Notes: generated by a model not told the origin, from the sequence alone. A stretch of DNA of 64,000 bases from Blastococcus sp. (GCA_025465355.1 JAODNN010000028.1:1-64000); one strand, 5' to 3'; positions 1 through 64,000 are shown, counted from the first letter of the stretch. Program-made: numbers and translations.

Positions 1-924
1 CTCGTGCCGTTCGGTCCGGACGAGAGCGAGCCGCTCAACGGGCTGGCCACCAACGGCGTCGTCTCCCGCACAGTGCGGGACACCGCGGCCATGCTCGACG
101 TGCTGATCGGGTCCGACGCGATGAGCCCGTTCGCCGCCGCCGTGCCGGACCGGCCGCTGCTCGACCAGCTCGACGAGGAGCCCGAGCCGCTGCGCATAGG
201 GTACACCACCCGCTGCGCCCTCCGTGAGAACGCGCACCCCGAGGCCGTCCGCGCCGTTGAGCACGCGGCGCAGCTGCTCACCGAGCTCGGCCACAAGGTG
301 GAGGGGGTAGACCCACCGCACGACGACCGGCAGCTAGGGCGGGACTTCCTCACCATCTGGTTCGTCCACCAGGCAGTCCTGATCGAGCGGATCAAGCGCG
401 AGACCGGCGCCGGCGACGACGGCTTCGAGCTCGACACGCGCCTCATGGCCGCCTTCGGTCGAACCTTCAGCGCGGTCGAGCTGCAGGCTGCGGACGAGCG
501 CCGGCGGGAGTATGTCGCCGCCCTCGCGAACTTCCACGCCGGCTACGACCTGCTCCTGACGCCGACGCTGGGCGAGCCACCCATCCGCGTCGGCTCCCTC
601 GACACTCCCGCGCCGCTGCGCCGGCTGTCCGAGGTTCTGCTGCGCACCCGGACCACCGCGGTGCTGCCGCGGATCGGCATCGTGGACCAGGTCGTCGAGG
701 CGAACCTCCGTTGGGTGCCCTACACCCAGCTCGCCAACATCACCGGCCGCCCGGCGATCAGCCTGCCGCTCTACCGCACGCCTGACGGGCTCCCGATGGG
801 TGTGCAGTTCGTCGGCCGCCTGCGGAGCGAGGGCCTGCTGCTGCGTCTCGCCCGCCAGCTCGAAGCCGCGGCGCCCTGGGCGCAGTATCTGCCTCCGCCG
901 GCCATCGAATCAGCACGCCAGTAG
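1..924 (+). CDS. Amidase (amidase-signature family), 3' part
   Basis: C-terminal 307 codons of an amidase; the reading frame is open at the left edge, so the true start lies outside the window. Family enzymes hydrolyse amides to acid plus ammonia with a Ser-cisSer-Lys triad, which would sit upstream and is not visible. Seen here: the segment GVVSRTVRDTAAMLD that follows the nucleophile region in this family, and the C-terminal block ITGRPAISLPL followed by GLPMGVQFVGR. Substrate cannot be inferred. The stop codon is at 922-924 and no terminator is obvious after it. Confidence 0.9.
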   Translation, partial: LVPFGPDESEPLNGLATNGVVSRTVRDTAAMLDVLIGSDAMSPFAAAVPDRPLLDQLDEEPEPLRIGYTTRCALRENAHPEAVRAVEHAAQLLTELGHKVEGVDPPHDDRQLGRDFLTIWFVHQAVLIERIKRETGAGDDGFELDTRLMAAFGRTFSAVELQAADERRREYVAALANFHAGYDLLLTPTLGEPPIRVGSLDTPAPLRRLSEVLLRTRTTAVLPRIGIVDQVVEANLRWVPYTQLANITGRPAISLPLYRTPDGLPMGVQFVGRLRSEGLLLRLARQLEAAAPWAQYLPPPAIESARQ

Positions 925-1396
925 CCGTGGCCGCTCCGTGACCGACACCTGCAGCCGACCTCAGGCCGCGTAACACCACGCACGGGTGGGGTGGGGCTTT
1001 CCCCGAAATGCTCACCCGCAGGTCAGAGCGCGGTCATCGGCTGTGCGGGGGGATCACGTCGCGGAGGGCTGGGTTGACGACCCGCCAGGGGGCCTCCACG
1101 GCGTCCCGTCCGGCCAACAGCAGCTGGTCGCCATCCAGCACGGGCCGGCTCCTTCAGCTGCGGGAAGGCGAGAACGGGCCGAGGATGCCGTGCGGGGTCA
1201 GCCACGGCCTGCGCGGCGCACCGCGGGCACGGGGGCTCACCCGCGAGGGATGAGGCCGCGCAGCCCGCCGCTGTTCCACGCTTGGTCGTCCGGTGGCTCG
1301 CGGGACGATCGGCCCGGTTCGGGGAGGCAGCACGGGGCAGCCGTGCCCTCCGGGTCGCCCGCCCGTCGCACCAGAGTCTGACGGGAGAACGCCGAC
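925..1396. other. Intergenic region with a gene remnant
   Basis: 472 bp between the amidase and the ferredoxin fusion gene. Apart from the short minus-strand glucose-6-phosphate dehydrogenase remnant listed separately I see no gene, RNA or clear promoter. GGGAGA ends about 9 bp before the ATG at 1397 and is the likely ribosome binding site of the next gene. Confidence 0.5.
1034..1141 (-). pseudogene. Remnant of glucose-6-phosphate dehydrogenase C-terminus
   Basis: A 35-codon minus-strand frame opening with GTG and reading VLDGDQLLLAGRDAVEA, then PWRVVNPALRDVIPPHSR and a stop. It resembles the last residues of actinobacterial glucose-6-phosphate dehydrogenase (zwf), where a GDQxLFxRxDxVEAAWR(V)xxP block precedes the C-terminus. 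An in-frame stop lies just upstream and no other zwf sequence is nearby, so this is read as a scrap left by deletion or transfer. The alternative is a very small expressed ORF, since GGAG sits before the GTG. The assignment is by motif memory only. Confidence 0.45.
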
Positions 1397-3010
1397 ATGA
1401 AACTCGTCGTCGACCTGACCCGGTGCCAGGGCTACGCACAGTGCGCCTTCCTGGCTCCGAACGCCTTCACCATGCACGGCGACGGAGAGGCCCTGCTCTA
1501 CGACCCCGAGCCCAGCGACGATCTGCGCGAGCGGGTGCTGCGGGCGGCGGCGGCCTGCCCGGTGCAGGCCATCGTCCTCGACCGGGGACCCGTCGAGGAC
1601 GGCAGTCAGCGGGCCGCCGCTGCCGCGGCGCGCCGCGGGGACATGGACGAGGAGTTCCTGCGGACAGGGCGGATCGTGATCGTCGGGGCGTCGCTGGCTG
1701 GGACGCGGGCCGCCGGGGCGCTTCGCTACCAGGGATTCACCGGTTCGCTCACCCTGATCGGTGACGAATCCGCCGAACCCTACGACCGCCCGCCGCTGTC
1801 GAAGCAGGTGCTGGAGGGGTGGGTGCCGGCCGAGCACACCGGGCTGCCGCGCCGCGACGCGATCGAAGCCGACTGGCGGCTGGGTGTGGCGGCCACCGGG
1901 CTGGACCTGGCCGCCAAACAGGTCCGCCTGGCCGACGGCTCCTCCGTCGGCTTCGACCGGCTGCTGATCACGACCGGGGTGCGGGCCCGGCCGTGGCCGA
2001 ATCCGGACGAGGCGGCGCTGGACGGGGTGCTCGTGCTGCGCACCCGCCAGGACGCCGACCGGCTGCGGCGACTGTTCGCCGCGCGGCCGAACCGGGTGCT
2101 GGTCATCGGCGCCGGGTTCACCGGCTCGGAGGTCGCCTCCGTCTGCCGCGAGCTCGACGTGCCGGTCACCGTGGCCGAGGCGGGCCCGGCTCCGCTGGTA
2201 GCCGCCCTGGGCGGCGGGATCGGCGCGATCGCGGCGGACATGCACCGCGAGGCCGGCGTCGACCTGCGCTGCGGCGTCATGGTCACCGCGCTGGAGGGCG
2301 AAAACGGCCGGCTGCGCCGCGCCCGGCTCTCCGACGGCAGCACCCTGGATGTCGACGTGGCGGTGGCTGCGCTCGGCGGCGTCCGCAACGTCGACTGGCT
2401 GGAAGGCTCCGGGCTGGCGGCCGGCCCGTGGGGGGTCGCCTGCGACGCCGGCTGCCGCGCCTTCGACGCCAACGGCCTGGTCACCGACGACGTCTTCGTC
2501 GCCGGCGACGTCGCCCGCACCCCGCAGCCGCTGTTCGGCTACGAGCTGCTCGCCCTCGAGCACTGGGGCAACGCGGTCGCCCAGGCCGAGGTCGCCGCCC
2601 ACAACATGATCAGCGACGAGGCGCACCGCTGGCCGCACCTGGCCCTGCCGGTCTTCTGGTCCACCCAGTTCGGCACCGAGATCAAGTCGGTCGGGGTGCC
2701 GAACATCGCCGATCAGGTCGTCGTCGCCCAGGGTTCGGTGGCCGACCGCCGATTCGTCGCCACCTACGGCCGGCGTGGCCGCCTGGTCGGCGCGGTCACG
2801 TTCGACCAGTCCAAGTGGCTGGAGTTCTACGGCCGGCAGATCGAACGGGGTGCAGCCTTCCCGCCCGCCTCCCGCACCGTCGACCAACCCGACCGGCTGC
2901 AGCCGTCCGCCGCCGAGTTCCCCACCCGGCCGATCCCCACCCAGGACGCCACGGTCGTGCTCACCGGCCACGACCCCGCCGAACGGCGCGCCACCCTGCT
3001 GCCGAGCTGA
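1397..3010 (+). CDS. Fused [3Fe-4S] ferredoxin / FAD-dependent ferredoxin reductase
   Basis: A single 537-residue protein with two redox modules. Residues 1-65 form a bacterial [3Fe-4S] ferredoxin: Cys10 and Cys16 in the CX5C motif CQGYAQC, and Cys54 in ACPVQA. Residues 91-500 form an FAD/NAD(P)H ferredoxin reductase of the rhodocoxin/putidaredoxin reductase type, with the FAD motif IVIVGASLAG, a second Rossmann motif VLVIGAGFTGSE and the FAD-binding VFVAGDVAR. The linker is Ala/Arg-rich, and Met83 could once have started a separate reductase. The cytochrome P450 gene begins 55 bp downstream, so this protein very probably passes NAD(P)H electrons to that P450. ATG at 1397 has GGGAGA upstream. 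Confidence 0.93.
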   Translation: MKLVVDLTRCQGYAQCAFLAPNAFTMHGDGEALLYDPEPSDDLRERVLRAAAACPVQAIVLDRGPVEDGSQRAAAAAARRGDMDEEFLRTGRIVIVGASLAGTRAAGALRYQGFTGSLTLIGDESAEPYDRPPLSKQVLEGWVPAEHTGLPRRDAIEADWRLGVAATGLDLAAKQVRLADGSSVGFDRLLITTGVRARPWPNPDEAALDGVLVLRTRQDADRLRRLFAARPNRVLVIGAGFTGSEVASVCRELDVPVTVAEAGPAPLVAALGGGIGAIAADMHREAGVDLRCGVMVTALEGENGRLRRARLSDGSTLDVDVAVAALGGVRNVDWLEGSGLAAGPWGVACDAGCRAFDANGLVTDDVFVAGDVARTPQPLFGYELLALEHWGNAVAQAEVAAHNMISDEAHRWPHLALPVFWSTQFGTEIKSVGVPNIADQVVVAQGSVADRRFVATYGRRGRLVGAVTFDQSKWLEFYGRQIERGAAFPPASRTVDQPDRLQPSAAEFPTRPIPTQDATVVLTGHDPAERRATLLPS

Positions 3011-3065
3011 CCGGCGGCACGACCACCCCCAGTCCCAGAGCCCGTGCCCGATGGAGGTCACCGTC

Positions 3066-4331
3066 ATGGTCACGACCGCGCCGCCCAGCGTCTTCGCGCA
3101 GATCCTCGACTACGCCAACCGTGCCGACCCGTATCCGCTCTACGCCGAGCTCCGCAAGACCCCGGTGGCCCGGCAGGACGACGGCAGCTACGTCGTCTCC
3201 ACCTACCAGGAGATCGTCGACCTGCTGCACGACCCGCGGATCAGTTCCGACGCGCGCGACGCCGGCGCAGCCGACGCCGGCGAGGACCCATCGGGGGTTC
3301 CGCCGGCGTTCATCCGCACCGACCCGCCCGAGCACGACCGGCTACGGCGCATCGTGAACCGCCACTTCGGCCCGCCGCACACCCCGGGTCGGGTCGACGG
3401 CATGGTCCCGGACCTGCGCCGGCTCGTCACCGGGCTGATCGACGGCCTCGCGGGTCAGCCGGAGGTGGACATCGTCGACCAGTTCGCCTACCCGTTCCCG
3501 GTGACGGTGATCTGCGAGCTGCTCGGGGTGCCCCGCGAGGACGAGCCCCGCTTCCAGGTCTGGGCTCAGGCCCTCGTGGACGCGCTCGACCCGGGCACCG
3601 GGGACCCCGCGGAGCGGGAGCGCAAGCGGGCCGCCGCCACGACCGAGATGGGCCTGTACCTCGCCGGTCTGGTCGAGGCCCACCGCAGATCACCCGGCCC
3701 CGACCTGCTCTCCGCGCTGGCCACCGACGACGGCCCGGAGGGCCGCCTGACCGACATCGAACTGCTGGCCGCCGCCACCCTGCTGCTGGTCGCCGGGCAC
3801 GAGACCACCGTCAACCTGATCACCAACGGTGTGCTCACCTTGCTGCGCCACCCCGAGGTGCTCGAACGGCTGCGCCGCGACCCCGACCTGGCCATCCACC
3901 TGGTCGAGGAGCTGCTGCGCTACGAGCCGCCCGTGCACTTCCTGCCGAACCGGCACGCCCTCGACGACATAGAGATCGCCGGCACCACCATTCGGGGGGG
4001 CGCCGAGGTCGTGCTGGTCCTCGCCGCCGGGAGCCGCGACCCCGAGCACGTCCACGACCCCGACCGCTTCGATCCCGATCGGTTCAACCCCGACCGCTTC
4101 GGCCTCGCCCGGGACAGGGATCAGCACCTCGGCTTCGGTGGCGGCATCCACTACTGCTTCGGCGCCCCGCTGGCCCGGCTGGAGACCCAGATCGCCCTGG
4201 CCGAGCTGGCCCGCCGGCTGGTCAACCCGCGCCTGGTCGTCGACCCTCCGCCGTACCGGACCAACCCGGTCCTGCGCGGCCCGCGCCACCTGCATGTCGC
4301 AATCGACGACATCACCCCCGCCCCGGACTGA
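3066..4331 (+). CDS. Cytochrome P450
   Basis: Soluble bacterial P450 of 421 residues. Visible hallmarks: I-helix AGHETT at about 243-248, K-helix E282-x-x-R285, and the heme loop FGGGIHYCFG with Cys364 as axial thiolate ligand. It should insert one oxygen atom into an unknown small molecule using electrons from the adjacent ferredoxin/reductase fusion. The start at 3066 is preferred over the in-frame ATG at 3051 because GGAGGT ends 7 bp upstream of it. Probably co-transcribed with the fusion gene. The downstream neighbour is convergent. Confidence 0.95.
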   Translation: MVTTAPPSVFAQILDYANRADPYPLYAELRKTPVARQDDGSYVVSTYQEIVDLLHDPRISSDARDAGAADAGEDPSGVPPAFIRTDPPEHDRLRRIVNRHFGPPHTPGRVDGMVPDLRRLVTGLIDGLAGQPEVDIVDQFAYPFPVTVICELLGVPREDEPRFQVWAQALVDALDPGTGDPAERERKRAAATTEMGLYLAGLVEAHRRSPGPDLLSALATDDGPEGRLTDIELLAAATLLLVAGHETTVNLITNGVLTLLRHPEVLERLRRDPDLAIHLVEELLRYEPPVHFLPNRHALDDIEIAGTTIRGGAEVVLVLAAGSRDPEHVHDPDRFDPDRFNPDRFGLARDRDQHLGFGGGIHYCFGAPLARLETQIALAELARRLVNPRLVVDPPPYRTNPVLRGPRHLHVAIDDITPAPD

Positions 4332-4733
4332 CAGGCACGTGCCCGACGTGCCGGCCGGCGAGGGTGGTCGCGCTGGTGACGGGGGTGAGGGGCTGCCGTT
4401 CGGTGTGCACCGGTTTGTGCCAGCGCTCTTGCTCAACATCTGGCTGCTCACCGCCCTGGGCATGGCTGGACACGCCTTGAAGGGCGGGATGACGGCGGCT
4501 GGCAGAGAACGCCAACGGCCGAAGACACGTGCAGGTTCCCCCCAACCTGGGTTTCGGGGAACCATCCCCAGGTCTTCAGAGAACCCATGGGTGAGTTGGG
4601 TGGGATGTTGAGGTGGTGTCCGCAGTTCCACGAATGCCGTGGTCCACGAGGTCATTCCGCGAATGGGCGCGTGCCGCAGCACCCAACCGCACCTGGGACA
4701 GCACCGTCTGCGAGATGTCCCCGAGCTCTCGGG
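4332..4733. other. Convergent intergenic region, nothing assignable
   Basis: 402 bp between the 3' ends of the P450 gene and the tetR gene. Open frames exist on both strands but none has family motifs. I found no strong hairpin followed by a U-tract. Confidence 0.4.
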
Positions 4734-5399
4734 TCAGGACTCGAGCAGTTGGCCGCTCATCCCGCGGAACAGGCACTCCCCGTAGTCCTCGATGCTCCAT
4801 CCCCGCTGGCACACCAGCAGGTCGTAGAGCTCCGGGGACGTGTACGTCCACAGAACGTCGCGGATCTGCTCGACGGTGAGGTCGCGGCGCAGGCCGGCGT
4901 GCGCGGTCAGCCGTTGGGCGTTGACCGCCATGCGCGCCAGTCGCTCGGCGGCGACCTCCTCGAGGAGTGTGGCCAGGGTCCGCTCTGTCGCGGCGGCCGA
5001 CCGGACGAGCAGCATGATCGGCGAGACCCGTGGGGCCACCTCCGTTGCGAGCCGACTCCATTCGCGCAGCAGCGACCGGGCATCGAGGGTGCCGGCCGCT
5101 ACCACGTCCGAGCGATCCGGCGCCGGGACCGGACCCGCGCCCAGCAGCCCGCGACGCTGGATCTCCCGTACCAGGCCGGCCTTGCCGCCGAAGCTCTTGT
5201 AGATCAGTTCCGCCGAGACGCCGGCTGCACCAGCGACCGCGGCCACGTTGGTTGCCGCGTAGCCGTCGGCCAGGAACAGGCGCTCGGCGGCCTCGAGGAC
5301 CCTCTCTCGGGTCCGCGCGGCCTCGGCTCTCCGGCCGGAGGCGTCGTAGGGCCTGGCCTTGACGCCCGGTGCGGGCAGGTCCATGCTCGCCGCATTCAT
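4734..5399 (-). CDS. TetR-family transcriptional regulator
   Basis: A 221-residue TetR-type repressor. Residues 20-75 carry the helix-turn-helix: TRERVLEAAERLFLADGYAA followed by VAAVAGAAGVSAELIYKSFG. The rest is a helical ligand-binding domain. It is divergent from the SnoaL-NmrA pair with only 31 bp between start codons, so it probably controls that operon and itself. The start is set at ATG 5399, where a TACAGT box lies 8 bp upstream and no Shine-Dalgarno is seen, as expected for a leaderless message. In-frame alternatives are 5384 and 5432, the latter overlapping the neighbour's ATG. Confidence 0.85.
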   Translation of the reverse strand: MNAASMDLPAPGVKARPYDASGRRAEAARTRERVLEAAERLFLADGYAATNVAAVAGAAGVSAELIYKSFGGKAGLVREIQRRGLLGAGPVPAPDRSDVVAAGTLDARSLLREWSRLATEVAPRVSPIMLLVRSAAATERTLATLLEEVAAERLARMAVNAQRLTAHAGLRRDLTVEQIRDVLWTYTSPELYDLLVCQRGWSIEDYGECLFRGMSGQLLES

Positions 5400-5407
5400 T
5401 ACGGGGG

Positions 5408-5413
5408 ACTGTA
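5408..5413 (-). promoter_or_regulatory. Putative -10 box of the tetR gene
   Basis: Minus-strand TACAGT (actgta on plus) ends 8 bp before the ATG at 5399, a spacing typical of leaderless actinobacterial genes. No good -35 box is visible. The box lies inside the 31-bp gap shared with the divergent gene. Confidence 0.3.
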
Positions 5414-5430
5414 GCGAAACGAGGTCCGTC

Positions 5431-5841
5431 ATGGATCCAGCCGGGGTGCTCCATCGCCTGGAGAGGGCGACGAACGACCACGACCTCGAGGCGCTCGTCG
5501 AGTGCTTCGCCGAGGACTACCGCAACGAGACGCCGGCGCATCCGGCGCGCGGGTTCCACGGTCGTGAGCAGGTGCGCAGCAACTACCGGCAGCTCTTCGC
5601 CGGCATCCCCGACCTTCGCGCCCGCGTCCTGCGCTCGGCTGAAGACGGTGCCGTCGTCTGGAGCGAGTGGGAGATGTCCGGCACCCGCCGCGACGGTGCC
5701 GACCACCTCATGCGTGGCGTGGTGATCTTCGAGGTCTCCGAGGAACGAGCTACGTGCGCCCGCTTCTACCTGGAGCCGGTCGACCGCGGCGACGGCGACG
5801 CCGATGCGGCGGTCCGGGAGATAGCGGGGGTGACGTCGTGA
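5431..5841 (+). CDS. SnoaL-like (NTF2-fold) protein
   Basis: A 136-residue cone-fold protein of the SnoaL/NTF2 group: an N-terminal helix (HRLERATNDHDLEALVECF), then DDYRNETPAHPARGFHGREQ-like strands and LRARVLRSAEDGAVVWSEW. Members are isomerases, cyclases, hydrolases or pure binding proteins, and no particular activity can be read here. ATG at 5431 has GAGGT 5 bp upstream. Its stop overlaps the GTG of the next gene (GTGA), so the two are translationally coupled. The divergent TetR gene is the likely regulator. Confidence 0.8.
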   Translation: MDPAGVLHRLERATNDHDLEALVECFAEDYRNETPAHPARGFHGREQVRSNYRQLFAGIPDLRARVLRSAEDGAVVWSEWEMSGTRRDGADHLMRGVVIFEVSEERATCARFYLEPVDRGDGDADAAVREIAGVTS

Positions 5842-6641
5842 TCCTCGTCGCCGGTGGCACCGGCCGGCTGGGCACCGAACTCGTCCGGCGCCTCGTCGAC
5901 CGCGGCGAGTCGGTCCGCGTGCTCACCCGCGACCCGAAACGGGCGACCCACTTGCCGACGGTCGACGTGGTGGTCGGCGACGTCCGGCGTGCGGGGGACG
6001 TCGCCGCCGCGGTCCGCGGTGTCGAGGCGGTGGTGTCCGCCGTCCACGGGTTCACCGGCCGCGGGGTGAGCCCGGCATCGGTGGACCGGGACGGCAACGC
6101 CTGCCTCATCCGGGCAGCCGCAGCGGTGCGCGCGCACATCGTCCTGCTGTCGGTCGTGGGTGCCTCATCGGCGCATCCGCTGGAGCTGTTCCGGATGAAG
6201 GCAGCAGCGGAGGACCTGCTGCGCCAGACCACCGTGCCCTGGACCATTGTGCGGGCCGGCGCCTTCCTCGAGCTGCACCAGGACCTGATGCGGCGCACCG
6301 CCGGACGATCCGGACGACCCGTGGTCTTCGGCCGCGGGCACAACCGCATCGCCTTCGCGTCCGTCCCCGACGTCGCCGCGACCGTGGACCGGGCTCTGGC
6401 CGACTCGTCCTACCGTGGCCGGGTCGTCGAGGCGACCAGCGGGACGCTGACGTTCGACGAACTCGCCGCCCGGATGGAACCAGAGCTCGGGCCGGGCTCC
6501 CGACGCCCGCGACACGTGCCGCGGCCGGTCCTGCGTCTGCTGGCCACAGCCGGCGGCACCGTCCCCGGCCGACAGGCGGCGGCAGCCCTCGTCATGGACA
6601 CCGAAGAGTTCACCGCCGGAGTCGCGGAGCCGCTCCGATAG
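5838..6641 (+). CDS. NmrA-like NAD(P)-binding protein
   Basis: A 267-residue atypical short-chain dehydrogenase fold. It begins VILVAGGTGRLGTELVRRL, the NAD(P)-binding GGTGxxG motif at residues 6-12, and continues with a DV..GDVRRAGDV strand typical of NmrA/complex-I NDUFA9-like sugar-nucleotide or quinone-type oxidoreductases. No YxxxK catalytic pair is evident. Start GTG 5838 overlaps the upstream stop by 4 bp. A strong hairpin terminator follows 24 bp after its stop. Confidence 0.85.
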   Translation: MILVAGGTGRLGTELVRRLVDRGESVRVLTRDPKRATHLPTVDVVVGDVRRAGDVAAAVRGVEAVVSAVHGFTGRGVSPASVDRDGNACLIRAAAAVRAHIVLLSVVGASSAHPLELFRMKAAAEDLLRQTTVPWTIVRAGAFLELHQDLMRRTAGRSGRPVVFGRGHNRIAFASVPDVAATVDRALADSSYRGRVVEATSGTLTFDELAARMEPELGPGSRRPRHVPRPVLRLLATAGGTVPGRQAAAALVMDTEEFTAGVAEPLR

Positions 6642-6665
6642 GCCCCGGCGAACGGGCCGCAGCGA

Positions 6666-6699
6666 GAACCGCCCCGGACCTCGAGGTCCGGGGCGGTTC
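6666..6699. terminator. Perfect hairpin terminator between NmrA gene and ssrA
   Basis: A 34-nt perfect inverted repeat with 17-bp arms, GAACCGCCCCGGACCTC and its complement, with no loop bases in between. It lies between two convergent transcription units and can stop transcription from both sides. It has no U-tract, as is common in actinobacteria. Confidence 0.8.
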
Positions 6700-6746
6700 G
6701 TCATCTGCGAAGAGTCTCCGCACAATCTGCGAAGACCTCCAGGTAG

Positions 6747-7122
6747 GGGTGGAGGTGGCGGGAATCGAACCCGCGTCCTCCGGCGCAACACCAGGGCTTC
6801 TCCGAGCGCAGTTCGCACTGCCTCTGCTCGACCCCACCGATCATGCGAACAAGTCGGTGTGACGGGCCCAGTCGCTGTGAGATGTCCCGTGCACGCCCGC
6901 GACCGGCACACACAGTGAGTCATCTAGCTGATGCCAGGATCCGGGCCGATGACAAACCCGGGCTGACAGACTCGCCTAGCTGCGATTAGGCAGCGAGAGC
7001 GAAGTCGCGCTGATCAGAGTCGGCGCTTGTGTTTTTTGCAACGGATGGTTAACGAGCTCATCGTTGCCTTCCTCGGCTCGCTTCCCCTGGCCTCACGACC
7101 GAAGTCGAGACCATTCACCCCC
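6747..7122 (-). ncRNA. ssrA: Transfer-messenger RNA (tmRNA)
   Basis: tmRNA rescues stalled ribosomes and tags incomplete proteins for proteolysis with SmpB. The mature 5' end GGGGGUG (7116-7122) pairs with CACCUCC at the 3' end (6751-6757), and the T-arm shows GGUUCGAUUCCC. The resume codon GCA is at 7037-7039 and the tag frame (6986-7039) encodes AKNTSADSDQRDFALAA then UAA, matching the actinobacterial pattern ending ALAA. After the discriminator A the DNA reads CCC, not CCA, so the terminal A would have to be added after transcription. The partner gene smpB lies about 5 kb upstream on the same strand. Confidence 0.97.
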
Positions 7123-7139
7123 TGTGTAGTTGTGCAGCC

Positions 7140-7145
7140 AGTCTA
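7140..7145 (-). promoter_or_regulatory. Candidate -10 box of ssrA
   Basis: Minus-strand TAGACT lies 17 bp before the mature tmRNA 5' end, which is made by RNase P processing, so a start slightly upstream is expected. The -35 region is not convincing. Confidence 0.3.
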
Positions 7146-7200
7146 ACGGGACCAGCGCCCGATGTGTTCCCCCCGATCGGGTCCCGCGAGTTGATCATCG

Positions 7201-7242
7201 CGAGCCTGCGAGCGGCGGGGGGGCAGCGGGGTCCTCTCTCAG
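7201..7242. repeat. REP-like intergenic repeat, copy A (corA 3' end)
   Basis: Read on the minus strand it runs CTGAGAGAGGACCCCGCTGC, a C-run, CGCCGCTCGCAGGCTCG. Nearly the same 41-42 nt occur at 52738-52778. The corA stop codon TGA is the element's own TGA, and in copy B the Flp-like gene's stop is the same TGA, so the element abuts or supplies the ends of genes. C-rich and G-rich parts (including the GGGGGG further down) could form a terminator-like hairpin. Confidence 0.65.
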
Positions 7243-8387
7243 ATCCAGTCGCGACGCTTGAAGACGGCGTACAGCAGCCCGCTGACCAGGGCCATCAGCA
7301 GCAGGGCCATGAGATAGCCGTACTGCCAGTGCAGCTCCGGCATCCGGTCGAAGTTCATCCCGTACACCGTGCCCACCAGCGTCGGAGCGAACAGGATGGC
7401 CGCCCACGCGGAGATCTTCTTGACCTCCTCGCCCTGCGCGATGCTCGCCTCCGTGAGCTCGCGGATCTCCTCGTTCTGCCGCTGCGCGACCAGCGTCGCG
7501 TTGACGGTGAGGATGTCGCGCAACTGCAGCCGGAAGCCTTCCACCCGCTCGTTGACCTGGACGACGTGGTCGGTGACGTCGCGCAGGTAGCTGCGCAGTT
7601 CCTCGCCGACGCCGTACTTGTCGAACCCCGCCATGATCGCGGCGAGGATGCCGGTCAGCGGCTGGACGGCGCGCTGGAACTCGAGCACCTCCTGGGAGAG
7701 CTCGTAGATGCGCCGGCTCACCCCCGGGTCACCCCTGAAGACCTCGGTCTCGATCTCGTCGATGTCGTTGGCCAGCCCGGCGACGACCGGCGAGTACCCG
7801 TCGACGACGGCGTCCAGGATCGCGTACAGCACCGCCTCGGTGCCCATGGCCAGCAGCGCCGGCTCGCTCTCCAGCCGGCGACGAACCCGCGCCAGGTCCG
7901 GCGACTCGCTGTGCCGGACCGTGATGGCGAAGTTCGGCCCCAGGAACAGGTGCAGCTCCCCGAACTCGACCTCCTCGGCCTCGTCCACGTACCGCGCGGC
8001 CTTGAGGACGACGAACAGCGTCTCCCCGTAGCGCTCGAACTTCGGCCGCTGGTGGGCCTTGATCGCGTCCTCGACCGCCAGCTCGGGCAGGTCGTAGAGC
8101 TCGGCCATCTCGCCCAGCGCCTGCGCCCCGGGGCGGTAGAGACCCAGCCACGCCATGCGCTCCGGGTCGTCTGCCAGCGCCTGCCTGCTCTCGGTGGCCG
8201 TCTCGGGGGTGGCGACCCGGCGTCCGGATGAGTAGACGGCGTTGTCGACCATCCGCGACGGGCCGGCGGGTGCCACGGCCGGATCCACGACCGCGGCGAT
8301 ACCGACCAGCGGCGGCCGCACCTCGATGCGGGGACGGCGGGTGAGGGTGCTGAGCGCGGTGAGCGGCGCACGGCGACGATCGGTCAT
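7239..8387 (-). CDS. corA: CorA-type magnesium/cobalt transporter
   Basis: A 382-residue divalent-cation channel of the CorA/MIT family. A long acidic and coiled cytoplasmic domain precedes two C-terminal membrane helices, with the signature YGMN (in VGTVYGMNFDRMPE) at the end of the first helix and a basic tail (KRRDWI) after the second. It probably imports Mg2+. ATG at 8387 has GGGAG upstream. The first ~75 residues are a variable, Pro/Arg-rich leader. The stop codon coincides with the start of the REP-like repeat. Confidence 0.93.
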   Translation of the reverse strand: MTDRRRAPLTALSTLTRRPRIEVRPPLVGIAAVVDPAVAPAGPSRMVDNAVYSSGRRVATPETATESRQALADDPERMAWLGLYRPGAQALGEMAELYDLPELAVEDAIKAHQRPKFERYGETLFVVLKAARYVDEAEEVEFGELHLFLGPNFAITVRHSESPDLARVRRRLESEPALLAMGTEAVLYAILDAVVDGYSPVVAGLANDIDEIETEVFRGDPGVSRRIYELSQEVLEFQRAVQPLTGILAAIMAGFDKYGVGEELRSYLRDVTDHVVQVNERVEGFRLQLRDILTVNATLVAQRQNEEIRELTEASIAQGEEVKKISAWAAILFAPTLVGTVYGMNFDRMPELHWQYGYLMALLLMALVSGLLYAVFKRRDWI

Positions 8388-8644
8388 GACGGACTCCCGG
8401 GAAGGCGGGGACGACGACGGGTCTGAGTGAGGTCCCCCCGCCGTCCCGGCCGCTGGGCAGCCGTGTTCAGGCGGGGCAGATCTCCGGACCGGTACTGGGC
8501 GGCTCGGTGCGCGCATCGGTCCGCATCGGCTCTGCTCCCTCCGGTCGTCCGGCCGCCGTCCGTCACGGGACCGTCGTACATGGTTACACGCCGTGTCCAG
8601 CCCCGTGCCAGAGGCGGGACCGGCCGTCACCCGATCCGATGTGC

Positions 8645-9526
8645 CTACGTTCCGGCGAGGATCCCGGGCGGGTAGGCGCCGTTGGCGACCAGCCGGCGGG
8701 CCATCCCCTTGGCCAGCTCGACCACGCGCGCGGTCGGTCCTGCGCCCAGGGCAAGCCACGGGTCAGCCGAGAGGACGTCGGTCTCGGCCTCCACCCGCGC
8801 CCGTAGATCCTTCCCGGCCGCCGTCAGCCCGCCGTCGTCGATGAGGCCTCGCTCCACCAGCGCGGCGGTCTCGGCCGCCCACTCCTCGTCGCTCCACCCG
8901 CGGGTCGCCTGCGCGGCGGCGGGGGTGAAGCCGCGGCCGGTCGTCGTGTGCGTGATGAGTGCTTCCAGGCCGTTCAGGTCGGCGTGCAGAAGCGCAGCGA
9001 TGTGCCCGTCGCCGCGGTGCTCACGCAGCAGCGTCGCCGCGTGCCACAGGTCCAGCAGCGGCTCACCGGGCCACGGCAGATCGGCGTGGGCGGCGTAGAG
9101 CGGACGCCCCTCGGGGGTCAGCGCCGAGCACGCCTGACGCAGCAGCCCGGCCAGTTCGGCGAATTCGGCGGAGTCGATCACCTCGGGCCCCAGCAGCCGG
9201 GTGAGCGTGGCGCGGGCCGTCTCGAATCGCACCTCGATCACCTGGTCGGGGCCGGCCAGGCTCCAGGCGCGCGGGATCATGTGCGCGACGAGCGACGGTG
9301 AGAAGTTGTAGAAGGTCGCCGTCACCACGCCCGCACCGACGGCGCCCATCGGTGCGGCGCGCCCGGCGAAGTAGCTCATCCGGCCGGGCTTCAGGCCGAT
9401 GGCGGAGAAACCGTCGTCGTGCTCCGGCGCGAAGTAGACGTGCGAGTGCAGCGGCTCGACCGCACGGTGAGCACGGGCCACGAGAGCGGGGTCGAGGGCG
9501 TGTGCGGATTGATCGACGCTCACCAT
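8645..9526 (-). CDS. SCO6745-type conserved actinobacterial protein
   Basis: A 293-residue protein recognised as the SCO6745-like family of actinobacteria, whose biochemical role is unknown. Visible: N-terminal ARAHRAVEPLHSHVYFAPE, the central GRAAPMGAVGAGVVTATFYN motif typical of the family, and a C-terminal winged-helix-like part (GWSDEEWAAETAALVERGL). No signal peptide or membrane segment. ATG at 9526; a GTG follows one codon later. It is a single gene between corA and the plus-strand GYD gene. Confidence 0.75.
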   Translation of the reverse strand: MVSVDQSAHALDPALVARAHRAVEPLHSHVYFAPEHDDGFSAIGLKPGRMSYFAGRAAPMGAVGAGVVTATFYNFSPSLVAHMIPRAWSLAGPDQVIEVRFETARATLTRLLGPEVIDSAEFAELAGLLRQACSALTPEGRPLYAAHADLPWPGEPLLDLWHAATLLREHRGDGHIAALLHADLNGLEALITHTTTGRGFTPAAAQATRGWSDEEWAAETAALVERGLIDDGGLTAAGKDLRARVEAETDVLSADPWLALGAGPTARVVELAKGMARRLVANGAYPPGILAGT

Positions 9527-9736
9527 GCGCCGCACCCTACGGCCCGGGCCCCGCGCTGTGGGCACGGCGCCGGAGAGCTGAAAGGAGTGGGTCCGTTCTT
9601 CGCCAACGGAATCCGAGAACCGCGCGCGGTCACCGCCACGCCGCTGTTGACGACGTCGGATCCGAGACCGTTGCGTCGACACCGGACGGACCGGAGCATC
9701 GGCCGCCCACGGGGACTGTCGAGAAGGAGCGCGCCC

Positions 9737-10063
9737 GTGCCTCGTTTTCTCTTGATCGTCAACTACGCGCCCGAGGGCGCGCGGGCTCTCCTGTCCAGCG
9801 GCGGATCAGCCCGGGTGAGCGTCGTGGAGAAGGCCGCCACCGGCCTGGGCGGCCGGCTCGAGAGCTTCGACTTCGCGTTCGGGAGTGACGACGCGTACAC
9901 GATCGTGGACCTGCCCGACAGCGAGTCCGCCGCCGCCCTGGCGTTGACGGTGAGCTCGAGCAGTGTGGTCCGCGTGCGCACGGTCGTGCTGCTCACCGCG
10001 GAGCAGATCGACCGCGCGTCCCAGATCCACCCCGACTACACGCCTCCGGGACAGACCACCTGA
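9737..10063 (+). CDS. GYD-domain protein
   Basis: A 108-residue small alpha/beta protein of the GYD family (ferredoxin-like fold, function unknown). Typical features: FLLIVNYAPEGARALL at the start, a central GGRLESFDFAFGSDDAYTIV and the ending VVRVRTVVLLTAEQID. The GTG start at 9737 is preceded by GAAGGAG with 7 bp spacing. It is alone on the plus strand, and its stop lies 19 bp from the convergent amidohydrolase gene. Confidence 0.82.
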   Translation: MPRFLLIVNYAPEGARALLSSGGSARVSVVEKAATGLGGRLESFDFAFGSDDAYTIVDLPDSESAAALALTVSSSSVVRVRTVVLLTAEQIDRASQIHPDYTPPGQTT

Positions 10064-10082
10064 GGACCGCCCTCGCGCGGGC

Positions 10083-10985
10083 TCATGCGCCCTCCAGTCC
10101 GAACAGGCGCGCGCCATTGCCCCACAGGACGGCGCGCAGCCACTCCTCCCCCAGGTCCAGCCGGTGCAACGCGGCGAGCTGGTGAGCGTAGGGGTACGGG
10201 ATGGTCGGGAAGTCGGTTCCGAGCAGCACCTTGTGCCGGAGCGCCGCCAGCCGGGGCAGGTCGGTGCGGTCGAAGGGCATCAGCTTCTCGGTGAAGTCCG
10301 TGGCGAACATCGTGGTGTCCAGGTGCACCCGCTCGAAGCGCTCCGCCAGGTCCATGAACTCCCGGTATTCCGGCATACCGAGGTGTGCGATCACCAGCTG
10401 CAGCCCGGGGTATCGCTCCAGCAGGCCGTCCACCGGCCCCGGTCCGGTGTGCTCGCCGACGCGCGGTCCCGAGCCGCAGTGGATGACGACCGGCGTCCGG
10501 GTCTCCTCCAGGCGCCCCCACACCGCATCGAGCACAGGGGCCCGGGGGTCGAAGCCGCCGACCTGGACATGCACCTTGAAGATCCGCGCCCCTCGGTCCA
10601 ACGCCTCCGCGACGTAGGCCGGCGCCTCGGGCTCCGGATAGAACGTCGCCGACTGCAGCACGCCGGGATGCGCCGCCGCGAACTCGGCCGACCAGTCGTT
10701 GAGCCACGCGGCCATGCCCGCGCGGTGGGGGTACGGCAGCGTCGGGAAGGTCCGCACACCCAGCCGTTCGAGGATGGCCAGCCGCTCCTCCACCGGAACC
10801 GGGTACTGCACCGGCCAGCTCGCGCCGTAATGCGCCTCGGCGTCCTCGAAGAACTTCCAGACCTTGGCCTGCACCCGGTCCGGAAGGAAGTGCACGTGCA
10901 CGTCGACCAGTCCCGGCAGCCCGAGCTCGCGCCAGTACCGCGGGACGTCGTCGTCGTCGACCGGCGGCCGCAGGGAGGAACTCAT
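10083..10985 (-). CDS. Amidohydrolase-2 family protein
   Basis: A 300-residue TIM-barrel metal-dependent hydrolase or decarboxylase of the amidohydrolase-2 group (related to ACMSD and gamma-resorcylate decarboxylase). Metal ligands visible: DVHVHFLP near residue 28, VVIHCGSGP, VIAHLGMP and LLGTDFP. The substrate is unknown. Its ATG overlaps the stop of the upstream oxidoreductase gene (ATGA), so the two are coupled in the smpB-led operon. Confidence 0.85.
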   Translation of the reverse strand: MSSSLRPPVDDDDVPRYWRELGLPGLVDVHVHFLPDRVQAKVWKFFEDAEAHYGASWPVQYPVPVEERLAILERLGVRTFPTLPYPHRAGMAAWLNDWSAEFAAAHPGVLQSATFYPEPEAPAYVAEALDRGARIFKVHVQVGGFDPRAPVLDAVWGRLEETRTPVVIHCGSGPRVGEHTGPGPVDGLLERYPGLQLVIAHLGMPEYREFMDLAERFERVHLDTTMFATDFTEKLMPFDRTDLPRLAALRHKVLLGTDFPTIPYPYAHQLAALHRLDLGEEWLRAVLWGNGARLFGLEGA

Positions 10986-11905
10986 CGGACGGTGACGACG
11001 ACCTTGCCGCGGACGTGCCCGCCGGCGACCATCCGCTGCGCCTCGGCCAGCTTCTCCAACGGGAAGGCCTTGGCGATCGGCACCCGCAGCTGGCCGGCGT
11101 CGGCCATCCTGGCCAGCTCCTCGAGGTCGTGCTGATCGGGCCGGACGAACATGTAACGGCCGCCGAGGTCGCGCACCGCAGGGTCGACGGCCGACACGAT
11201 GCGGGAGGGGTCGCGCACCTGCCGAGGCGCGTCGGCGAGGGTGTCGCCGCCGACCAGGTCGAAGACCGCATCCACCGGCTCCGAGAGCTGCCCGCTGATC
11301 GGGCCCGCGGAATAGTCGAGGACCTCGGCGGCGCCGGCGTCCCGGAGGAAGCCCTCGTTCCGGGGGCTCGCCGTCCCGATCACGTGTGCACCGAGGGCAA
11401 CGGCGATCTGGACGGCGAAGAAGCCCACCCCGCCCGCGGCCCGATGGATGAGCACCCGCTCACCCTCGCTGACGTCGAGGACCTCGGTCAGGGCCTGGTA
11501 GGCGGTCAACCCCGCGAGCGGCACCGCTCCTGCCTCGGCGAAGGACAGCGACTCCGGCTTGTGCGCGATGCAGCGCTGAGGGGCGGGCACGAACTCCGCC
11601 GCCGTCCCCCACTGGACGTCGTCCCGGCGCACGTAGCCGAAGACCTCGTCCCCGGGTTCGAAGCCGACGACTGCGGGCCCGGCCGTCTCGACGACGCCGG
11701 CGACGTCCCAGCCCGGAATGATCGGGAAGTGGTGCGGATAGGCATTCGCGAGGTACCCGGCGCGGATCCCGATGTCGACCGGGTTCACACCGACGGCGTG
11801 CACCGCCACGAGGATGGTGTCCGGCCCGACTGGTGGGGTGGGCAGATCGGTGCGCAGCCGCAGGACGTCGTCGTCCCCGAACTGATCGAACGCCATGCCG
11901 CGCAT
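10982..11905 (-). CDS. Zinc-independent quinone-oxidoreductase-like MDR protein
   Basis: A 307-residue medium-chain dehydrogenase/reductase of the quinone oxidoreductase (QOR) group. A GroES-like N-half (VHAVGVNPVDIGIRAG, IPGWDVAGVVE) is followed by an NADPH-binding half (VLIHRAAGGVGFFAVQIA). It lacks the Cys-rich structural zinc loop of alcohol dehydrogenases. It probably reduces quinones or alkenals with NADPH. It begins 4 bp after the smpB stop and overlaps the amidohydrolase start by 4 bp. Confidence 0.88.
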   Translation of the reverse strand: MRGMAFDQFGDDDVLRLRTDLPTPPVGPDTILVAVHAVGVNPVDIGIRAGYLANAYPHHFPIIPGWDVAGVVETAGPAVVGFEPGDEVFGYVRRDDVQWGTAAEFVPAPQRCIAHKPESLSFAEAGAVPLAGLTAYQALTEVLDVSEGERVLIHRAAGGVGFFAVQIAVALGAHVIGTASPRNEGFLRDAGAAEVLDYSAGPISGQLSEPVDAVFDLVGGDTLADAPRQVRDPSRIVSAVDPAVRDLGGRYMFVRPDQHDLEELARMADAGQLRVPIAKAFPLEKLAEAQRMVAGGHVRGKVVVTVR

Positions 11906-11909
11906 ACGG

Positions 11910-12386
11910 TCAGCGCCGTCCCTTCACGTAGCGGCCGAACGCCTTCTGGATCTCGCGGCGGGAATCCCGCTCGGCGAGGTCGTGCCGCTTGTCGTAGGAC
12001 TTCTTGCCCTTCGCAAGCGCCAGCGTCGCCTTGACCTTGCCGTCCTTGAAGTACAGATCGAGCGGGACGAGCGTGAGCCCGCCCTCCTTGATCTTCCCGA
12101 TCAGCTTGTCGATCTCGCTGCGGTGCATGAGCACCTTGCGCTTGCGACGAGGGGCGTGGTTGGTCCAGGTGCCCTGCACGTACTCGGGGATGTGCACGTG
12201 CTGCAGCCAGACCTCGCCGTCGTCGATCGAGGCGAAACCATCCACCAGCGACGCACGGCCGGCACGCAGGCTCTTCACCTCGGTGCCGGTCAGCGCGAGC
12301 CCGACCTCGTAGGTGTCGAGGATCGAGTAGTCGTGCCGCGCCTTCTTGTTCTGGGCAATGAGCTTGCGCCCGGTCTCACGCGGCAT
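11910..12386 (-). CDS. smpB: SsrA-binding protein SmpB
   Basis: A 158-residue tmRNA partner that places tmRNA in the decoding centre of stalled ribosomes. Typical start [15 protein letters not shown], the [18 protein letters not shown] block and basic C-terminal tail ([20 protein letters not shown]). Length is normal. It follows ftsX by about 60 bp on the same strand, the common prfB-ftsE-ftsX-smpB order of actinobacteria. The tmRNA gene itself lies about 5 kb further on. Confidence 0.98.
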
Positions 12387-12447
12387 GAGTCCAGGTTACT
12401 GCGGAGCGCGATCTTGCCCCCGCAGACGCCAGGAGAGAGCGGCCCGA

Positions 12448-13332
12448 CTACAGACGCACGTACAGGCGCAGCGTCACGTAGGCGGCGATGCCGGCCAGGC
12501 CCACACCGGCCGCGGCGATGATCGGGCTGATGAAGGCGATCGCCGACCAGTCGACCGGCGGGATGATGCCGGCCTTGATCGGGCCGGCCAGGGTGCGGTC
12601 GACGAACAGCACCTTGGTGAGGACCAGCCCCACGATGGCGAGCATCGCGCCGATCAGACCGGCGACCGCGGCCTCGAGGATGAACGGCAGCTGGGTGTAC
12701 CAGCGCGAGGCGCCGACCAGCCGCATGATGTTCGTTTCGTTGCGCCGGTTGAACGCCGCCAGCTGGATCGTGTTCGAGATGAGGAGCAGCGCTGCCAACG
12801 CCTGGACCACCGCCACGGCGATCGTCGCGTTCCGGGCCCCGTTGAGCAGGCTGAACAATCGGTTGAGGAAATCGCCCTCGTCGCGGACCTGGTCCACGCC
12901 GTTCTTCCCGTTCGGGAAGGTGGCGGCGATGACCGAGTACCGCTCAGGGTTGACCAGCTCGACGCGGAAGCTCTCGGGCAGCGCGTCGGCCGGGGTGTTC
13001 TGCACCAGCTCCGGCTGCTGACTGAACTGCTGCTTGAAGCGCGCGTACGCCTCGGTCTTGGACTCGTAGATGAAGTGCTTGACCTCGGGCGAGTTCTTCA
13101 GCTGCGTCTCGATGGCGCTCCGCTGCTGATCGGTGACCGTGTCCGACAGGAAGATCGAGACCTGCACCTTGTCGTAGTAGATCGCCTTCATGTCGGAGAT
13201 CATTCCGGCGATCAGCAGGCCGGTGCCCAAGAGTCCGAGGGAGATGGCGGTCGTCAGGATCATCGCGACCGTCATGGTCAGGTTGCGACGGAGCCCGGTG
13301 GCCACCTCGGAGAGGACGAAATTGACGCGCAT
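12448..13332 (-). CDS. ftsX: Cell-division ABC transporter permease FtsX
   Basis: A 294-residue membrane partner of FtsE. One helix near the N-terminus (TVAMILTTAISLGLLGTGLL) is followed by a large extracytoplasmic domain (about 45-165, regulates peptidoglycan hydrolases) and three C-terminal helices (AVVQALAALLLISN, PFILEAAVAGLIGAMLAI, IAFISPIIAAAGVGLA). The conserved NETNIMRLVGAS cytoplasmic loop contacts FtsE. It lies 71 bp downstream of ftsE. Confidence 0.97.
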   Translation of the reverse strand: MRVNFVLSEVATGLRRNLTMTVAMILTTAISLGLLGTGLLIAGMISDMKAIYYDKVQVSIFLSDTVTDQQRSAIETQLKNSPEVKHFIYESKTEAYARFKQQFSQQPELVQNTPADALPESFRVELVNPERYSVIAATFPNGKNGVDQVRDEGDFLNRLFSLLNGARNATIAVAVVQALAALLLISNTIQLAAFNRRNETNIMRLVGASRWYTQLPFILEAAVAGLIGAMLAIVGLVLTKVLFVDRTLAGPIKAGIIPPVDWSAIAFISPIIAAAGVGLAGIAAYVTLRLYVRL

Positions 13333-13403
13333 GGATTCCCTATCTGGATTTCAGCACGGGGGAAGGCGACCGGCTGACAGTCGGTGGCACGCGGCGAAGC
13401 CGA

Positions 13404-14093
13404 CTAGCGGCCGACGCCGTAGACACCACGCGACTGGTCACGGGTGATCTGGCCGCCGTTGAGCTCGATGACGCGCCGCCGCATGGAGTCGACGATGTGG
13501 TAGTCGTGCGTCGCCATGATCACGGTCGTCCCGGTGCGGTTGATCCGCTCGAGCAGCAGCATGATGCCTTCGCTGGTCTCCGGGTCGAGGTTGCCGGTGG
13601 GCTCGTCGGCCAGCAGGACCAGGGGACGGTTGACGAAGGCGCGGGCGATGGCGACGCGCTGCTGCTCACCACCGGAGAGCTCGCTGGGGAGCCGGGCGGC
13701 CTTGCCTTCGAGGCCGACCATCTCCAGCACCTCGGGCACGACGCGCTTGATCGTGCGCTGGGGCTTGTTGATGACCTCGAGGGCGAAGGCGACGTTCTGG
13801 GCCACGGTGCGGTCACGCAGCAGGCGGAAGTCCTGGAAGACGCAGCCCATCGTGCGGCGCAGCTTCGGCACCTGCCACTTGCTCATCGTGTTCAGCGTCT
13901 TGCCGTTCACGCTGACCGTGCCCGAGGTGGGGCTGTCCTCCTTGAGCAGGAGACGCAGGAACGTCGACTTGCCCGAGCCGGACGACCCGATCAGGAAGAC
14001 GAACTCACCCTTGTCGATCTCGGTGGACACGTCGTCGAGGGCCGGCCGACCGCTGGCCGGATACAGCTTGGTGACGTGTTGCAGTTCGATCAC
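13404..14093 (-). CDS. ftsE: Cell-division ATP-binding protein FtsE
   Basis: A 229-residue ABC ATPase: Walker [10 protein letters not shown], signature LSGGEQQR, Walker [10 protein letters not shown]-loop GNLDPE. With FtsX it couples divisome assembly to cell-wall hydrolase activation. The GTG start at 14093 is chosen because family members begin with (M/V)I-x-L-x-x-V-T-K-x-Y, as seen in [12 protein letters not shown]. The open frame extends further upstream without homology. Confidence 0.97.
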
Positions 14094-14250
14094 GAGGTGC
14101 CACGCTACCTGCCGCGGGCCACACCAGCCCGTGTTCGCGGGGGAACTCTCGGGAGTCGTTTTCACAGACGGCCACCGACCGCGGGCTACCTGCCAGGTCA
14201 GCCGTTACGAAGGGCCCCGTCCGTCTCGCCGACTGTGAGCGGGACGACGC

Positions 14251-15363
14251 TCAGCCGGCGTCAGTGGTCTCCTGCTGACGGCGCCAGCGGATGCCGGCCT
14301 CGACGAAGCTGTCGATGTCGCCGTCGAGCACCGCGGCAGTGTTGCCGGTCTCCTGCTCGGTCCGGAGGTCCTTGACCATCTGGTACGGGTGCAGGACGTA
14401 GGAGCGCATCTGGTTGCCCCAGCTGCTCCCCTCCCCCTTGAGCGCATCCATCTCGGCGCGCTGCTCGGCCTGCCGGACGACGAGCAGCCGGGCCTGCAGC
14501 ACCCGCAGCGCCGCCGCCCGGTTCTGGATCTGGCTCTTCTCGTTCTGGCAGGACACCACGATCCCGGTCGGGATGTGCGTCATCCGGACGGCGGAGTCGG
14601 TGGTGTTGACGCTCTGCCCACCGGGTCCGGAGGAGCGGAAGACGTCGACCCGGATCTCGTTCTCGGGGATCTCGACGTGGTCGGTCTGCTCCACGACCGG
14701 CAGCACCTCGACGCCGGCGAATGAGGTCTGCCGGCGACCCTGGTTGTCGAAGGGCGAGATGCGTACGAGCCGGTGGGTGCCCTGCTCGACCGACAGCGTG
14801 CCGTAGGCGTACGGGTGCTTGACCGCGAACGTGGCCGACTTGATGCCGGCCTCCTCGGCGTAGCTCACGTCGTAGACCTCGGTCGGGTACTTGTGCCGCT
14901 CGGCCCAGCGCAGGTACATGCGCATGAGCATCTCGGCGAAGTCGGCGGCGTCCACGCCCCCGGCCTCGGAGCGGATGGTCACCAACGCCTCGCGGGAGTC
15001 GTACTCCCCCGACAGCAGCGTGCGCACCTCGAGCTCGTCGATCACCGTGCTGATGTTGGCGAGCTCCCGCTCGGTCTCCGCGATCGTGGCCTCGTCGCTC
15101 TCTTCGTCCGCCATCTCGTGCATCAGCGCGACGTCCTCCAGCCGGCTGCGCAGTTCCTCGACGCGGCGCAGGTCACCCTGCAGGTAGGACAGCCGTGAGG
15201 TGAGCGCCTGGGCCGCCTCGACGTCGTTCCAGAGATCGGGGGCGGCGGCCTGCTGCTCGAGGTCGGCGATCTCGCTGCGCATGTCGTCGACCCGCAGCAC
15301 GGCCTCGATCGACTTCAGAGTCGTGTTCAGTTCGTCCAGACGGACGGAGAAGTCGGCGGCCAC
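14251..15363 (-). CDS. prfB: Peptide chain release factor 2
   Basis: A 370-residue class I release factor reading UGA/UAA. Stop-codon recognition tripeptide SPF ([12 protein letters not shown]) and the peptidyl-hydrolysis loop GPGGQSVN are intact. The frame is uninterrupted, so the programmed +1 frameshift seen in many other bacteria is absent. It lies 157 bp upstream of ftsE on the same strand. Confidence 0.98.
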
Positions 15364-15408
15364 GTCGATCCAGCGTACTGGCGTTCGGGCGGTCCCGGGT
15401 TCGGCGGG

Positions 15409-17214
15409 TCAGCGACTCCCGGCGAGCTGCCCGGCGGCAGCGATGAGCCGGGACCGAGCCGACGCCGGCCGGGGGCGCGCCGCCATCCAGGCCGGCACCT
15501 CTTCGGCGGGCATCGGCCGCGCGATGTGGAAGCCCTGCGCGAAGGTGCAGCCCAGCGCCGCGGCCTGGGCGAGCTGCCCGGCGGTCTCCACGCCTTCGGC
15601 CAGGGTGCGCATCCCGCAGGTACGGCCGAGAGCGACGACCGCCGCGACGGCGGCACCCGCATGGCTGCCGCGGTCGTCCAGACCGCTGACCAGGCTGCGG
15701 TCGATCTTGAGCACGCCCGCCGGGATGGACACCAGCTTGCTGAGCGAGGAGTAGCCGCTGCCGAAATCGTCGATCGACACCTCGACCCCGCGGATCCGCA
15801 GCGCCGCCACCTGGGCAGCGGCACCGGCGGCATCCTCGGCGACGCAGGTCTCGGTCAGCTCGAGCACCAGCCGCTCGGGCGCGAGACCACCCTCGGCCAG
15901 CGCGCCGGTGACGTCGTCCACCAGCGTGCCGGTGCCGAAGTGCGTGGCACTGATGTTGACGCCGGTGACGAGGGTGAGCCCGGCGGCGTCCCACGCCGCG
16001 GTCTGCCGGACGGCGCTGGCGAGCACCCAGCGGGTGAGCGGCGCCATCAGGTCGCTCTGCTCAGCCAGGGGGATGAACTCCATCGGCGCGAGCAGACCGC
16101 GCTCGGGGTGCTGCCAGCGCAGCAGCGCCTCGACGCCGGTGACCTCACCGGTCGGAAGGTGCATGACCGGCTGGTAGTGCAGCATCAGCTGGCCGCTGTC
16201 GATCGCCTCCCGGAGCTCGGCGGCGACGAGCAGTCGCCGTTCAGCCGCGGTCCGCAGGTCGGGGCTGAAGCTGCGGATGCGGTTCCGGCCGGCGGCCTTG
16301 GCCGCGTACATCGCCAGGTCGGCGTCTCGCACCAGATCGGTGGAGCGGACCGCCTCGAGCCGACCGGACGGCGCGGTGGCGATGCCGATGCTGGTCGAGA
16401 GCCGGGTGCGGCGGCCGGCGAGCTCGAAGGGCTTCCCGAAGGTGCGCTGGAAGCGGCCGGCGAGCCGCTCGGCCCCCTCGGTGTCGCAGTCGGCGCACAG
16501 GACGACGAACTCGTCGCCTCCGAGCCGGCCGACGGTGTCCTGCGCCCGGGTCTCGGCGACCAGCCTGGTGGCCAGTTGGCGGAGCAGTTCGTCGCCGACG
16601 TCGTGCCCGAGCGAGTCGTTGACGTCCTTGAAGCCGTCGACGTCGAGGAAGAGCACGGCCACCGACGCACGGTCAGGGCGCTGCAGCTGCGCGTCGATGA
16701 GCTCGTGCAGGTGAGCCCGGTTGGGCAGCCCGGTGAGGTGATCGTGCCGGGCCTGCCAGGCCGAGGTCCGTTCCGCGCGGACCCGCGACGTGACGTCGGT
16801 GTGGGTGACCACGATCTGGCCGGCGCGGTCGACCCGGGTGGCCTGCAGGTGGTACCAGCGGGTGCCCGCGGGGTGCGACACGTCGTAGTCGGCCGCGACC
16901 TGGGCCCGGCCGCCGGCGGAGAGGTCACGGAGAGCGTCGATCAGCAGGCGCGGCGAGTCGTCCTCCCGGACGCTGCGCAGCATCGCGAAGTAGTTGCCGC
17001 CCACTCCGACCCGGAACCGGTCGTCGTCGAGGACCCCGGCCGCGGCGGTCCAGCCGGAGTTGGCCAGCAGCACCGTTCCGTCGGCGTCGAGCAGGAGGGT
17101 GGGCGACGGCAGAGCGTCGAGCACCGCCGCCACGAGCGCGGCGTCATCGGTCCGGTCGTCGCCGGTACGCCGCACGTCGAGCGGAAGCTCGGTCCGGTCG
17201 CCTCGTCGTCGCAC
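15409..17214 (-). CDS. PAS-like/GGDEF/EAL cyclic-di-GMP signalling protein
   Basis: A 601-residue cytoplasmic protein with three parts. An N-terminal PAS-like sensor (about 25-150) is followed by a diguanylate-cyclase domain with intact GGDEF (RLGGDEFVVL) and an EAL phosphodiesterase domain with EALLRWQHP, DDFGSGYSSL, KIDRSLV and EGVET. Both catalytic signatures look complete, so it could make and/or break c-di-GMP. GTG at 17214 (GAGG upstream) is the first plausible start that does not run through cutA, although the frame stays open further up. No membrane helices are seen. Confidence 0.9.
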   Translation of the reverse strand: MRRRGDRTELPLDVRRTGDDRTDDAALVAAVLDALPSPTLLLDADGTVLLANSGWTAAAGVLDDDRFRVGVGGNYFAMLRSVREDDSPRLLIDALRDLSAGGRAQVAADYDVSHPAGTRWYHLQATRVDRAGQIVVTHTDVTSRVRAERTSAWQARHDHLTGLPNRAHLHELIDAQLQRPDRASVAVLFLDVDGFKDVNDSLGHDVGDELLRQLATRLVAETRAQDTVGRLGGDEFVVLCADCDTEGAERLAGRFQRTFGKPFELAGRRTRLSTSIGIATAPSGRLEAVRSTDLVRDADLAMYAAKAAGRNRIRSFSPDLRTAAERRLLVAAELREAIDSGQLMLHYQPVMHLPTGEVTGVEALLRWQHPERGLLAPMEFIPLAEQSDLMAPLTRWVLASAVRQTAAWDAAGLTLVTGVNISATHFGTGTLVDDVTGALAEGGLAPERLVLELTETCVAEDAAGAAAQVAALRIRGVEVSIDDFGSGYSSLSKLVSIPAGVLKIDRSLVSGLDDRGSHAGAAVAAVVALGRTCGMRTLAEGVETAGQLAQAAALGCTFAQGFHIARPMPAEEVPAWMAARPRPASARSRLIAAAGQLAGSR

Positions 17215-17306
17215 GGTTCCTCGGCTCTCTGGGGCGCCGTCCGTGGCGTCCCGCTCCTGTGTGCATCGGCCTTTCGGGCCCCCGGCAGGAGCCCCGCGCG
17301 GCAGGA

Positions 17307-17639
17307 TCAGCCGGAAAGGGTGACGGTCTCGTCGGCGATCCAGCGCAGGTAGTCGGGGTTCCCCTCGACCAGCGGCAGCGCGATCACGCACGGGACGTCG
17401 TAGGGGTGCAGCTCCCTGGTGCGCTCGACGATGGCCGGCACCAGGGCACGCCGGGTGTGCAGGGCCACCCGCGCTTCGGGGTCGTCCTGGACGGCGCCCT
17501 CCCACCGGTAGATCGACCGGATCGGGGCGACGGTCTGCCCGCAGGCGGCGAGCCGTTCCTCCACCAGCGTCCGGGCGAACCCGACCAGCCAGTCGGCGTC
17601 GCTGGCAGTGACCACGACCTCACAGAACTCGTCGTCCAC
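17307..17639 (-). CDS. cutA: CutA-like divalent-ion tolerance protein
   Basis: A 110-residue member of the CutA1 family, small trimeric ferredoxin-fold proteins linked to copper tolerance and of unclear function in actinobacteria. Signature stretches: EERLAACGQTVAPIRSIYRW and HPYDVPCVIALPLVEGNPDYLRWI. GTG at 17639, with AGGA about 8 bp upstream, gives the standard length. It precedes the GGDEF-EAL gene by 92 bp on the same strand. Confidence 0.92.
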   Translation of the reverse strand: MDDEFCEVVVTASDADWLVGFARTLVEERLAACGQTVAPIRSIYRWEGAVQDDPEARVALHTRRALVPAIVERTRELHPYDVPCVIALPLVEGNPDYLRWIADETVTLSG

Positions 17640-17702
17640 GGGGGTGATCCTGCACCTTCGCCCTGGGCGTGGAACCACCGCCCGGACGGGTACCACGCCG
17701 GC

Positions 17703-17939
17703 ATGAGCGACGACGTGACGATCCGGCTCGACGGCGTGCAGTACGTGCTGCGCCGCGAGGGCGACGGTCTCCAGGTGGGTCAGGCAACGGGCGGGGACGT
17801 GACGTGGCTCGACACGGTCGACGTCGGTCTGCTGCCGGCCCGGGCCCGTGCGGCGCTCGACCGCGGTGACACCTCGGACGAGGCGCTGCTCTACGCGGTG
17901 CGGGGCGTCGTCCAGGCCGAGGTGGAGCGCGGCGGGTGA
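17703..17939 (+). CDS. Small conserved-looking hypothetical protein
   Basis: A 78-residue acidic soluble protein starting MSDDVTIRLDGVQYVLRREG, with no family I recognise. It has balanced composition and a start divergent from cutA, 63 bp away. It is followed by a 164-bp gap with a hairpin and then the DUF6131 gene. Confidence 0.6.
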   Translation: MSDDVTIRLDGVQYVLRREGDGLQVGQATGGDVTWLDTVDVGLLPARARAALDRGDTSDEALLYAVRGVVQAEVERGG

Positions 17940-18064
17940 CGGCAGACCTCTGGCGGCTGACCGTCAGCGGTTCGCCGGCCGCCGCACGCCGGCCAGGTAT
18001 GGCTCGTGACACGAAAGGGTGGTTCAGCGTTTGGACCGGCGCCCTTTTGATCATGAACCGAGCC

Positions 18065-18084
18065 TGACGGGCGCTCGCCCGTCA
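18065..18084. other. Perfect hairpin upstream of the small membrane-protein gene
   Basis: TGACGGGC-GCTC-GCCCGTCA, 8-bp arms and a 4-nt loop, ending 9 bp before the GGAGG of the next gene. It could be an operator, an attenuating hairpin or the terminator of the preceding gene. Confidence 0.45.
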
Positions 18085-18103
18085 TCGATCGATGGAGGAC
18101 ACC

Positions 18104-18259
18104 GTGATCATCCTGGGACTGGTTCTGCTGGTGCTGGGCTTCCTGCTCAAGATCAGCATTCTGTTGACGATCGGCATCATCCTGCTCGTCGTCGGCGCGG
18201 TGCTCATGCTGCTCGGCTCCACCGGACGCGCGATCGGCGGACGTCGGCATTACTACTGA
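18104..18259 (+). CDS. DUF6131-like small two-helix membrane protein
   Basis: A 51-residue hydrophobic protein: IILGLVLLVLGFLLKI, then ILLTIGIILLVVGAVLMLLG, then STGRAIGGRRHYY. Two membrane helices with a short turn and a basic, aromatic C-terminus match the actinobacterial DUF6131 family of unknown function. GTG start at 18104 with GGAGG 5 bp upstream. Very likely real despite its size, because hydrophobicity, ribosome binding site and downstream terminator all agree. Confidence 0.85.
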   Translation: MIILGLVLLVLGFLLKISILLTIGIILLVVGAVLMLLGSTGRAIGGRRHYY

Positions 18260-18301
18260 CGTTCCCTGGCCGCGTCGCGCGGCCTGACCGTTCCTGCTTT
18301 C

Positions 18302-18334
18302 GAGCCCCGCCGTCGTTCGCGACCGGCGGGGCTC
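18302..18334. terminator. Hairpin terminator
   Basis: GAGCCCCGCCG and CGGCGGGGCTC arms of 11 bp around a short loop, between the DUF6131 gene and the convergent hydrolase gene. It probably serves both. Confidence 0.75.
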
Positions 18335-18346
18335 GTGCGTTCCGGG

Positions 18347-19579
18347 TCAGCCGCGGGTAGGGCAGGACGGCGCCGGCCGCGCCGCGGTCACGCAGCCCAG
18401 GAAGGCGGCCTCTCGGCCCGTGTACCCGCGAGGATCGATGTTCCACGACTCGACGTGGTCGGCTCCGCGGACCCGGACCTGCTGGACGAGGTCGCGGTGA
18501 GCGTCGGCGAACTCGTCGCTGCTCGCGATCGGGACGGTGGCGTCGTCGACGCCGTGGACGACCAGCGCCGGGACGTGCAGCCAGTTGCCGGTCAGGTAGT
18601 CCATGGCGGCCCAGTCCACGTCGTAGCGCCATCCGGCGATCCACTCCGCGGTGCCGGTGAGCACATTCGGGATGGGAGTCCCCAGCACTGGCAGCGTCCG
18701 GTGCGCGGCCTCGAACTCGACGGTCGCGCGGAAGTCGAGCGCCGGGGCGTCGAGGATCACGCCGCGTACGACGGACGCCACCGCTGAGTGCTCCAGGAAG
18801 GAGGCCACGATGGAGCCGCCCATCGAGGAGCCGAAGAGGACGACGTCCCGGGCGCCGTGGTCGGTCGCATAGCGGACGGCCGCCTCGAGATCGTGCCATT
18901 CGGTGACGCCGTAGCCGTACTGGTGGCTGGGATCGGCCGGGGCGCCGGGGTCGTTGCGGTAGGTGATGTCGAGCGCCGGCATCCCCGCCTGCAGCGCGGG
19001 CCCCATGGCCCGGAGCGGCTCCGTGCGCGAGCCGCCCTTGCCGTGCACCAGCACGATCCAGGTGGACGACCTGCCCGGCACGAACCAGGCGGGACAGCTG
19101 CCGCCGGCGCACGGATAGCTGACGTTCCGGTACTCCACGCCGTATGCGGCCCGCGGGTCGGTCCAGACGTCGCGATCCAGCGCAGCCTTCGTGCCGGGGC
19201 CGGGAGGGCTGCCGGTGGTGACCTCGAGTGCTTTCGAGGCTGTGCCCGCCGTCATCTCCAGCGGTCCGCTGAGCAGGCCTCGCCCGCCGGGCCAGCGGAG
19301 CCCGTACGTGTCGGCGATCCCCAGCGCGTCCGGGTGGTCACCCGCCCTGCGCAGGACGACTCGACCGGCCGAATAGCGGACGACGACGAGGTCGTAGACC
19401 TGAGCCTCGGCCTTCTGGTCGGCGAAGAGACCGTCGGAGTGGATCTGCCCGGCGAAGTAGAGGCCCCCGGCACCGAGCAGGACCACGGCGAGCACGACCA
19501 GCACGGTGAGGACGACGACCATCCGCCGCACGACACGTCGCCGGCGTGGACGTGCGGGGCCGAGGTTCTTGCTGGTCAC
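18347..19579 (-). CDS. Membrane-anchored alpha/beta hydrolase
   Basis: A 410-residue protein. A basic N-terminus (RPRRRRVVRRM) and one membrane helix (VVVLTVLVVLAVVLLGAGG) place the catalytic domain outside the membrane. The fold shows VLVHGKGGSR (oxyanion region), nucleophile elbow GSSMGGS, acidic residue in VHGVDDATVP and catalytic His in ADHVES. Probably an esterase or peptidase-like hydrolase; substrate unknown. Divergent from the glgC-like pseudogene, with a 21-bp tandem repeat in between. Confidence 0.85.
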   Translation of the reverse strand: MTSKNLGPARPRRRRVVRRMVVVLTVLVVLAVVLLGAGGLYFAGQIHSDGLFADQKAEAQVYDLVVVRYSAGRVVLRRAGDHPDALGIADTYGLRWPGGRGLLSGPLEMTAGTASKALEVTTGSPPGPGTKAALDRDVWTDPRAAYGVEYRNVSYPCAGGSCPAWFVPGRSSTWIVLVHGKGGSRTEPLRAMGPALQAGMPALDITYRNDPGAPADPSHQYGYGVTEWHDLEAAVRYATDHGARDVVLFGSSMGGSIVASFLEHSAVASVVRGVILDAPALDFRATVEFEAAHRTLPVLGTPIPNVLTGTAEWIAGWRYDVDWAAMDYLTGNWLHVPALVVHGVDDATVPIASSDEFADAHRDLVQQVRVRGADHVESWNIDPRGYTGREAAFLGCVTAARPAPSCPTRG

Positions 19580-19592
19580 CCGCGCAACCTAA

Positions 19593-19634
19593 CCGTCCGG
19601 TGAGGCGACGTGACCGTTCGGTGATGCGACGCTC
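19593..19634. repeat. Two 21-bp imperfect tandem repeats in a divergent promoter region
   Basis: CCGTCCGGTGAGGCGACGTGA is followed directly by CCGTTCGGTGATGCGACGCTC (one unit per 21 bp, two helix turns), between the starts of the hydrolase and glgC-like genes. Could be a regulator binding site. Confidence 0.45.
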
Positions 19635-19681
19635 CGCCGGCGCGCGGTTGTCGGGCCGCTGCCTCGGGGTAGGCGCGGAAG

Positions 19682-20866
19682 GTGGCCCTTCCCCGCATCC
19701 TCGTTCTCGTCCTCGCCGGTGGTGCCGGCGGCCGGCTGGAGTTGCTCACCGAGCAGCGCGCGAAGCCTGCCGTCCCCTTCGCCGGGGTCTACCGGCTGAT
19801 CGACTTCCCGTTGAGCAACTGCCGGAACTCCACGATCGCCGACGTGTGGGTGCCGGTGCAGTTCCACCCGACGTCGCTGTCCGACCACCTGGCCAACGGC
19901 CGGCCGTGGGATCTCGACCGCACCTTCGGCGGGCTCATGATGCTGCCCCCGTTCCAGGGCAGCGAGCGCGGGGGCTGACACACCGGGACAGCCGACTCCC
20001 TGTGGCACGAGGCCGACCTGATCCGCCAGTTCGCCCCTGACGCGCTCGTCGTCGCCAGCTCGGACGCGGTCTACACGCTGAACTACCGAGAGGTCGTCGA
20101 CTCCCACCTGGGCTCCGGCGCGGAGGTGACCATGGTGACCACGAAGGTGGCCGCCGACGACGCCTCGCGCTACGGGATCGTGCAGACCGGCGCCGGCGAC
20201 CGGATCACCGACTACGCCTACAAGCCCGACGAGCCGGCGACGACCACCGCCACCAACGAGGTCTTCGTCTTCACCCCCGGACCGACGCTCGACCGGCTGG
20301 AGGCGCTCGCCGACAAGGCCGGGGAGGAGGGGCTCCAGGATCTGGGCAACCAGTTGCTCCCGGACCAGGTCCACGACGGTGCGGCGCACGCCTACCCGCT
20401 GCGGGGTCATTGGCGCGACGTGGGCACCGTGGACGCCTATTGGCAGGCCCACCGCGACTTCCTGTCCGACGAGCCGCCGATCGATCTCGACGACCCGTCC
20501 TGGCCGGTACACACCCGCGGCGGACGGCACAGCGCGGCCCGCATCCTCGAGGGCGGGGCGGTGGACCAGAGCCTGGTCTCCGGCGGCACCCGCGTCGCCG
20601 GCGAGGTACGCGGCTCGGTGCTGTCACCCGGCGTGGTGATCGAGAAGGGCGCGACCGTCGTCGACTCGGTGCTGCTACCGGGCGTTCGCGTCCGCTCGGG
20701 AGCCACCGTCACCCGGTCCGTCCTCGACGACGGCGTCGAGGTGGGGCAGCGGGCCGCGATCGGCGGCGACGGCGAGATCACCCTCGTCGGACGCCGGACC
20801 CGCGTCGACGACGGAGCGCGCGTCAGCCCCGGCGCGCGGCTGCCCGACCCGGACCGGGAGGGTTGA
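19682..20866 (+). pseudogene. glgC-like glucose-1-phosphate nucleotidyltransferase, broken by a nonsense codon
   Basis: The frame encodes a full sugar-1-phosphate nucleotidyltransferase of about 394 residues: VLAGGAGGRLELLTEQRAKP (nucleotide binding), YRLIDFPLSNC, then HTGTADSLWHEADLI, and a left-handed beta-helix C-terminus (GSVLSPGVVIEKGATVVDSV). Codon 99 (19976-19978) is TGA exactly between SERGG and HTGTAD, where relatives carry an aromatic residue, consistent with TGG to TGA. The reading frame does not change across it. So this is a recent pseudogene, two fragments, or a sequencing error. Intact relatives make ADP-glucose for glycogen-type polymers. Confidence 0.85.
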
Positions 20867-22129
20867 GCGCATGTCGTCACGGCCGCGCGCCGGCAGCAGG
20901 ACCAGCAACGCCAGCATCGTCAGCGCGTAGGCGCTGGTGCCCAGCGCCATCAGGACGCCGTGCCGAGGGAACGAGCCGTCGAAGTGGGCCAGGAGCCAGA
21001 CCACGGAGAGGCCGAAGACGGCCATCACGATCAACGCCAGTCCCCCCGCGAGCGCCACGACGGCGCGGGGACGGTCCCGCAGCCGCGACCAGGCTGACTC
21101 GGCGACACCCGCCCCCGCCGCGATGTCGACGAGCACGAGGGCCGCGGGAACGATCCAGTACAGGTGGTGGGTCCAGGAGATCGGGCTGACCAGGCAACTG
21201 GTCAGCCCGGTGAGGGTGATGCCCACCAACTCGTCCCCGCGTCGCCACGCCTGGCGCGCCCGGACCATGCCCACGACGAGCACCGCCAGAACCGCCACGA
21301 CCCACAGCCGGCCGCCCCACGATGCAGAGCCGGCCAGCCGCGTCAGCAGGCCGAGGACCGACTGGTTGTCCGCCGAACCCAACCGCCCGATGCGCTCGGT
21401 CTGGAACAGCGTCCGGGTCCAGAACTGAACCGACGTCCCTGGGCCGACGGCGAACGCGGCGAGAGTGGCGGCGAGGAACGTCCCCATCGCGACCCCTGCC
21501 TGCCGCCACCGCCCGGTGAGCACCAGATACAGGATGAACAGGCCGGGCGTGAGCTTGATGGCAGCGGCCAGGCCGATCCCGACACCGGCGAACCTGCTGC
21601 CGCGCGCCAGGGCAGCCATGTCCAGCAGGACGAGGGCGACCAGGAACAGGTTCACCTGCCCGTACGCGATGGTCTCGCGGACCGGCTCCATGAGGTAGGC
21701 CAGCGGCACCGCGATGGCCACCGCGAACCAGCGCGGCCAGGAGTGCCGCGCTGCCACGGGCGAGACCAGCCACCACGTCGTCACGACGACGAGAAGGCTG
21801 GAGGCGATCACGCTGAGGACCTGGGCCCGGAGCTCCGACACCCATGACAACGGCAGCATGGTGAGCGCGGCGAACGGCGGGTAGGTGAATCCGTACGGCG
21901 TCGCGTTGCGGTGGAACGAGTAGAGCGGGTTGCCATCCAGCCACCAGATCACCGCGCCGCGGTAGACCTTGAGATCGAATGCGCCGTGCCACGCGTGCAG
22001 CGGCGAGAGATGCACCATGTAGAGGCCGACGGAAACGAGCAGAGCGCACGCCGCGGCCACCAGCAGAGCGACCCGCCCCCCGGATCCCCACCTGTGCCAC
22101 GCAGCCCGCTGGACCGAGGCCGTCCCCAC
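20675..22129 (-). CDS. GT87-family polyprenol-dependent mannosyltransferase-like membrane protein
   Basis: A 484-residue polytopic membrane protein with 10 or more hydrophobic helices and the family block FDLKVYRGAVIWWLDGNPLY followed by YPPFAALTMLPL, typical of DUF2029/GT87 enzymes that add mannose to cell-envelope glycolipids from polyprenyl-phosphate-mannose. The last ~64 residues (after LLVLLPARGRDD) are hydrophilic, low in recognisable features, and antisense to the 3' end of the glgC-like pseudogene. The natural C-terminus has therefore probably been replaced or extended. Start ATG 22129. Confidence 0.85.
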   Translation of the reverse strand: MGTASVQRAAWHRWGSGGRVALLVAAACALLVSVGLYMVHLSPLHAWHGAFDLKVYRGAVIWWLDGNPLYSFHRNATPYGFTYPPFAALTMLPLSWVSELRAQVLSVIASSLLVVVTTWWLVSPVAARHSWPRWFAVAIAVPLAYLMEPVRETIAYGQVNLFLVALVLLDMAALARGSRFAGVGIGLAAAIKLTPGLFILYLVLTGRWRQAGVAMGTFLAATLAAFAVGPGTSVQFWTRTLFQTERIGRLGSADNQSVLGLLTRLAGSASWGGRLWVVAVLAVLVVGMVRARQAWRRGDELVGITLTGLTSCLVSPISWTHHLYWIVPAALVLVDIAAGAGVAESAWSRLRDRPRAVVALAGGLALIVMAVFGLSVVWLLAHFDGSFPRHGVLMALGTSAYALTMLALLVLLPARGRDDMRSTLPVRVGQPRAGADARSVVDAGPASDEGDLAVAADRGPLPHLDAVVEDGPGDGGSRADANAR

Positions 22130-22306
22130 GACGAGCGAGCCTACGAAGGAAATGCTTGGCGGCTACTCAGGTAATCGTCGGTTCGTCCCACGGACGACGA
22201 AACTTTCTGGGCATCCCACCCTCACGACACCGTGTTCCGGTCCGGACGACGTCGCCAGGGTCGACGATGGGCGAAGGCCCGCAGGCGACCCGGGAGGCCT
22301 GAAGAC

Positions 22307-23311
22307 ATGACCGTTCCGCTGCACCCCGCCACACCTGTCGGCTCCCAGGCGGCGATCGGGCCGCCGACCGTGACGGCTCTGTTCCTCGTCCTCAGCGTCC
22401 ACAGGGAGGCCGAGAGGGCCGCTCGCGACCTGCTGTCGGACCTGTCGGGGTTGCGCCGCGGCGTGGGCTTCCGGGATCCCGAGGGACGGCTCTCCTGCGT
22501 GGCCGGCGTCGGCTCCGACGCCTGGGACCGGCTGTTCGACTACCCGCGCCCGGCCGAGCTGCACCCGTTCCAGGAGGTGGCCGGTGCCCGTCACCGGGCG
22601 CCTGCAACCCCCGGTGACCTGCTCTTCCACCTCCGCGCGCAGCAGATGGACCTGTGCTTCGAGCTCGCCGGACAGATCATGAACCGGCTCGAGGGCGCGG
22701 TCACCGTCGAAGACGAGGTGCACGGGTTCAAGTACTTCGACGAGCGCGATCTGCTCGGGTTCGTGGACGGGACCGAGAACCCCGACAGTGACATCGCCAA
22801 CGACGTGGCGTTCGTCGGGCAGGAGGACGCCCGCTTCGCCGGCAGCAGCTACGTCGTCGTGCAGAAGTACTTGCATGATCTGCACGCCTGGAACGAGCTG
22901 AGCACCGAGTTGCAGGAGCTGGCGATCGGGCGGACCAAGCTCACCGACATCGAACTGCCCGACGGCGTCCAGCCTCCCAATTCGCACGTCGCCCTCAACA
23001 CGATCGAGGAGGCGGACGGCACCGTGCGGAAGATCGTGCGGGACAACATGCCCTTCGGCCATGTCGGGCAGGGCGAGTTCGGCACCTACTTCATCGGCTA
23101 TGCCCGCAGCCCGAGCGTCATCGAGTTGATGCTGCGGCGGATGTTCATCGGTGAGCCTCCCGGCGACCACGACCGGGTGCTGGACTTCTCGACGGCGGCA
23201 ACCGGCACCTTGTTCTTCGTCCCGACGGCTGACTTCCTCGACGCCCCGCCTCCGCTGCCCACCGCGAACTCGTCGGCCGCGGGAGTGGGTGAGCGATCCA
23301 CCCGGCGTTGA
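22307..23311 (+). CDS. DyP-type heme peroxidase
   Basis: A 334-residue dye-decolourising peroxidase, closest in style to the class including YfeX. The diagnostic GxxDG motif is in LLGFVDGTENPDSD, where the Asp is the distal acid. NSHVALNT carries the probable proximal heme His, followed by a conserved Arg region (IVRDNMPFGHVG). No signal peptide or Tat motif, so cytoplasmic or carried by an encapsulin, though none is encoded nearby. ATG at 22307 with GGGAGG 9 bp upstream. Confidence 0.93.
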   Translation: MTVPLHPATPVGSQAAIGPPTVTALFLVLSVHREAERAARDLLSDLSGLRRGVGFRDPEGRLSCVAGVGSDAWDRLFDYPRPAELHPFQEVAGARHRAPATPGDLLFHLRAQQMDLCFELAGQIMNRLEGAVTVEDEVHGFKYFDERDLLGFVDGTENPDSDIANDVAFVGQEDARFAGSSYVVVQKYLHDLHAWNELSTELQELAIGRTKLTDIELPDGVQPPNSHVALNTIEEADGTVRKIVRDNMPFGHVGQGEFGTYFIGYARSPSVIELMLRRMFIGEPPGDHDRVLDFSTAATGTLFFVPTADFLDAPPPLPTANSSAAGVGERSTRR

Positions 23312-23317
23312 TGACCT

Positions 23318-24385
23318 TCAGTGGCGAGGACGGGCCCTCGAGTACTGGGGCGGCCACGGCACGTCGTCCCGCAGGGCCCGCGCCGCGGCCAACGGCCAGT
23401 GCGGGTTGCGCAACAGCTCGCGGGCCAGCATGACCGCGTCCGCCGCCTGGTTGACGAGGACCTGATCGGCCTGCTCGGGCGCGACGATCAACCCGACCGC
23501 GGACACCGGCAGGCCCGACCCCTCCCGCACCGCCCGGGCGAAGGGAACCTGGTAACCGGGCTCGACCTCGATCCGTGCCCCGGGCACCAGCCCACCGCTG
23601 GTCACGTCGATCAGGTCGACCCCGTGCTCGACCAGCCGGCGGGACAACTCCACGGTCTCCCCGACGTCCCAGCCACCGGGTGACCAGTCGGTGGCGGAGA
23701 ACCGGACGAACAGCGGCCGTTCCTCCGGCCACACCGCCCGCACCGCGTCGACCACCTGGACCAGGAACCGGCTCCGGCCCTCCAGGTCGCCTCCGTAGTC
23801 GTCGGTGCGGTGATTGGACAGCGGCGAGAGGAACTGGTGCAGCAGGTAGCCGTGGGCGCCGTGGATCTCGGCCACGCCGTACCCCGCCTCCAGTGCCCGG
23901 TGGGCGGCGTCGGCGAAGGCCCGCACCACCCGGAGGATCTCGTCGGCCGTCAGCTCCCGGGGGGCCGGCCAGTCCCCGAAGGCCACCGACGAGGGGCCCA
24001 CCGTCTGCCACCCGCCCTCGCCGATCTCGACGTAGCCATCGCCCACCCACGGCTGTTCGGTCGAGGCTTTGCGGCCGGCGTGGGAGAGCTGGACGCCGGG
24101 CACCGCTCCCTGCGCCCGGATGAACTGCGTGATCGGCATGTACGCGTCGGCCTGTTCGTCGTCCCAGATGCCGGCGTCGGCGGGGGTGATCCGACCGTCG
24201 GGGGTGACCGCGGTGGCCTCCTGCATCACCAACCCCGAGCCGCCGCGGGCCAGGCCGCCGAGGTGCACCAGGTGCCAGTCGTTCGGATAGCCCTGCACTG
24301 AGCTGTACTGGCACATCGGGGCCACCCAGACCCGGTTGCGGAAAGTCGTGCCGCGCAGCGTCAGCGGCGAGAAGAGACGACTCAC
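23318..24385 (-). CDS. NADH:flavin oxidoreductase (old yellow enzyme, YqjM type)
   Basis: A 355-residue FMN-dependent TIM-barrel ene-reductase. N-terminal LFSPLTLRGTTFRNRVWVAP and MCQYSS (the YqjM-type active-site Cys), catalytic His pair in EIHGAHGYLLHQFLSP, NHRTDDYGG loop and a C-terminal phosphate-binding region. It reduces activated C=C bonds with NAD(P)H. It is convergent with the DyP gene (6 bp between stops). Confidence 0.94.
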   Translation of the reverse strand: MSRLFSPLTLRGTTFRNRVWVAPMCQYSSVQGYPNDWHLVHLGGLARGGSGLVMQEATAVTPDGRITPADAGIWDDEQADAYMPITQFIRAQGAVPGVQLSHAGRKASTEQPWVGDGYVEIGEGGWQTVGPSSVAFGDWPAPRELTADEILRVVRAFADAAHRALEAGYGVAEIHGAHGYLLHQFLSPLSNHRTDDYGGDLEGRSRFLVQVVDAVRAVWPEERPLFVRFSATDWSPGGWDVGETVELSRRLVEHGVDLIDVTSGGLVPGARIEVEPGYQVPFARAVREGSGLPVSAVGLIVAPEQADQVLVNQAADAVMLARELLRNPHWPLAAARALRDDVPWPPQYSRARPRH

Positions 24386-24493
24386 CTGTCGGTCCCCCGG
24401 AGTTCTGGCCAGTGGGTGCCGCGGCTTGGCGTAGGACGTTGCCTACCCCCGGCCGGCCAGGACACACGGAGACGAGGCGTCCGGCCGGCGCCG

Positions 24494-25057
24494 TCAGGCC
24501 ATCGCGCCCGCCGGTGCCGAGGCGAACTGGTCGACGATCGCCGGGCAGAAGGCGGGCAGGTCCATCGGCGAGCGGCTGGTGGTGAACTGCCCGTCGATGC
24601 AGACCTCCATGTCCACCACCTCGGCGCCGGCGTTGCGGAGGTCGGTGCGGATGCTCGGCCAACTCGTGAGCCGCCGGCCGCGTACGACGTCGGCCTCGGC
24701 GAGCGTCCACGGGCCGTGGCAGAGCGCCGCCACCGGCTTCCCCGTCTCCACGAACGCCTTCACCCAGGCCACCGCGTCCTTGTTCATCCGCAGCTGGTCG
24801 GGGTTCATCGTGCCGCCCGGCAGGAACAGCGCGTCGTAGTCCTCGACCCTGGCTTCGCTGACCAGCTTGTCGACCGGGACGGACCCGGCTGCGTTCAGAT
24901 CCCACTGCCGGGCCTGAATCTCTCCGTCGTGGATCGAGATCACGTCGCTCTGCGCGCCCGCGCCGTACAGGGCGCCTCGGGGCTCCTCGATCTCGATCCG
25001 CTCGACACCGTCCGCGGCCATGATCGCGATCCTCTTGCCATCCAGTTCGTGCGCCAT
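24494..25057 (-). CDS. DJ-1/PfpI-family protein
   Basis: A 187-residue class I glutamine-amidotransferase-like protein of the PfpI/YhbO type. It carries LFLPGGTMNPDQLR, and the nucleophile elbow AALCHGPWTLAEAD with its reactive Cys and adjacent His. Relatives are stress proteins proposed as glyoxalase/deglycase enzymes or peptidases. ATG at 25057 has GGAGGA upstream. Monocistronic by appearance. Confidence 0.92.
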   Translation of the reverse strand: MAHELDGKRIAIMAADGVERIEIEEPRGALYGAGAQSDVISIHDGEIQARQWDLNAAGSVPVDKLVSEARVEDYDALFLPGGTMNPDQLRMNKDAVAWVKAFVETGKPVAALCHGPWTLAEADVVRGRRLTSWPSIRTDLRNAGAEVVDMEVCIDGQFTTSRSPMDLPAFCPAIVDQFASAPAGAMA

Positions 25058-25263
25058 GAATTCCTCCGTGCCCCACCAGTGGGAAAGAGCGTCCGGCGCC
25101 AGGAGGGGCAGGCCCACGGTGCCGGGCTCTTCCGCCGTAGCCCCGTGAGCCCGCGGGAAACGCTCGCGGTACCCGGCCGACACCAGCTGTGACGCAGGGG
25201 TCCACCTCGTGCGCAGCCAGCCACCGAGTCAACGCTGGGCGATCGCGCGCTCCCCGGAGTGCG

Positions 25264-25314
25264 TCAGTCCCGCAGGGCGAGCGTCTTCAGGTACATGTCG
25301 AGGACGGCGGTCAT
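25264..25314 (-). CDS. Tiny ORF coupled to the luciferase-like gene
   Basis: ATG overlaps the TGA of the upstream gene (ATGA) and encodes MTAVLDMYLKTLALRD before a stop. It may be the remnant of a coupled third gene of the operon, or chance. No family match can be claimed on 16 residues. Confidence 0.25.
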   Translation of the reverse strand: MTAVLDMYLKTLALRD

Positions 25315-26351
25315 GGCCCGTCCTCGTGGTGACGGGCGGCTCCCCGCCCGGCGACGCGCAGCGGGCTGAGTGTTTCCAGGGTGTCGTCGAGCTCGTCGAG
25401 GGGTGCGCCGGGCGGCAGGACGACGATCGGCATGTCGGCGCCGGCGGCGTACCAGCGGTCCACGGCGCCCCGCGCCTCGGCGGCATCTCCCCACACGGTG
25501 AGCTCGTCGAGCAGGACTCGTGCGGACTCCGGGACGCCGGTGCCGGCTGCGGCAGGGCCGGCGGCGAGAACCGCGTCCACGGCGTCGCCGAGGCCGTGAT
25601 CCCGCAGGGTTCGCGCGTACAGCGGCCCCATGCTGCTGAGGTAGAACGTCACCCACCACGAGGCCAGCTCGTGCGCCCGGCCGGCGTCGGAGGACACGGC
25701 CACCGGGATCCCGGGGCGGATCTGCGGGACCGGCCGGCCGCCCGGCGTGCGGGCGGCGCCGTCCTCGAGCAGCCGGATGCCTTCCTTGAGCCCGGAGAGA
25801 GGCAGCAGGAACGGGTACCAGGCGTCGGCCAGTTCACCGGCCAGCCGCACGGCCTGCGGTCCCAGGGCCGCGAGGTGGATCGGGATGTCGGATGACGGGT
25901 GCACCGCCAGGCGCAGCGGCCTGCTCCCGCCCGTAGCGGCGGGCACGAGACGCTCGCCGCCGAGCAGCCGGCGCACCTGGCGGGTCACCTCGCCCAGCCG
26001 CCGCACCGGAGCGCGGAACGGGACGTCGTGCCAGCCCTCGGCCAGCGGCGGGGACCCGGTGCCGAGACCGAGCTCGAACCTGCCGTCGGACACCTCGGCC
26101 AGGCTGGCGGCGAGCATCGCGATCGAGGCCGGACTGCGGCCCCAGACGTTGAGCACACCGGTGCCGATGGCGATCCGGCTGGTCCGTGTCGCGACCTCGG
26201 CCAGCAGGACCGGGGCGTCGTGGCCCCATCCCTCGGCCAGGAAGAATGCGGCGTAGCCGAGCTCCTCGGCACGGGTGGCGACGCGCAGGACGGCGTCCCG
26301 CCGGGTCTCCATCGGCGTGAGGCCGACACCTAGGGATCGTGGGGTGATCAT
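25311..26351 (-). CDS. LLM-class flavin-dependent oxidoreductase
   Basis: A 346-residue bacterial-luciferase-like (F420 or FMN) oxidoreductase. It starts ITPRSLGVGLTPMETRRDA and contains the barrel strands TSRIAIGTGVLNVWGRSPA and GRFELGLGTGSPP typical of F420-dependent members. Substrate unknown. ATG 26351 has GGAGG 7 bp upstream and overlaps the thioesterase stop by 4 bp (ATGA), so the two are one operon. That operon is divergent from the SARP-type regulator. Confidence 0.9.
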   Translation of the reverse strand: MITPRSLGVGLTPMETRRDAVLRVATRAEELGYAAFFLAEGWGHDAPVLLAEVATRTSRIAIGTGVLNVWGRSPASIAMLAASLAEVSDGRFELGLGTGSPPLAEGWHDVPFRAPVRRLGEVTRQVRRLLGGERLVPAATGGSRPLRLAVHPSSDIPIHLAALGPQAVRLAGELADAWYPFLLPLSGLKEGIRLLEDGAARTPGGRPVPQIRPGIPVAVSSDAGRAHELASWWVTFYLSSMGPLYARTLRDHGLGDAVDAVLAAGPAAAGTGVPESARVLLDELTVWGDAAEARGAVDRWYAAGADMPIVVLPPGAPLDELDDTLETLSPLRVAGRGAARHHEDGP

Positions 26352-26947
26352 CGGATTCCCTCCTCGGACATCGCATCGGGTCGAACGGCGGGGGCGCCGG
26401 CTTCCGGCTGCAGCGGGATCACGAGCAGCGAACTCGTGGCCGTGGCGACGACCCGTCCGATGGCGTTGCGCACCTGCCCCTCCGCGAATGCGACTCGACG
26501 GCCAGGCCTGACGACCGCGCCGACCGCGGTCAGGGGTCCGCTCGAGACGTAGACCGGCCGCAGGAAGTTCACCGTGAGCTCGATCGACGTGATCCCGGAT
26601 CCCTCCGGCAGGGTGGTCTGCACCGCCCAGCCGGCAACCGTGTCCAGCAGCGCCGACACCAGTCCACCGTGGACGACGCCGAACGGGTTGCTGACCGATT
26701 CGTCCACGAGGCCGGTGACCTCCACGCGTCCTTCCGCGAGGCCGACCAGCTCCATCTGCAGCAGGCGGGCCATCGGCGGAAGCGGTACGACGCCGTCGCG
26801 GATCGCGCGCAGAGTGTCCAGGCCGCTCCGTCCGCGGGCCGCGGCGACGATGACGGCGGGGTCCTGCCAGGTGACCAGGCGCGAGCGGGCCGGCCCTCCG
26901 GCCAGGACACCGGGGGTTTCGCGGATCGGTGTCGGGTGCGTTCGCAT
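26348..26947 (-). CDS. PaaI-like hotdog-fold thioesterase
   Basis: A 199-residue hotdog protein. The catalytic-type motif NPFGVVHGGLVSALLDTVAG is followed by SIELTVNFLRPVYVSSGPL, matching PaaI/YbgC-type acyl-CoA thioesterases. The first ~50 residues are extra relative to minimal PaaI proteins. GGAGGA precedes the ATG. First gene of an operon with the luciferase-like oxidoreductase; its promoter region holds SARP-type heptamer repeats. Confidence 0.88.
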   Translation of the reverse strand: MRTHPTPIRETPGVLAGGPARSRLVTWQDPAVIVAAARGRSGLDTLRAIRDGVVPLPPMARLLQMELVGLAEGRVEVTGLVDESVSNPFGVVHGGLVSALLDTVAGWAVQTTLPEGSGITSIELTVNFLRPVYVSSGPLTAVGAVVRPGRRVAFAEGQVRNAIGRVVATATSSLLVIPLQPEAGAPAVRPDAMSEEGIR

Positions 26948-26990
26948 CTGTCCTCCTCGGTCGAGCGGGCACTACAGTCGCCGGGTCGCC

Positions 26991-27008
26991 TTGCAAACCG
27001 GTTGCAAG
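26991..27008. promoter_or_regulatory. SARP-type heptamer repeat, divergent promoter
   Basis: TTGCAAA-CCGG-TTGCAAG: two direct heptamers with a 4-bp spacer (11-bp period) in the 95-bp gap between the thioesterase gene and the regulator gene. The same core also reads as an inverted repeat CTTGCAA-n5-TTGCAAG. A related triple repeat lies after the regulator gene. Confidence 0.6.
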
Positions 27009-27042
27009 CGCTGACGCCGCGACGCGCAGAGCGGATGAGGCC

Positions 27043-29916
27043 GTGCAGTTCCGGATCCTGGGGCCGCTCGAGGTCACCGCGGAAGACGGTGCCCCCGTTG
27101 CCGTCGGCGGCCCGAAGCCGCGCGCCCTGCTGGTGGAGCTGCTTCTCCATCGCGGCGCCGTGGTGCCGACCGACCAGCTGGTGGACGCCGTCTGGGGCGA
27201 CGATCCACCGCCGAACGCGGCCGTGGCCCTGCGGGCCTACGTGTCCCGATTGCGCTCCGTGCTGCCACCGCTCGCGGAGGGCACGCGGCTGCGCTACCGC
27301 GCCCCGGGTTATGAGCTCGTCCTCTCCGACGACGAGCTGGACGCCACCCGGTTCCCGGATCTGGTCACCGAGGCGCGCGCGTGCGCCGCGGGCGGCGACC
27401 ACGGACGCGCGCTGGACCTGCTCGACACCGCGCTCGCGATGTGGCGGGGCGACGTCCTGGCGGAGTTCGACACGGCCGCCCTCGGCGCCGAGGCGGACGT
27501 CGCACGGCTGGCGGACCTGCGGCTGGTCGCCATCGAGGAGCGGGCCGAGGCGATGCTGCACCTCGGCCGGGGCCGTGAGGTGATCCCCGAGCTGGAGACA
27601 CTGGTTGCCCGCTATCCGTACCGGGAGCGTCTCGCCGTGCTGCTGATGCGGGCGTTCTACGTCGCTGGACGGCAGACCGACGCGCTGGCGGTGTACGGGC
27701 GGCTGCGCCACGTGCTGGTCGACGAGCTCGGCGTGGAGCCCTCCGAGCCGGCCCGCGGCGTGCACCGGCAGCTGCTCGCCCACGACCCCGGGCTGCTCCC
27801 CCCGGTTCTACCGCGGCCGACGAACCTGCCACGGCGCACGACCGGCTTCGTGGGCCGGGAAAACGAGAGAACCGAGGTCACCGCCGCACTGGGCACGGCC
27901 CCGCTGGTGACGCTCACGGGGGTCGGCGGGGTGGGCAAGTCCCGCCTCGCGCTCGAGGTGGCCGAGGCCCAGCGCGAGCGGTTCCCCGACGGCGTCTGGC
28001 TCTGCGAGCTCGCGCCGCTGCCCGGTGCCGGCCCGGTCAGCCAGGCGGTCGCCGCCGCGCTGCGGGTCCAGCAGCGACACGGGTTGACGATCGAGCAGAC
28101 GGTGATCGAATACCTCCGGACGCGGCAGGTGCTGCTCCTCCTGGACAACTGCGAGCACCTGCTCGACGCGGCGGCCCGGCTGGTCACGCAGATCGTGGCG
28201 GACTGCCCCGGCGTGGTCGTGCTGGCCACCAGCCGGGAGTCGCTCCGGGTCGACGGCGAGCAGGTCTGGCCGGTGCCGCCGTTGTCGGAGGCCGACGCGA
28301 CCGCGCTGTTCGTGCAGCGGGCCCGGGCGAGCAACCCCGGCTTCTGTCTGGACGGCGAAGCCGGTCCCGTGGCCGAGCTCTGCCGCCGCCTCGACGGGCT
28401 CCCGCTGGCCATCGAGCTGGCCGCGGCGCGGATGCGGGTGATGAACGCGACGGAGATGGCCCGGCGGCTCGACGGCGAGCAGCTGCGCGTTCCGGGGGCG
28501 AGGACGGCAGAGCCGCGACACCGGAGTCTCGCGGCCGCGATCGACTGGTCCTACCGGTTGCTGTCGCAGCCGGAACAGCAGCTGTTCGCCCGGCTCTCGG
28601 TGTTCTGGGGTGCGGCCGGCTTCGGCGCGATCCATACGGTGTGCGCCGAGCCCGACCACAGCGAGGCGGACACCCTCGACCTGCTCACCGCGCTGATCGA
28701 CAAGTCACTGGTGGTCGTGAAGAGCGACTCGGGGGTCAGCCGCTATCGCGTCCTGGAGACGCTGCGTGCCTACGGGCGCGAACGTCTCCCCCAGGACGAC
28801 GAGCTGGCCCGCACGCACGCGCGCTACTTCGTCGGGCTGGCCGAGGAGGCCGCGACAGGCATGCGCGGAGCCGAGGAGCGCACCTGGGTGGAGCGGACGT
28901 TGCCGGACGTGGACAACCTGCGGGCAGCGTTCGAGCGGGTCATGGCCGACCGGGACGCCGACCTGGCGATGCGGCTGGTCACCGCCCTGCCCGAGGTGCT
29001 GCACATCCGGGTCGGCTACGAGGCCGCCGGCTGGGCCGAGCGGGCTCTCGACCTCGCGCCCGCCGACCACCCTCTCTTCGTCGCCGGTGTCGGCGCCGCT
29101 GCGCGGGGGGCGTGGAACGTGGGCGATTTCGCGCGGGCGCGCCGGCTGGCCGCGCTGGCCGGTGGACGGGCCCCCGCACGCGGCACCGCGCGCACCGCCT
29201 ACCCCGCAGACGTCCTGGCCGACATCGCCCTCTACAAGGGCGACCCCGCGTCGGCCCTCCGGCACTACGAGTCGGAGGCCGTGATCGCGCGACGCGACCG
29301 CGAGCCGGTCCGGCAGGTGTGGACCCTGTACTACGTCGCCGTCTGCCACTCGGCGGTACGCCGGCCCGAGCTCGGGATCCCCGCGGCCGAGGAGAGCCTG
29401 ACGGTCGCCGAGGTCACCGCCAATCCCACCGCGCGGTCGATGGCCCGGTACGCCCTCGGGCTGGTGCTGAAGAAGTCCGACCCCGACCGGGCACTTGCGC
29501 TGTTCGACGAAGCCCGGACCCTTGCTGCCTCGGTGCACAACTTCTGGTGGGAGGGCATCGCGCTCATGGAAGCCGCCGCCACCCGCGCCGTCCACCGGGA
29601 CGCGGCCGCTGCCGCACGGGCGCTCGCCGACGTGCTGGACCACTGGGACCGGGCCGGGGACTGGACCCAGCAGTGGCTCAACCTGCGCTACATCGTCCGG
29701 TTGCTGGTCCGGCTGGGGCGCGACGAGGACGCCGTCGTCCTGCACTCCTGCCTGCTCGCGGCCGGGAAACCCTCGCCCCTCGATGCCGTGCGACTGGGCC
29801 TCCTGCGCTCCCGCCTCGGCGTGGAGCGGTTCGCCTCGGCCGAGAGCCGCAGCCGGGGGCTGTCGAGCGCCGCGGCGGTCGACCTCGCACGCGCGGCGCT
29901 ACGCCGCGCGGACTGA
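27043..29916 (+). CDS. SARP/AfsR-type transcriptional regulator with NB-ARC ATPase and TPR region
   Basis: A 957-residue regulator. An OmpR-like winged helix (about 1-95, starting VQFRILGPLEVTAEDG) is followed by a bacterial transcriptional activation domain (about 100-245), then an NB-ARC/STAND ATPase with P-loop GVGGVGKS at 293-300 and Walker B LLLLDNCEHLLD, and C-terminal helical TPR-like repeats. Such proteins activate secondary-metabolism or metabolic genes by binding direct heptamer repeats near -35. The GTG at 27043 begins the conserved domain; the ribosome binding site is poor, so an upstream start is possible. Likely targets are the flanking genes. Confidence 0.92.
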   Translation: MQFRILGPLEVTAEDGAPVAVGGPKPRALLVELLLHRGAVVPTDQLVDAVWGDDPPPNAAVALRAYVSRLRSVLPPLAEGTRLRYRAPGYELVLSDDELDATRFPDLVTEARACAAGGDHGRALDLLDTALAMWRGDVLAEFDTAALGAEADVARLADLRLVAIEERAEAMLHLGRGREVIPELETLVARYPYRERLAVLLMRAFYVAGRQTDALAVYGRLRHVLVDELGVEPSEPARGVHRQLLAHDPGLLPPVLPRPTNLPRRTTGFVGRENERTEVTAALGTAPLVTLTGVGGVGKSRLALEVAEAQRERFPDGVWLCELAPLPGAGPVSQAVAAALRVQQRHGLTIEQTVIEYLRTRQVLLLLDNCEHLLDAAARLVTQIVADCPGVVVLATSRESLRVDGEQVWPVPPLSEADATALFVQRARASNPGFCLDGEAGPVAELCRRLDGLPLAIELAAARMRVMNATEMARRLDGEQLRVPGARTAEPRHRSLAAAIDWSYRLLSQPEQQLFARLSVFWGAAGFGAIHTVCAEPDHSEADTLDLLTALIDKSLVVVKSDSGVSRYRVLETLRAYGRERLPQDDELARTHARYFVGLAEEAATGMRGAEERTWVERTLPDVDNLRAAFERVMADRDADLAMRLVTALPEVLHIRVGYEAAGWAERALDLAPADHPLFVAGVGAAARGAWNVGDFARARRLAALAGGRAPARGTARTAYPADVLADIALYKGDPASALRHYESEAVIARRDREPVRQVWTLYYVAVCHSAVRRPELGIPAAEESLTVAEVTANPTARSMARYALGLVLKKSDPDRALALFDEARTLAASVHNFWWEGIALMEAAATRAVHRDAAAAARALADVLDHWDRAGDWTQQWLNLRYIVRLLVRLGRDEDAVVLHSCLLAAGKPSPLDAVRLGLLRSRLGVERFASAESRSRGLSSAAAVDLARAALRRAD

Positions 29917-29927
29917 CCCACCTCCCG

Positions 29928-29956
29928 GATGCACTCCTGATGCAACCGGTCTGCAA
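29928..29956. promoter_or_regulatory. Triple SARP-type heptamer repeat before the methyltransferase
   Basis: GATGCAC-TCCT-GATGCAA-CCGG-TCTGCAA: three heptamers spaced by 4 bp, ending 65 bp before the methyltransferase ATG. The TGCAA core, the CCGG spacer and the 11-bp period are the same as at 26991-27008. Confidence 0.65.
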
Positions 29957-30021
29957 CGCCCGGCACGGAGGCTCGCCGACGTCCGCATGGACCCCGGCAG
30001 TTCCCTCCCGAAAGGCACGTC

Positions 30022-31077
30022 ATGACCGTCGACCAGGGCAAGCTCATGGAGTTCATCCACACCTTCGCCGGCGACCTCGGCGCCACCATGGCCGCGGGCG
30101 GCGTCGTCATCGGCCACCGCCTGGGCCTCTACCAGGCCCTCGCCGAGGGTCCGGCCACGCCGGAGCAGTTGGCCGAGCGGGCGCAGTGCAGCCCCCGGTA
30201 CCTCGCCGAGTGGCTGCGTGGCCAGGCCGCCGGCGGCTACGTCGGCTACGACCCGGCGACCGGTACCTTCGCCATGTCCGAGGAGCAGGCGTTCGCGCTG
30301 GCCGACCCCCAGGGGCCGGTCTACCTCCCGGGCGCCTTCGTGCTCGCTCTGGGTGCACTCAAGGCGGAACCGCACATCACCGAAGCGTTCCGCACCGGCG
30401 CCGGCTTCGGCTGGCACGAGCAGGACGGCGACGTCCTCGACGGCTGCGAGCTGTTCTTCCGGCCCGGCTACCTGGCCAACCTGGTGCCGAACTGGATCCC
30501 GGCCCTCGACGGGGTCGAGGACAAGCTGCGTGCCGGGGGACGCGTCGCCGACGTCGGCACCGGGCTCGGCGCATCCGCCGTCCTCATCGCCGAGGCGTAC
30601 CCGGAGACGAGCGTGACCGGCTCCGACTACCACGACGGATCGATCCAGCTGGCCCGCAAGCGGGCGGCCGAGGCGGGGGTGGCCGACCGCGTCGGCTTCG
30701 AGGTCGCAACGGCGCAGACCTTCTCCGGCTCGGACTACGACCTCGTGGCGACGTTCGACTCCCTGCACGACATGGGCGATCCGGTCGGCGCCGCGCGGCA
30801 CGTCCGTCAGGCCCTCGCGCCGGACGGCACCTGGCTGATCGTGGAGCCGGCCGCCGGCGACACCGTCGAGAGCAACCTGAACCCGGTAGGCCGGATCTAC
30901 TACTCCTTCTCCGAGTTCCTCTGCGTGCCGAACGCGCTGTCCCAGCCGGGCGGTTACTCACTCGGCGCCCAGGCCGGGGAGGCAGCCATCCGGCAGGTCA
31001 CCGCCGACGCCGGTTTCACCCGGTTCCGCCGTGCCGCCGAGACGCCGTTCAACAACGTCTACGAGGCGCGTCCGTAA
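30022..31077 (+). CDS. Class I SAM-dependent methyltransferase
   Basis: A 351-residue methyltransferase with an N-terminal winged-helix region (HRLGLYQALAEGPATPEQLA) and a Rossmann SAM domain with motif I VADVGTGLGASA and acidic loop TGSDYHDGSIQ. It resembles the Rv2258c-like group. Substrate unknown. ATG at 30022 follows GAAAGG. The triple heptamer repeat upstream makes it a probable target of the adjacent SARP-type regulator. Confidence 0.88.
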   Translation: MTVDQGKLMEFIHTFAGDLGATMAAGGVVIGHRLGLYQALAEGPATPEQLAERAQCSPRYLAEWLRGQAAGGYVGYDPATGTFAMSEEQAFALADPQGPVYLPGAFVLALGALKAEPHITEAFRTGAGFGWHEQDGDVLDGCELFFRPGYLANLVPNWIPALDGVEDKLRAGGRVADVGTGLGASAVLIAEAYPETSVTGSDYHDGSIQLARKRAAEAGVADRVGFEVATAQTFSGSDYDLVATFDSLHDMGDPVGAARHVRQALAPDGTWLIVEPAAGDTVESNLNPVGRIYYSFSEFLCVPNALSQPGGYSLGAQAGEAAIRQVTADAGFTRFRRAAETPFNNVYEARP

Positions 31078-31180
31078 CCACCGCACGACCCCCGGTGACA
31101 CGGCCGGACGGTTCCGCCTGCCCCTGGGCCGGGACCGTCCAGGCCGCCCCGGGACGACGCCCCCGGAGTGGAGGAACGTC

Positions 31181-32209
31181 ATGACCGTCGGGCAGTCCGC
31201 CGGGCTCGCGCGGACACGCTGGCCCTGGCCGAGAGCCACCCGCGTGGCCGGCACCGATCTTCTCCCTGTCTTGGTCGCCCTGGCCCCGCTCGGACTCGTC
31301 GTGGGCGTGACGGTTCGGCAGACCGCGGTAGGGACGCTGCTGGGCGTGGCAGCGGCGCCGGCGATCTTCGCCGGAACCGCGCACTTGAGCCTCCTGACGC
31401 TGCTGCAGTCCGGCGCCGGTGTCGTCGCGGTCGTGGGCTCGGTGGCCGTCATCAACGCCCGCATGGTGCTCTACGCCGCTGCCCTCGAGTCCCGGTTCAG
31501 AGGGCAGCCACCGTGGTTCCGGTGGCTGGCTCCGCACTTCGTGGTGGACCAGACGTTCGCGCTCGTGACGGCGCGCGAGGACCTCACCGACGCGGTGACC
31601 TTCCGCCGGTACTGGCTGGCCCTGGGCAGCATGCTCGCCGTCGTCTGGACCTCCATCGTGGGGCTGGGCGTGCTCGTCGGGCCGGCGCTGGGCACCGGCG
31701 GCGGTGTGCTCGCGTTCGCACCCGTCGCCGTCTTCCTGGCGATGGTGGCGCCGCGGCTGACCGATCGCCCCGCGCTCACGGCGGCCGGCGTCGCCGGAGC
31801 GGTGACCGGCGTCCTCGCCTACAGCGGCACCCCTGCCGGCCGGCACACCTGTCCTCGCCGGGGCGGCGGCCGGTGTCGTCGCGGCCACGCTGACACCGAG
31901 GAGGACACCATGACCGCACTGCTCGCCTCCGTCGGCGCCGTCGCCGTGACCTGGGTGCTACGGGTTCTGCTGATCACCCTCGTGCCGGCGGCACGGTTAC
32001 CGGGCGTCGTGCAGCGCGCCCTCCCGCACATCGGGCCGGCGACCCTCATGGCCCTCGTCGCAGCTGCCCTGTTCGGGTCCTCGGCGGGCGTGCGGCCGGC
32101 CTTCCTCGCCGGTGCACTGCTCACCGGCGCGGTGGCCTGGTGGCGCGGCAACATCGTCCTGGCCACGGGGGTCGGGCTCGGCACGGTGGCCGTGTTCCTG
32201 CTGCTCTGA
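31181..32209 (+). CDS. AzlC-AzlD in-frame fusion (apparent frameshift), branched-chain amino acid exporter type
   Basis: Residues 1-220 are an AzlC-like permease (several hydrophobic helices, AGTAHLSLLTLLQSGAG, and VVDQTFALVTARED). Residues 244-342 are AzlD-like (MTALLASVGAVAVTWVLRVL). Between them about 24 residues are Arg/Cys/Gly-rich and non-membrane. In the +1 frame the same DNA reads VLAGAAAGVVAATLTPRRTP then stop, a natural AzlC end overlapping the azlD ATG (ATGA). So a 1-nt indel near 31835-31860 seems to have joined the two genes. AzlCD pairs export branched-chain amino acids. GGAGG lies 6 bp before the ATG. Confidence 0.8.
   Translation: MTVGQSAGLARTRWPWPRATRVAGTDLLPVLVALAPLGLVVGVTVRQTAVGTLLGVAAAPAIFAGTAHLSLLTLLQSGAGVVAVVGSVAVINARMVLYAAALESRFRGQPPWFRWLAPHFVVDQTFALVTAREDLTDAVTFRRYWLALGSMLAVVWTSIVGLGVLVGPALGTGGGVLAFAPVAVFLAMVAPRLTDRPALTAAGVAGAVTGVLAYSGTPAGRHTCPRRGGGRCRRGHADTEEDTMTALLASVGAVAVTWVLRVLLITLVPAARLPGVVQRALPHIGPATLMALVAAALFGSSAGVRPAFLAGALLTGAVAWWRGNIVLATGVGLGTVAVFLLL
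31910..32209 (+). CDS. AzlD-family membrane protein (as separate gene)
   Basis: The 99-residue AzlD unit: ATG at 31910 with GAGGA before it, so it can be translated on its own even if the upstream frame is shifted. Three to four hydrophobic helices (ASVGAVAVTWVLRVLLITLV, GPATLMALVAAALFG, LAGALLTGAVAWW). It is the small subunit of the AzlCD exporter. Its stop lies 18 bp from the convergent ATP-grasp gene. Confidence 0.75.
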   Translation: MTALLASVGAVAVTWVLRVLLITLVPAARLPGVVQRALPHIGPATLMALVAAALFGSSAGVRPAFLAGALLTGAVAWWRGNIVLATGVGLGTVAVFLLL

Positions 32210-32227
32210 CGACGGCCGCCACACGCT

Positions 32228-33142
32228 TCAGCCCATGAGCACGCGGGCGATGGTTTCGCCGATCGGCTGACCGGTGTAGCTCTCGAACCAGCTGAACGCC
32301 GGTGAGGTGTTCACCTCGAAGCAGTACCACTGCCCGGACGGCGTGAGACGCAGATCGACTCCGGCCACGAGCAGGCCGAGGGACGCCGTCAACCTGACGG
32401 CGCGCTCGGCGACGTCGTCCGGCAACGTGGCGGCGGTCATCGATCGGGAATGCCCGGTCATGCCGGCGTACCGGTAGTCGACGGCGTCGCACACGATCCG
32501 GGCAGCGAAGACGTCGGCTCCGACGACATGCACCCGGTAGTCGTCACCGGGGATGAACTCCTGGAACTGTGTCGCGCACGTGCCGAGGCGGTCCAGCCTT
32601 CCGTCCAGCGTGGCGTGCGCATCGATGACGTTGGCGACGCTGCGAATACCGCTCGTCGACTTGTAGACGACGCGCCCGTGCCGCTCCCGGAAGTCGGCCA
32701 GTTGCTCGGCGTCATTGGTGACGACGGTCGCGGGCACGGAGAACCCGGATGCTTCGATGGGAACCAGTTGCGCAGGCTTCGAGTCATTCGATGCCATGGC
32801 GCTCGGCCGGTTGATGACGGCAACCGTCTCGGGCACCACCTCGAACAGCACCGACAACAGGGCGTCGACCGACGCGGCCTGCGCCGGTGTCACGGGCGCG
32901 CCGTGCTGCTCCGGCAGCTCGTAGGGGCGCATGTACATGCCGGTCAGCTCGTCGACGTCGACGGTCCGGTCGCCGATCGTCACGGAGCCGGTGACCGTTG
33001 CCTGCTCGCTGACGTGCAGGGACCCCGCGACTTCGGCATAGCGATGTTGGTCGAGAAGAACGACGTCGGCGTCGCGGGCGGAGAGTTCGCGCCGCACGAG
33101 CGCCATCGGCTCCTCATCGGGCAACCCCCACAGCAGGATCAC
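32228..33142 (-). CDS. RimK-like ATP-grasp ligase
   Basis: A 304-residue ATP-grasp enzyme, which activates a carboxylate as acyl-phosphate and joins it to an amine or hydroxyl. Order: pre-ATP-grasp domain (VILLWGLPDEEP; VAVINRPSAMASNDSK), ATP-binding strands (GRVVYKSTSG; TQFQEFIPGDDYRVHVV), and the metal-binding end LVAGVDLRLTPSGQWYCFEV followed by NTSPAFS. Relatives modify peptides and protein tails (glutamylation, graspetide cross-links). GTG 33142 lies 4 bp after the stop of the upstream gene. Last gene of a three-gene operon with a Lys/Asp-rich protein as possible substrate. Confidence 0.88.
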   Translation of the reverse strand: MILLWGLPDEEPMALVRRELSARDADVVLLDQHRYAEVAGSLHVSEQATVTGSVTIGDRTVDVDELTGMYMRPYELPEQHGAPVTPAQAASVDALLSVLFEVVPETVAVINRPSAMASNDSKPAQLVPIEASGFSVPATVVTNDAEQLADFRERHGRVVYKSTSGIRSVANVIDAHATLDGRLDRLGTCATQFQEFIPGDDYRVHVVGADVFAARIVCDAVDYRYAGMTGHSRSMTAATLPDDVAERAVRLTASLGLLVAGVDLRLTPSGQWYCFEVNTSPAFSWFESYTGQPIGETIARVLMG

Positions 33143-33146
33143 GCGA

Positions 33147-33902
33147 TCACCTGCTGCCGACGCTGCTCGTCCGGCCGGCGACGGGTGGGCGGAAGCCGGC
33201 CGGTTCGTTCCGGAGCTCGGCGGCGACCAGGTCGAGCACCTCCGGTTCGGTCGGGGCAGGCCAGGTGTCGACGCCACTGAGCCGGTCGTGGCGGAAGTAT
33301 GCGGTCAGGTACGGAACGTCGGCCGCAGCCGCCAGCTGTTGTGTCTGGGTCAGATACCGGTCATCGAGGCCGGGGCCGCGGAGGACCCCTCTCCCGCACA
33401 CGACCACGCGGTGATCACCGGGCTCCGGGCCGAACAGGTGAGTGTCGGGCGCCGCCCGTGTCCGGCCCCCCACCTGCTGCGCAGCCAGTGTGTCGATGCC
33501 GAGTCCGGCCGCGAACGCCGCCCACTGCACCGGCTGCCACATCGGCCCGGACAGCGACATCGGAACCGGCGGGTTGATCACAGGAACCGGAAGGCCGCGG
33601 AGCCAGGCACGCAGGAACGCGGTTTCCTCGGCGGCAACGTATTCCCGGTCGACGGCGCGGACGTGCGGCAGCTGGGACGACTCGATCGCGACGAGCCTGG
33701 TGACGACGCCGCACAGGTCGACGACCGTGAACGGGCCGTCATCCGCGACGCCCCTGCGCAGCGCCGGGTCGCCGGCGTAGGTCCATCCGGCCCGGGACAG
33801 GTCGGGCGGCGTCACGATGAGGCAGTCCGGCGCGAGCCTGCGCGCGAGGTCGCCCGCGGCCGCGTCCTCGGCCGCGCAGACGATGAGGGCCGCACCGGTC
33901 AT
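33147..33902 (-). CDS. Unknown protein resembling a pre-ATP-grasp domain
   Basis: A 251-residue soluble protein without a family I can name. It starts TGAALIVCAAEDAAAGDLA. A mid-protein stretch, VPVINPPVPMSLSGPMWQPV, parallels VAVINRPSAMASNDSK of the next gene's ATP-grasp enzyme. This suggests a shared pre-ATP-grasp fold without the full ATP-binding half. It may be a partner or degenerate paralogue of that enzyme. It lies 8 bp after the HELVE-motif gene and 4 bp before the ATP-grasp gene, so it is clearly co-transcribed. Confidence 0.7.
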   Translation of the reverse strand: MTGAALIVCAAEDAAAGDLARRLAPDCLIVTPPDLSRAGWTYAGDPALRRGVADDGPFTVVDLCGVVTRLVAIESSQLPHVRAVDREYVAAEETAFLRAWLRGLPVPVINPPVPMSLSGPMWQPVQWAAFAAGLGIDTLAAQQVGGRTRAAPDTHLFGPEPGDHRVVVCGRGVLRGPGLDDRYLTQTQQLAAAADVPYLTAYFRHDRLSGVDTWPAPTEPEVLDLVAAELRNEPAGFRPPVAGRTSSVGSR

Positions 33903-33910
33903 GCCGGCAC

Positions 33911-35083
33911 CTAGGTGGCGCCGACGTAGGGCCGTTCGGCCGGCTCGATGAACGACGCCGCGCCACCGTTCCCTCCGGTCTGACCGCCTGCCTGTCGGGC
34001 CGAACCCGGGGAGCCACCCGCTCCCGCGGCGAGCTCGGTGATGAGCGCGTCCAGCTGCTGGACGAGTGCGCGCAACTGGCTGACGGCGTCCCCCGCAGGC
34101 CCGGGACGTTCGAGTTCCTTCTCCTTGCCGCCGTCCTTGATCTCCTTGTGGCTCTCCTTGTCCTTGGCCCCGTCCTTGGCGTCCTTGTTCTCCTTGGGCG
34201 GCCTCTTGGTGTCCGGCCAGTCCTTGTGGTCCTTGTGGTCTTTGACGTCCTTCCGGTCCTTGTGGTCCTTGTTGTCCTGCTGCACCTTCGCGTCGTCGGG
34301 TACGACGCAGCGTGCGTCGGAGTTCGACCAGTAGCGCTGCACGAGCACGCCGTTGACCCTGGCCGTGTCGCCCTGGCAGACGTCGCCGATCTCGCACCAC
34401 CCGCCATGCCCCGTGCCGCATGCGGTCACGCTGGTCCACCCCGTCCCTTCCGGGTCGGTGCACGCTTCGACGAGCTCGTGGGAGAACACCTCGCTGAACA
34501 GGTCGAGGCTGTTCTGTGTGACCCAGGCGAAGGGGACGTTGGTCGCTGGTGAGCCGAACCAGTAGTAGGAGTGCTCTCCGATGACACCCGGGTTGCTGGC
34601 TGCGACACCGGTGGGCATGACCACCAGGTACAGGCCCTGGCCCGTGTTGCCGATGTCGCCGGCGGGGATCCGGCCGGCCGCACGCAGGTGCTCCACGAGG
34701 CCCCACACGTCATCGTCGGTGAACGGGTTCGGAGGGCTGGCCGGCGAGCCTCCCACGGCGTCGGCCACCACGGTGACGCTGCCGAGGCTGCCGTGACCGA
34801 CGCCGTACTGACTGAGCGAGTTCATGTAGTCAGAGGCGAGGATGGTCAGCACCGCGTTGGTGCACTCGCCCACGGTCGGTGTCGGAGGCGGCAACGCGTT
34901 CCAGGTCGAGCCCCAGAAGATCAGGTGTACCCGGATCGCGCCGAGGAGACGGCCGCCGCCGTTGCTGAAGGAGCCTGCGGCGCCGGCGACCCCCTCGCGT
35001 CCCTCGGCGGCTTCGGCGCTGAGAACTATCCCGTGCTGCGACGGAACTCCGAAGAGGGCGACACCCGCATCCTGCTCGGTCAT
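33911..35083 (-). CDS. HELVE-motif protein with Lys/Asp-repeat tail
   Basis: A 390-residue protein. Residues ~45-265 form a globular domain with FSHELVEACTDPEG and later WCEIGDVCQG, the His/Glu pattern of a metalloprotease-like family (HExxE plus distal acid), with paired Cys. Residues 270-325 are an extreme Lys/Asp tract (KDHKDRKDVKDHKDHKD). Residues 326-390 hold a short helix, a Gly-rich linker and the end SFIEPAERPYVGAT. No signal peptide. GGGAGG precedes the ATG. As first gene of an operon ending in an ATP-grasp ligase it is a plausible substrate for Lys-Asp/Glu amide cross-linking. That is inference. Confidence 0.8.
   Translation of the reverse strand: MTEQDAGVALFGVPSQHGIVLSAEAAEGREGVAGAAGSFSNGGGRLLGAIRVHLIFWGSTWNALPPPTPTVGECTNAVLTILASDYMNSLSQYGVGHGSLGSVTVVADAVGGSPASPPNPFTDDDVWGLVEHLRAAGRIPAGDIGNTGQGLYLVVMPTGVAASNPGVIGEHSYYWFGSPATNVPFAWVTQNSLDLFSEVFSHELVEACTDPEGTGWTSVTACGTGHGGWCEIGDVCQGDTARVNGVLVQRYWSNSDARCVVPDDAKVQQDNKDHKDRKDVKDHKDHKDWPDTKRPPKENKDAKDGAKDKESHKEIKDGGKEKELERPGPAGDAVSQLRALVQQLDALITELAAGAGGSPGSARQAGGQTGGNGGAASFIEPAERPYVGAT
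34109..34276 (-). repeat. Lys/Asp-coding tandem repeat region
   Basis: Minus-strand repeats of GACCACAAG and AAGGAC-type units code for the (K/D)(H/R/V/W)KD tract in residues 270-325 of the HELVE-motif protein. Units of 6-9 bp recur, so length variation by slippage is likely between strains. Confidence 0.7.
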
Positions 35084-35542
35084 TTCCAGACCTCCCGACG
35101 TTCGACGTCACCCGGGGTTGTGGAACGGTGTCGATGGGCGCAGGGATAGCTCACGAATCAGCCTGGCAGGCAGCATCCGACAGAAGTTTCGGCAAGGCCT
35201 GCCAGGACGCCAGACCTGGAGCTTCAGCTCGAGTGAGGGCGACAATCCATGGACCCTCACACCATGATCCGCATTCACTACTCTGCGCCAGCATTTGTAC
35301 CGGCCACCGCTGGTGACGCCCGGCGAGCGTGGCACCGGCGATCAGGCGTGTCAATGCTGCGCCACACGAGAACACGCACGGTGCCCCCACGCCGGGCGAA
35401 CGGCGTCATGACCGTTTTCCTGCGTCGCCGGGGAGACCGGTCCTGGCATCACAGGCCGGTATCCGCCAGCATCGTCGCGACCGGACGACGTACCCGATCC
35501 GGGCGCCACCGGTTCAGGCACGCCGGACCAGGGGGATGCGAC
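35084..35542. other. Divergent intergenic region with a nested hairpin
   Basis: 459 bp between the HELVE-motif gene and the GH13 gene. It holds a perfect 10-bp inverted repeat CCTGGCAGGC (35162-35171) / GCCTGCCAGG (35197-35206), whose loop contains a second small stem CCGA/TCGG. Otherwise no gene is seen. AGGGGGA precedes the GH13 ATG. Confidence 0.5.
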
Positions 35543-37426
35543 ATGCTGTACATGTCCGAGCGGTGCGGCGCCTGGCAGGTGGGCGATGACCCGGAGCGGG
35601 GAGAAGTGCAATTCCGGGTGTTCCTTCCCGGCGGGCCTGACCCGCACATCGAGTCCATCCGGGTGGCCGGAGACTTCCAATCCCAGCTCGGGGCCAAGGA
35701 TTGGGACTTCATCAACGGGCTGCCGCTGACCAGGGACGTGGCCGACGCGCGAGGCGTTTTCTGGACCGCCACGACGGGGCAATCACTGCCCAAGGGCTTC
35801 TACGAATACAAGTACTACGTCACGTTCGACGACGGCCACACACGTTTCGTCACCGATCCGTGCGCCCGGTACGGCGGCACCTCGAATCAGAACTCCGGCG
35901 TGGTGGTCGGAGGCAGCCGTCCGTCGGACAACCCGATCGTTCCCCTGGCGAACGGGCGTAGGCCGCTGCAGGACCTGAACGTCTACGAACTCATGATCGA
36001 CGACTTCACGCTCGAGGAGCGCGCCGACCGGGCGCCGTTGGACGTCATCCGCGACCGCCTCGATCACCTGGTCTCGATCGGCGTGAACGCCATCCTGTTC
36101 ATGCCGTGGACAGCGTGGAAGAACCAGCAGTTCGACTGGGGTTATGAGCCCTTTCAGTACTTCGCCGTCGAGGCCCGCTACACCAACAACGTCCACCGTC
36201 CGGAAGAGAAGTTGTCCTGGCTCAAGCAGCTGATCAACGCGTGCCACATCCGGGACATTCACGTCATCATGGACGGCGTCTACAACCACGTCAGCTACGA
36301 CTTCCCGTACGACCAGCTCTACCTCGACACCGCCGACTGTCCGTTCACCGACAAGGCATTCGGCGGCCAGTTCCCCGGCCTGCAGGACTTCGACTTCAGC
36401 AACGCATGCACGGAGGAGTTCATCACCGACGTCTGCCTGTACTGGATCGAGACGTTCGGCATCGACGGAATCCGTTTCGACAACACGGTGAACTATTACG
36501 TCGCAGGAAATCTCGCCGGACTCCCCGACGTCCTCGGCGCCGTCCAGTCCTGGCTGGATCGCCACGGTGAAGAGAATTTCTCACTCACTCTCGAACACAT
36601 CCGCGAGGACGCCGCGGACGTCACCAACTCCACCGCCGCGACCAGCTTCTGGGACAACTCCCTGTTCGGGCTCACATTCCAGGGGCCGGGGTGGGACGGC
36701 CGTATCGACTCCCGGCTGCTCAACAGCCTGAACAACCGGCGGTTCCTCGCGGCGGGGAAAGTTCCCACCCTGTACCTGAGCAATCACGACCATTCCCAGG
36801 TCGCGCGTCGGGCCGGCATGCGGGACGACTACAGCGGCGAAACGGGGCAATGGTGGAAGGCGCAGCCCTACGTGATCGCGCTGTACACGTCCACCGCGGT
36901 ACCGCTGATACCCAACGGGCAGGAGTTCGGTGAGGACCACTACCTCCCCGAGGACGATCACGGCACGGGCCGGCGGGTCATCTCCCGGCCGCTGCGGTGG
37001 AAGCTCTGCACGGACCCGATCGGTCAGACCCTCACCGCGTTGCACCGGACCCTCGGGCTCGCCCGCCAGGAGCACCCCGCGCTGCGGTCGGAGTTGATGT
37101 ATCCCGACGAATGGGAGGAATGGCAGACCCAGTTCAACCCGGTCGGGGTCGGCGTGGACGTTGCCCGCCAGCTGGCCATCTACCACCGTTGGGCCCCGCA
37201 GAGCGACGGCAGTGTCGAGAACATCGTGGTGGTGCTCAACTTCTCCGACACCAGCCAGACCGTGAGTACCCCGTTCCCGTCGCACGGACAGTGGACCGAC
37301 CTGCTCGCCGGCTTCGACGGCAACGGGCCGCTGTGGTCGACGACGGTGAGCGGCGATTCCGCAGCTGTCCCGGTCGACTCCCACTGGGGGCGCATCTTGT
37401 GGCGAATCACCCCGGGCCCTGCCTAG
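35543..37426 (+). CDS. GH13 alpha-amylase-family enzyme with CBM48-like N-domain
   Basis: A 627-residue glycoside hydrolase/transglycosidase. An N-terminal CBM48/early-set domain (about 15-125, VQFRVFLPGGPDPHIESI) is followed by a GH13 barrel: region I DGVYNH, region II GIRFDN (nucleophile Asp), region III TLEHIRED (acid Glu) and region IV LSNHDHSQ. A C-terminal beta domain follows. All catalytic residues are present. Overall plan resembles glycogen-active branching or debranching-type enzymes; no signal peptide, so cytoplasmic. The ATG at 35543 is chosen by AGGGGGA upstream; the frame is open further 5' without homology. Confidence 0.88.
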   Translation: MLYMSERCGAWQVGDDPERGEVQFRVFLPGGPDPHIESIRVAGDFQSQLGAKDWDFINGLPLTRDVADARGVFWTATTGQSLPKGFYEYKYYVTFDDGHTRFVTDPCARYGGTSNQNSGVVVGGSRPSDNPIVPLANGRRPLQDLNVYELMIDDFTLEERADRAPLDVIRDRLDHLVSIGVNAILFMPWTAWKNQQFDWGYEPFQYFAVEARYTNNVHRPEEKLSWLKQLINACHIRDIHVIMDGVYNHVSYDFPYDQLYLDTADCPFTDKAFGGQFPGLQDFDFSNACTEEFITDVCLYWIETFGIDGIRFDNTVNYYVAGNLAGLPDVLGAVQSWLDRHGEENFSLTLEHIREDAADVTNSTAATSFWDNSLFGLTFQGPGWDGRIDSRLLNSLNNRRFLAAGKVPTLYLSNHDHSQVARRAGMRDDYSGETGQWWKAQPYVIALYTSTAVPLIPNGQEFGEDHYLPEDDHGTGRRVISRPLRWKLCTDPIGQTLTALHRTLGLARQEHPALRSELMYPDEWEEWQTQFNPVGVGVDVARQLAIYHRWAPQSDGSVENIVVVLNFSDTSQTVSTPFPSHGQWTDLLAGFDGNGPLWSTTVSGDSAAVPVDSHWGRILWRITPGPA

Positions 37427-37451
37427 GCGGACTGCCGGACCACCCACGCAG

Positions 37452-38726
37452 TCAGCCGCGCGCTTCCTCCCCGGTTGCGGAGCGCCCGTCGGCGGCGGCG
37501 CCGGCCCTGTGCAGCCTCGCCAACTCCAGACGACGGACCGCCCATTCCGCGTACAGCGCCGCGCCGTCGAGGAGCACACCGTCGTCATAGGCCGCGTACG
37601 GCGAGTGGTTGAAGGGTGCGCTGGCCGGGTCGACTCCGGGGGGCGTCGCGCCGAGGCCCATGAAGCTGCCCGGAACCTCGTTGAGGACCCGGGAGAAGTC
37701 CTCGGCTCCGGCGAGCGGGTGAGCCATGTGTTCGTTGCGCGCCTCCCCGAACAGGTCTCTCGCGGTCGCCGTCGAGAACGCCGTCTCGTCGACGTCGTTG
37801 TGCGTGACCGGATATCCGGGGACGTAGTCGACCCGCGCCTCCAGGCCGTGCCCCTCGGCGAGCGCGGACAGCAGCCGCGGGGCCGCGACCGAGACACGCT
37901 CCCGCGAGCGTTCGGAGAAGGTCCGGACGGTGGCCTGGAAGGTCGCGACGTCCGGGATGACGTTGGCCTTGGTGCCGCCCTGGATCATGCCGACCGTCAC
38001 GACCACCGGGTCGAAGATGTCGAACTGGCGGGTGACCATGGTCTGGAGCGATGTGATCATCTCGGCGACGACGGGGATCGGGTCACGGGCCAGGTGCGGC
38101 GCGGATCCGTGGCCGCCCTCGCCGATCACCGTCACGTGCAGCTGGTCCGAGGCCGCCATCATCGGGCCGGGACGGGTGAAGAACTGCCCGTGACCGACCA
38201 GCCCCGAGAAGACGTGCAGGCCGAAAGCCGCCTCCGCGGGCCGGCCGGCCGCCGAGAGGACGCCCTCCTCGATCATCACGCCGGCACCGTTGCAGCTCTC
38301 CTCGCCCGGCTGGAACATGAACACGACGTCCCCGGCCAGTCGCTCACGCCGCCGGCAGAGCAGATGCGCCGCTCCCACCAGCATGGCGGTGTGCAGGTCG
38401 TGACCGCAGGCGTGCATCGCGCCGTCGATCTGCGACCGGAAGGGCAGGTCGAGAGCCTCTCGCACGGGGAGTGCGTCCATGTCGGCGCGGACCAGGACGA
38501 CGGGAGCGTCGTCTCCGGCACGCGACGCTCCGGTTCCCCGGAGGACGGCGGTGACCGAGGTCGTACGGCGCCCCAGGGATATCTCCAGGGGAAGCCCGTC
38601 CAGCGCACGCAGCACCTTCTCCTGGGTTCGCGGCAGCATGAGCCCGATCTCGGGTTCGCGGTGCAGGGCGTGGCGCAGTGCGATCACGTGGTCCCGCAGC
38701 GTCCCGACGTCTTCGAGGACGGACAT
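37452..38726 (-). CDS. M20-family amidohydrolase (hippurate-hydrolase-like)
   Basis: A 424-residue zinc amidohydrolase of the M20D group. HACGHDLHTAMLVGA and the FMFQPGEESCNGAGVM block (Glu-Glu) provide metal ligands and base; a lid domain covers about 195-310 and AGAEDFSRVL the last ligand region. Relatives hydrolyse N-acyl, N-carbamoyl or formimino-type amides of amino acids. Last gene of the long HutU/HutI-containing block, so it may act on an N-substituted glutamate such as formiminoglutamate; that is a guess. Confidence 0.9.
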   Translation of the reverse strand: MSVLEDVGTLRDHVIALRHALHREPEIGLMLPRTQEKVLRALDGLPLEISLGRRTTSVTAVLRGTGASRAGDDAPVVLVRADMDALPVREALDLPFRSQIDGAMHACGHDLHTAMLVGAAHLLCRRRERLAGDVVFMFQPGEESCNGAGVMIEEGVLSAAGRPAEAAFGLHVFSGLVGHGQFFTRPGPMMAASDQLHVTVIGEGGHGSAPHLARDPIPVVAEMITSLQTMVTRQFDIFDPVVVTVGMIQGGTKANVIPDVATFQATVRTFSERSRERVSVAAPRLLSALAEGHGLEARVDYVPGYPVTHNDVDETAFSTATARDLFGEARNEHMAHPLAGAEDFSRVLNEVPGSFMGLGATPPGVDPASAPFNHSPYAAYDDGVLLDGAALYAEWAVRRLELARLHRAGAAADGRSATGEEARG

Positions 38727-38806
38727 TCGTACACCTCACGGTCTATGGGAACGGCTCGGGCATCCCGGGCGACCGTTCGAGGAAGGAGAGGAAGAAGGGA
38801 AAGGAA

Positions 38807-39235
38807 CTACGCCGGGACGACGGCGATCGCGGCGGCGCCGATCAGCAGCCCCTTGCCGGGGAGGCCCGACACCCGCACCCCGGTGCCGCAGTGGGCCGGC
38901 TGGGCGTAGAACTGCACGCGGACCCGGGTCATCTTTTCCCAGAACGCCTTGGCCTCGTCCTCGGGCCCGTCGAAGACGTAGAACGTGTTCATCTTGACCA
39001 CGTTCGACCAGTCCGCACCGCCGTCGCGGAGCACCCGGGTGATGTTGGTGAACACGTTCCGGGTCTGGACCTCGATATCGCCCTCCCCCAGCGCGTTCCC
39101 GTCCGCGTCGACCGAGAACTGGGCGCCGGTGAACAGCAGCGCTCCGGGAGCGTTGACCCGCCAGCCCTGCGAGGTGGGCACCGACATCGACCAGTACCAC
39201 GGCATGTCGGTGGGCATCAGTCTCGTCTTGTTCAT
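38807..39235 (-). CDS. RidA-family protein 1, catalytic residues missing
   Basis: A 142-residue YjgF/YER057c/UK114 protein. The fold markers GALLFTGAQFS and GEGDIEVQTRNVFTNITRVL are present. The active-site Arg of canonical RidA (PARSCV) is replaced by Gly (AHCGTGV), and the EIEAIA Glu residues are lost (LIGAAAIAV). It is therefore unlikely to be a 2-aminoacrylate deaminase and may bind or hydrolyse another imine, or be inactive. Tandem paralogue lies 15 bp upstream. Confidence 0.85.
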   Translation of the reverse strand: MNKTRLMPTDMPWYWSMSVPTSQGWRVNAPGALLFTGAQFSVDADGNALGEGDIEVQTRNVFTNITRVLRDGGADWSNVVKMNTFYVFDGPEDEAKAFWEKMTRVRVQFYAQPAHCGTGVRVSGLPGKGLLIGAAAIAVVPA

Positions 39236-39250
39236 GGCTCGTCCTCCGCT

Positions 39251-39679
39251 TCAGTCCGCGACGACGGCGATGGCGTCGATCTCGATCAGCAGACCCGGGT
39301 AGGCGAGCCCGGGCACGCGCACGGCGGTCCAGACCGGTCCCGGCTGCGGGAGGAACTCGTCACAGACACCGGAGATCTTCTTCCAGTAGCCCGGCAACTC
39401 GTCGTCGGTCCCGTCGAAGACGTAGAAGGCGTCCATCCGGACGACATCGGCCCACGAGGCGGCCGCATCCCGCAGCACGAGGCCGATGCAGTCGAAGACG
39501 TTGCGGGTCTGGGCCTCGATGTCCCCGGGAGCGACGACGTTCCCGGTGGAGTCGCCCGAGATCTGGCCGCCGACGAAGATGACGTTCTTCGCGTCGTCCA
39601 CCCGCCATCCCTGCGACCGGCTGGCCGGAAGGCAGGGATTGGCGTGCACGTCCACGGGGGCGAGGCTGGTCTTGCGCAT
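39251..39679 (-). CDS. RidA-family protein 2, atypical active site
   Basis: A 142-residue paralogue of the next gene, with VIFVGGQISGDSTGN and EAQTRNVFDCIGLVLRD. The canonical Arg position holds Trp (GPVWTAVRV), while the Glu/Asp pair near the end is kept (LLIEIDAIAV). Proteins of this kind fall in non-archetypal Rid subfamilies found in catabolic operons. It follows the acyl-CoA dehydrogenase gene by 65 bp with GAAAGG... GGAG upstream. Confidence 0.87.
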   Translation of the reverse strand: MRKTSLAPVDVHANPCLPASRSQGWRVDDAKNVIFVGGQISGDSTGNVVAPGDIEAQTRNVFDCIGLVLRDAAASWADVVRMDAFYVFDGTDDELPGYWKKISGVCDEFLPQPGPVWTAVRVPGLAYPGLLIEIDAIAVVAD

Positions 39680-39744
39680 GCGGGGCTCCTTCTCGAAAGG
39701 GAATGGGTGCGGGGAGAGAACAGACGCAGGTAGTGCTGCGGAAC

Positions 39745-40914
39745 TCAGAAGAGCCGGCCCCGTGCGTCGAACCGCGAGGTGACGCCCTTGGCCAGCGTGA
39801 TCAGCTGGATGTCCGAGGTGCCCTCGTACAGCCGGATGAGGCGACAGTCGCGGTACAGCCGCTCGATCTCGCTCTCCCGCATGTAGCCGGAGCCACCGTG
39901 GATCTGCAGCGCCTGGTCCACGACGTTGAACCCGTTCTCGCTGGCCACGTACTTGGCGATGGAGGCCGCTCGCCGGAAGTCGCCGCCCTCGTCCTTGAGC
40001 CGGGCCGCCTCGTACGTCACGAGGCGGCCGGCCTCGATCAACGTGTCCATGCGGCCCAGCGCCAGCTGGATGGCCTGGAAGTCCCGGATCGGCTTACCGA
40101 ACTGCACCCGGTTGGTGGCGTGCGCGGCGGCCAGGTCCATCGCCCGCATCGCGATGGCGTTGGCCAGAGCGGCCGCGTCGATCCGCGACGGGTTGACCAC
40201 GTCCATGGCCAGCTTGCCGCCCGCACCCTCCGGTCCGAGCAGGTTCTCGAGCGGGACGACGACGTCCTCGATCGACACCTCGTAGGCGTGCTCTCCCCGG
40301 ACGCCCATCTTGTCCATCGGGGCCGAGAAAACCAGGCCGGGCGTGTCCGTAGGCACGATGAACGCGCTGATCCCACGGAACCCGGCACGGGCGTCGGTCT
40401 TGGCGAACAGCAGGAGGACGCCGGCCTCCTTGGCGCTGCTGATGAAGATCTTCGTGCCGTTGATCCGCCAGCCCGCCTCTTCCCGGACCGCCGTCGAGCG
40501 CATGCTGCCGATGTCGGACCCGGCGTCCGGCTCGGTCAGGGCGAACGCCGCGCGCAGTTCGCCTCGCGCCATGGCGGTCAGGTACTTCTTCTTCTGCTCC
40601 TCGTCCCCGAAGAGACGGAAGCCCTCCATGCCCAGGTAGTGGCCGGCGAAGATCGACGCGACGGACGCGTCGGCGTAGCCCAGTTCCTCGACGGCGATGA
40701 CCAGCGTGGTCGTGTCGAGTCCGAGACCGCCGTACTCCGTCGGCACCGTGATGCCGAGGGCGTCCATCGCGGCGAGCTCGCGGAAGATGTCGGCGGCGTC
40801 GATGGCGTCCCTGTCGCGCGCCGCCGCCCCCGGGGCGACCTTTTCCCGGGCGAAGGCCCGAAGCGTCGCCCGGAAATCCGCGTGGTCCTCAGTCAGCGTC
40901 ATGCTGATCCCCAT
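39745..40914 (-). CDS. Acyl-CoA dehydrogenase
   Basis: A 389-residue FAD acyl-CoA dehydrogenase. The N-terminal helical domain is followed by AAFALTEPDAGSDIGSM (substrate/FAD loop), GTKIFISSAKEAGVL, and the C-terminal motif RLIRLYEGTSDIQL whose Glu is the expected catalytic base. It desaturates an acyl-CoA at alpha,beta. It overlaps the CoA-transferase gene by 26 bp, so the pair probably activates and then oxidises the same acid. Confidence 0.95.
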   Translation of the reverse strand: MGISMTLTEDHADFRATLRAFAREKVAPGAAARDRDAIDAADIFRELAAMDALGITVPTEYGGLGLDTTTLVIAVEELGYADASVASIFAGHYLGMEGFRLFGDEEQKKKYLTAMARGELRAAFALTEPDAGSDIGSMRSTAVREEAGWRINGTKIFISSAKEAGVLLLFAKTDARAGFRGISAFIVPTDTPGLVFSAPMDKMGVRGEHAYEVSIEDVVVPLENLLGPEGAGGKLAMDVVNPSRIDAAALANAIAMRAMDLAAAHATNRVQFGKPIRDFQAIQLALGRMDTLIEAGRLVTYEAARLKDEGGDFRRAASIAKYVASENGFNVVDQALQIHGGSGYMRESEIERLYRDCRLIRLYEGTSDIQLITLAKGVTSRFDARGRLF

Positions 40915-42055
40915 TCCTTACCGGCTCCGCGAGCCACTCCTCGAGCAGGTGGTTGTCGTGCCCCAGCTCCGGCGCGATGCGCAGGGGTGGCCGGTAGCCG
41001 GTGATCTCGAAGCCCATCCCGAGGGTCGTGAACCCGTCCGGCTCGGTCGGGGTGAGGCCGCGGGCCTCGGCGTGCTCACTGCGGAGCGCCTCGCGCGGGT
41101 CGAGTACCGGGGCGCTCGGGATCCCCGCGGCCTGGAGTACGGCGAGCGCCTCGACGGCCGGCCAGCCGGCGAGCGCCGACTCGACCTCCGCCTGGAGTGC
41201 CACCCGGTTCTCTCCCCGCCGTTCGTCGCTGAGGAAGCGCGGGTCGCCGGACCACTCCGGGTGGCCCAGCACGTCACCCAGCTTCCGGAACAGCGCGTCG
41301 CTCACCACGGCGATCACGACGCCGCCGTCCTTGGCCTGGAAGACGCCGTAGGGCGCGCTGAGCGCGTGATGCGTGCCGGTGGGCACCAGCGGCTGGTCGC
41401 TGTGCAGCGCCCGCATGGCCACCGACTCCAGCGAGGAGAGCAGCGAATCGAGCATGGCGAGGTCGATGCGGCCCCCACGCCCCGTCGCACGTTGGCGGAC
41501 GACGGCCGAGGCGACCGCGAACGCGCCGAGCGCACCGGGCAGGACGTCCCCCATGCTCACGCCCACCCGGACCGGATCACCGTCGGCGGAGCCGGTCACG
41601 GCCATGAGCCCCGACATCGCCTGGGCGACGATGTCGTACGCGGCATGCTGCGTCCACGGGCCGTACTGCCCGAAACCGGAGATGCTGAGCACGATGAGGC
41701 CGGGTGACTCCGCCAGCAGGGTCTCCGGAGCCAGGCCCAGCCGGCCCAGCGCGCCGGGGCGCAGGTTCTCGATGAGCACGTCCGAGCGACGGACGAGACT
41801 GCGGAAGGTCTCGGCACCGCCCTCGCTCTTCAGGTCCAGGGTCACGCTGCGCTTGTTGCGGTTCAGCAGCCGGAACGTCGTGCCGGTGCCGTCGTACCAG
41901 GGCGGGATGTGACGCGTCTCGTCGCCGAGGGACGACTCGACCTTGATGACCTCCGCCCCGAGGTCGGCCAGCAGCCGACCGCAATAGGGGGCGGAGATCA
42001 TCTTGCCGAGCTCCACGACGCGAGTCCCCGCGAGCGGGCCATCGGTGTCGGGCAC
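40889..42055 (-). CDS. CaiB/BaiF (class III) CoA-transferase
   Basis: A 388-residue formyl-CoA-transferase-like enzyme. It carries PLAGTRVVELGKMISAPYCG, GAEVIKVESS, NKRSVTLDLKSEGG and the catalytic-Asp region GGRIDLAMLDSLLSS. It moves CoA from one acid to another. The 3' end overlaps the acyl-CoA dehydrogenase gene; the ABC importer genes lie just upstream. In context it would load CoA on the imported acid. Confidence 0.94.
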   Translation of the reverse strand: MPDTDGPLAGTRVVELGKMISAPYCGRLLADLGAEVIKVESSLGDETRHIPPWYDGTGTTFRLLNRNKRSVTLDLKSEGGAETFRSLVRRSDVLIENLRPGALGRLGLAPETLLAESPGLIVLSISGFGQYGPWTQHAAYDIVAQAMSGLMAVTGSADGDPVRVGVSMGDVLPGALGAFAVASAVVRQRATGRGGRIDLAMLDSLLSSLESVAMRALHSDQPLVPTGTHHALSAPYGVFQAKDGGVVIAVVSDALFRKLGDVLGHPEWSGDPRFLSDERRGENRVALQAEVESALAGWPAVEALAVLQAAGIPSAPVLDPREALRSEHAEARGLTPTEPDGFTTLGMGFEITGYRPPLRIAPELGHDNHLLEEWLAEPVRNGDQHDAD

Positions 42056-42115
42056 GGTTCTCCTTTGTTGTCTCGGGGGCGTTCCGCCCTGATCGACCCG
42101 GTGGACGGGCGCGTC

Positions 42116-42871
42116 TCACTCGAAGATCAGTGAGAGGACTTCCTCTCTCAGCGCGACGAACTCGGGCGTCGTGGCCACCGCGGGCGAACGAGGGCGCTCG
42201 AAGTCGACGTCGAAGACCTTCCTGACCCTGCCCGGCGAGGTACTGAGGACGACCACCTGGTCGCCGAGCAGCAGCGCCTCGTTGATGTCGTGCGTGACGA
42301 AGACGATCGTTCGACGGTGCCGCTGCCAGATGTCGAGGAGCAGCCGCTGAGCGCTGATTCGCGTCAGTGCGTCGAGAGCGCCGAACGGCTCGTCCATGAG
42401 CATCACCGGCGGGTCGGTGGCGAGGGACCGGGCGATGGCGACCCGCTGGCGCATCCCACCCGACAGCTCACGGGGGTAGGAGTCCGCGAAGTCCGTCAGC
42501 CCCATTTCCGCGAGGAGCCCGTCGGAGACCTTCCGCCGAGCCTCGCGGCCGACCTTGGCCATGCGGAGCCCGAACTCGATGTTCCCCCGCACCGTGAGCC
42601 AGGGGTACAGCGCGTAGGACTGGAACACCATGCCGCGGTCCACGCCTGGGCCCTCGACCTCCACCCCGCCGACGGTCAGGCTGCCCTGAGTTGGTTCCTG
42701 CAGGCCCCCGATCATGTTGAGCAGCGTCGACTTGCCGCAGCCGGAGGCACCGACGATGCAGGTGAAGCTGCCGGCGGCCACGTGCAGGTCGATGTCGTCG
42801 AGAACGAGTCGTTCGCCGCCCGCACGTGACCGGAAGTGCTTGGACACGTTCCGGACGCGGATGTCGCTCAA
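42116..42871 (-). CDS. ABC transporter ATPase, NitT/TauT family
   Basis: A 251-residue import ATPase. Walker A GASGCGKST, signature LSGGMRQR, Walker B PVMLMDEPFGALDA, and H-loop FVTHDINEAL match the nitrate/sulfonate/bicarbonate (SsuB/TauB) group. The start is taken as TTG 42871, which overlaps the permease stop (TTGA) and gives normal length. It powers the importer made with the next two genes. Confidence 0.93.
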   Translation of the reverse strand: MSDIRVRNVSKHFRSRAGGERLVLDDIDLHVAAGSFTCIVGASGCGKSTLLNMIGGLQEPTQGSLTVGGVEVEGPGVDRGMVFQSYALYPWLTVRGNIEFGLRMAKVGREARRKVSDGLLAEMGLTDFADSYPRELSGGMRQRVAIARSLATDPPVMLMDEPFGALDALTRISAQRLLLDIWQRHRRTIVFVTHDINEALLLGDQVVVLSTSPGRVRKVFDVDFERPRSPAVATTPEFVALREEVLSLIFE

Positions 42872-43737
42872 CGCGCGATCCTCTCGGCATACGGGAACAA
42901 ACGGGCGTAGAGCGTGCGGAAGAACAGATCGGTGATCAGGCCGAGGACGCCGATCGTCAGGACGCCGGCGATGACCTGGTCGGTGCGCAGGAACCGACCG
43001 GCCGAGAGGATCACGTAACCGATCCCGGACTGCGCGGCCACCAACTCGGCCACCACGACGTAGGTCCAGGCCCACCCGGAGGCGATGCGCAACAGGTCGA
43101 CGACCTGCGGCATGGTCGCCGGCAGCAGCACGTGGAAGAACGCCCGCTTCCGCGAGGCGCCCAGCGTGTAGGAGGCGCTGAGGTAGTCCTTCGGGGTGGC
43201 CGACGCCGCGTCCGCCACGATGAGGCACAACGGGAAGAACACCCCGATGAAGATCAGACCCGCCTTCTCCGCCTCCCCGATGCCCATCCAGATGATGAGC
43301 AGTGAGATGAAGGCCGTGGCCGGCATGTACCGCGCCGCAGCGATGAGCGGCTCCAGGAACGCCTGGACGACCCGGAGCGAACCCATGGCGATGCCGATCG
43401 GCACGGCCAGCACCGCAGCGAGGGCGAATCCGACGAGGATCCGGAAGGCGCTGGCCCCGATGTCCTGCAGGAACCCGAAGTCGACGACCAGCGTGTAGAA
43501 CGCGCGGCCCACGTCCGACGGGCTGGGCAGGAAGAACGGCTCGACCCACCCCGTGTAGGTGACCACCGACCAGACGGCCAGGACGGTCGCGAAGCCGGCG
43601 ACGCCGAGGCTCAGCGTCCAGGTCCGCGGGATGGCGGTCATGAGATCCATCCGCCGCGGACGACGGGCCCGGGCGGGCGCCCCCGGGTCCGTCGTCCCGG
43701 GGGCGCCCGCTAGGGCCTGCACCTCATCCGAGGTCAC
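42868..43737 (-). CDS. ABC transporter permease, NitT/TauT family
   Basis: A 289-residue membrane subunit with about six helices. It has WVEPFFLPSPSDVG and the EAA-loop region ASRKRAFFHVLLPATMPQVV which docks the ATPase. The N-terminal ~35 residues are hydrophilic. Its start overlaps the end of the binding-protein gene by 14 bp; its stop overlaps the ATPase start. Confidence 0.93.
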   Translation of the reverse strand: MTSDEVQALAGAPGTTDPGAPARARRPRRMDLMTAIPRTWTLSLGVAGFATVLAVWSVVTYTGWVEPFFLPSPSDVGRAFYTLVVDFGFLQDIGASAFRILVGFALAAVLAVPIGIAMGSLRVVQAFLEPLIAAARYMPATAFISLLIIWMGIGEAEKAGLIFIGVFFPLCLIVADAASATPKDYLSASYTLGASRKRAFFHVLLPATMPQVVDLLRIASGWAWTYVVVAELVAAQSGIGYVILSAGRFLRTDQVIAGVLTIGVLGLITDLFFRTLYARLFPYAERIAR

Positions 43738-44746
43738 GGGCGAACTCCGGTGCGATCGCCTCCGACGCGTCGACCGGCGTGTCGATCTTCCCCTTGGACT
43801 TCCAGAAGTCGCTCGCCGACTTGAAGACCGTGAACAGCGGACCGTCCGTGCCGGCGGCGCCCATGAAGGTCTTGTTGCCGTCGAGGCCGACCATCCGGGT
43901 GGAGGCCAGCAGCGGGGCGACCTCCGAGACGCTGATCTTGTTCACGTCGGCCACGGTCTTGGCGGTGGCGTCCTTGTCCGAGTCCATGAACGCGTAGGCG
44001 TCGATGAGGGCCTCGAGGAACTTCTTCACCGTCTCGGGGTGATCCGCGACGATGTCCTTGTGGAAGCCGATGCCGTCGGCCATGACCTGCGCGTACTCGT
44101 CGCCCTTGGTGTTCAGGAGCAGGTGCCCCTTGGGGTTCTTCTGCAGTGCCGTGGTGAGCCAGGGTTCCCAGGTCGCGGCGGCGTCGACCTGACCGGCCGC
44201 GAAGGCCGCACCGGCCTGGTCGGACGTCATGTTCTGCACCTTGACGTCACTGAGCGACAGCCCCGCCTTGTCCAGCACGTAGGCGAGCAGGAACTCCATC
44301 GTGGAGCCCTCGTTGACGGCGATCTTCTTGCCCTTGAGGTCTTCGACGCTCTGGATGTCCTTGGACGCGAGGATCCCCTCGCCGCCGTTGGCGGTGTCGG
44401 GAATCCACACGATCTTCGCCGGGGCGCCCGACGCGATGGCGTGCGAGAAGGTGTCGACGGTGGTCGCCACCGCCTCCACCTCCTTGGCCTTGAGCGCGTT
44501 GAAGCGATCGGCCGGGTCCTCGATCGGCACCAGCTCGACGTTGACTCCGTGCTTCTTGTAGAAGCCCTGGTCGCGGGCGACGTACATGGGCGCGAATCCG
44601 ACCCAGGAGGAGAGGGCGATCCGCACTGTGGGCGGGGCTTGGGAGTCGGAGCCGGTGGAGGAGCCGCCACCACCGCACGCGGAGAGTGCCAGCAACACGG
44701 TGGATGCCAACCCGATCGTCACCAGGGATGCACGGGAGAAGCGCAT
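43724..44746 (-). CDS. Solute-binding lipoprotein of the NitT/TauT ABC importer
   Basis: A 340-residue lipoprotein. The signal peptide ends with lipobox LSAC (Cys24) and a Gly/Ser linker. The mature part (VRIALSSWVGFAPMYVARDQ; KKIAVNEGSTMEFLLAYVLD; TWEPWLTTAL) belongs to the SsuA/TauA/ThiY-like family that binds small anions, sulfonates or heteroaromatic compounds. The ligand is unknown; flanking HutU and CoA enzymes suggest an imidazole acid. It lies 43 bp after hutU. Confidence 0.92.
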   Translation of the reverse strand: MRFSRASLVTIGLASTVLLALSACGGGGSSTGSDSQAPPTVRIALSSWVGFAPMYVARDQGFYKKHGVNVELVPIEDPADRFNALKAKEVEAVATTVDTFSHAIASGAPAKIVWIPDTANGGEGILASKDIQSVEDLKGKKIAVNEGSTMEFLLAYVLDKAGLSLSDVKVQNMTSDQAGAAFAAGQVDAAATWEPWLTTALQKNPKGHLLLNTKGDEYAQVMADGIGFHKDIVADHPETVKKFLEALIDAYAFMDSDKDATAKTVADVNKISVSEVAPLLASTRMVGLDGNKTFMGAAGTDGPLFTVFKSASDFWKSKGKIDTPVDASEAIAPEFARDLG

Positions 44747-44789
44747 TGCACAACCTTCTTTCGGTAGAAGAGCGTTGCTTGCGGGCGGG

Positions 44790-46448
44790 CTACTTCTCGA
44801 CGAATCCCTTGACGTCGCCGACTTCCTTGAGGGTCTCGATGGATGACTGGTAGCCGGCGTCCGCGTGGCGGACCACGCCGATCCCGGTGTCCCCGGTGAG
44901 GACGGCTGCCAGGCGGTCGTTCGCCTCGGGGGACCCGTCCGCGATGACCGTGACGCCGGAGCTCTGGAAATAGCCGGCGTAACCGGAGCCCCCGGCATGG
45001 ATCGCCACGAGGTCCGCGCCCGCGCCGGAGTTGAGGAGGGCGTTGAGCAGTGGCCAGTCCGACACCGCATCCGACCCGTCGGGCATCCCCTCGGTCTCCC
45101 GCAGCGGCTGCGCCACACCTCCGGTGTCCAGGTGGTCGCGGGTGAAGGCGATCGGACCCCGCAGCCGACCGTCGGCCACCGCGGCGTTCACGAGGAGCGC
45201 GAACCGTGCGCGCTCGCCGTGGCCCAGCCAGCCGATCCGGGCGGGGAGCCCCTGGAACTGCACGTGCTTCTGGGCGAGGGGCACCCAGGCGGCGGCCAGG
45301 CTGGAGGGGAACTCGTCGCACACGAGCTGATCGAGGACGGCGATGTCGTCGGGATCCCCCGACGTCGCGATCCACCGGAAGGGGCCGATGCCCCGGCAGA
45401 AGAGCGGCCGGATGTACTCGGGAATGAAGCCGGAGATGGACGGCGCCTCCTCGACACCGCCGAGTCGCGCCTGTTCCCGGATGTTGTTGCCGTACTCGAA
45501 CACGACGGCGCCGGCCGCCCGCCACGCGAGCATCGCCTTGACGTGTTCGACCATGGAGGCCCGCGCCTTCGTGCGGATCTCGTCGGGAGACGTGCGGCGC
45601 GCCTCCTGCACGGCGGCCAGGTCGTAGCCGATCGGGACGTACCCGTACAGGGCGTCGTGCGCGGAGGTCTGGTCGGTGACGACGTCGGGCACAACGCCCC
45701 TGCGGACCATCTCCGGGAGCAGTTCGGCCGCGTTACCGAGCAGGCCGATGGAGAGGGGCTCGCCCGCCGCCACGGCGTGCTGCGCCCACTCGAGGGCCTC
45801 GTCCAGCGAGGACGTGGACCGCTGCAGGTAGCCGGTCTCGATCCGCTTCTCGATCCGGGACGGGTCCACCTCGGCGCAGATGGCGACCCCACCGGCGAGG
45901 ACGACGCCCAGCGGCTGGGCGCCGCCCATCCCGCCGAGCCCGGCCGTGATCACCAGGCGACCGGCCAGCGTGTCCTGGTCGAAGTGCTTGCGCGCGACCT
46001 CGACGAACGTCTGGTAGGTCCCCTGGACGATGCCCTGGGAGCCGATGTACTGCCAGTCACCGGCGGTGTATCCGCCGAACATCGTCAGCCCGCGCTTCTC
46101 GAGCTCCTCGAAGTGCTCGGGGGTGGCCCACCGTCCGACGATGTTGCTGGTCGCCATGAGGATCAGCGGCGCGTGGAAGCCGCTCTTGAAGACGCCGACC
46201 GGCTTCCCGGACTGGATGACGAGAGTCTCGTCGTCCTCGAGTTCCCGCAGAAGGGCAATGGTGCGGGAAAGGGCTTCGTGATTACGGGCAGCCTTGGCCG
46301 TTCCCGCGTAGACGACCAGATTCTCGGGGTGCTCACCATTGGTGAGGGTGTTCTCCAGCATCCTCAGCAGCACCTCTTGTCGCCAGCCCTTGCACCGGAG
46401 CTCCGGGCCGATGTGCAGCTGCGGGATACCGCCTGTCGTGCTCGCCAT
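44790..46448 (-). CDS. hutU: Urocanate hydratase
   Basis: A 552-residue NAD-dependent urocanase converting urocanate to 4-imidazolone-5-propionate. NAD-binding ITAGLGGMGGAQPLGVVLAG, FGGYTAGDWQYIGSQGIVQG and the active-site Cys region RPLFCRGIGPFRW are all present; length is standard. ATG at 46448 has GGAGA upstream. A promoter with a palindromic operator lies about 300 bp upstream. No histidine ammonia-lyase gene is in the window. Confidence 0.97.
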   Translation of the reverse strand: MASTTGGIPQLHIGPELRCKGWRQEVLLRMLENTLTNGEHPENLVVYAGTAKAARNHEALSRTIALLRELEDDETLVIQSGKPVGVFKSGFHAPLILMATSNIVGRWATPEHFEELEKRGLTMFGGYTAGDWQYIGSQGIVQGTYQTFVEVARKHFDQDTLAGRLVITAGLGGMGGAQPLGVVLAGGVAICAEVDPSRIEKRIETGYLQRSTSSLDEALEWAQHAVAAGEPLSIGLLGNAAELLPEMVRRGVVPDVVTDQTSAHDALYGYVPIGYDLAAVQEARRTSPDEIRTKARASMVEHVKAMLAWRAAGAVVFEYGNNIREQARLGGVEEAPSISGFIPEYIRPLFCRGIGPFRWIATSGDPDDIAVLDQLVCDEFPSSLAAAWVPLAQKHVQFQGLPARIGWLGHGERARFALLVNAAVADGRLRGPIAFTRDHLDTGGVAQPLRETEGMPDGSDAVSDWPLLNALLNSGAGADLVAIHAGGSGYAGYFQSSGVTVIADGSPEANDRLAAVLTGDTGIGVVRHADAGYQSSIETLKEVGDVKGFVEK

Positions 46449-46853
46449 TCTTTGTCTCCTCGGTCCTGCGCGAAAGGCGTGAGGACGCCGGTCCTCCGAC
46501 AATTCTGATGAAAAGGCGATCTGTGCTGAGAGAGTGCGGAGCGGGGTGGTCGGTGACGGGAGCGGCCGGCACGTCAGTGCGGGCGCGCCCCTCGCCGGCG
46601 CGGCGAGGACCCATCGGCCCTCGGCGTCAGGCGAGGTGCATGCCCGCCCGTGGTGCTGCTCGGCCCGTAGTCGGGCGAGCTCCTCGGACCTGTGCCACTC
46701 GCCATCGCGAACCACCTCGTGAGTTCATTCGGCCAACCGCTTGGCGGGACACTAAGCCGCTAGACGGTAAGAAGTCAACGGTCTTTCGTGGCCGACCGGG
46801 CCCCGTCGGAACGGGAATTCCGCAGGTCACCGGGCCGTGACACAACCGTCACC
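46449..46853. other. Region between hutI and hutU: promoter and long leader
   Basis: 405 bp. A minus-strand promoter is visible (TTGACT at 46773-46778, 17-bp spacer, TTAGTG at 46750-46755), giving hutU a leader of about 290 nt. The leader contains a 33-codon ATG frame (46627-46728) right after the predicted start of transcription, of unknown meaning. No riboswitch is recognised. Confidence 0.45.
46750..46778 (-). promoter_or_regulatory. hutU promoter with IclR-type operator in the spacer
   Basis: -35 TTGACT and -10 TTAGTG are 17 bp apart. The spacer holds CCGTCTAGCGG (46757-46767), which recurs with one change upstream of hutI. A repressor bound there would block RNA polymerase. The IclR gene of this block is the obvious candidate. 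Confidence 0.55.
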
Positions 46854-48140
46854 TCAGCCCCACGCGGCGCTGCCGACGGGGTTGCACGCGACGACCTCAC
46901 CGGCCTTGATCACCCGGTCGACGAGGTTCGTGCCGAACCTGTTCAGCACCATGCCGTGCTCGGGCACCTGCCAGATGACGAGGTCGGCGATCTTGCCCGG
47001 CTCCAGGCTGCCGCGGTCGTGGTCGCGACCGAGCGACTTCGCGGCGTTGATCGTGGCCATGTGCCAGACCTGCGAGTACGACAGGCGGAAGAGCCGGGCG
47101 GCCAGTTGCATGGCGGTCTGCATGGACAGCGTCGGACTCGTCCCCGGGTTGTAGTCCGTGGAGACGGCGATGCAGACGCCCAGCTCCACCATCTTCGCCA
47201 CCAGAGACGGGAAGTGCCCCTTGGGCGCAACCGCGGGCACAGCACCGTCAGCAGCGGGGACGAGTTCCAGCAGGTGGTGGGTCACGCCGGGGACGAGCAC
47301 GGCGACGCACGAGGACCGGGCCAGCTTGCGCAGGTCTGCCTCCGACGCGTAGTCGAGGTGATCCACCGACGCGGCACCGATGTCGGCGGCGAACCCGGCG
47401 CCTCCCGCGTGCCCGGTCTGGTCGCCGTGCACCCGCACGCCGAGCCCGGCCGCCCGAGCAGCCAGGGCCAGGCGGGTGCACTCCTCGAGCGAGAACCCGA
47501 TCGGGTCGAGGCAGACGTCGCAGTACTCGGTCAGGGGCGCCACCTCCGGCAGCATGGCGATGACCGAATCGATGAACTCGCCGGAACGCCCGCGAAACTC
47601 GGCCGGGAGCACCTGCGCACCGAAGAAGGTGCTGATGACGTCCACCGGGTGGGCGCGCAGGCTGTCCGCGACCTCGAGCAGGCGGAGCTCGACCTGCCGG
47701 TTGGCCCCGTAACCGCTCTTGGTCTCCAGCGTCGTCGTCCCGTGGTGCAGAGCGACGTCGAGGTCCGCCATGGCGCGCGTGCGCAGCACGTCCGCCGACG
47801 CGGCGGCCGTGTGCTGGAACGTCGTGCGGATCCCGTCGTCGATGGACCGCGGCCGGTTGCCGACCAGGTCCTCCCACTCCAGGTGCCGGCTGCCGGCGTG
47901 CACGAGATGGGTGTGCGGATCGACCAGCCCGGGCGACACCAGGCGACCGGCCGCGCTGACCACCGTCTCGCTGCGGTACGCGGCGGTGATCGTGGCGGTG
48001 TCGCCCACGGCCACGATGCGGCCGCCGTGGATGGCGACGGCCCCGAGCGGGATGACCTCGAGACGGTCGAGGTCAGCGCCGCGGGCCCCCCCCGGAGTCG
48101 TCCGGCAGGTGACCAGCTCCGCCGCATCCACCACCAGCAT
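46854..48140 (-). CDS. hutI: Imidazolonepropionase
   Basis: A 428-residue metal-dependent amidohydrolase opening the imidazolone ring to N-formimino-L-glutamate. Motifs: LVDPHTHLVHAGSR, GVRVHGDQTGHAGG, DHLDYASEADL and VSTDYNPGTSP carry the metal/catalytic His and Asp. ATG 48140 (MLVVDAAELV, with GGGAG upstream) is preferred; ATG 48194 would add 18 residues without homology. It lies downstream of the IclR gene and upstream of hutU, each with its own operator. Confidence 0.96.
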   Translation of the reverse strand: MLVVDAAELVTCRTTPGGARGADLDRLEVIPLGAVAIHGGRIVAVGDTATITAAYRSETVVSAAGRLVSPGLVDPHTHLVHAGSRHLEWEDLVGNRPRSIDDGIRTTFQHTAAASADVLRTRAMADLDVALHHGTTTLETKSGYGANRQVELRLLEVADSLRAHPVDVISTFFGAQVLPAEFRGRSGEFIDSVIAMLPEVAPLTEYCDVCLDPIGFSLEECTRLALAARAAGLGVRVHGDQTGHAGGAGFAADIGAASVDHLDYASEADLRKLARSSCVAVLVPGVTHHLLELVPAADGAVPAVAPKGHFPSLVAKMVELGVCIAVSTDYNPGTSPTLSMQTAMQLAARLFRLSYSQVWHMATINAAKSLGRDHDRGSLEPGKIADLVIWQVPEHGMVLNRFGTNLVDRVIKAGEVVACNPVGSAAWG

Positions 48141-48204
48141 GTCGACGGTCTCCCGGGCATGGGTGCCCAGATCCGCCACTCGTCCATCTACCATGGTGCG
48201 GGAC

Positions 48205-48221
48205 CATATACCGCTAGATGG
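48205..48221 (-). promoter_or_regulatory. hutI promoter/operator
   Basis: CCATCTAGCGG (48211-48221, minus strand) matches the hutU operator CCGTCTAGCGG at 10 of 11 positions and directly precedes a TATATG -10-like box (48205-48210). The -35 box is weak, as for an activator-assisted or tightly repressed promoter. Confidence 0.5.
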
Positions 48222-48257
48222 TTAGTGGGGTGTCATCTCCCACCCGCCGCGTCCGGC

Positions 48258-48956
48258 TCAGGCGCCGAGCAACTGCGAGAGCCGCTGCGCCCGATTGGCG
48301 ACCGCCCTCGCCATCCGCTCCACCTGCTCATCGTCGATGCGGTAGGTGGGTCCTGCGCAGCTGAGGGCCGCAACCACGGTCTCCCCCTTGCTGTCCCAGA
48401 TCGGGGACGCAACCGCGGTCACGCCGGGCTCCACCGTGTCCCGAGTCGTCGCCACGCCGCCCCGAGCCGCCTTGCCCAGCAACGCGGCGCCGATGGCCGT
48501 GCCCTCGAGCGGCCAGGTCCGCCCCATCCAGGCGGTGTGGCGGATGGGCTGCGAACTGTCCACGTGGCGCACGTAGACGGCCTGGTCGCCGCTGCGCACC
48601 GCCAGGTAGGCCGACTCCCCCGTCTCCCTGGCCAGCCCCTCCAACTCCGGTCCGGCAGCCTCGATGAGCGGAACCGTCTTGATGCGCGACGCGAGAGCGA
48701 GCAGGCGGACGCCAGGCCGGTATCGGCCGGCGGTGTCGCGCTCCACGACCTCCTCGTCCTCCAGGGTGCGCAGCAGCCGCGCGACCGTCGTCACCGGGAG
48801 GCCCGCCAGCCGCGCCGCGTCGGCGAGGCTCACACCGCCCTCGCTGCCCCGCTCCAGCGCGCCGGTCACGGCGTCGAGGAGCAGCAATGCGCGCGAGACG
48901 CTCCTGACTCCCCCGCCCGCGCCACCCGTCTCGTCGGAAAGGTTCCGCTCGCTCAT
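48258..48956 (-). CDS. IclR-family transcriptional regulator
   Basis: A 232-residue IclR-type regulator. The N-terminal winged helix (SVSRALLLLDAVTGAL; SLADAARLAGLPVTTVARLL) precedes an effector domain (ETGESAYLAVRSGDQAVYVR; GTAIGAALLGKAA). It probably senses an intermediate of the catabolic block and binds the operators before hutI and hutU. ATG at 48956. Its own upstream region carries a perfect 20-bp palindrome. Confidence 0.92.
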   Translation of the reverse strand: MSERNLSDETGGAGGGVRSVSRALLLLDAVTGALERGSEGGVSLADAARLAGLPVTTVARLLRTLEDEEVVERDTAGRYRPGVRLLALASRIKTVPLIEAAGPELEGLARETGESAYLAVRSGDQAVYVRHVDSSQPIRHTAWMGRTWPLEGTAIGAALLGKAARGGVATTRDTVEPGVTAVASPIWDSKGETVVAALSCAGPTYRIDDEQVERMARAVANRAQRLSQLLGA

Positions 48957-49046
48957 ACTGACTCCGTCATCTGGCCCGGCACACCGACATCCAAGCACAA
49001 ACACCGGGACGCGCATCGAAGTCGATTTCGACGCGTTTACAACGGC

Positions 49047-49066
49047 CCCGTAATGACCATTACGGG
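49047..49066. promoter_or_regulatory. Perfect 20-bp palindrome upstream of the iclR gene
   Basis: CCCGTAATG-AC-CATTACGGG, 9-bp arms, centred about 100 bp before the IclR start codon, in a stretch less GC-rich than its surroundings. Likely an operator, possibly for autoregulation. A second, weaker inverted repeat (TCGAA..TTCGA) lies between it and the gene. Confidence 0.5.
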
Positions 49067-49231
49067 ACACGCCCGGAACCCCACCGAGCAGTTGTCGCTG
49101 CCACCGGATTTCATATCGGAGGATTTCGCGCGCCGCCGGACGGGAACCGGAAATATCTGCACGCCGGCCGCAGGATGGCTTTCTGACCCCAGGACAGCGT
49201 GCCGCGAAGACGTGATCGACAGCGCGCGCCC

Positions 49232-50890
49232 TCAGCCGCCGTTCCTCAGCCGGGCCCGGAGCTCCGTCCGGCGGATCTTCCCGCTGATCGTCTTCGGCAG
49301 CTCGTCCACGAAGTGGATCTCCCGGGGGTACTTGTACGGAGCCGTCACCGTCTTGACGTGGTCCTGCAGCTCGCGCGCCAGCTCGTCGGACGGTTTCCCG
49401 CCGGGCGCGAGGATGACGAACGCGGTGACTATCTCGGTGCGGTCGGGGTCAGGCTTGCCGACGACCGCCGCTTCCATGACGGCCGGGTGCTCCACGAGCG
49501 CGCTCTCGACCTCGAACGGGCCGATGCGGTAGGCGCTCGAGGTGATCACGTCGTCGGAGCGACCCTCGAACCACAGGTAGCCGTCCTCGTCCTTGGCGGC
49601 CTTGTCGCCGGTGTAGTACCAGCCGTCCCGGAACACGGCGGCGGTGGCGTCCGGGTCGTTGTAGTAGCCGCGGAACAGGCCGATCGGTCGGGGTTCGGTT
49701 TGCACGCAGATGTTGCCGACGGTGCCCGGCTCCACCGGCTGACCGTCGTCGTCGAGCACGTCCACGACGTAACCGGGTGTGGGGCGCCCCATCGAGCCGG
49801 GCCGCACCTCCATGCCGCGGTAATTGGCCACGATGTTGGTGGTCTCCGTCTGGCCGTACCCGTCGTAGACGGTCAGGCCCCCGGTGCCCTCCTTCCACGC
49901 GCGCATCACCTCCGGGTTGAGTGGCTCGCCCGCGCTGGTGCAGTGCCGCAGTGCGGACAGGTCGTAGGCACTCGCATCCGCCTGCACGAGCAGCCGGTAG
50001 AGCGTGGGCGGCGCGCAGAAGGAGGTGATGCGGTGCCTGGCGAGCATCCGGAGGATGGTGTCTGCGTCCGGCTTGCCGAGTTGCACCTGCACCACGGTGG
50101 CGCGTTCGTGCCACTGCCCGAACAGGCCGCCCCACGTGGCCTTGGCCCAGCCGGTGTCCGAGACGGTCCAGTGGAGGTCGCCCGCGCGCAGGTCCTGCCA
50201 GAACCGGGCGGTGATCACGTGGCCCAGCCCGTAGGAGGCCTGCGTGTGCAGCACCATCTTCGGCTGGGCCACCGTGCCGCTCGTGAAATAGATGAGCATC
50301 GGGTCGTCGGCGGCCGTGGGGTCCTGCGGCGTGCCGCCGTCCCCGGCCGATTCCATCAGCGCGCTGAGAGAGTGCCATCCGTCCGGCGCCCCGGCGCCTG
50401 AACAGATCACGTGCCGCAGCGTCGGCAGGTCGCCCACCACGCTCTGCACCTTCGCCGCTCCGGCCTCGTCGGTGATCGCGGCGACGGCGCCGGACCGGTT
50501 GATGCGGTAGGCGATGTCCTTCCCGGTCAGCATGTTCGGCCCGGGCAGCGGGACCGCGCCGATCCGGATGGCGCCCAGCACCGCCGCGTACCAGGCCGGC
50601 ACCCGGGGCAACATGACGAAGACCCGGTCGCCCTTGCCGATGCCCAGCTGCTGCAGGGCCCGGGCGGCGCGCCGGGAGTCGGCGGCGAGGTCGGCGACGG
50701 TCTGACGTGCCACGACATCGCCGGCTGCGTCCAGGGTGAGCAGCGCCGGGGCATCGGGTTCCTCGGCGGCCCACCGTTCGACGATGTCCAGCACCGGGTT
50801 GAAACGTGCAGGAGGCTCGAGCACGAATTCCCGCCGCGCCTGGTCGTAGTCGACCAGGTTGGGGACGACGTTCCTCGACGGTGTGCTCAT
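49232..50890 (-). CDS. Acyl-CoA synthetase (AMP-forming)
   Basis: A 552-residue ANL-superfamily ligase of the medium-chain/benzoate-type group. Motifs: LIYFTSGTVAQPKMVLH (P-loop), VYDGYGQTETTN, WYYTGDKAAKDEDGYLWFEG and the C-terminal catalytic Lys in PKTISGKIRRTEL. It makes an acyl-CoA from a free acid, ATP and CoA. It has its own promoter with a palindrome and probably feeds the acyl-CoA dehydrogenase of the block. Confidence 0.94.
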   Translation of the reverse strand: MSTPSRNVVPNLVDYDQARREFVLEPPARFNPVLDIVERWAAEEPDAPALLTLDAAGDVVARQTVADLAADSRRAARALQQLGIGKGDRVFVMLPRVPAWYAAVLGAIRIGAVPLPGPNMLTGKDIAYRINRSGAVAAITDEAGAAKVQSVVGDLPTLRHVICSGAGAPDGWHSLSALMESAGDGGTPQDPTAADDPMLIYFTSGTVAQPKMVLHTQASYGLGHVITARFWQDLRAGDLHWTVSDTGWAKATWGGLFGQWHERATVVQVQLGKPDADTILRMLARHRITSFCAPPTLYRLLVQADASAYDLSALRHCTSAGEPLNPEVMRAWKEGTGGLTVYDGYGQTETTNIVANYRGMEVRPGSMGRPTPGYVVDVLDDDGQPVEPGTVGNICVQTEPRPIGLFRGYYNDPDATAAVFRDGWYYTGDKAAKDEDGYLWFEGRSDDVITSSAYRIGPFEVESALVEHPAVMEAAVVGKPDPDRTEIVTAFVILAPGGKPSDELARELQDHVKTVTAPYKYPREIHFVDELPKTISGKIRRTELRARLRNGG

Positions 50891-51014
50891 GACGGGTCTG
50901 CCTCTCGATGCGCTGTGGGAGCGGATGCGGGGAGATCGGAGGTGCCTGGGCACAGGCCGGCGACGGTCAGTGCTCGACCGCCGAGAGAAGCCGACGGCGG
51001 GGATGGACGAGATC

Positions 51015-51041
51015 GTGACGAGCGTCACTGAGGGTTGTCAA
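51015..51041 (-). promoter_or_regulatory. Promoter of the acyl-CoA synthetase gene with palindromic operator
   Basis: Minus-strand TTGACA (51036-51041) is a consensus -35. The palindrome GTGACG-AG-CGTCAC (51015-51028) fills the spacer and the weak -10 region. GTGAC/GTCAC half-sites recur at 51741-51764 upstream of the XRE-cupin gene, hinting that this regulator acts on both. Confidence 0.5.
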
Positions 51042-51080
51042 GCAACACCGAACACGGGTCCACCAGCACTTGACTCGACG

Positions 51081-51692
51081 TCAGAAGGACGGCGGCGTGA
51101 TCACCCAGAGCGTGCGCGTGGGGCCGTCCCCGTCCAGCACACGCGTCCGGTGCGGGATGGCGCTCGGGAAGGAGATGGTGTCGCCTTCCTCCAGCACGTA
51201 GCTCTGGTCGGCGACCGTCACCTCGTACCTGCCCTGCAGGACGAGGCCGAACTCCTCGCCCTCGTGGCAGTACACCTCGCTCGCGCTCTCCGGCGGCTCC
51301 TCGGAGAGGATGACCTCGAGCTTCCGCTGCAGGTCAGGCGTCAGCAGCTCGACGTGGCCGGCCGCCCCGACGTAGCCCAGCGTCTTCCGGGCGCCCCGCC
51401 GGACCACTGTGACGTCGCGAGCCTCGGCGCTTCCGTTGGCCGTCCTGGTGGGCGGGGCTCCATGTGTGGCGGCGCCCCCCGTCGGCTCCTCGCGGTGGAG
51501 GTCTTCGATCAGGGTCCCGACCGGCACGCCCAGGGCCCGCGCGATGCTCACCAGTGAGCCGATCGACGGCGTCGCAGCGCCGGTCTCGACCTGGCTCACG
51601 AAGCTCTTGGACAACCCGGTCCGCTCTGCCACCTGCTGCAGCGTGACACCCCCAGCCTTGCGGGCCGCGCGCAGACGCTCACCGAGTTCCAT
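51081..51692 (-). CDS. XRE-family regulator with cupin sensor domain
   Basis: A 203-residue regulator. Helix-turn-helix at about 5-60 (RLRAARKAGGVTLQQVAERT, GLSKSFVSQVETGAATPSIG) and a C-terminal cupin barrel at about 120-200 (VYCHEGEEFGLVLQGRYEV; YVLEEGDTISFPSAIPHRTR). Such proteins sense small metabolites and control neighbouring catabolic genes. ATG 51692 has GGGAGGGGGAG upstream. It heads the minus-strand catabolic block, 190 bp before the acyl-CoA synthetase. Confidence 0.92.
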   Translation of the reverse strand: MELGERLRAARKAGGVTLQQVAERTGLSKSFVSQVETGAATPSIGSLVSIARALGVPVGTLIEDLHREEPTGGAATHGAPPTRTANGSAEARDVTVVRRGARKTLGYVGAAGHVELLTPDLQRKLEVILSEEPPESASEVYCHEGEEFGLVLQGRYEVTVADQSYVLEEGDTISFPSAIPHRTRVLDGDGPTRTLWVITPPSF

Positions 51693-51862
51693 GGACTCCC
51701 CCTCCCGGTAGGGCAGTGGAAGCAGGGCCGGCGCGGCGCCGTGACGGACGGGCCTCGTTGTCACGCAGCACTGAACTTCGACAGGGCGGGAACGTAACAC
51801 CGCGGATTCAGGGTTCGTACCGTCGCGGCACCCTCGCACCACCGACCCGGAGCCCGGAGCCG

Positions 51863-52327
51863 TCAGCCGTCGACGTATCGGTCGCGGTCGACGACGAACT
51901 GGCCGGTGGCGGTGTTCGAATTGATGAAGTCGGGCAGCAGCGGGATCCGCACGGTCACGGTCACGCAGACGGAGAACTTCTCCCCCGGCGCCCATGTCGG
52001 TGTGTAGGAGCCGGCCGCGGCACAATCCGCGCCGGGCGGCGCGTAGCCCAGCCGCACGTCGGTGGCATCGACCGACTGGTCCTCGACCGCGATCTGCACA
52101 GCCCGCTGCGCCCGGGCCTGACCGGTCGCGGGATCCGGTGCGGTGCCCATCGCGCGCCCGGCCTCCCGCGCTGCCTCCGTCGACGCGAACACCCCGCGCT
52201 GCACGGCCGAGAAGCCGGCCACGAGATAGACCAGCGGCACGAAGACCACCAGTGCGATGAACACGAACTCGACCAGCGCGGAACCGCTCTCCTCGCTCAT
52301 CGCCGCAAGTCGCGCGCGGAGGCTCAC
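51863..52327 (-). CDS. TadE-like pilus assembly protein (second copy)
   Basis: A 154-residue pseudopilin-like protein. Short basic start (SLRARLAAMSEESG), class-III-type cleavage region GSALVEFVFIALVVFVPLVYL with the Glu at the expected place, then an extracellular part with paired Cys. GTG 52327 overlaps the stop of the upstream TadE-like gene (GTGA), with GGAG before it. Part of the Tad/Flp locus. Confidence 0.85.
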   Translation of the reverse strand: MSLRARLAAMSEESGSALVEFVFIALVVFVPLVYLVAGFSAVQRGVFASTEAAREAGRAMGTAPDPATGQARAQRAVQIAVEDQSVDATDVRLGYAPPGADCAAAGSYTPTWAPGEKFSVCVTVTVRIPLLPDFINSNTATGQFVVDRDRYVDG

Positions 52328-52785
52328 GCCGTCTCCTTCACCGCACGGCCGGTGACCTGCAGCGGCAGCAGGTTGCCCAGCCCGGCCAACAGCGACGGCA
52401 CCGAGCCCGCGCAGCGCACCACCACCAGCGTCAACCCGGTCGGGTCGACGTCCTCGGCCGACGTGCAAGTCAACCCTCGGGCCGTCCGCACGGACGTCGC
52501 CCGGCCCACGATCTCCACGGTGCGGCCCGCACCCAGGCCCGAGTCGACGTCGGCGTTGGCCGCGAACCGGGCACCCTCCTGCGCGCTCGCCGTCACCACG
52601 TTGCGCACGTGCACGTAGACAGCCACCTGCAGCACCGCCAGCAACAGCACCACGATCACCAGCGAGACCAGCACGAAGTCGACGACGGCGGCCCCGCGCT
52701 CGCCGTCGTTCGGTGTCCCCTCTGCAGGGCCCCGCCGCGAGCCTGCGAGTGGTGGGGGGCAGAGGGGTCCTTTCTCAGCCCGCAT
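52324..52785 (-). CDS. TadE-like pseudopilin whose N-terminus is read from the REP-like repeat
   Basis: A 153-residue TadE-type protein: ERGAAVVDFVLVSLVIVVLL is the prepilin-type segment, followed by the helix and a Cys-containing outer domain. The only usable start (ATG 52785) lies before the REP-like element, so residues 2-18 (RAEKGPLCPPPLAGSRR) come from repeat DNA. Its start also overlaps the Flp-like gene by 11 bp. Whether the leader is tolerated by the prepilin peptidase is unclear. Confidence 0.8.
   Translation of the reverse strand: MRAEKGPLCPPPLAGSRRGPAEGTPNDGERGAAVVDFVLVSLVIVVLLLAVLQVAVYVHVRNVVTASAQEGARFAANADVDSGLGAGRTVEIVGRATSVRTARGLTCTSAEDVDPTGLTLVVVRCAGSVPSLLAGLGNLLPLQVTGRAVKETA
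52738..52778. repeat. REP-like intergenic repeat, copy B (inside Tad locus)
   Basis: Minus strand: CTGAGAAAGGACCCCTCTGC, then a C-rich stretch and CACTCGCAGGCTCG. It matches copy A at 7201-7242 apart from a few changes. With GCAGAGGGG on the far side (minus strand 52725-52717) it closes a 9-bp stem (CCCCTCTGC/GCAGAGGGG) around a GC-rich loop. It provides the stop of the Flp-like gene and early codons of the TadE-like gene. Confidence 0.65.
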
Positions 52786-52981
52786 TCGTGACGGAGTTGA
52801 GGGCGTTCGTCACGGCGTTCACGATCGCCGTGCGGAACGGGATGAGGATCGCCAGCACCAGGGCCGCCGTCATCACCGTGATCATCACCCAGCCCGGGAC
52901 GTCGCCCCGCTCCGGATCGTCGCCCCGCACCCGCTCGGCCAACGCGGCCAGGGCCGCAGTGAGGTACGCGTACGCGCGCAT
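52775..52981 (-). CDS. Flp/DUF4244-like small pilin
   Basis: A 68-residue protein with one C-terminal hydrophobic helix (GWVMITVMTAALVLAILI) after a charged N-half (LAERVRGDDPERGDVP), followed by a short tail. Position between tadC and tadE genes and size fit the Flp-type pilin subunit of actinobacterial Tad loci. The classical Flp signature is not obvious. Its TGA stop belongs to the REP-like repeat. Confidence 0.75.
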   Translation of the reverse strand: MRAYAYLTAALAALAERVRGDDPERGDVPGWVMITVMTAALVLAILIPFRTAIVNAVTNALNSVTNAG

Positions 52982-53009
52982 TCGTCGTCCTTCCTGTCGG
53001 TCCCGCGGC

Positions 53010-53951
53010 TCACTGCGCCAACGAGACGATGCTGATCAACCCGGGGAACAGGGCGAAGAGAACGGTGACCGGCAACACCAGAAAGACGACCGGCACCATC
53101 ATGGCGATCTCCTTGCGACCGCCGGCCTCGAGCAGCCGGCGCTTGCCGGCCTCCCGCACGTCGGCAGCCTGGGCCCGTAGCACCTCGGCGAGCGGGGTGC
53201 CGCGTTCGATCGCGACGAGCAGCCCGTCGATGAACCGGGCGAGCGGGTCGAGCGACGTCCGGTCGGCCATCTGCTGCAGCGCGTCGGACAGCGGCACACC
53301 CGCCCGTGCCCGGCCCAGCGCCGCACCCAGCTCGCGGGCCAGCTCGCCCCCGGAGAGTCGCGTGACCCGCGCGATCGCCGCGACCGGGCTCTCCCCTGCC
53401 GTCACGGCCAGCGCCAGCAGCTCCGCGACCACCGGGAACTCGGCGAGCAGCAGCTCCTCACGGCGCTGCACCTGCCGGGTCAGCCACCAGTCGCGGCCGA
53501 GCACGCCGCCGACCGTGCCCGCGACGCAGAGCAGCGCGGCGGACAGGACGTTGACGCCGCCGGCCGCCACCGAGCCGACCGTGGTCACCAGCGCCGCGCC
53601 GAGCAGTCCGAGGCCACCCCACACGACCTGCTCGACGCGGAAGTCCTCGACGGTGGCGTCGGTCGCGAGCGCGTCCAGCCGGCGGCGCACCGCGGCCCGC
53701 CCGCCCAGAAAGCGGTCGACCACCCGGGCGCCGTCGCCGATGGCCGGGCCGAACACCCGCCGGGCCGCCGTGAGCAGCCCCGGCTCGGTCGCGGTGCCGA
53801 GCAGCCGGGATGGCGGCGGGGTGTCGTGCACGTAGGGCGCCAGCCGGTCGACCAGCCGCACCGACCGGAACGGTGGTGCGAACCGGAGCACGAGCACCAG
53901 CCCGGTCGCCGCGGCCAGGCCGAGCAGCATCCCGATCAGCCCCGCGCTCAT
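53010..53951 (-). CDS. Type II secretion F / TadC-like membrane protein
   Basis: A 313-residue inner-membrane platform protein. N-terminal helix LLGLAAATGLVLVLRFAPPF, a cytoplasmic GspF domain (LAEFPVVAELLALAVTAGES; PLSDALQQMADRTSLDPLAR; ERGTPLAEVLRAQAADVREA) and C-terminal helices (VPVVFLVLPVTVLFALFPGL). ATG overlaps the tadB stop (ATGA). Confidence 0.9.
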   Translation of the reverse strand: MSAGLIGMLLGLAAATGLVLVLRFAPPFRSVRLVDRLAPYVHDTPPPSRLLGTATEPGLLTAARRVFGPAIGDGARVVDRFLGGRAAVRRRLDALATDATVEDFRVEQVVWGGLGLLGAALVTTVGSVAAGGVNVLSAALLCVAGTVGGVLGRDWWLTRQVQRREELLLAEFPVVAELLALAVTAGESPVAAIARVTRLSGGELARELGAALGRARAGVPLSDALQQMADRTSLDPLARFIDGLLVAIERGTPLAEVLRAQAADVREAGKRRLLEAGGRKEIAMMVPVVFLVLPVTVLFALFPGLISIVSLAQ

Positions 53952-54805
53952 TGCAGCACCCGCACGTCCTGGGGCAGCCGCCCGATCCGCAGCATCAGCC
54001 GGTAGGCGATCAGGCAGACCGCGCCGCCGACGACGAGCAGCGCGGTGCCGAGCGGCGAGTCGTAGGCATCCAACGTCGTCGACTGCGTGGCCAGCAGCAG
54101 GAGCACGACCCACGGCGCCGTGACGGCGAGCCGCGCGGCCTGCACCACCCAGCCCTGGCGGGTCTCCAGCTCGGCGCGGGCACGGGCGTCCTCCCGCAGG
54201 AAGGTGGCGAGCGTCCGGAGCACCCGGCCGAGGTCGCTGCCACCGACCTCTCGCGCCACCCGCAGCGTCTCCACGATCCGGTCGCCGACCGGGTCGGCGA
54301 GATCGTCCTTCAACCGGTCCAGGCAGGCACCGAACCGACCGCTGGACCGGTACTCCGCCGCGAACCGTGCGAACGGCGGCCGCAGCACCTCCGGCCCACG
54401 GAGCGACAACGCCGACAGCGCCTCCGGCAGCGACAGCCCGGCCCGCACGGCCGAGCCCAGGTTGTCGACCACCTCCGGCCAGACCTCACGCAGGTCGGCC
54501 TGCCGCCGAGCCGCGAGCCGGCGCACCTGTGCGTACGGCAGCACGAACCCGAACACCGCGAAGGCCAGACTGATCGTCACCGTCCCCGTGGTCAGCAGGA
54601 CGACGAGCAACACCAGGACGCCGAGCCCGAACTGCAGCGCCACCAGCTGCGCGGCGTTGATGCCGGTCAGCCCGGCGGCGGCCAGCAGCTGCTGATTCCG
54701 GCCGATCCGGCGCGGGGTGGTTCGCGGCTCCGGCGCCCGAGAGCCGCTGCGCCAGATCAGCAGCAGCCCGACGCCGAGCACCAGCCCGAGGAAGGCGCCC
54801 GTCAC
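53948..54805 (-). CDS. Type II secretion F / TadB-like membrane protein
   Basis: A 285-residue partner of TadC. It has helices GAFLGLVLGVGLLLIW, LVLLVVLLTTGTVTISLAFA, a GspF domain (WPEVVDNLGSAVRAGLSLPE; REVGGSDLGRVLRTLATFLR) and two C-terminal helices. GTG 54805 overlaps the cpaF stop (GTGA). Intact by length, although the ATPase gene upstream is truncated. Confidence 0.9.
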   Translation of the reverse strand: MTGAFLGLVLGVGLLLIWRSGSRAPEPRTTPRRIGRNQQLLAAAGLTGINAAQLVALQFGLGVLVLLVVLLTTGTVTISLAFAVFGFVLPYAQVRRLAARRQADLREVWPEVVDNLGSAVRAGLSLPEALSALSLRGPEVLRPPFARFAAEYRSSGRFGACLDRLKDDLADPVGDRIVETLRVAREVGGSDLGRVLRTLATFLREDARARAELETRQGWVVQAARLAVTAPWVVLLLLATQSTTLDAYDSPLGTALLVVGGAVCLIAYRLMLRIGRLPQDVRVLQ

Positions 54806-55345
54806 GCGAACCGTCCCTCGCCGAGCAGAGCCGGGAGGTCGAAGCCGAGCAAGGCGAAGCGATCCGGGTGCGGCGGGTACCCGTCGGCGCGGACCAGCCG
54901 GCCCTCCCGCGTGGTGAAGATGTCGGCGGTCTCGATGACGCCGGCCTCCGCGCGACCGGGCAGCGCGACGATCTCCCGCACGCGGCGTTGGCCGGAGGGA
55001 TCGGTGCCGACGTGCACGACCAGGTCGACGCTCGAGGCCACGGTGGGGACGACGAACGCCGTCCCGATGTTCTCGCCGGCCAGCAGCGGCAGGGTGCACA
55101 TCTTCACGACGGCCTCGCGGGCGCTGTTCGCGTGCAAGGTGCACATGCCGGGCAGACCGCTGTTCAGAGCAATGAGCAGGTCGAGGCACTCCTCCTGTCG
55201 CACCTCGCCGACGACGATCCGGGAGGGCCGCATCCGCAGCGCTTCTATCACCGGCCGGCGCAGCGGGATCTCACCGGCACCCTCGAGGTTGGGCTGGCAG
55301 GTCTGCATGGAGACGACGTCGGGAAGGGGGACCCGAAGCCGGAAG
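54802..55345 (-). pseudogene. cpaF/tadA pilus ATPase, 3' half only
   Basis: About 180 codons of the C-terminal half of the CpaF/TadA secretion ATPase: LPDVVSMQTCQPNLEGAGEI, ALRMRPSRIVVGEVRQEECL (Walker B region), LPGMCTLHANSAREAVVKM and LPLLAGENIGTAFVVPTVAS. The N-terminal domain and Walker A are missing. Upstream of RLRVPLPDVV the frame stays open to 55647 but loses all homology. The motor of this Tad locus is therefore dead unless a complete copy exists elsewhere. Confidence 0.85.
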
Positions 55346-55649
55346 AAGGGCAACTGCACAGGCGACGTGACGCTGTTGACGCGCGTCACCAGGCCGCTGG
55401 CGAGTCGCCAGTCGCAGGGGAAGCCCGGCGCAACCAGATCCAGGTCGGGCCGAACAGTCGCCGCAGGCGGCTGGTAATGAGGTTCGGCGCGCCGTCGACG
55501 AATAGGCACGCATCCCTTGCGCTTCTCGGCTGAATCTCGCGACAGTGGGCTACTACCGGCCAGCTCTTTCGCTCCGGGCGCACTTCGGAACAGCCGGCAA
55601 CCGGCTGAGTTCCCCCGGCTCGGCCGGGAGAAGCCGTCCACCTCCACGG
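55346..55649. other. Non-homologous DNA between cpaF fragment and DUF4189 gene
   Basis: 304 bp of lower GC than the surroundings. Open minus-strand frames (for example one containing CLFVDGAPNLITSRLRRLFG) look partly protein-like, but I recognise no family. Confidence 0.4.
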
Positions 55650-56483
55650 TCAGTACGACCTACTACCGGCGCAGCGATACCACGGGTCAACGTTTGGCTC
55701 CCACCACGACGCACCCACGTCGTTGACCCCTCGAACCTTGAAACACATGTACTGATCAGGCAGAACCGTCCAGTCGTACGTAGCAGTTTGAGGTGTAACG
55801 GATCTAGTCACATCTCCATTACTTATCTCCCAGGACGACGGAGGACTGAAAACATCCGCGGAGACGGGGGTCCACCTCAAGCGGATCGTCGTTGAATTGA
55901 CCATTTTCACAACGAGATCCCTCGGGGGTAGCGGGGCGGTCCTCCATTGAACCGTGGGCCCCCCGCCTTCTGTTGGGGCATTCACGTCATATACATGAGA
56001 TCGGAAGGGGCTTCCACCTACCTGGATGCACGCGGCTCTCCCCGCCTTGCCTCCACCCCACGACCTGCATACATCACCTGAATTGGCCACCGCCTGGTCC
56101 GCCGTATGACCCCAGCCACTCCCCCACGCCCAGTCCAGCTCGCGTGGTGCCCGACCAGAAGAAGCGAAGCCGACAAATCCGTTGTGCACCCACGCGAATG
56201 GAGCGCAATCTTTATAGTAGTCAGCCTGATGTCCCGCTGCATAGGCAAGACAGGCATTCAACGCCACCGCCTGCGCATCGTTAGCCGTCGCACCAAACCC
56301 CTCTCGGAGCGCCTTCAGTGAAGGGCTGAACGCGACAGCCGCATAGCTCTGCTCAGCTGCCGAAGCCGGCCATACGACTCCCAGAGGGATAGCTAGTCCA
56401 CATGCAACCACAAGCGAGCCGACCACTCGCCCTCGCCGAAAAGTCCGACCAATCGACATCGGCCAGAACTTGAATCGTTCCAT
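55650..56483 (-). CDS. Secreted DUF4189-like protein with fibronectin type III domain
   Basis: A 277-residue exported protein. Signal peptide about 1-43 (RRGRVVGSLVVACGLAIPLG ending ASAAEQS). Residues ~45-155 resemble DUF4189 (YAAVAFSPSLKALREGFGAT; NDAQAVALNACLAYAAG; GWGHTADQAVANSGDVC) with several Cys. Residues 185-275 look like an FN3 domain (LPPRDLVVKMVNSTTIRLRW; MCFKVRGVNDVGASWW). ATG 56483 has AGGAG 5 bp upstream. Codon use and GC are lower than the neighbours, suggesting acquisition. It sits between two cpaF scraps. Confidence 0.78.
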   Translation of the reverse strand: MERFKFWPMSIGRTFRRGRVVGSLVVACGLAIPLGVVWPASAAEQSYAAVAFSPSLKALREGFGATANDAQAVALNACLAYAAGHQADYYKDCAPFAWVHNGFVGFASSGRAPRELDWAWGSGWGHTADQAVANSGDVCRSWGGGKAGRAACIQVGGSPFRSHVYDVNAPTEGGGPTVQWRTAPLPPRDLVVKMVNSTTIRLRWTPVSADVFSPPSSWEISNGDVTRSVTPQTATYDWTVLPDQYMCFKVRGVNDVGASWWEPNVDPWYRCAGSRSY

Positions 56484-57123
56484 GACCACTCCTGTGCACG
56501 ACCCGAGTCGACTCCGCAGCGGTCTTACCGAAAGCCTATAGGCGGAATAACCTGCCCACTGTCAGAATTTATCTTGCATCGGACGCGACCACGTACGGGA
56601 ACCCGCACACCTCGCGCTGCAAACGTCCCCCACCCCACACGGGACCGCCACAAGGCCCGGAAGGCTGCCGGAGATAGAAGTTTCGCTCCTCGAGTCCGTC
56701 GACGCCAGGGGTGGTTACACCTGGCCTTGAAGCTCGGCGAGTCACGCCCCAGTGCTACTCGGCAACCACGACCAGCTTCGCCAGCTCGAGCGGTGTGGCC
56801 CACCGGCTGCACCAGGCGGCGCACCGGGATCTCGCGGCACCCTCAGGATGGACCGACGGGTCCACATGGAGACGACGTCGAGCAACGACACTCGAAGCCG
56901 GAGACGCGCCAGGTGCACAAGCCACTGACCCCGTCCAAGCAGCAAGAAGCGAACGAAAGAATTGCCTCCATGCCGGCAGATGTGCCTTCGGAGCGAGAAC
57001 GCCCCCTGCGGGTCATCGCAGGCTGACCTCGGGCGGCGGCTACATCGGGCAGGTCTCAGCCAAGGCATACCCGCGAGGCGGGCCGACGGCGCCGGAAGCC
57101 TCTGGCCGCCGGCGGTCCGTGTG
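56484..57123. other. Upstream region of the DUF4189 gene with cpaF scrap
   Basis: 640 bp. It holds the presumed promoter of the secreted-protein gene, the degenerate cpaF fragment listed separately, and otherwise no gene I can support. Confidence 0.45.
56815..56925 (-). pseudogene. Degenerate second cpaF fragment
   Basis: Minus-strand translation gives RLRVSLLDVVSM then, after a frame change, EIPVRRLVQPVG, the same CpaF stretch (RLRVPLPDVVSM ... EIPLRRPV) found at 55255-55345. At DNA level ACATGGAGACGACGTCG and GGGATCTC..CGGCACCCTC are shared. It is frameshifted and truncated on both sides. Confidence 0.65.
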
Positions 57124-57552
57124 TCAGGAGTCGGATCGGTCGCCCGGTCCGGCCCCGCGGACATCCCGCCGCAACGGATGGTGCTCAGGAACCTCCACGA
57201 GGACGATCGGCACGCCGTCGGGATCCGCAATCCACATCTCGATCAGACCCCACGGCTCCTCGCGCGGCGGGCGCACGATCTCCACCCCTGCCCCCGCGAG
57301 CCGGGCATGCTCCTGCGCGACATCACGCACCTGCAGCCACAGAGACACATTCGGCTGCGCAACCGTCTGCCCCGCACCGGAGACTTCCAGGAACCCACCA
57401 CCCAGGAAGAACACGACCGACGGGCTCGCCGGATCACCGAACTCGCGGTAGACGGCCAGCCCCACCACGTCGCGGTAGAACCGTCGGGACCGGTGCAGAT
57501 CGACCGGACGCAGCAGAACCCGACTTCCGAGGACCTCCACCTGCGCGATCAT
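57124..57552 (-). CDS. VOC/glyoxalase-like protein
   Basis: A 142-residue vicinal-oxygen-chelate protein with two beta-alpha-beta-beta-beta units: VLLRPVDLHRSRRFYRDVVG at the start, and GLIEMWIADPDGVPIVLVEV at the end with the usual metal-ligand Glu region. Such proteins are dioxygenases, isomerases, or resistance/binding proteins; no specific substrate is visible. It lies 24 bp downstream of the MFS gene, so probably co-transcribed. Confidence 0.88.
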   Translation of the reverse strand: MIAQVEVLGSRVLLRPVDLHRSRRFYRDVVGLAVYREFGDPASPSVVFFLGGGFLEVSGAGQTVAQPNVSLWLQVRDVAQEHARLAGAGVEIVRPPREEPWGLIEMWIADPDGVPIVLVEVPEHHPLRRDVRGAGPGDRSDS

Positions 57553-57575
57553 GCCCGCGTCTCTCTGGTCGACCC

Positions 57576-59303
57576 TCAGGGCGGGTCCGCCGCCGCCAGT
57601 GCGGCCGTCGGGACCGGCTCGGGGTGTGCGTGCGGTAGGACATCCGGATAGACGTCGGGCCGCGCCGCCGGAACTGCATAGGCCCAGACGAGATGCCGGA
57701 CGACGGGGACGGTGCTTGACCTGAGGAAGCCCCGTGCACGCTCCTCCAGCGCGGCGTCGGCCATCGTCCCCCGCTCGAGGTGCTGGCGCAGGTGCTCGTG
57801 CCAGGTGCTGACGGTGAACGTCTCCAGGAACACCTCGGGATCCTCGGCGTCCTGGAACACCCCCCACAGGGCAGCGCCGGTACGTCGGCGGGCACGGGCG
57901 ACCTGTCGCATCACACCGAGGAATGTCGGGATGTCGGGACCGCGCACCTTCCACTCCACCGTCACCAGCACCGGTCCGGCGTCGGGGGCCCAGTCCAAGG
58001 ACGGTGGCCGGGGCCATGGCAGTTCCGTCGGCCGGACGTCGTGAGCGAAGTCCAGCGGCACCAGCAACAACCCCACCAGCGCGGCCAGGACCAGTCCCCC
58101 GGCCGGCAGGAGGAACGCCGCCGTGAGCCCGAGCGTGTCCGCGACCGCGCCCCAGACCAGCGCCCCGAGTGCCTGCCCGCCCATGAACACGAGCTGGAAG
58201 TACGCCAGCGCGCGGGCCCGGGCCCAGGTGGGGAGCAGCAGCTGCGCCGTGGCATTCAGCGTGGACTGGACGGCGATCCAACTGAGGCCGGCAAGCACCA
58301 GTGCCGCGACGACCACTGACTGCGAGGGGTGGAGGCCCACCACGGCGACCGCGGCCGCGTAGGTGAGCATCGCGATCGGAACGATCGCTCCGGAACCCCG
58401 CCGGGCCCGGAGCCGCGGCAGCACGGCGGTACCGAGGATCGCCCCCAACCCCACTGCGGCCAGCAGCCCGCCGTACCCGTTGGGTCCGAGGTGCAGGGGG
58501 CCGCGGGCCAGCGCGGGCAACAGGGCCCACAGGCCGCTGGCGAACAGCATGAACAGCGCCGATCTGGCGAGAACGCTGCTGAACGCCGGTGCGCTGCGGA
58601 CGTACCGCCAGCCCGCGTGGATGGCCTGCCCGACCGGCTCGGCGCCCAGCCGCCGCGGCGTGATCGGCCGCGGCCAGCGGTAGAGGACGGCGAGCACCCC
58701 GAGGAAGGACACGGAATTCAGCCCGAACGCCCCGGCGGGGCCGGCCACCGCGATGAGCAGCCCACCGATCGCCGGCCCTACGGCGCGGGCGACGTTGGCG
58801 TTGGCGCCGTTCAGCAGGGCCGCCATGGGGAGCTCCTCACGGGGCACCAGTTCCGGCTGAACCGCCTGGAAACAGGGCGCGGCGAGTGCCTGGCCCACGG
58901 CCAGCAACGAGGTGAGGGCGAGCAACAGGTTCGGCGTCACCGCGCCGGCCGCGGTGACCACGGCCAATGCGGCGGACGCCAGCAGCATCAGCGTCTGGCT
59001 GAGCAGCAGCAGCCGCCGCCGGTCGAGGATGTCGCCGAGCGCTCCGGCGGGAATGACGAGGAGGAAGACCGGCAGCGTCGCCGCCGTCTGCACCAGGGCG
59101 ATCTGCAGGGCGCCGCCGCCGAGGTCGCCCATGAGCCATTGCGCACCCACCGTCTGGGCCCAGGTGCCGATGTTGGCGACGAACTGGGCGATCCACAGCG
59201 CGCGGAACCAGGTGCGTCGCAGGGGCGCCCAGCCGGACCGGACGTCGCTCCGGGAGGATCGGGGGGCAGCGGTGTCCCTGTGGACGTCCGCGACATCGAC
59301 CAT
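57576..59303 (-). CDS. MFS exporter (EntS-like) with monooxygenase-like C-terminal domain
   Basis: A 575-residue protein. Residues ~25-420 are a 12-helix major-facilitator of the MFS_3/enterobactin-exporter type (RALWIAQFVANIGTWAQTVG; AGALGDILDRRRLLLLSQTL). Residues ~440-550 form a soluble ferredoxin-like domain resembling antibiotic-biosynthesis monooxygenases (VTVEWKVRGPDIPTFLGVMR; EVFLETFTVSTWHEHLRQH). This two-part design recurs in actinobacteria. Probably a drug or siderophore exporter. Confidence 0.9.
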   Translation of the reverse strand: MVDVADVHRDTAAPRSSRSDVRSGWAPLRRTWFRALWIAQFVANIGTWAQTVGAQWLMGDLGGGALQIALVQTAATLPVFLLVIPAGALGDILDRRRLLLLSQTLMLLASAALAVVTAAGAVTPNLLLALTSLLAVGQALAAPCFQAVQPELVPREELPMAALLNGANANVARAVGPAIGGLLIAVAGPAGAFGLNSVSFLGVLAVLYRWPRPITPRRLGAEPVGQAIHAGWRYVRSAPAFSSVLARSALFMLFASGLWALLPALARGPLHLGPNGYGGLLAAVGLGAILGTAVLPRLRARRGSGAIVPIAMLTYAAAVAVVGLHPSQSVVVAALVLAGLSWIAVQSTLNATAQLLLPTWARARALAYFQLVFMGGQALGALVWGAVADTLGLTAAFLLPAGGLVLAALVGLLLVPLDFAHDVRPTELPWPRPPSLDWAPDAGPVLVTVEWKVRGPDIPTFLGVMRQVARARRRTGAALWGVFQDAEDPEVFLETFTVSTWHEHLRQHLERGTMADAALEERARGFLRSSTVPVVRHLVWAYAVPAARPDVYPDVLPHAHPEPVPTAALAAADPP

Positions 59304-59364
59304 TCCGGGGGCCTACCCGGCGGGCCGGCGCCCACGCGCCCGTGCGTCGGCCGGGGCGACCCAG

Positions 59365-60306
59365 TCAGCCCATCGCGGCCAGTCCACGCTGCACGGCCGT
59401 GTTCCCAGCATCCAGGCGGTCCCGCACCGGCGGAAGCAGCTGCCCCTCGGCGTCGAGCAGGTCGCGCCAGCTCCGCAGGGGTGCCCACCCCAGGAGCTTG
59501 TCCGCCTTCACGCACGAGATCCCGGATGCATCGGCGCGCGGCACCGGGCGCAGGCGGACGGCGTCCCCGAAGTGGCGCCGGACCAGGTCGTGCAACGGCA
59601 GGCCGTTGGCGTTGTCCGCGGCGGCGGCGTAGACGACCTCGTGGCCGGTGATGTCGGCCGTGGCCGCGGTGGTGAGCAGCTCGGCCAGGTCGTCGACGAC
59701 GACGTAGGACCAGAACGAGGCGCTCTTGTCCTCGCCGCGAGCCCGCACGATCGGACCGACGTTGCGCTCGATATTGCCCTCCCATTGAACCCAGGTCGGC
59801 CGGACCGAGACGGCGGTGACATCCGAGCGGGCCACCGCGGCGTCCATCAGCTGCTCGCCGAACCATTTGGACAGCGCGTAGGTGTCCTGTGGCGCGACGG
59901 GGTGCAGCTCGTCGATGGGCACGTACTGCGCGTGGAAGTACCGCTTCGGATAGGAGAAACCCGGCACGGTCTCGCTGGAGAGGTGCACGAAGCGGCCCAC
60001 GCCGGACCGTTCAGCGGCTTCCAGAGTGTGATAGGTCGCCATGAGGTTGGTCTGGAAGATCTCGTGGGGCGGGTTCTTCACCGGGCTGGGGATCGCAGCC
60101 GCGTGCACCACGGCGTCGTGCCCGGGAAGGACGGCGGCAGCATGGCCGGCGTCGGTCAGATCTGCCTGGATGTAACGGACCGGGCCGGCCCTCTCATAGA
60201 CCGGCGGCAGCCGATCCACGGCCGTCACGTCGTGTCCCGCCCGCAGAAGGGTGTGGACCGTGGCGGCACCGACCTTGCCACGGGCCCCGGTCACGAGGAT
60301 GCGCAT
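59365..60306 (-). CDS. NAD-dependent epimerase/dehydratase
   Basis: A 313-residue extended short-chain dehydrogenase. N-terminal ILVTGARGKVGAATVHTLLR binds NAD(P). The catalytic YALSK pair appears in QDTYALSKWFGEQL, and HLSSETVPG supplies the Ser region. It likely acts on a nucleotide sugar or related substrate. It lies 25 bp downstream of the GT4 gene in the same direction, so probably the last gene of the GpgS operon. Confidence 0.9.
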   Translation of the reverse strand: MRILVTGARGKVGAATVHTLLRAGHDVTAVDRLPPVYERAGPVRYIQADLTDAGHAAAVLPGHDAVVHAAAIPSPVKNPPHEIFQTNLMATYHTLEAAERSGVGRFVHLSSETVPGFSYPKRYFHAQYVPIDELHPVAPQDTYALSKWFGEQLMDAAVARSDVTAVSVRPTWVQWEGNIERNVGPIVRARGEDKSASFWSYVVVDDLAELLTTAATADITGHEVVYAAAADNANGLPLHDLVRRHFGDAVRLRPVPRADASGISCVKADKLLGWAPLRSWRDLLDAEGQLLPPVRDRLDAGNTAVQRGLAAMG

Positions 60307-60331
60307 GCTCCGGTGTACCCGTCCCGACGGA

Positions 60332-61513
60332 CTACCCCGCGCGCCGGCTCATCGAGTTCGGAGTCGCGACGCGGTGGAGCAGTTCGGCGTAGAGCTTCTC
60401 GTAGCCGTCGGCCATGACCTCGGGGCTGAAGCGGCTCCGGGCCGTTGCCACGCAGGCCTCCGGGTCCAGGTCGGCCAGCCGGCCCAGGGCCTCGGCGAAT
60501 TCCTCCTCGTCCTCGGCCAGGAATCCAGTGACCCCGGTAGTGACCAGCGCCGGCAGGCAGCCACGGGCCATCGCCACGACCGGTGTGCCGGCGGCCAGCG
60601 CCTCGCAGACCGCCGTCCCGCCCGGCTCGTCCCAGCGGATGGGGAAGAGCACCGCCTGAGAGCGCCGCAGCAGGTCGGCCTTCTCGACCCCCGACACGCT
60701 GCCGATCCATCGGGCTCGGTCCCCGTCGAGCTCCGGCGCGACGTGATCGAGGAACCAGCCGACGTCGGGGTAGCCGCGCACCGGGCTGGCCGGGTCTGCG
60801 AGGGCGAACTCCAGAGATGCGCGGTCGGGCTGGCCACCGACCGGCCCGGCCAGCACCAGCGGCACCCCGGCGGCCCGGCAGGCGCGCAACGCGATGTCGA
60901 TGCCCTTGGCTTCGCACAGCCGGGACAGCACGAGGACCGAGCCGGTCCGTTCCTCCCGCCTCGCCGGCGGCCCTTCGGGAATCGGGACCGCGAGCGGCAC
61001 GGAACCGAGGGTCTGCTGGCGTAGCAGAGCCGACGCCCGCCGGATCTGGGAATCCGAAACGCCGGCGAAGAAGACCCGCCCTCGGCCGTTGAAAGACGCG
61101 TAGAAGTCGGCATTGCGTCCCAGGTCCCAGTGCACCGTGTGCAGCACAGGCGGCACCGCATCGCCGAGGGCGCCGAGCACCGCGGGCCCGACCACCTCCA
61201 GGTGAGTGTGCACAAGATCGAACGGCGCGCCAGCGGCTGCGTGCCGGCGGATCTCTGCGACCACCGCCTGCGCGTGGGTGTGGGCCGCGCCGACCACCTC
61301 CGGATAGGGAGCCGCGAGACGGGCGAACTGACCCACGGGGAAGGCCCACACGTAACCGTCGGCGTCCTGCTCGCTCTCCCCGACGGTCGCCAGGACGACT
61401 GTGTGCCCGCGGCTTCGGAGCTCACTGGTCAGCGTCGCGACGACATTCTCCAGGCCGCCGTAACCCAGGGGCGGCACCGCCAGCCACGGGCCGGCATCCA
61501 TGAGAATCTTCAC
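60332..61513 (-). CDS. GT4-family glycosyltransferase
   Basis: A 393-residue GT-B enzyme. The N-terminal acceptor domain (ILMDAGPWLAVPPLGYGGLE; DLVHTHLEVVGPAVL) and C-terminal donor domain (VLVLSRLCEAKGIDIALRAC; ALFPIRWDEPGGTAVCEALA with the EPxG-type motif) are complete. GTG 61513 overlaps the gpgS stop (GTGA). In context it may extend the glucosylglycerate product, for example by mannosylation. Confidence 0.9.
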   Translation of the reverse strand: MKILMDAGPWLAVPPLGYGGLENVVATLTSELRSRGHTVVLATVGESEQDADGYVWAFPVGQFARLAAPYPEVVGAAHTHAQAVVAEIRRHAAAGAPFDLVHTHLEVVGPAVLGALGDAVPPVLHTVHWDLGRNADFYASFNGRGRVFFAGVSDSQIRRASALLRQQTLGSVPLAVPIPEGPPARREERTGSVLVLSRLCEAKGIDIALRACRAAGVPLVLAGPVGGQPDRASLEFALADPASPVRGYPDVGWFLDHVAPELDGDRARWIGSVSGVEKADLLRRSQAVLFPIRWDEPGGTAVCEALAAGTPVVAMARGCLPALVTTGVTGFLAEDEEEFAEALGRLADLDPEACVATARSRFSPEVMADGYEKLYAELLHRVATPNSMSRRAG

Positions 61514-62487
61514 GTCGGACCACCCGATGCGCGCGCGGCACGGCGGGCGACGTAGGCCGGCACGGTGCACATCGGGGGACGCTGCACCACGCCGACGTCC
61601 CACGTCACGGCCTCGATGTCGCCACCGGTCCGCACGTACTGGACCAGATGGTCGCTGGGCACACCGATGCCTGGGCAGCGGGCCAGCGCGGTCTGGAGAA
61701 TCTGCCCGGCCATCCGGCCCAGCGCCGCGTCGGGCTGATGCGAGTGCTGTCTCGTGCCGAGGTCCACCTGGGCGAGGGCGTCGACCCCGGCCAGCTCCGC
61801 GAGGTCGATCAGCAGACCCAGCTCCACGCCGTAGTGCGAGACGAAGGGGATCCGCTCCAACAGCTCACGTCGGCCGGCGTACTCACCGGACAGCGGCTGC
61901 ACGAAGCCGGACAGCTCCGGCCACAACGCACCCAGGAGCGGCCGGGCGGTCAGCTCCGTCACGCGGCCGCCTCCACTCGGCACCAACCCCTCGGTGGTGG
62001 ACAGCGGGCGGTCGTAGAGGCCCTTGACGTAGCCGACGGTGGGATCGGTGAGCAGGGGGCCGAGCAGCCCCACCACGAACGTCGGATCGAAGCAGATCAG
62101 GTCCGAATCGATGAAGACCAGAAGGTCCCCGTCCGTGACGTGGAGCGACTTCCACAGCGCGTCGCCCTTGCCGGCAACGCGGCCGTGCTCGGGCAGGACA
62201 TCGCCGACCCGCACCACTCGCGCGCCGGCACGAGCAGCGGCGGCCGCAGTCTGATCGGTCGAGCCGCTGTCGACCACGACCAGCTCGTCCACCAGTGCGT
62301 GCCGCTCCATGAGCTCCCGGCGGATCGCCGCCACGATCACGCCGACCGTGCGTTCCTCGTCGAGCGCGGGGAGGACGACGCTGACCGTGCGGTCCTGCGC
62401 TCGCTTGGCCGCAGCCAGGGCGCCTGCCTGATAGTCCGCGGCGGTGTAGGTCCGCTGGCTGAGCCACCGGGAGACATCAGCGCGCAT
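61510..62487 (-). CDS. gpgS: Glucosyl-3-phosphoglycerate synthase
   Basis: A 325-residue GT81-type enzyme transferring glucose from a nucleotide donor to 3-phosphoglycerate, the first step of glucosylglycerate (compatible solute) or methylglucose-lipopolysaccharide synthesis. Motifs: VSVVLPALDEERTVGVIV, VDSGSTDQT, GKGDALWKS, VFIDSDL (metal-binding DxD type) and SGEYAGRRELLERIPFVSHY. First gene of an operon with the GT4 and epimerase genes. No phosphatase (gpgP) is seen here. Confidence 0.92.
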   Translation of the reverse strand: MRADVSRWLSQRTYTAADYQAGALAAAKRAQDRTVSVVLPALDEERTVGVIVAAIRRELMERHALVDELVVVDSGSTDQTAAAAARAGARVVRVGDVLPEHGRVAGKGDALWKSLHVTDGDLLVFIDSDLICFDPTFVVGLLGPLLTDPTVGYVKGLYDRPLSTTEGLVPSGGGRVTELTARPLLGALWPELSGFVQPLSGEYAGRRELLERIPFVSHYGVELGLLIDLAELAGVDALAQVDLGTRQHSHQPDAALGRMAGQILQTALARCPGIGVPSDHLVQYVRTGGDIEAVTWDVGVVQRPPMCTVPAYVARRAARASGGPT

Positions 62488-62717
62488 ACCGGGTCCTTCC
62501 CGTCATGCAGTGAACCGGTCGCCGCCGTCGGCTCCGGCGTGCGGCAAGGCGTGGGGCCCCTCAGGGCGGCGACGATCCGCCCGGCACTCGAAGGTCCATG
62601 CGCGACCGTTCCGCTGCGGAGATGGTGACCAAGGAGCAGTATCCGCACGGTGACGCGCATTGACACAAGCGCGGACGCGACCAGCCGCCGTCCACTCGAC
62701 GACAGCTCTCCGCCGGC

Positions 62718-63677
62718 GTGACCGTCCGGGTAGGGCTGGTGGGGGCCGGTGGTGTCGGTGCCCGGCACGCCCGCACCCTCGTCGGCTTCGACGACGTCGA
62801 CCTGGTCGCGATCTGCGACCCCGTGGCGGCGTCCGCCGAGGCGCTCGCCGCGGAACTGGACGCCGGGACGGTCCACGACGTCGCCGGCCTGCTCGCGATC
62901 GGGCTGGACGCCGTCTGGTTGTGCGTGCCGCCGTTCGCGCACGGCGAGCTGGAGCTGTCGGTCGTGCGGGCCGGATTGCCCTTCTTCGTCGAGAAGCCGC
63001 TGGCGGCCGACCTGAACGCCGCCGAGGACGTCGCCCGAGCGGTCGCCGCGGCCGGCCTGCCGACGGCGACGGGGTACCACTGGCGCCATCTGGACACGGT
63101 CGGTCGGGCCCGCTCGGCGCTCGCCGGCACCGCGATCCGCCTGGTGAGCGCTCGCTGGTGGGGCGCGACACCGCCGCCGGTCTGGTGGAGCCGGCAGAGC
63201 CGGTCCGGCGGCCAGGTCGTCGAGCAGGCCACCCATGTGCTCGACCTCGTCCGGCTGCTGGCCGGGGAGGTGGTGGAAGTGGTCGGCAGAGCTGCCCCGT
63301 CCTCGGCCGACGCGCGAGACGTCCCCGACGCCACCGCTGCCGCGCTCCGCCTGGATTCCGGCGCCGTCGGAACCATCAGCACCTCCTGCGTGCTGCCTGC
63401 GCTCACGGCTGCCGGGCTCGACGTGGTGGCCGACGGGATCGCGCTGGAGCTCACCGAGAACGCGTTGCGGGTGCGCACCGGGGACGGTGAGATACGCACC
63501 GAGCCCGCGGTGGACGCCAGGACCACCGTCGACCGCGCGTTCGTGGACCTGCTCTCCGGCGGGAACGGGTCGCCGGGGATCGTCGACGTGGCCGAGGCGC
63601 TGCGGACCCACCGGGTGGCCTGGGCGGTCTCGGAGGCCGCCCGGACCGGTGTCGCGGTCCGCGTCGGGAATCGGTGA
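62718..63677 (+). CDS. Gfo/Idh/MocA-family oxidoreductase
   Basis: A 319-residue NAD(P)-dependent sugar-type dehydrogenase. Rossmann motif VGLVGAGGVGARHARTL, active-site EKPLAADL with the conserved Lys, and HWRHLDTV. Start GTG 62718; its TGA stop overlaps the GTG of the next gene. Divergent from gpgS with 230 bp between. Confidence 0.9.
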   Translation: MTVRVGLVGAGGVGARHARTLVGFDDVDLVAICDPVAASAEALAAELDAGTVHDVAGLLAIGLDAVWLCVPPFAHGELELSVVRAGLPFFVEKPLAADLNAAEDVARAVAAAGLPTATGYHWRHLDTVGRARSALAGTAIRLVSARWWGATPPPVWWSRQSRSGGQVVEQATHVLDLVRLLAGEVVEVVGRAAPSSADARDVPDATAAALRLDSGAVGTISTSCVLPALTAAGLDVVADGIALELTENALRVRTGDGEIRTEPAVDARTTVDRAFVDLLSGGNGSPGIVDVAEALRTHRVAWAVSEAARTGVAVRVGNR

Positions 63678-64000
63678 CGGCCCCTCTCCCGGTTCGCACC
63701 CTGGTGGTGCCCCGGCCCGGGGAGCTGACGATCGAGGAGACCGCCCTCCCGCCGCTCCCGGACGGCCAGTTCCGGGCCCAGACGCTGTTCACCGGTCTCT
63801 CGGCCGGCACCGAACTCACCTGGTACCGCGGGACCAGCCCGTACTTCCGCGCCGGCTGGGACGCCGAGCTCGGCATCTTCGACCGCGACCGGCCGGCGAT
63901 GCGGTATCCCGTGCGGCGGCTGGGGTACATGGAGGTTGCCAGGGTCACCGACAGCCGCACCGCCGCGGTGACGGAGGGCGTCGTGGTGGCCATGGCCTAC
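63674..64000 (+). CDS. Zinc-type alcohol-dehydrogenase-like protein, 5' part
   Basis: First 109 codons; continues past the window. It begins VTAPLPVRTLVVPRPGELTI and shows SAGTELTWYRGTSPYF followed by RRLGYMEVARV, the GroES-like start of a medium-chain dehydrogenase group that partners Gfo/Idh oxidoreductases in actinobacterial sugar-modification clusters. GTG overlaps the upstream stop by 4 bp (GTGA). Confidence 0.8.
   Translation, partial: MTAPLPVRTLVVPRPGELTIEETALPPLPDGQFRAQTLFTGLSAGTELTWYRGTSPYFRAGWDAELGIFDRDRPAMRYPVRRLGYMEVARVTDSRTAAVTEGVVVAMAY

Follow-up and report, generated by a model that had tools for sequence, protein, structure and literature searches.

A graspetide-type ATP-grasp cassette from Blastococcus with a predicted substrate in the C-terminal tail of a full-length enzyme

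A window of 64,000 nucleotides from Blastococcus sp., the whole stretch of DNA that we analysed, carries a cassette that we read as a system for graspetide-type modification, acting on a full-length enzyme at its C-terminal tail. We put the chance of this reading at roughly six in ten. The gene set, the fold of the partner protein, the kinship of the ligase, the conserved motif and the charged tract on unrelated domains are directly supported. Binding of the motif, heteromeric partnership, cross-linking and the position of the cross-links in the tract we infer. The motif FI-x4-RP in the tail would be a C-terminal recognition element (a 'follower') that recruits the ligase, and the ligase would act together with an inactive paralogue as its partner. 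In the adjoining tract it would phosphorylate the side chains of Asp and Glu, and Lys side chains would attack the activated residues to form isopeptide cross-links there. The result would be a stiffened or protease-resistant tail that is kept on the enzyme. This chemistry is plausible because published synthetases take a C-terminal leader, couple whole proteins, need partners and form Lys isopeptides. As to purpose, we can only guess that the tail makes a rigid stalk, lends stability, or attaches enzymes that have no signal peptide.

The three-gene ATP-grasp locus proposed in a preliminary description of this DNA is present as noted, and its ORFs are tightly coupled. On the minus strand, from 35083 to 32228, the first gene encodes a protein of 390 residues, the second one of 251 residues and the third an ATP-grasp ligase (Table 1). 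GGAGGT stands upstream of the first ATG, the second gene starts 8 nt past the stop of the first, and a GTG at 33142 lies 4 nt past the stop of the second. The longest ligase ORF, of 349 residues, is too long because the extra residues are absent from homologues; the GTG fits their N-terminus and is most likely the start, for a product of 304 residues. The flanking genes lie on the opposite strand, and the cassette is therefore a stand-alone three-gene unit. The host is an actinomycete with a genome of 4.9 Mb, in which no second copy of the cassette was found. Among 99 relatives, those of the same genus included, we found no match to the 251-residue protein. A search for plasmid-borne spread returned no match to the 390-residue protein and only distant ligases.

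Table 1. Positions of the cassette genes and of the parts of the tailed protein, counted from the first nucleotide of the window
Feature	Coordinates	Strand	Basis
390-residue tailed protein, proposed substrate	33911..35083	(-)	ORF; L075 homologue of same architecture
N-terminal domain with a putative metzincin-like fold, residues 45-262	34298..34951	(-)	AlphaFold2, VIA-align, hydrophobicity check
HELVE motif	34466-34480	(-)	sequence
Lys/Asp/Glu tract, KD-x repeats, residues about 266-326, proposed cross-linked core	34106..34288	(-)	composition, spacing
Predicted helix/coil between tract and motif, residues 331-355	34019..34093	(-)	AlphaFold2 model
C-terminal tail SFIEPAERPYVGAT with FI-x4-RP, proposed recognition (follower) motif	33914..33955	(-)	19/19 comparable loci
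251-residue pseudo-ATP-grasp partner	33147..33902	(-)	AlphaFold2, Foldseek, VIA-align
Graspetide-type ATP-grasp ligase, predicted catalytic, 304 residues	32228..33142	(-)	NCBIfam and PDB matches, conserved columns

Judged by profile comparisons, the ligase belongs to the graspetide-synthetase group and not to RimK/LysX, with PsnB as its closest relative. In the NCBIfam ranking the best model is TIGR04187, the GRASP_SAV_5884 peptide maturase (E 1.7e-45; 155.6 bits, under the cut-off of 350); the MvdD and MvdC models are weaker, and the RimK family model TIGR00768 weaker still (E 1.5e-15; 57.3 bits, under the cut-off of 143.4). PsnB in the PDB is matched at E 1e-22. A profile of 15 subfamily ligases gives PsnB at 1.3e-47, followed by PruB (6.5e-34), chryseoviridin CdnC, MdnC (1.5e-30) and MdnB, and reaches RimK at 3e-16. 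The ATP-grasp columns YK, QFQ, DYR and E-x-N, predicted to bind ATP and Mg, are invariant in 15/15 subfamily members. The common ATP-grasp fold and the TIGR00768 match could also be taken to mean that free amino acids, for example Glu, are added to the tail as in RimK-like ligation. However, the ligase is far nearer to the macrocyclases, its score falls short of the RimK-family cut-off, and its companion protein has a macrocyclase fold as well, and we regard this as highly improbable.

That companion, the 251-residue protein, had been set down as unknown. Its gene is real, but its identity had been missed: by fold it is predicted to be an inactive ATP-grasp paralogue. Sequence comparison found no similarity to the ligase or in Pfam, NCBIfam or PDB profiles, so that the kinship is revealed by fold alone. 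With an AlphaFold2 model from 14 homologues (mean pLDDT 79.7), the best Foldseek matches were graspetide macrocyclases (E 1e-6). VIA-align placed the model on MdnC with a Z of 17.7 (217 aligned, rmsd 3.4), spanning the full length of MdnC; other graspetide synthetases scored Z 15.8-17.0 and RimK 14. Set against the ligase alignment, the protein lacks the stretch containing the hinge and the Lys that binds ATP, and it has lost the metal-binding E-x-N. On the evidence of this model, the protein is a pseudo-ATP-grasp partner, a graspetide-synthetase fold minus the ATP-binding subdomain.

To collect relatives of the cassette, we used the ligase alignment as query and followed it up with genome searches, in which whole-genome sampling is partial and the numbers of loci are small. 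The three-gene set is rare: it recurs, with the neighbour gene intact, at another 18 independent loci, which belong to Actinomycetota, Chloroflexota, Acidobacteriota and Pseudomonadota, the last represented by one alphaproteobacterial MAG. The partner gene directly precedes the ligase in each of these, and across the four phyla the tailed gene adjoins the pair. Loci L058, L068, L073 and L074, and also the majority of those from the first ligase search, were left out as ordinary graspetide loci. Two more, L049 (cut by a contig end) and L051 (degenerate), were left out of the motif count; among the judgeable loci that remain, we searched for a homologous ligase lacking such a tailed protein and met none.

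The 390-residue protein ends in SFIEPAERPYVGAT. Its FI-x4-RP recurs in the protein beside the enzyme pair at every independent locus whose neighbour gene is intact (19/19), which bears out the preliminary description in treating the C-terminal motif as a conserved, recognition-like element, its role in recognition being predicted from sequence. What follows is mostly RPD[LV][SG], the window variant being RPYVG. In 17/19 the motif lies toward the C-terminus, usually behind the tract, and in L078 and L077 it is near the N-terminus. Its presence beside the enzyme pair exceeds chance. A scan of ORFs totalling 920,245 residues gave 43 matches, of which 2 are clearly stray, both in the window; the reversed motif had 1 match in the same ORF set. 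None of 30 M6 proteases gathered irrespective of the cassette contains FI-x4-RP (0/30), and for charge tracts they score 8 or less, compared with 11, 12 and 8 in the three cassette-linked ones. The tail and the motif are both absent from the HELVE proteins of L004 and L006, whose genomes do not have this cassette. As far as these M6 controls and HELVE proteins indicate, the tail tracks the cassette.

The domains in front of the tail are varied. M6 peptidases occur in L050 and L053, and by similarity in L056. Other peptidase domains are M64 in L054, M43 in L083 and trypsin-like in L043 (weakly in L048). Kelch/GlxA-like domains, resembling radical-copper oxidases, are found in L038 and L045, a choice-of-anchor D/Ig-like domain in L044 and one Ig-like domain in L076, and the N-domain has an unassigned fold in L037, L046, L047 and L055. 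An evident N-terminal signal peptide was seen in none of the tailed proteins of the set. The comparison among loci supports the original suggestion that the 390-residue protein is the likely substrate. The frequency of peptidase domains (M6, M64, M43, trypsin-like) would also suit an arrangement in which FI-x4-RP works as a tag for assembly or sorting, the tract is only a linker, and the enzyme pair modifies an unlinked precursor with the tailed protein as peptidase or accessory (cf. PMC8939145); peptidases that yield peptides from proteins encoded elsewhere were proposed by Makarova et al. (PMC8939145). But a common processing role misfits oxidase-like, Ig-like and unknown folds, and in L078 the motif stands at the head of a small peptide with a tract. 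We hold this arrangement to be quite unlikely.

Pfam and NCBIfam did not recognise the 390-residue protein itself. Its AlphaFold2 model comes from a four-sequence alignment and has a mean pLDDT of 57, and we therefore restricted the fold search to the N-domain. The best Foldseek match to this domain is weak (E 2.8e-3), and VIA-align superposes residues 45-262 on a snake-venom metalloproteinase with a Z of 10.2 (rmsd 3.7, 154 aligned). The metalloprotease-like domain of the preliminary description may have a metzincin-like fold, and its peptidase activity is putative: the metzincin zinc motif HExxHxxGxxH is absent from the domain, with HELVEACTDPE in its place. Conserved in the family are H-E-L-x-E, DPEG and a later EI-x-D-x-C. 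The domain may be linked to plant EXORDIUM/PHI-1 proteins, which have a similar HELxE...EIxDxC; Pfam gave no confirmation of such a kinship, and we treat it as a lead only. The idea of a built-in protease for self-processing did not survive as a general rule, since the N-domains of other loci can be oxidase-like, Ig-like or of no known type; because of this variation, the role of built-in leader peptidase was dropped. The Chloroflexota locus L075 encodes a protein truly homologous to that of the window, with the same architecture and beside the same enzyme pair. By a hydrophobicity check the window protein has no N-terminal signal peptide, and the HELVE-family protein at L006 799-1824 has an apparent one and no tail. 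These sequences suggest that a secreted HELVE family lost its signal when it became tied to the cassette.

Behind the N-domain, the Lys/Asp/Glu tract is disordered in the AlphaFold2 model, and a Gly-rich linker joins the coil to the C-terminal tail. A coil before the motif like that of the window protein is also present in L037, L048, L054 and L083. Such a tract is found in 16/19 motif-bearing proteins, is 45-101 residues long and contains about 24% Lys and 27% acid (16 proteins). Ser/Thr are scarce, which makes Lys the obvious nucleophile. Clear repeats occur in L083 (KKxEPD) and L075 (KEFKDVKDHKPEWKE). Acidic residues are enriched at +1 (z 10.5), +4 (z 6.4) and +5 (z 9.2) from Lys and depleted at +6 (z -6.9), scores that are inflated by tandem short repeats. 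The tract is absent from L044 and L077 and weak in L038, though the motif is present, and the modified site may therefore lie elsewhere than in the tract. Charged low-complexity tracts can also be plain linkers, which likewise counts against the tract as core.

The ligase might instead join the tail to another copy of itself, to a cell-wall peptide or to another protein, with the tract as a multivalent Lys/Asp handle. We consider this unlikely. The tracts are indeed long and multivalent, and no N-domain has an evident signal peptide, but no conserved acceptor protein is found near the cassette. To our knowledge natural graspetide links are intramolecular, a further point against external attachment. 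On the other side, a graspetide synthetase can covalently couple two proteins held together by coils (PMC12291112), and several members have a coil in front of the motif.

The best indirect evidence for the tract as core is that it stands alone as a peptide in sister lineages, as against an enzyme tail in the window lineage. In the ligase tree, the window-type ligases, two intermediate and eight further ones form one clade (support 100/100), which stands apart from 23 ordinary TgmB-like ligases; the window-type ligases occupy one side of a branch inside it, with weak support (32/80). Small Lys/Asp-tract proteins (FKDYKDRKDFKDYKDLKD...) lie beside partner and ligase in L023, L025, L031, L033 and L035. 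With L005 also among them, these small Lys/Asp-repeat proteins share a conserved end, LRASRxNRYLRxxGVVI, and from sequence the six loci are a probable separate graspetide-type group. Other sister sequences (L024, L034, L040) have small proteins bearing FI-x4-RP. Within the motif-bearing set, L078 9469-10116 (reverse-complement coordinates) encodes a protein of roughly 155 residues with FI-x4-RP at residue 10, beside a ligase matched at E 4e-96. Its modules run MSMSEGKEPFIGGEDRPNV, Lys/Glu tract, coil, which is leader-core order and the inverse of the window. The small leader-core-like peptides of L078 and the sister clades, together with the comparison of tracts, speak for the earlier view that the tract is the part likely to be modified.

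Compared with synthetases of the PsnB/TgmB type (TIGR04187, ThfB, PruB), the window system has the ATP-grasp fold and the conserved columns in common. It differs in its proposed substrate, a full-length enzyme, in a motif near the C-terminus and in the inactive paralogue in the pair. A classical graspetide precursor is short, with an N-terminal leader and a C-terminal core, in contrast to 390 residues with a folded domain and a C-terminal motif. Graspetide synthetase accepts a leader moved C-terminal of the core, and RPFG, carried by fuscimiditide precursors, is likely its key recognition sequence (PMC13003496); the motif of the window substrates likewise contains RP. The C-terminal leader of fuscimiditide was engineered (PMC13003496), whereas the arrangement here appears natural. 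A graspetide synthetase can also cyclise and couple whole proteins (PMC12291112). Synthetases that require a partner and Lys isopeptide links both exist, in rosaritide and corallotide; the large corallotide precursor contains repeated isopeptide links through Lys (PMC13097080). The rosaritide partner MirC is SurA/PPIase-like and the partner here is related to ATP-grasp proteins; the precursors of rosaritide and corallotide are not described as having an enzyme domain, unlike the tailed proteins here (PMC13097080). Group 32 of Carter et al. 2026, with its diverse neighbouring proteases, may overlap these loci (PMC13097080).

Makarova et al. 2022 described ATP-grasp branches 7 and 8 with peptidases of several unrelated families, branch 8 including a truncated inactive ATP-grasp protein; they predicted no precursor and proposed that the peptides come from elsewhere (PMC8939145). 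Likened by description, branch 8 fits our ligase, inactive ATP-grasp partner and M6/M64/M43/trypsin-like proteins. In the present loci, by contrast, candidate core and motif are part of the neighbouring enzymes, non-peptidases among them. Enzyme tails as precursors probably explain the 2022 loci that have peptidases but no precursor. We found no earlier report of graspetide-type modification of enzyme tails in the open-access literature. If our reading is true, graspetide chemistry extends, as a protein modification, from small peptides to full-size enzymes, and whole enzymes are the substrate of a natural-product pathway whose machinery was hitherto known for small peptides only. It would answer the open point of peptidase-bearing ATP-grasp loci without a visible precursor (PMC8939145) and give a natural case of a C-terminal leader, hitherto engineered only. 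Tract and FI-x4-RP would then make a genetically encoded tag to try on other proteins. For the broader proposal, a widely transferred natural system that builds Lys-Asp/Glu isopeptide ladders in unrelated enzyme tails by means of a C-terminal motif and a ligase with its pseudo-enzyme, we see the odds as slightly favourable.

Some loci have further features of their own. Past FI-x4-RP, a second conserved end rich in FDT is found in L048, L050, L053 and L056 (for example AKLAFDTLPPS and AKAEFDTLPPG); it is missing from the window protein. The protein at L077 10601-11506 (reverse-complement coordinates), encoded 3' of the ligase, with FI-x4-RP near its N-terminus and no tract, looks PqqD-like by eye. 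Four Streptomyces loci (L037, L046, L047, L055) have two large genes upstream of the cassette in common, which in L046 encode 755 and 1257 residues without a Pfam match. In L083, from Acidobacteriota, a radical SAM-looking gene follows the ligase, and the adjoining M43 protein has about eleven KKxEPD repeats. The repeats of the sister-clade small proteins take the form FKDxKDxKD..., and in L023 and L033 oxygenase-like genes come next in the locus.
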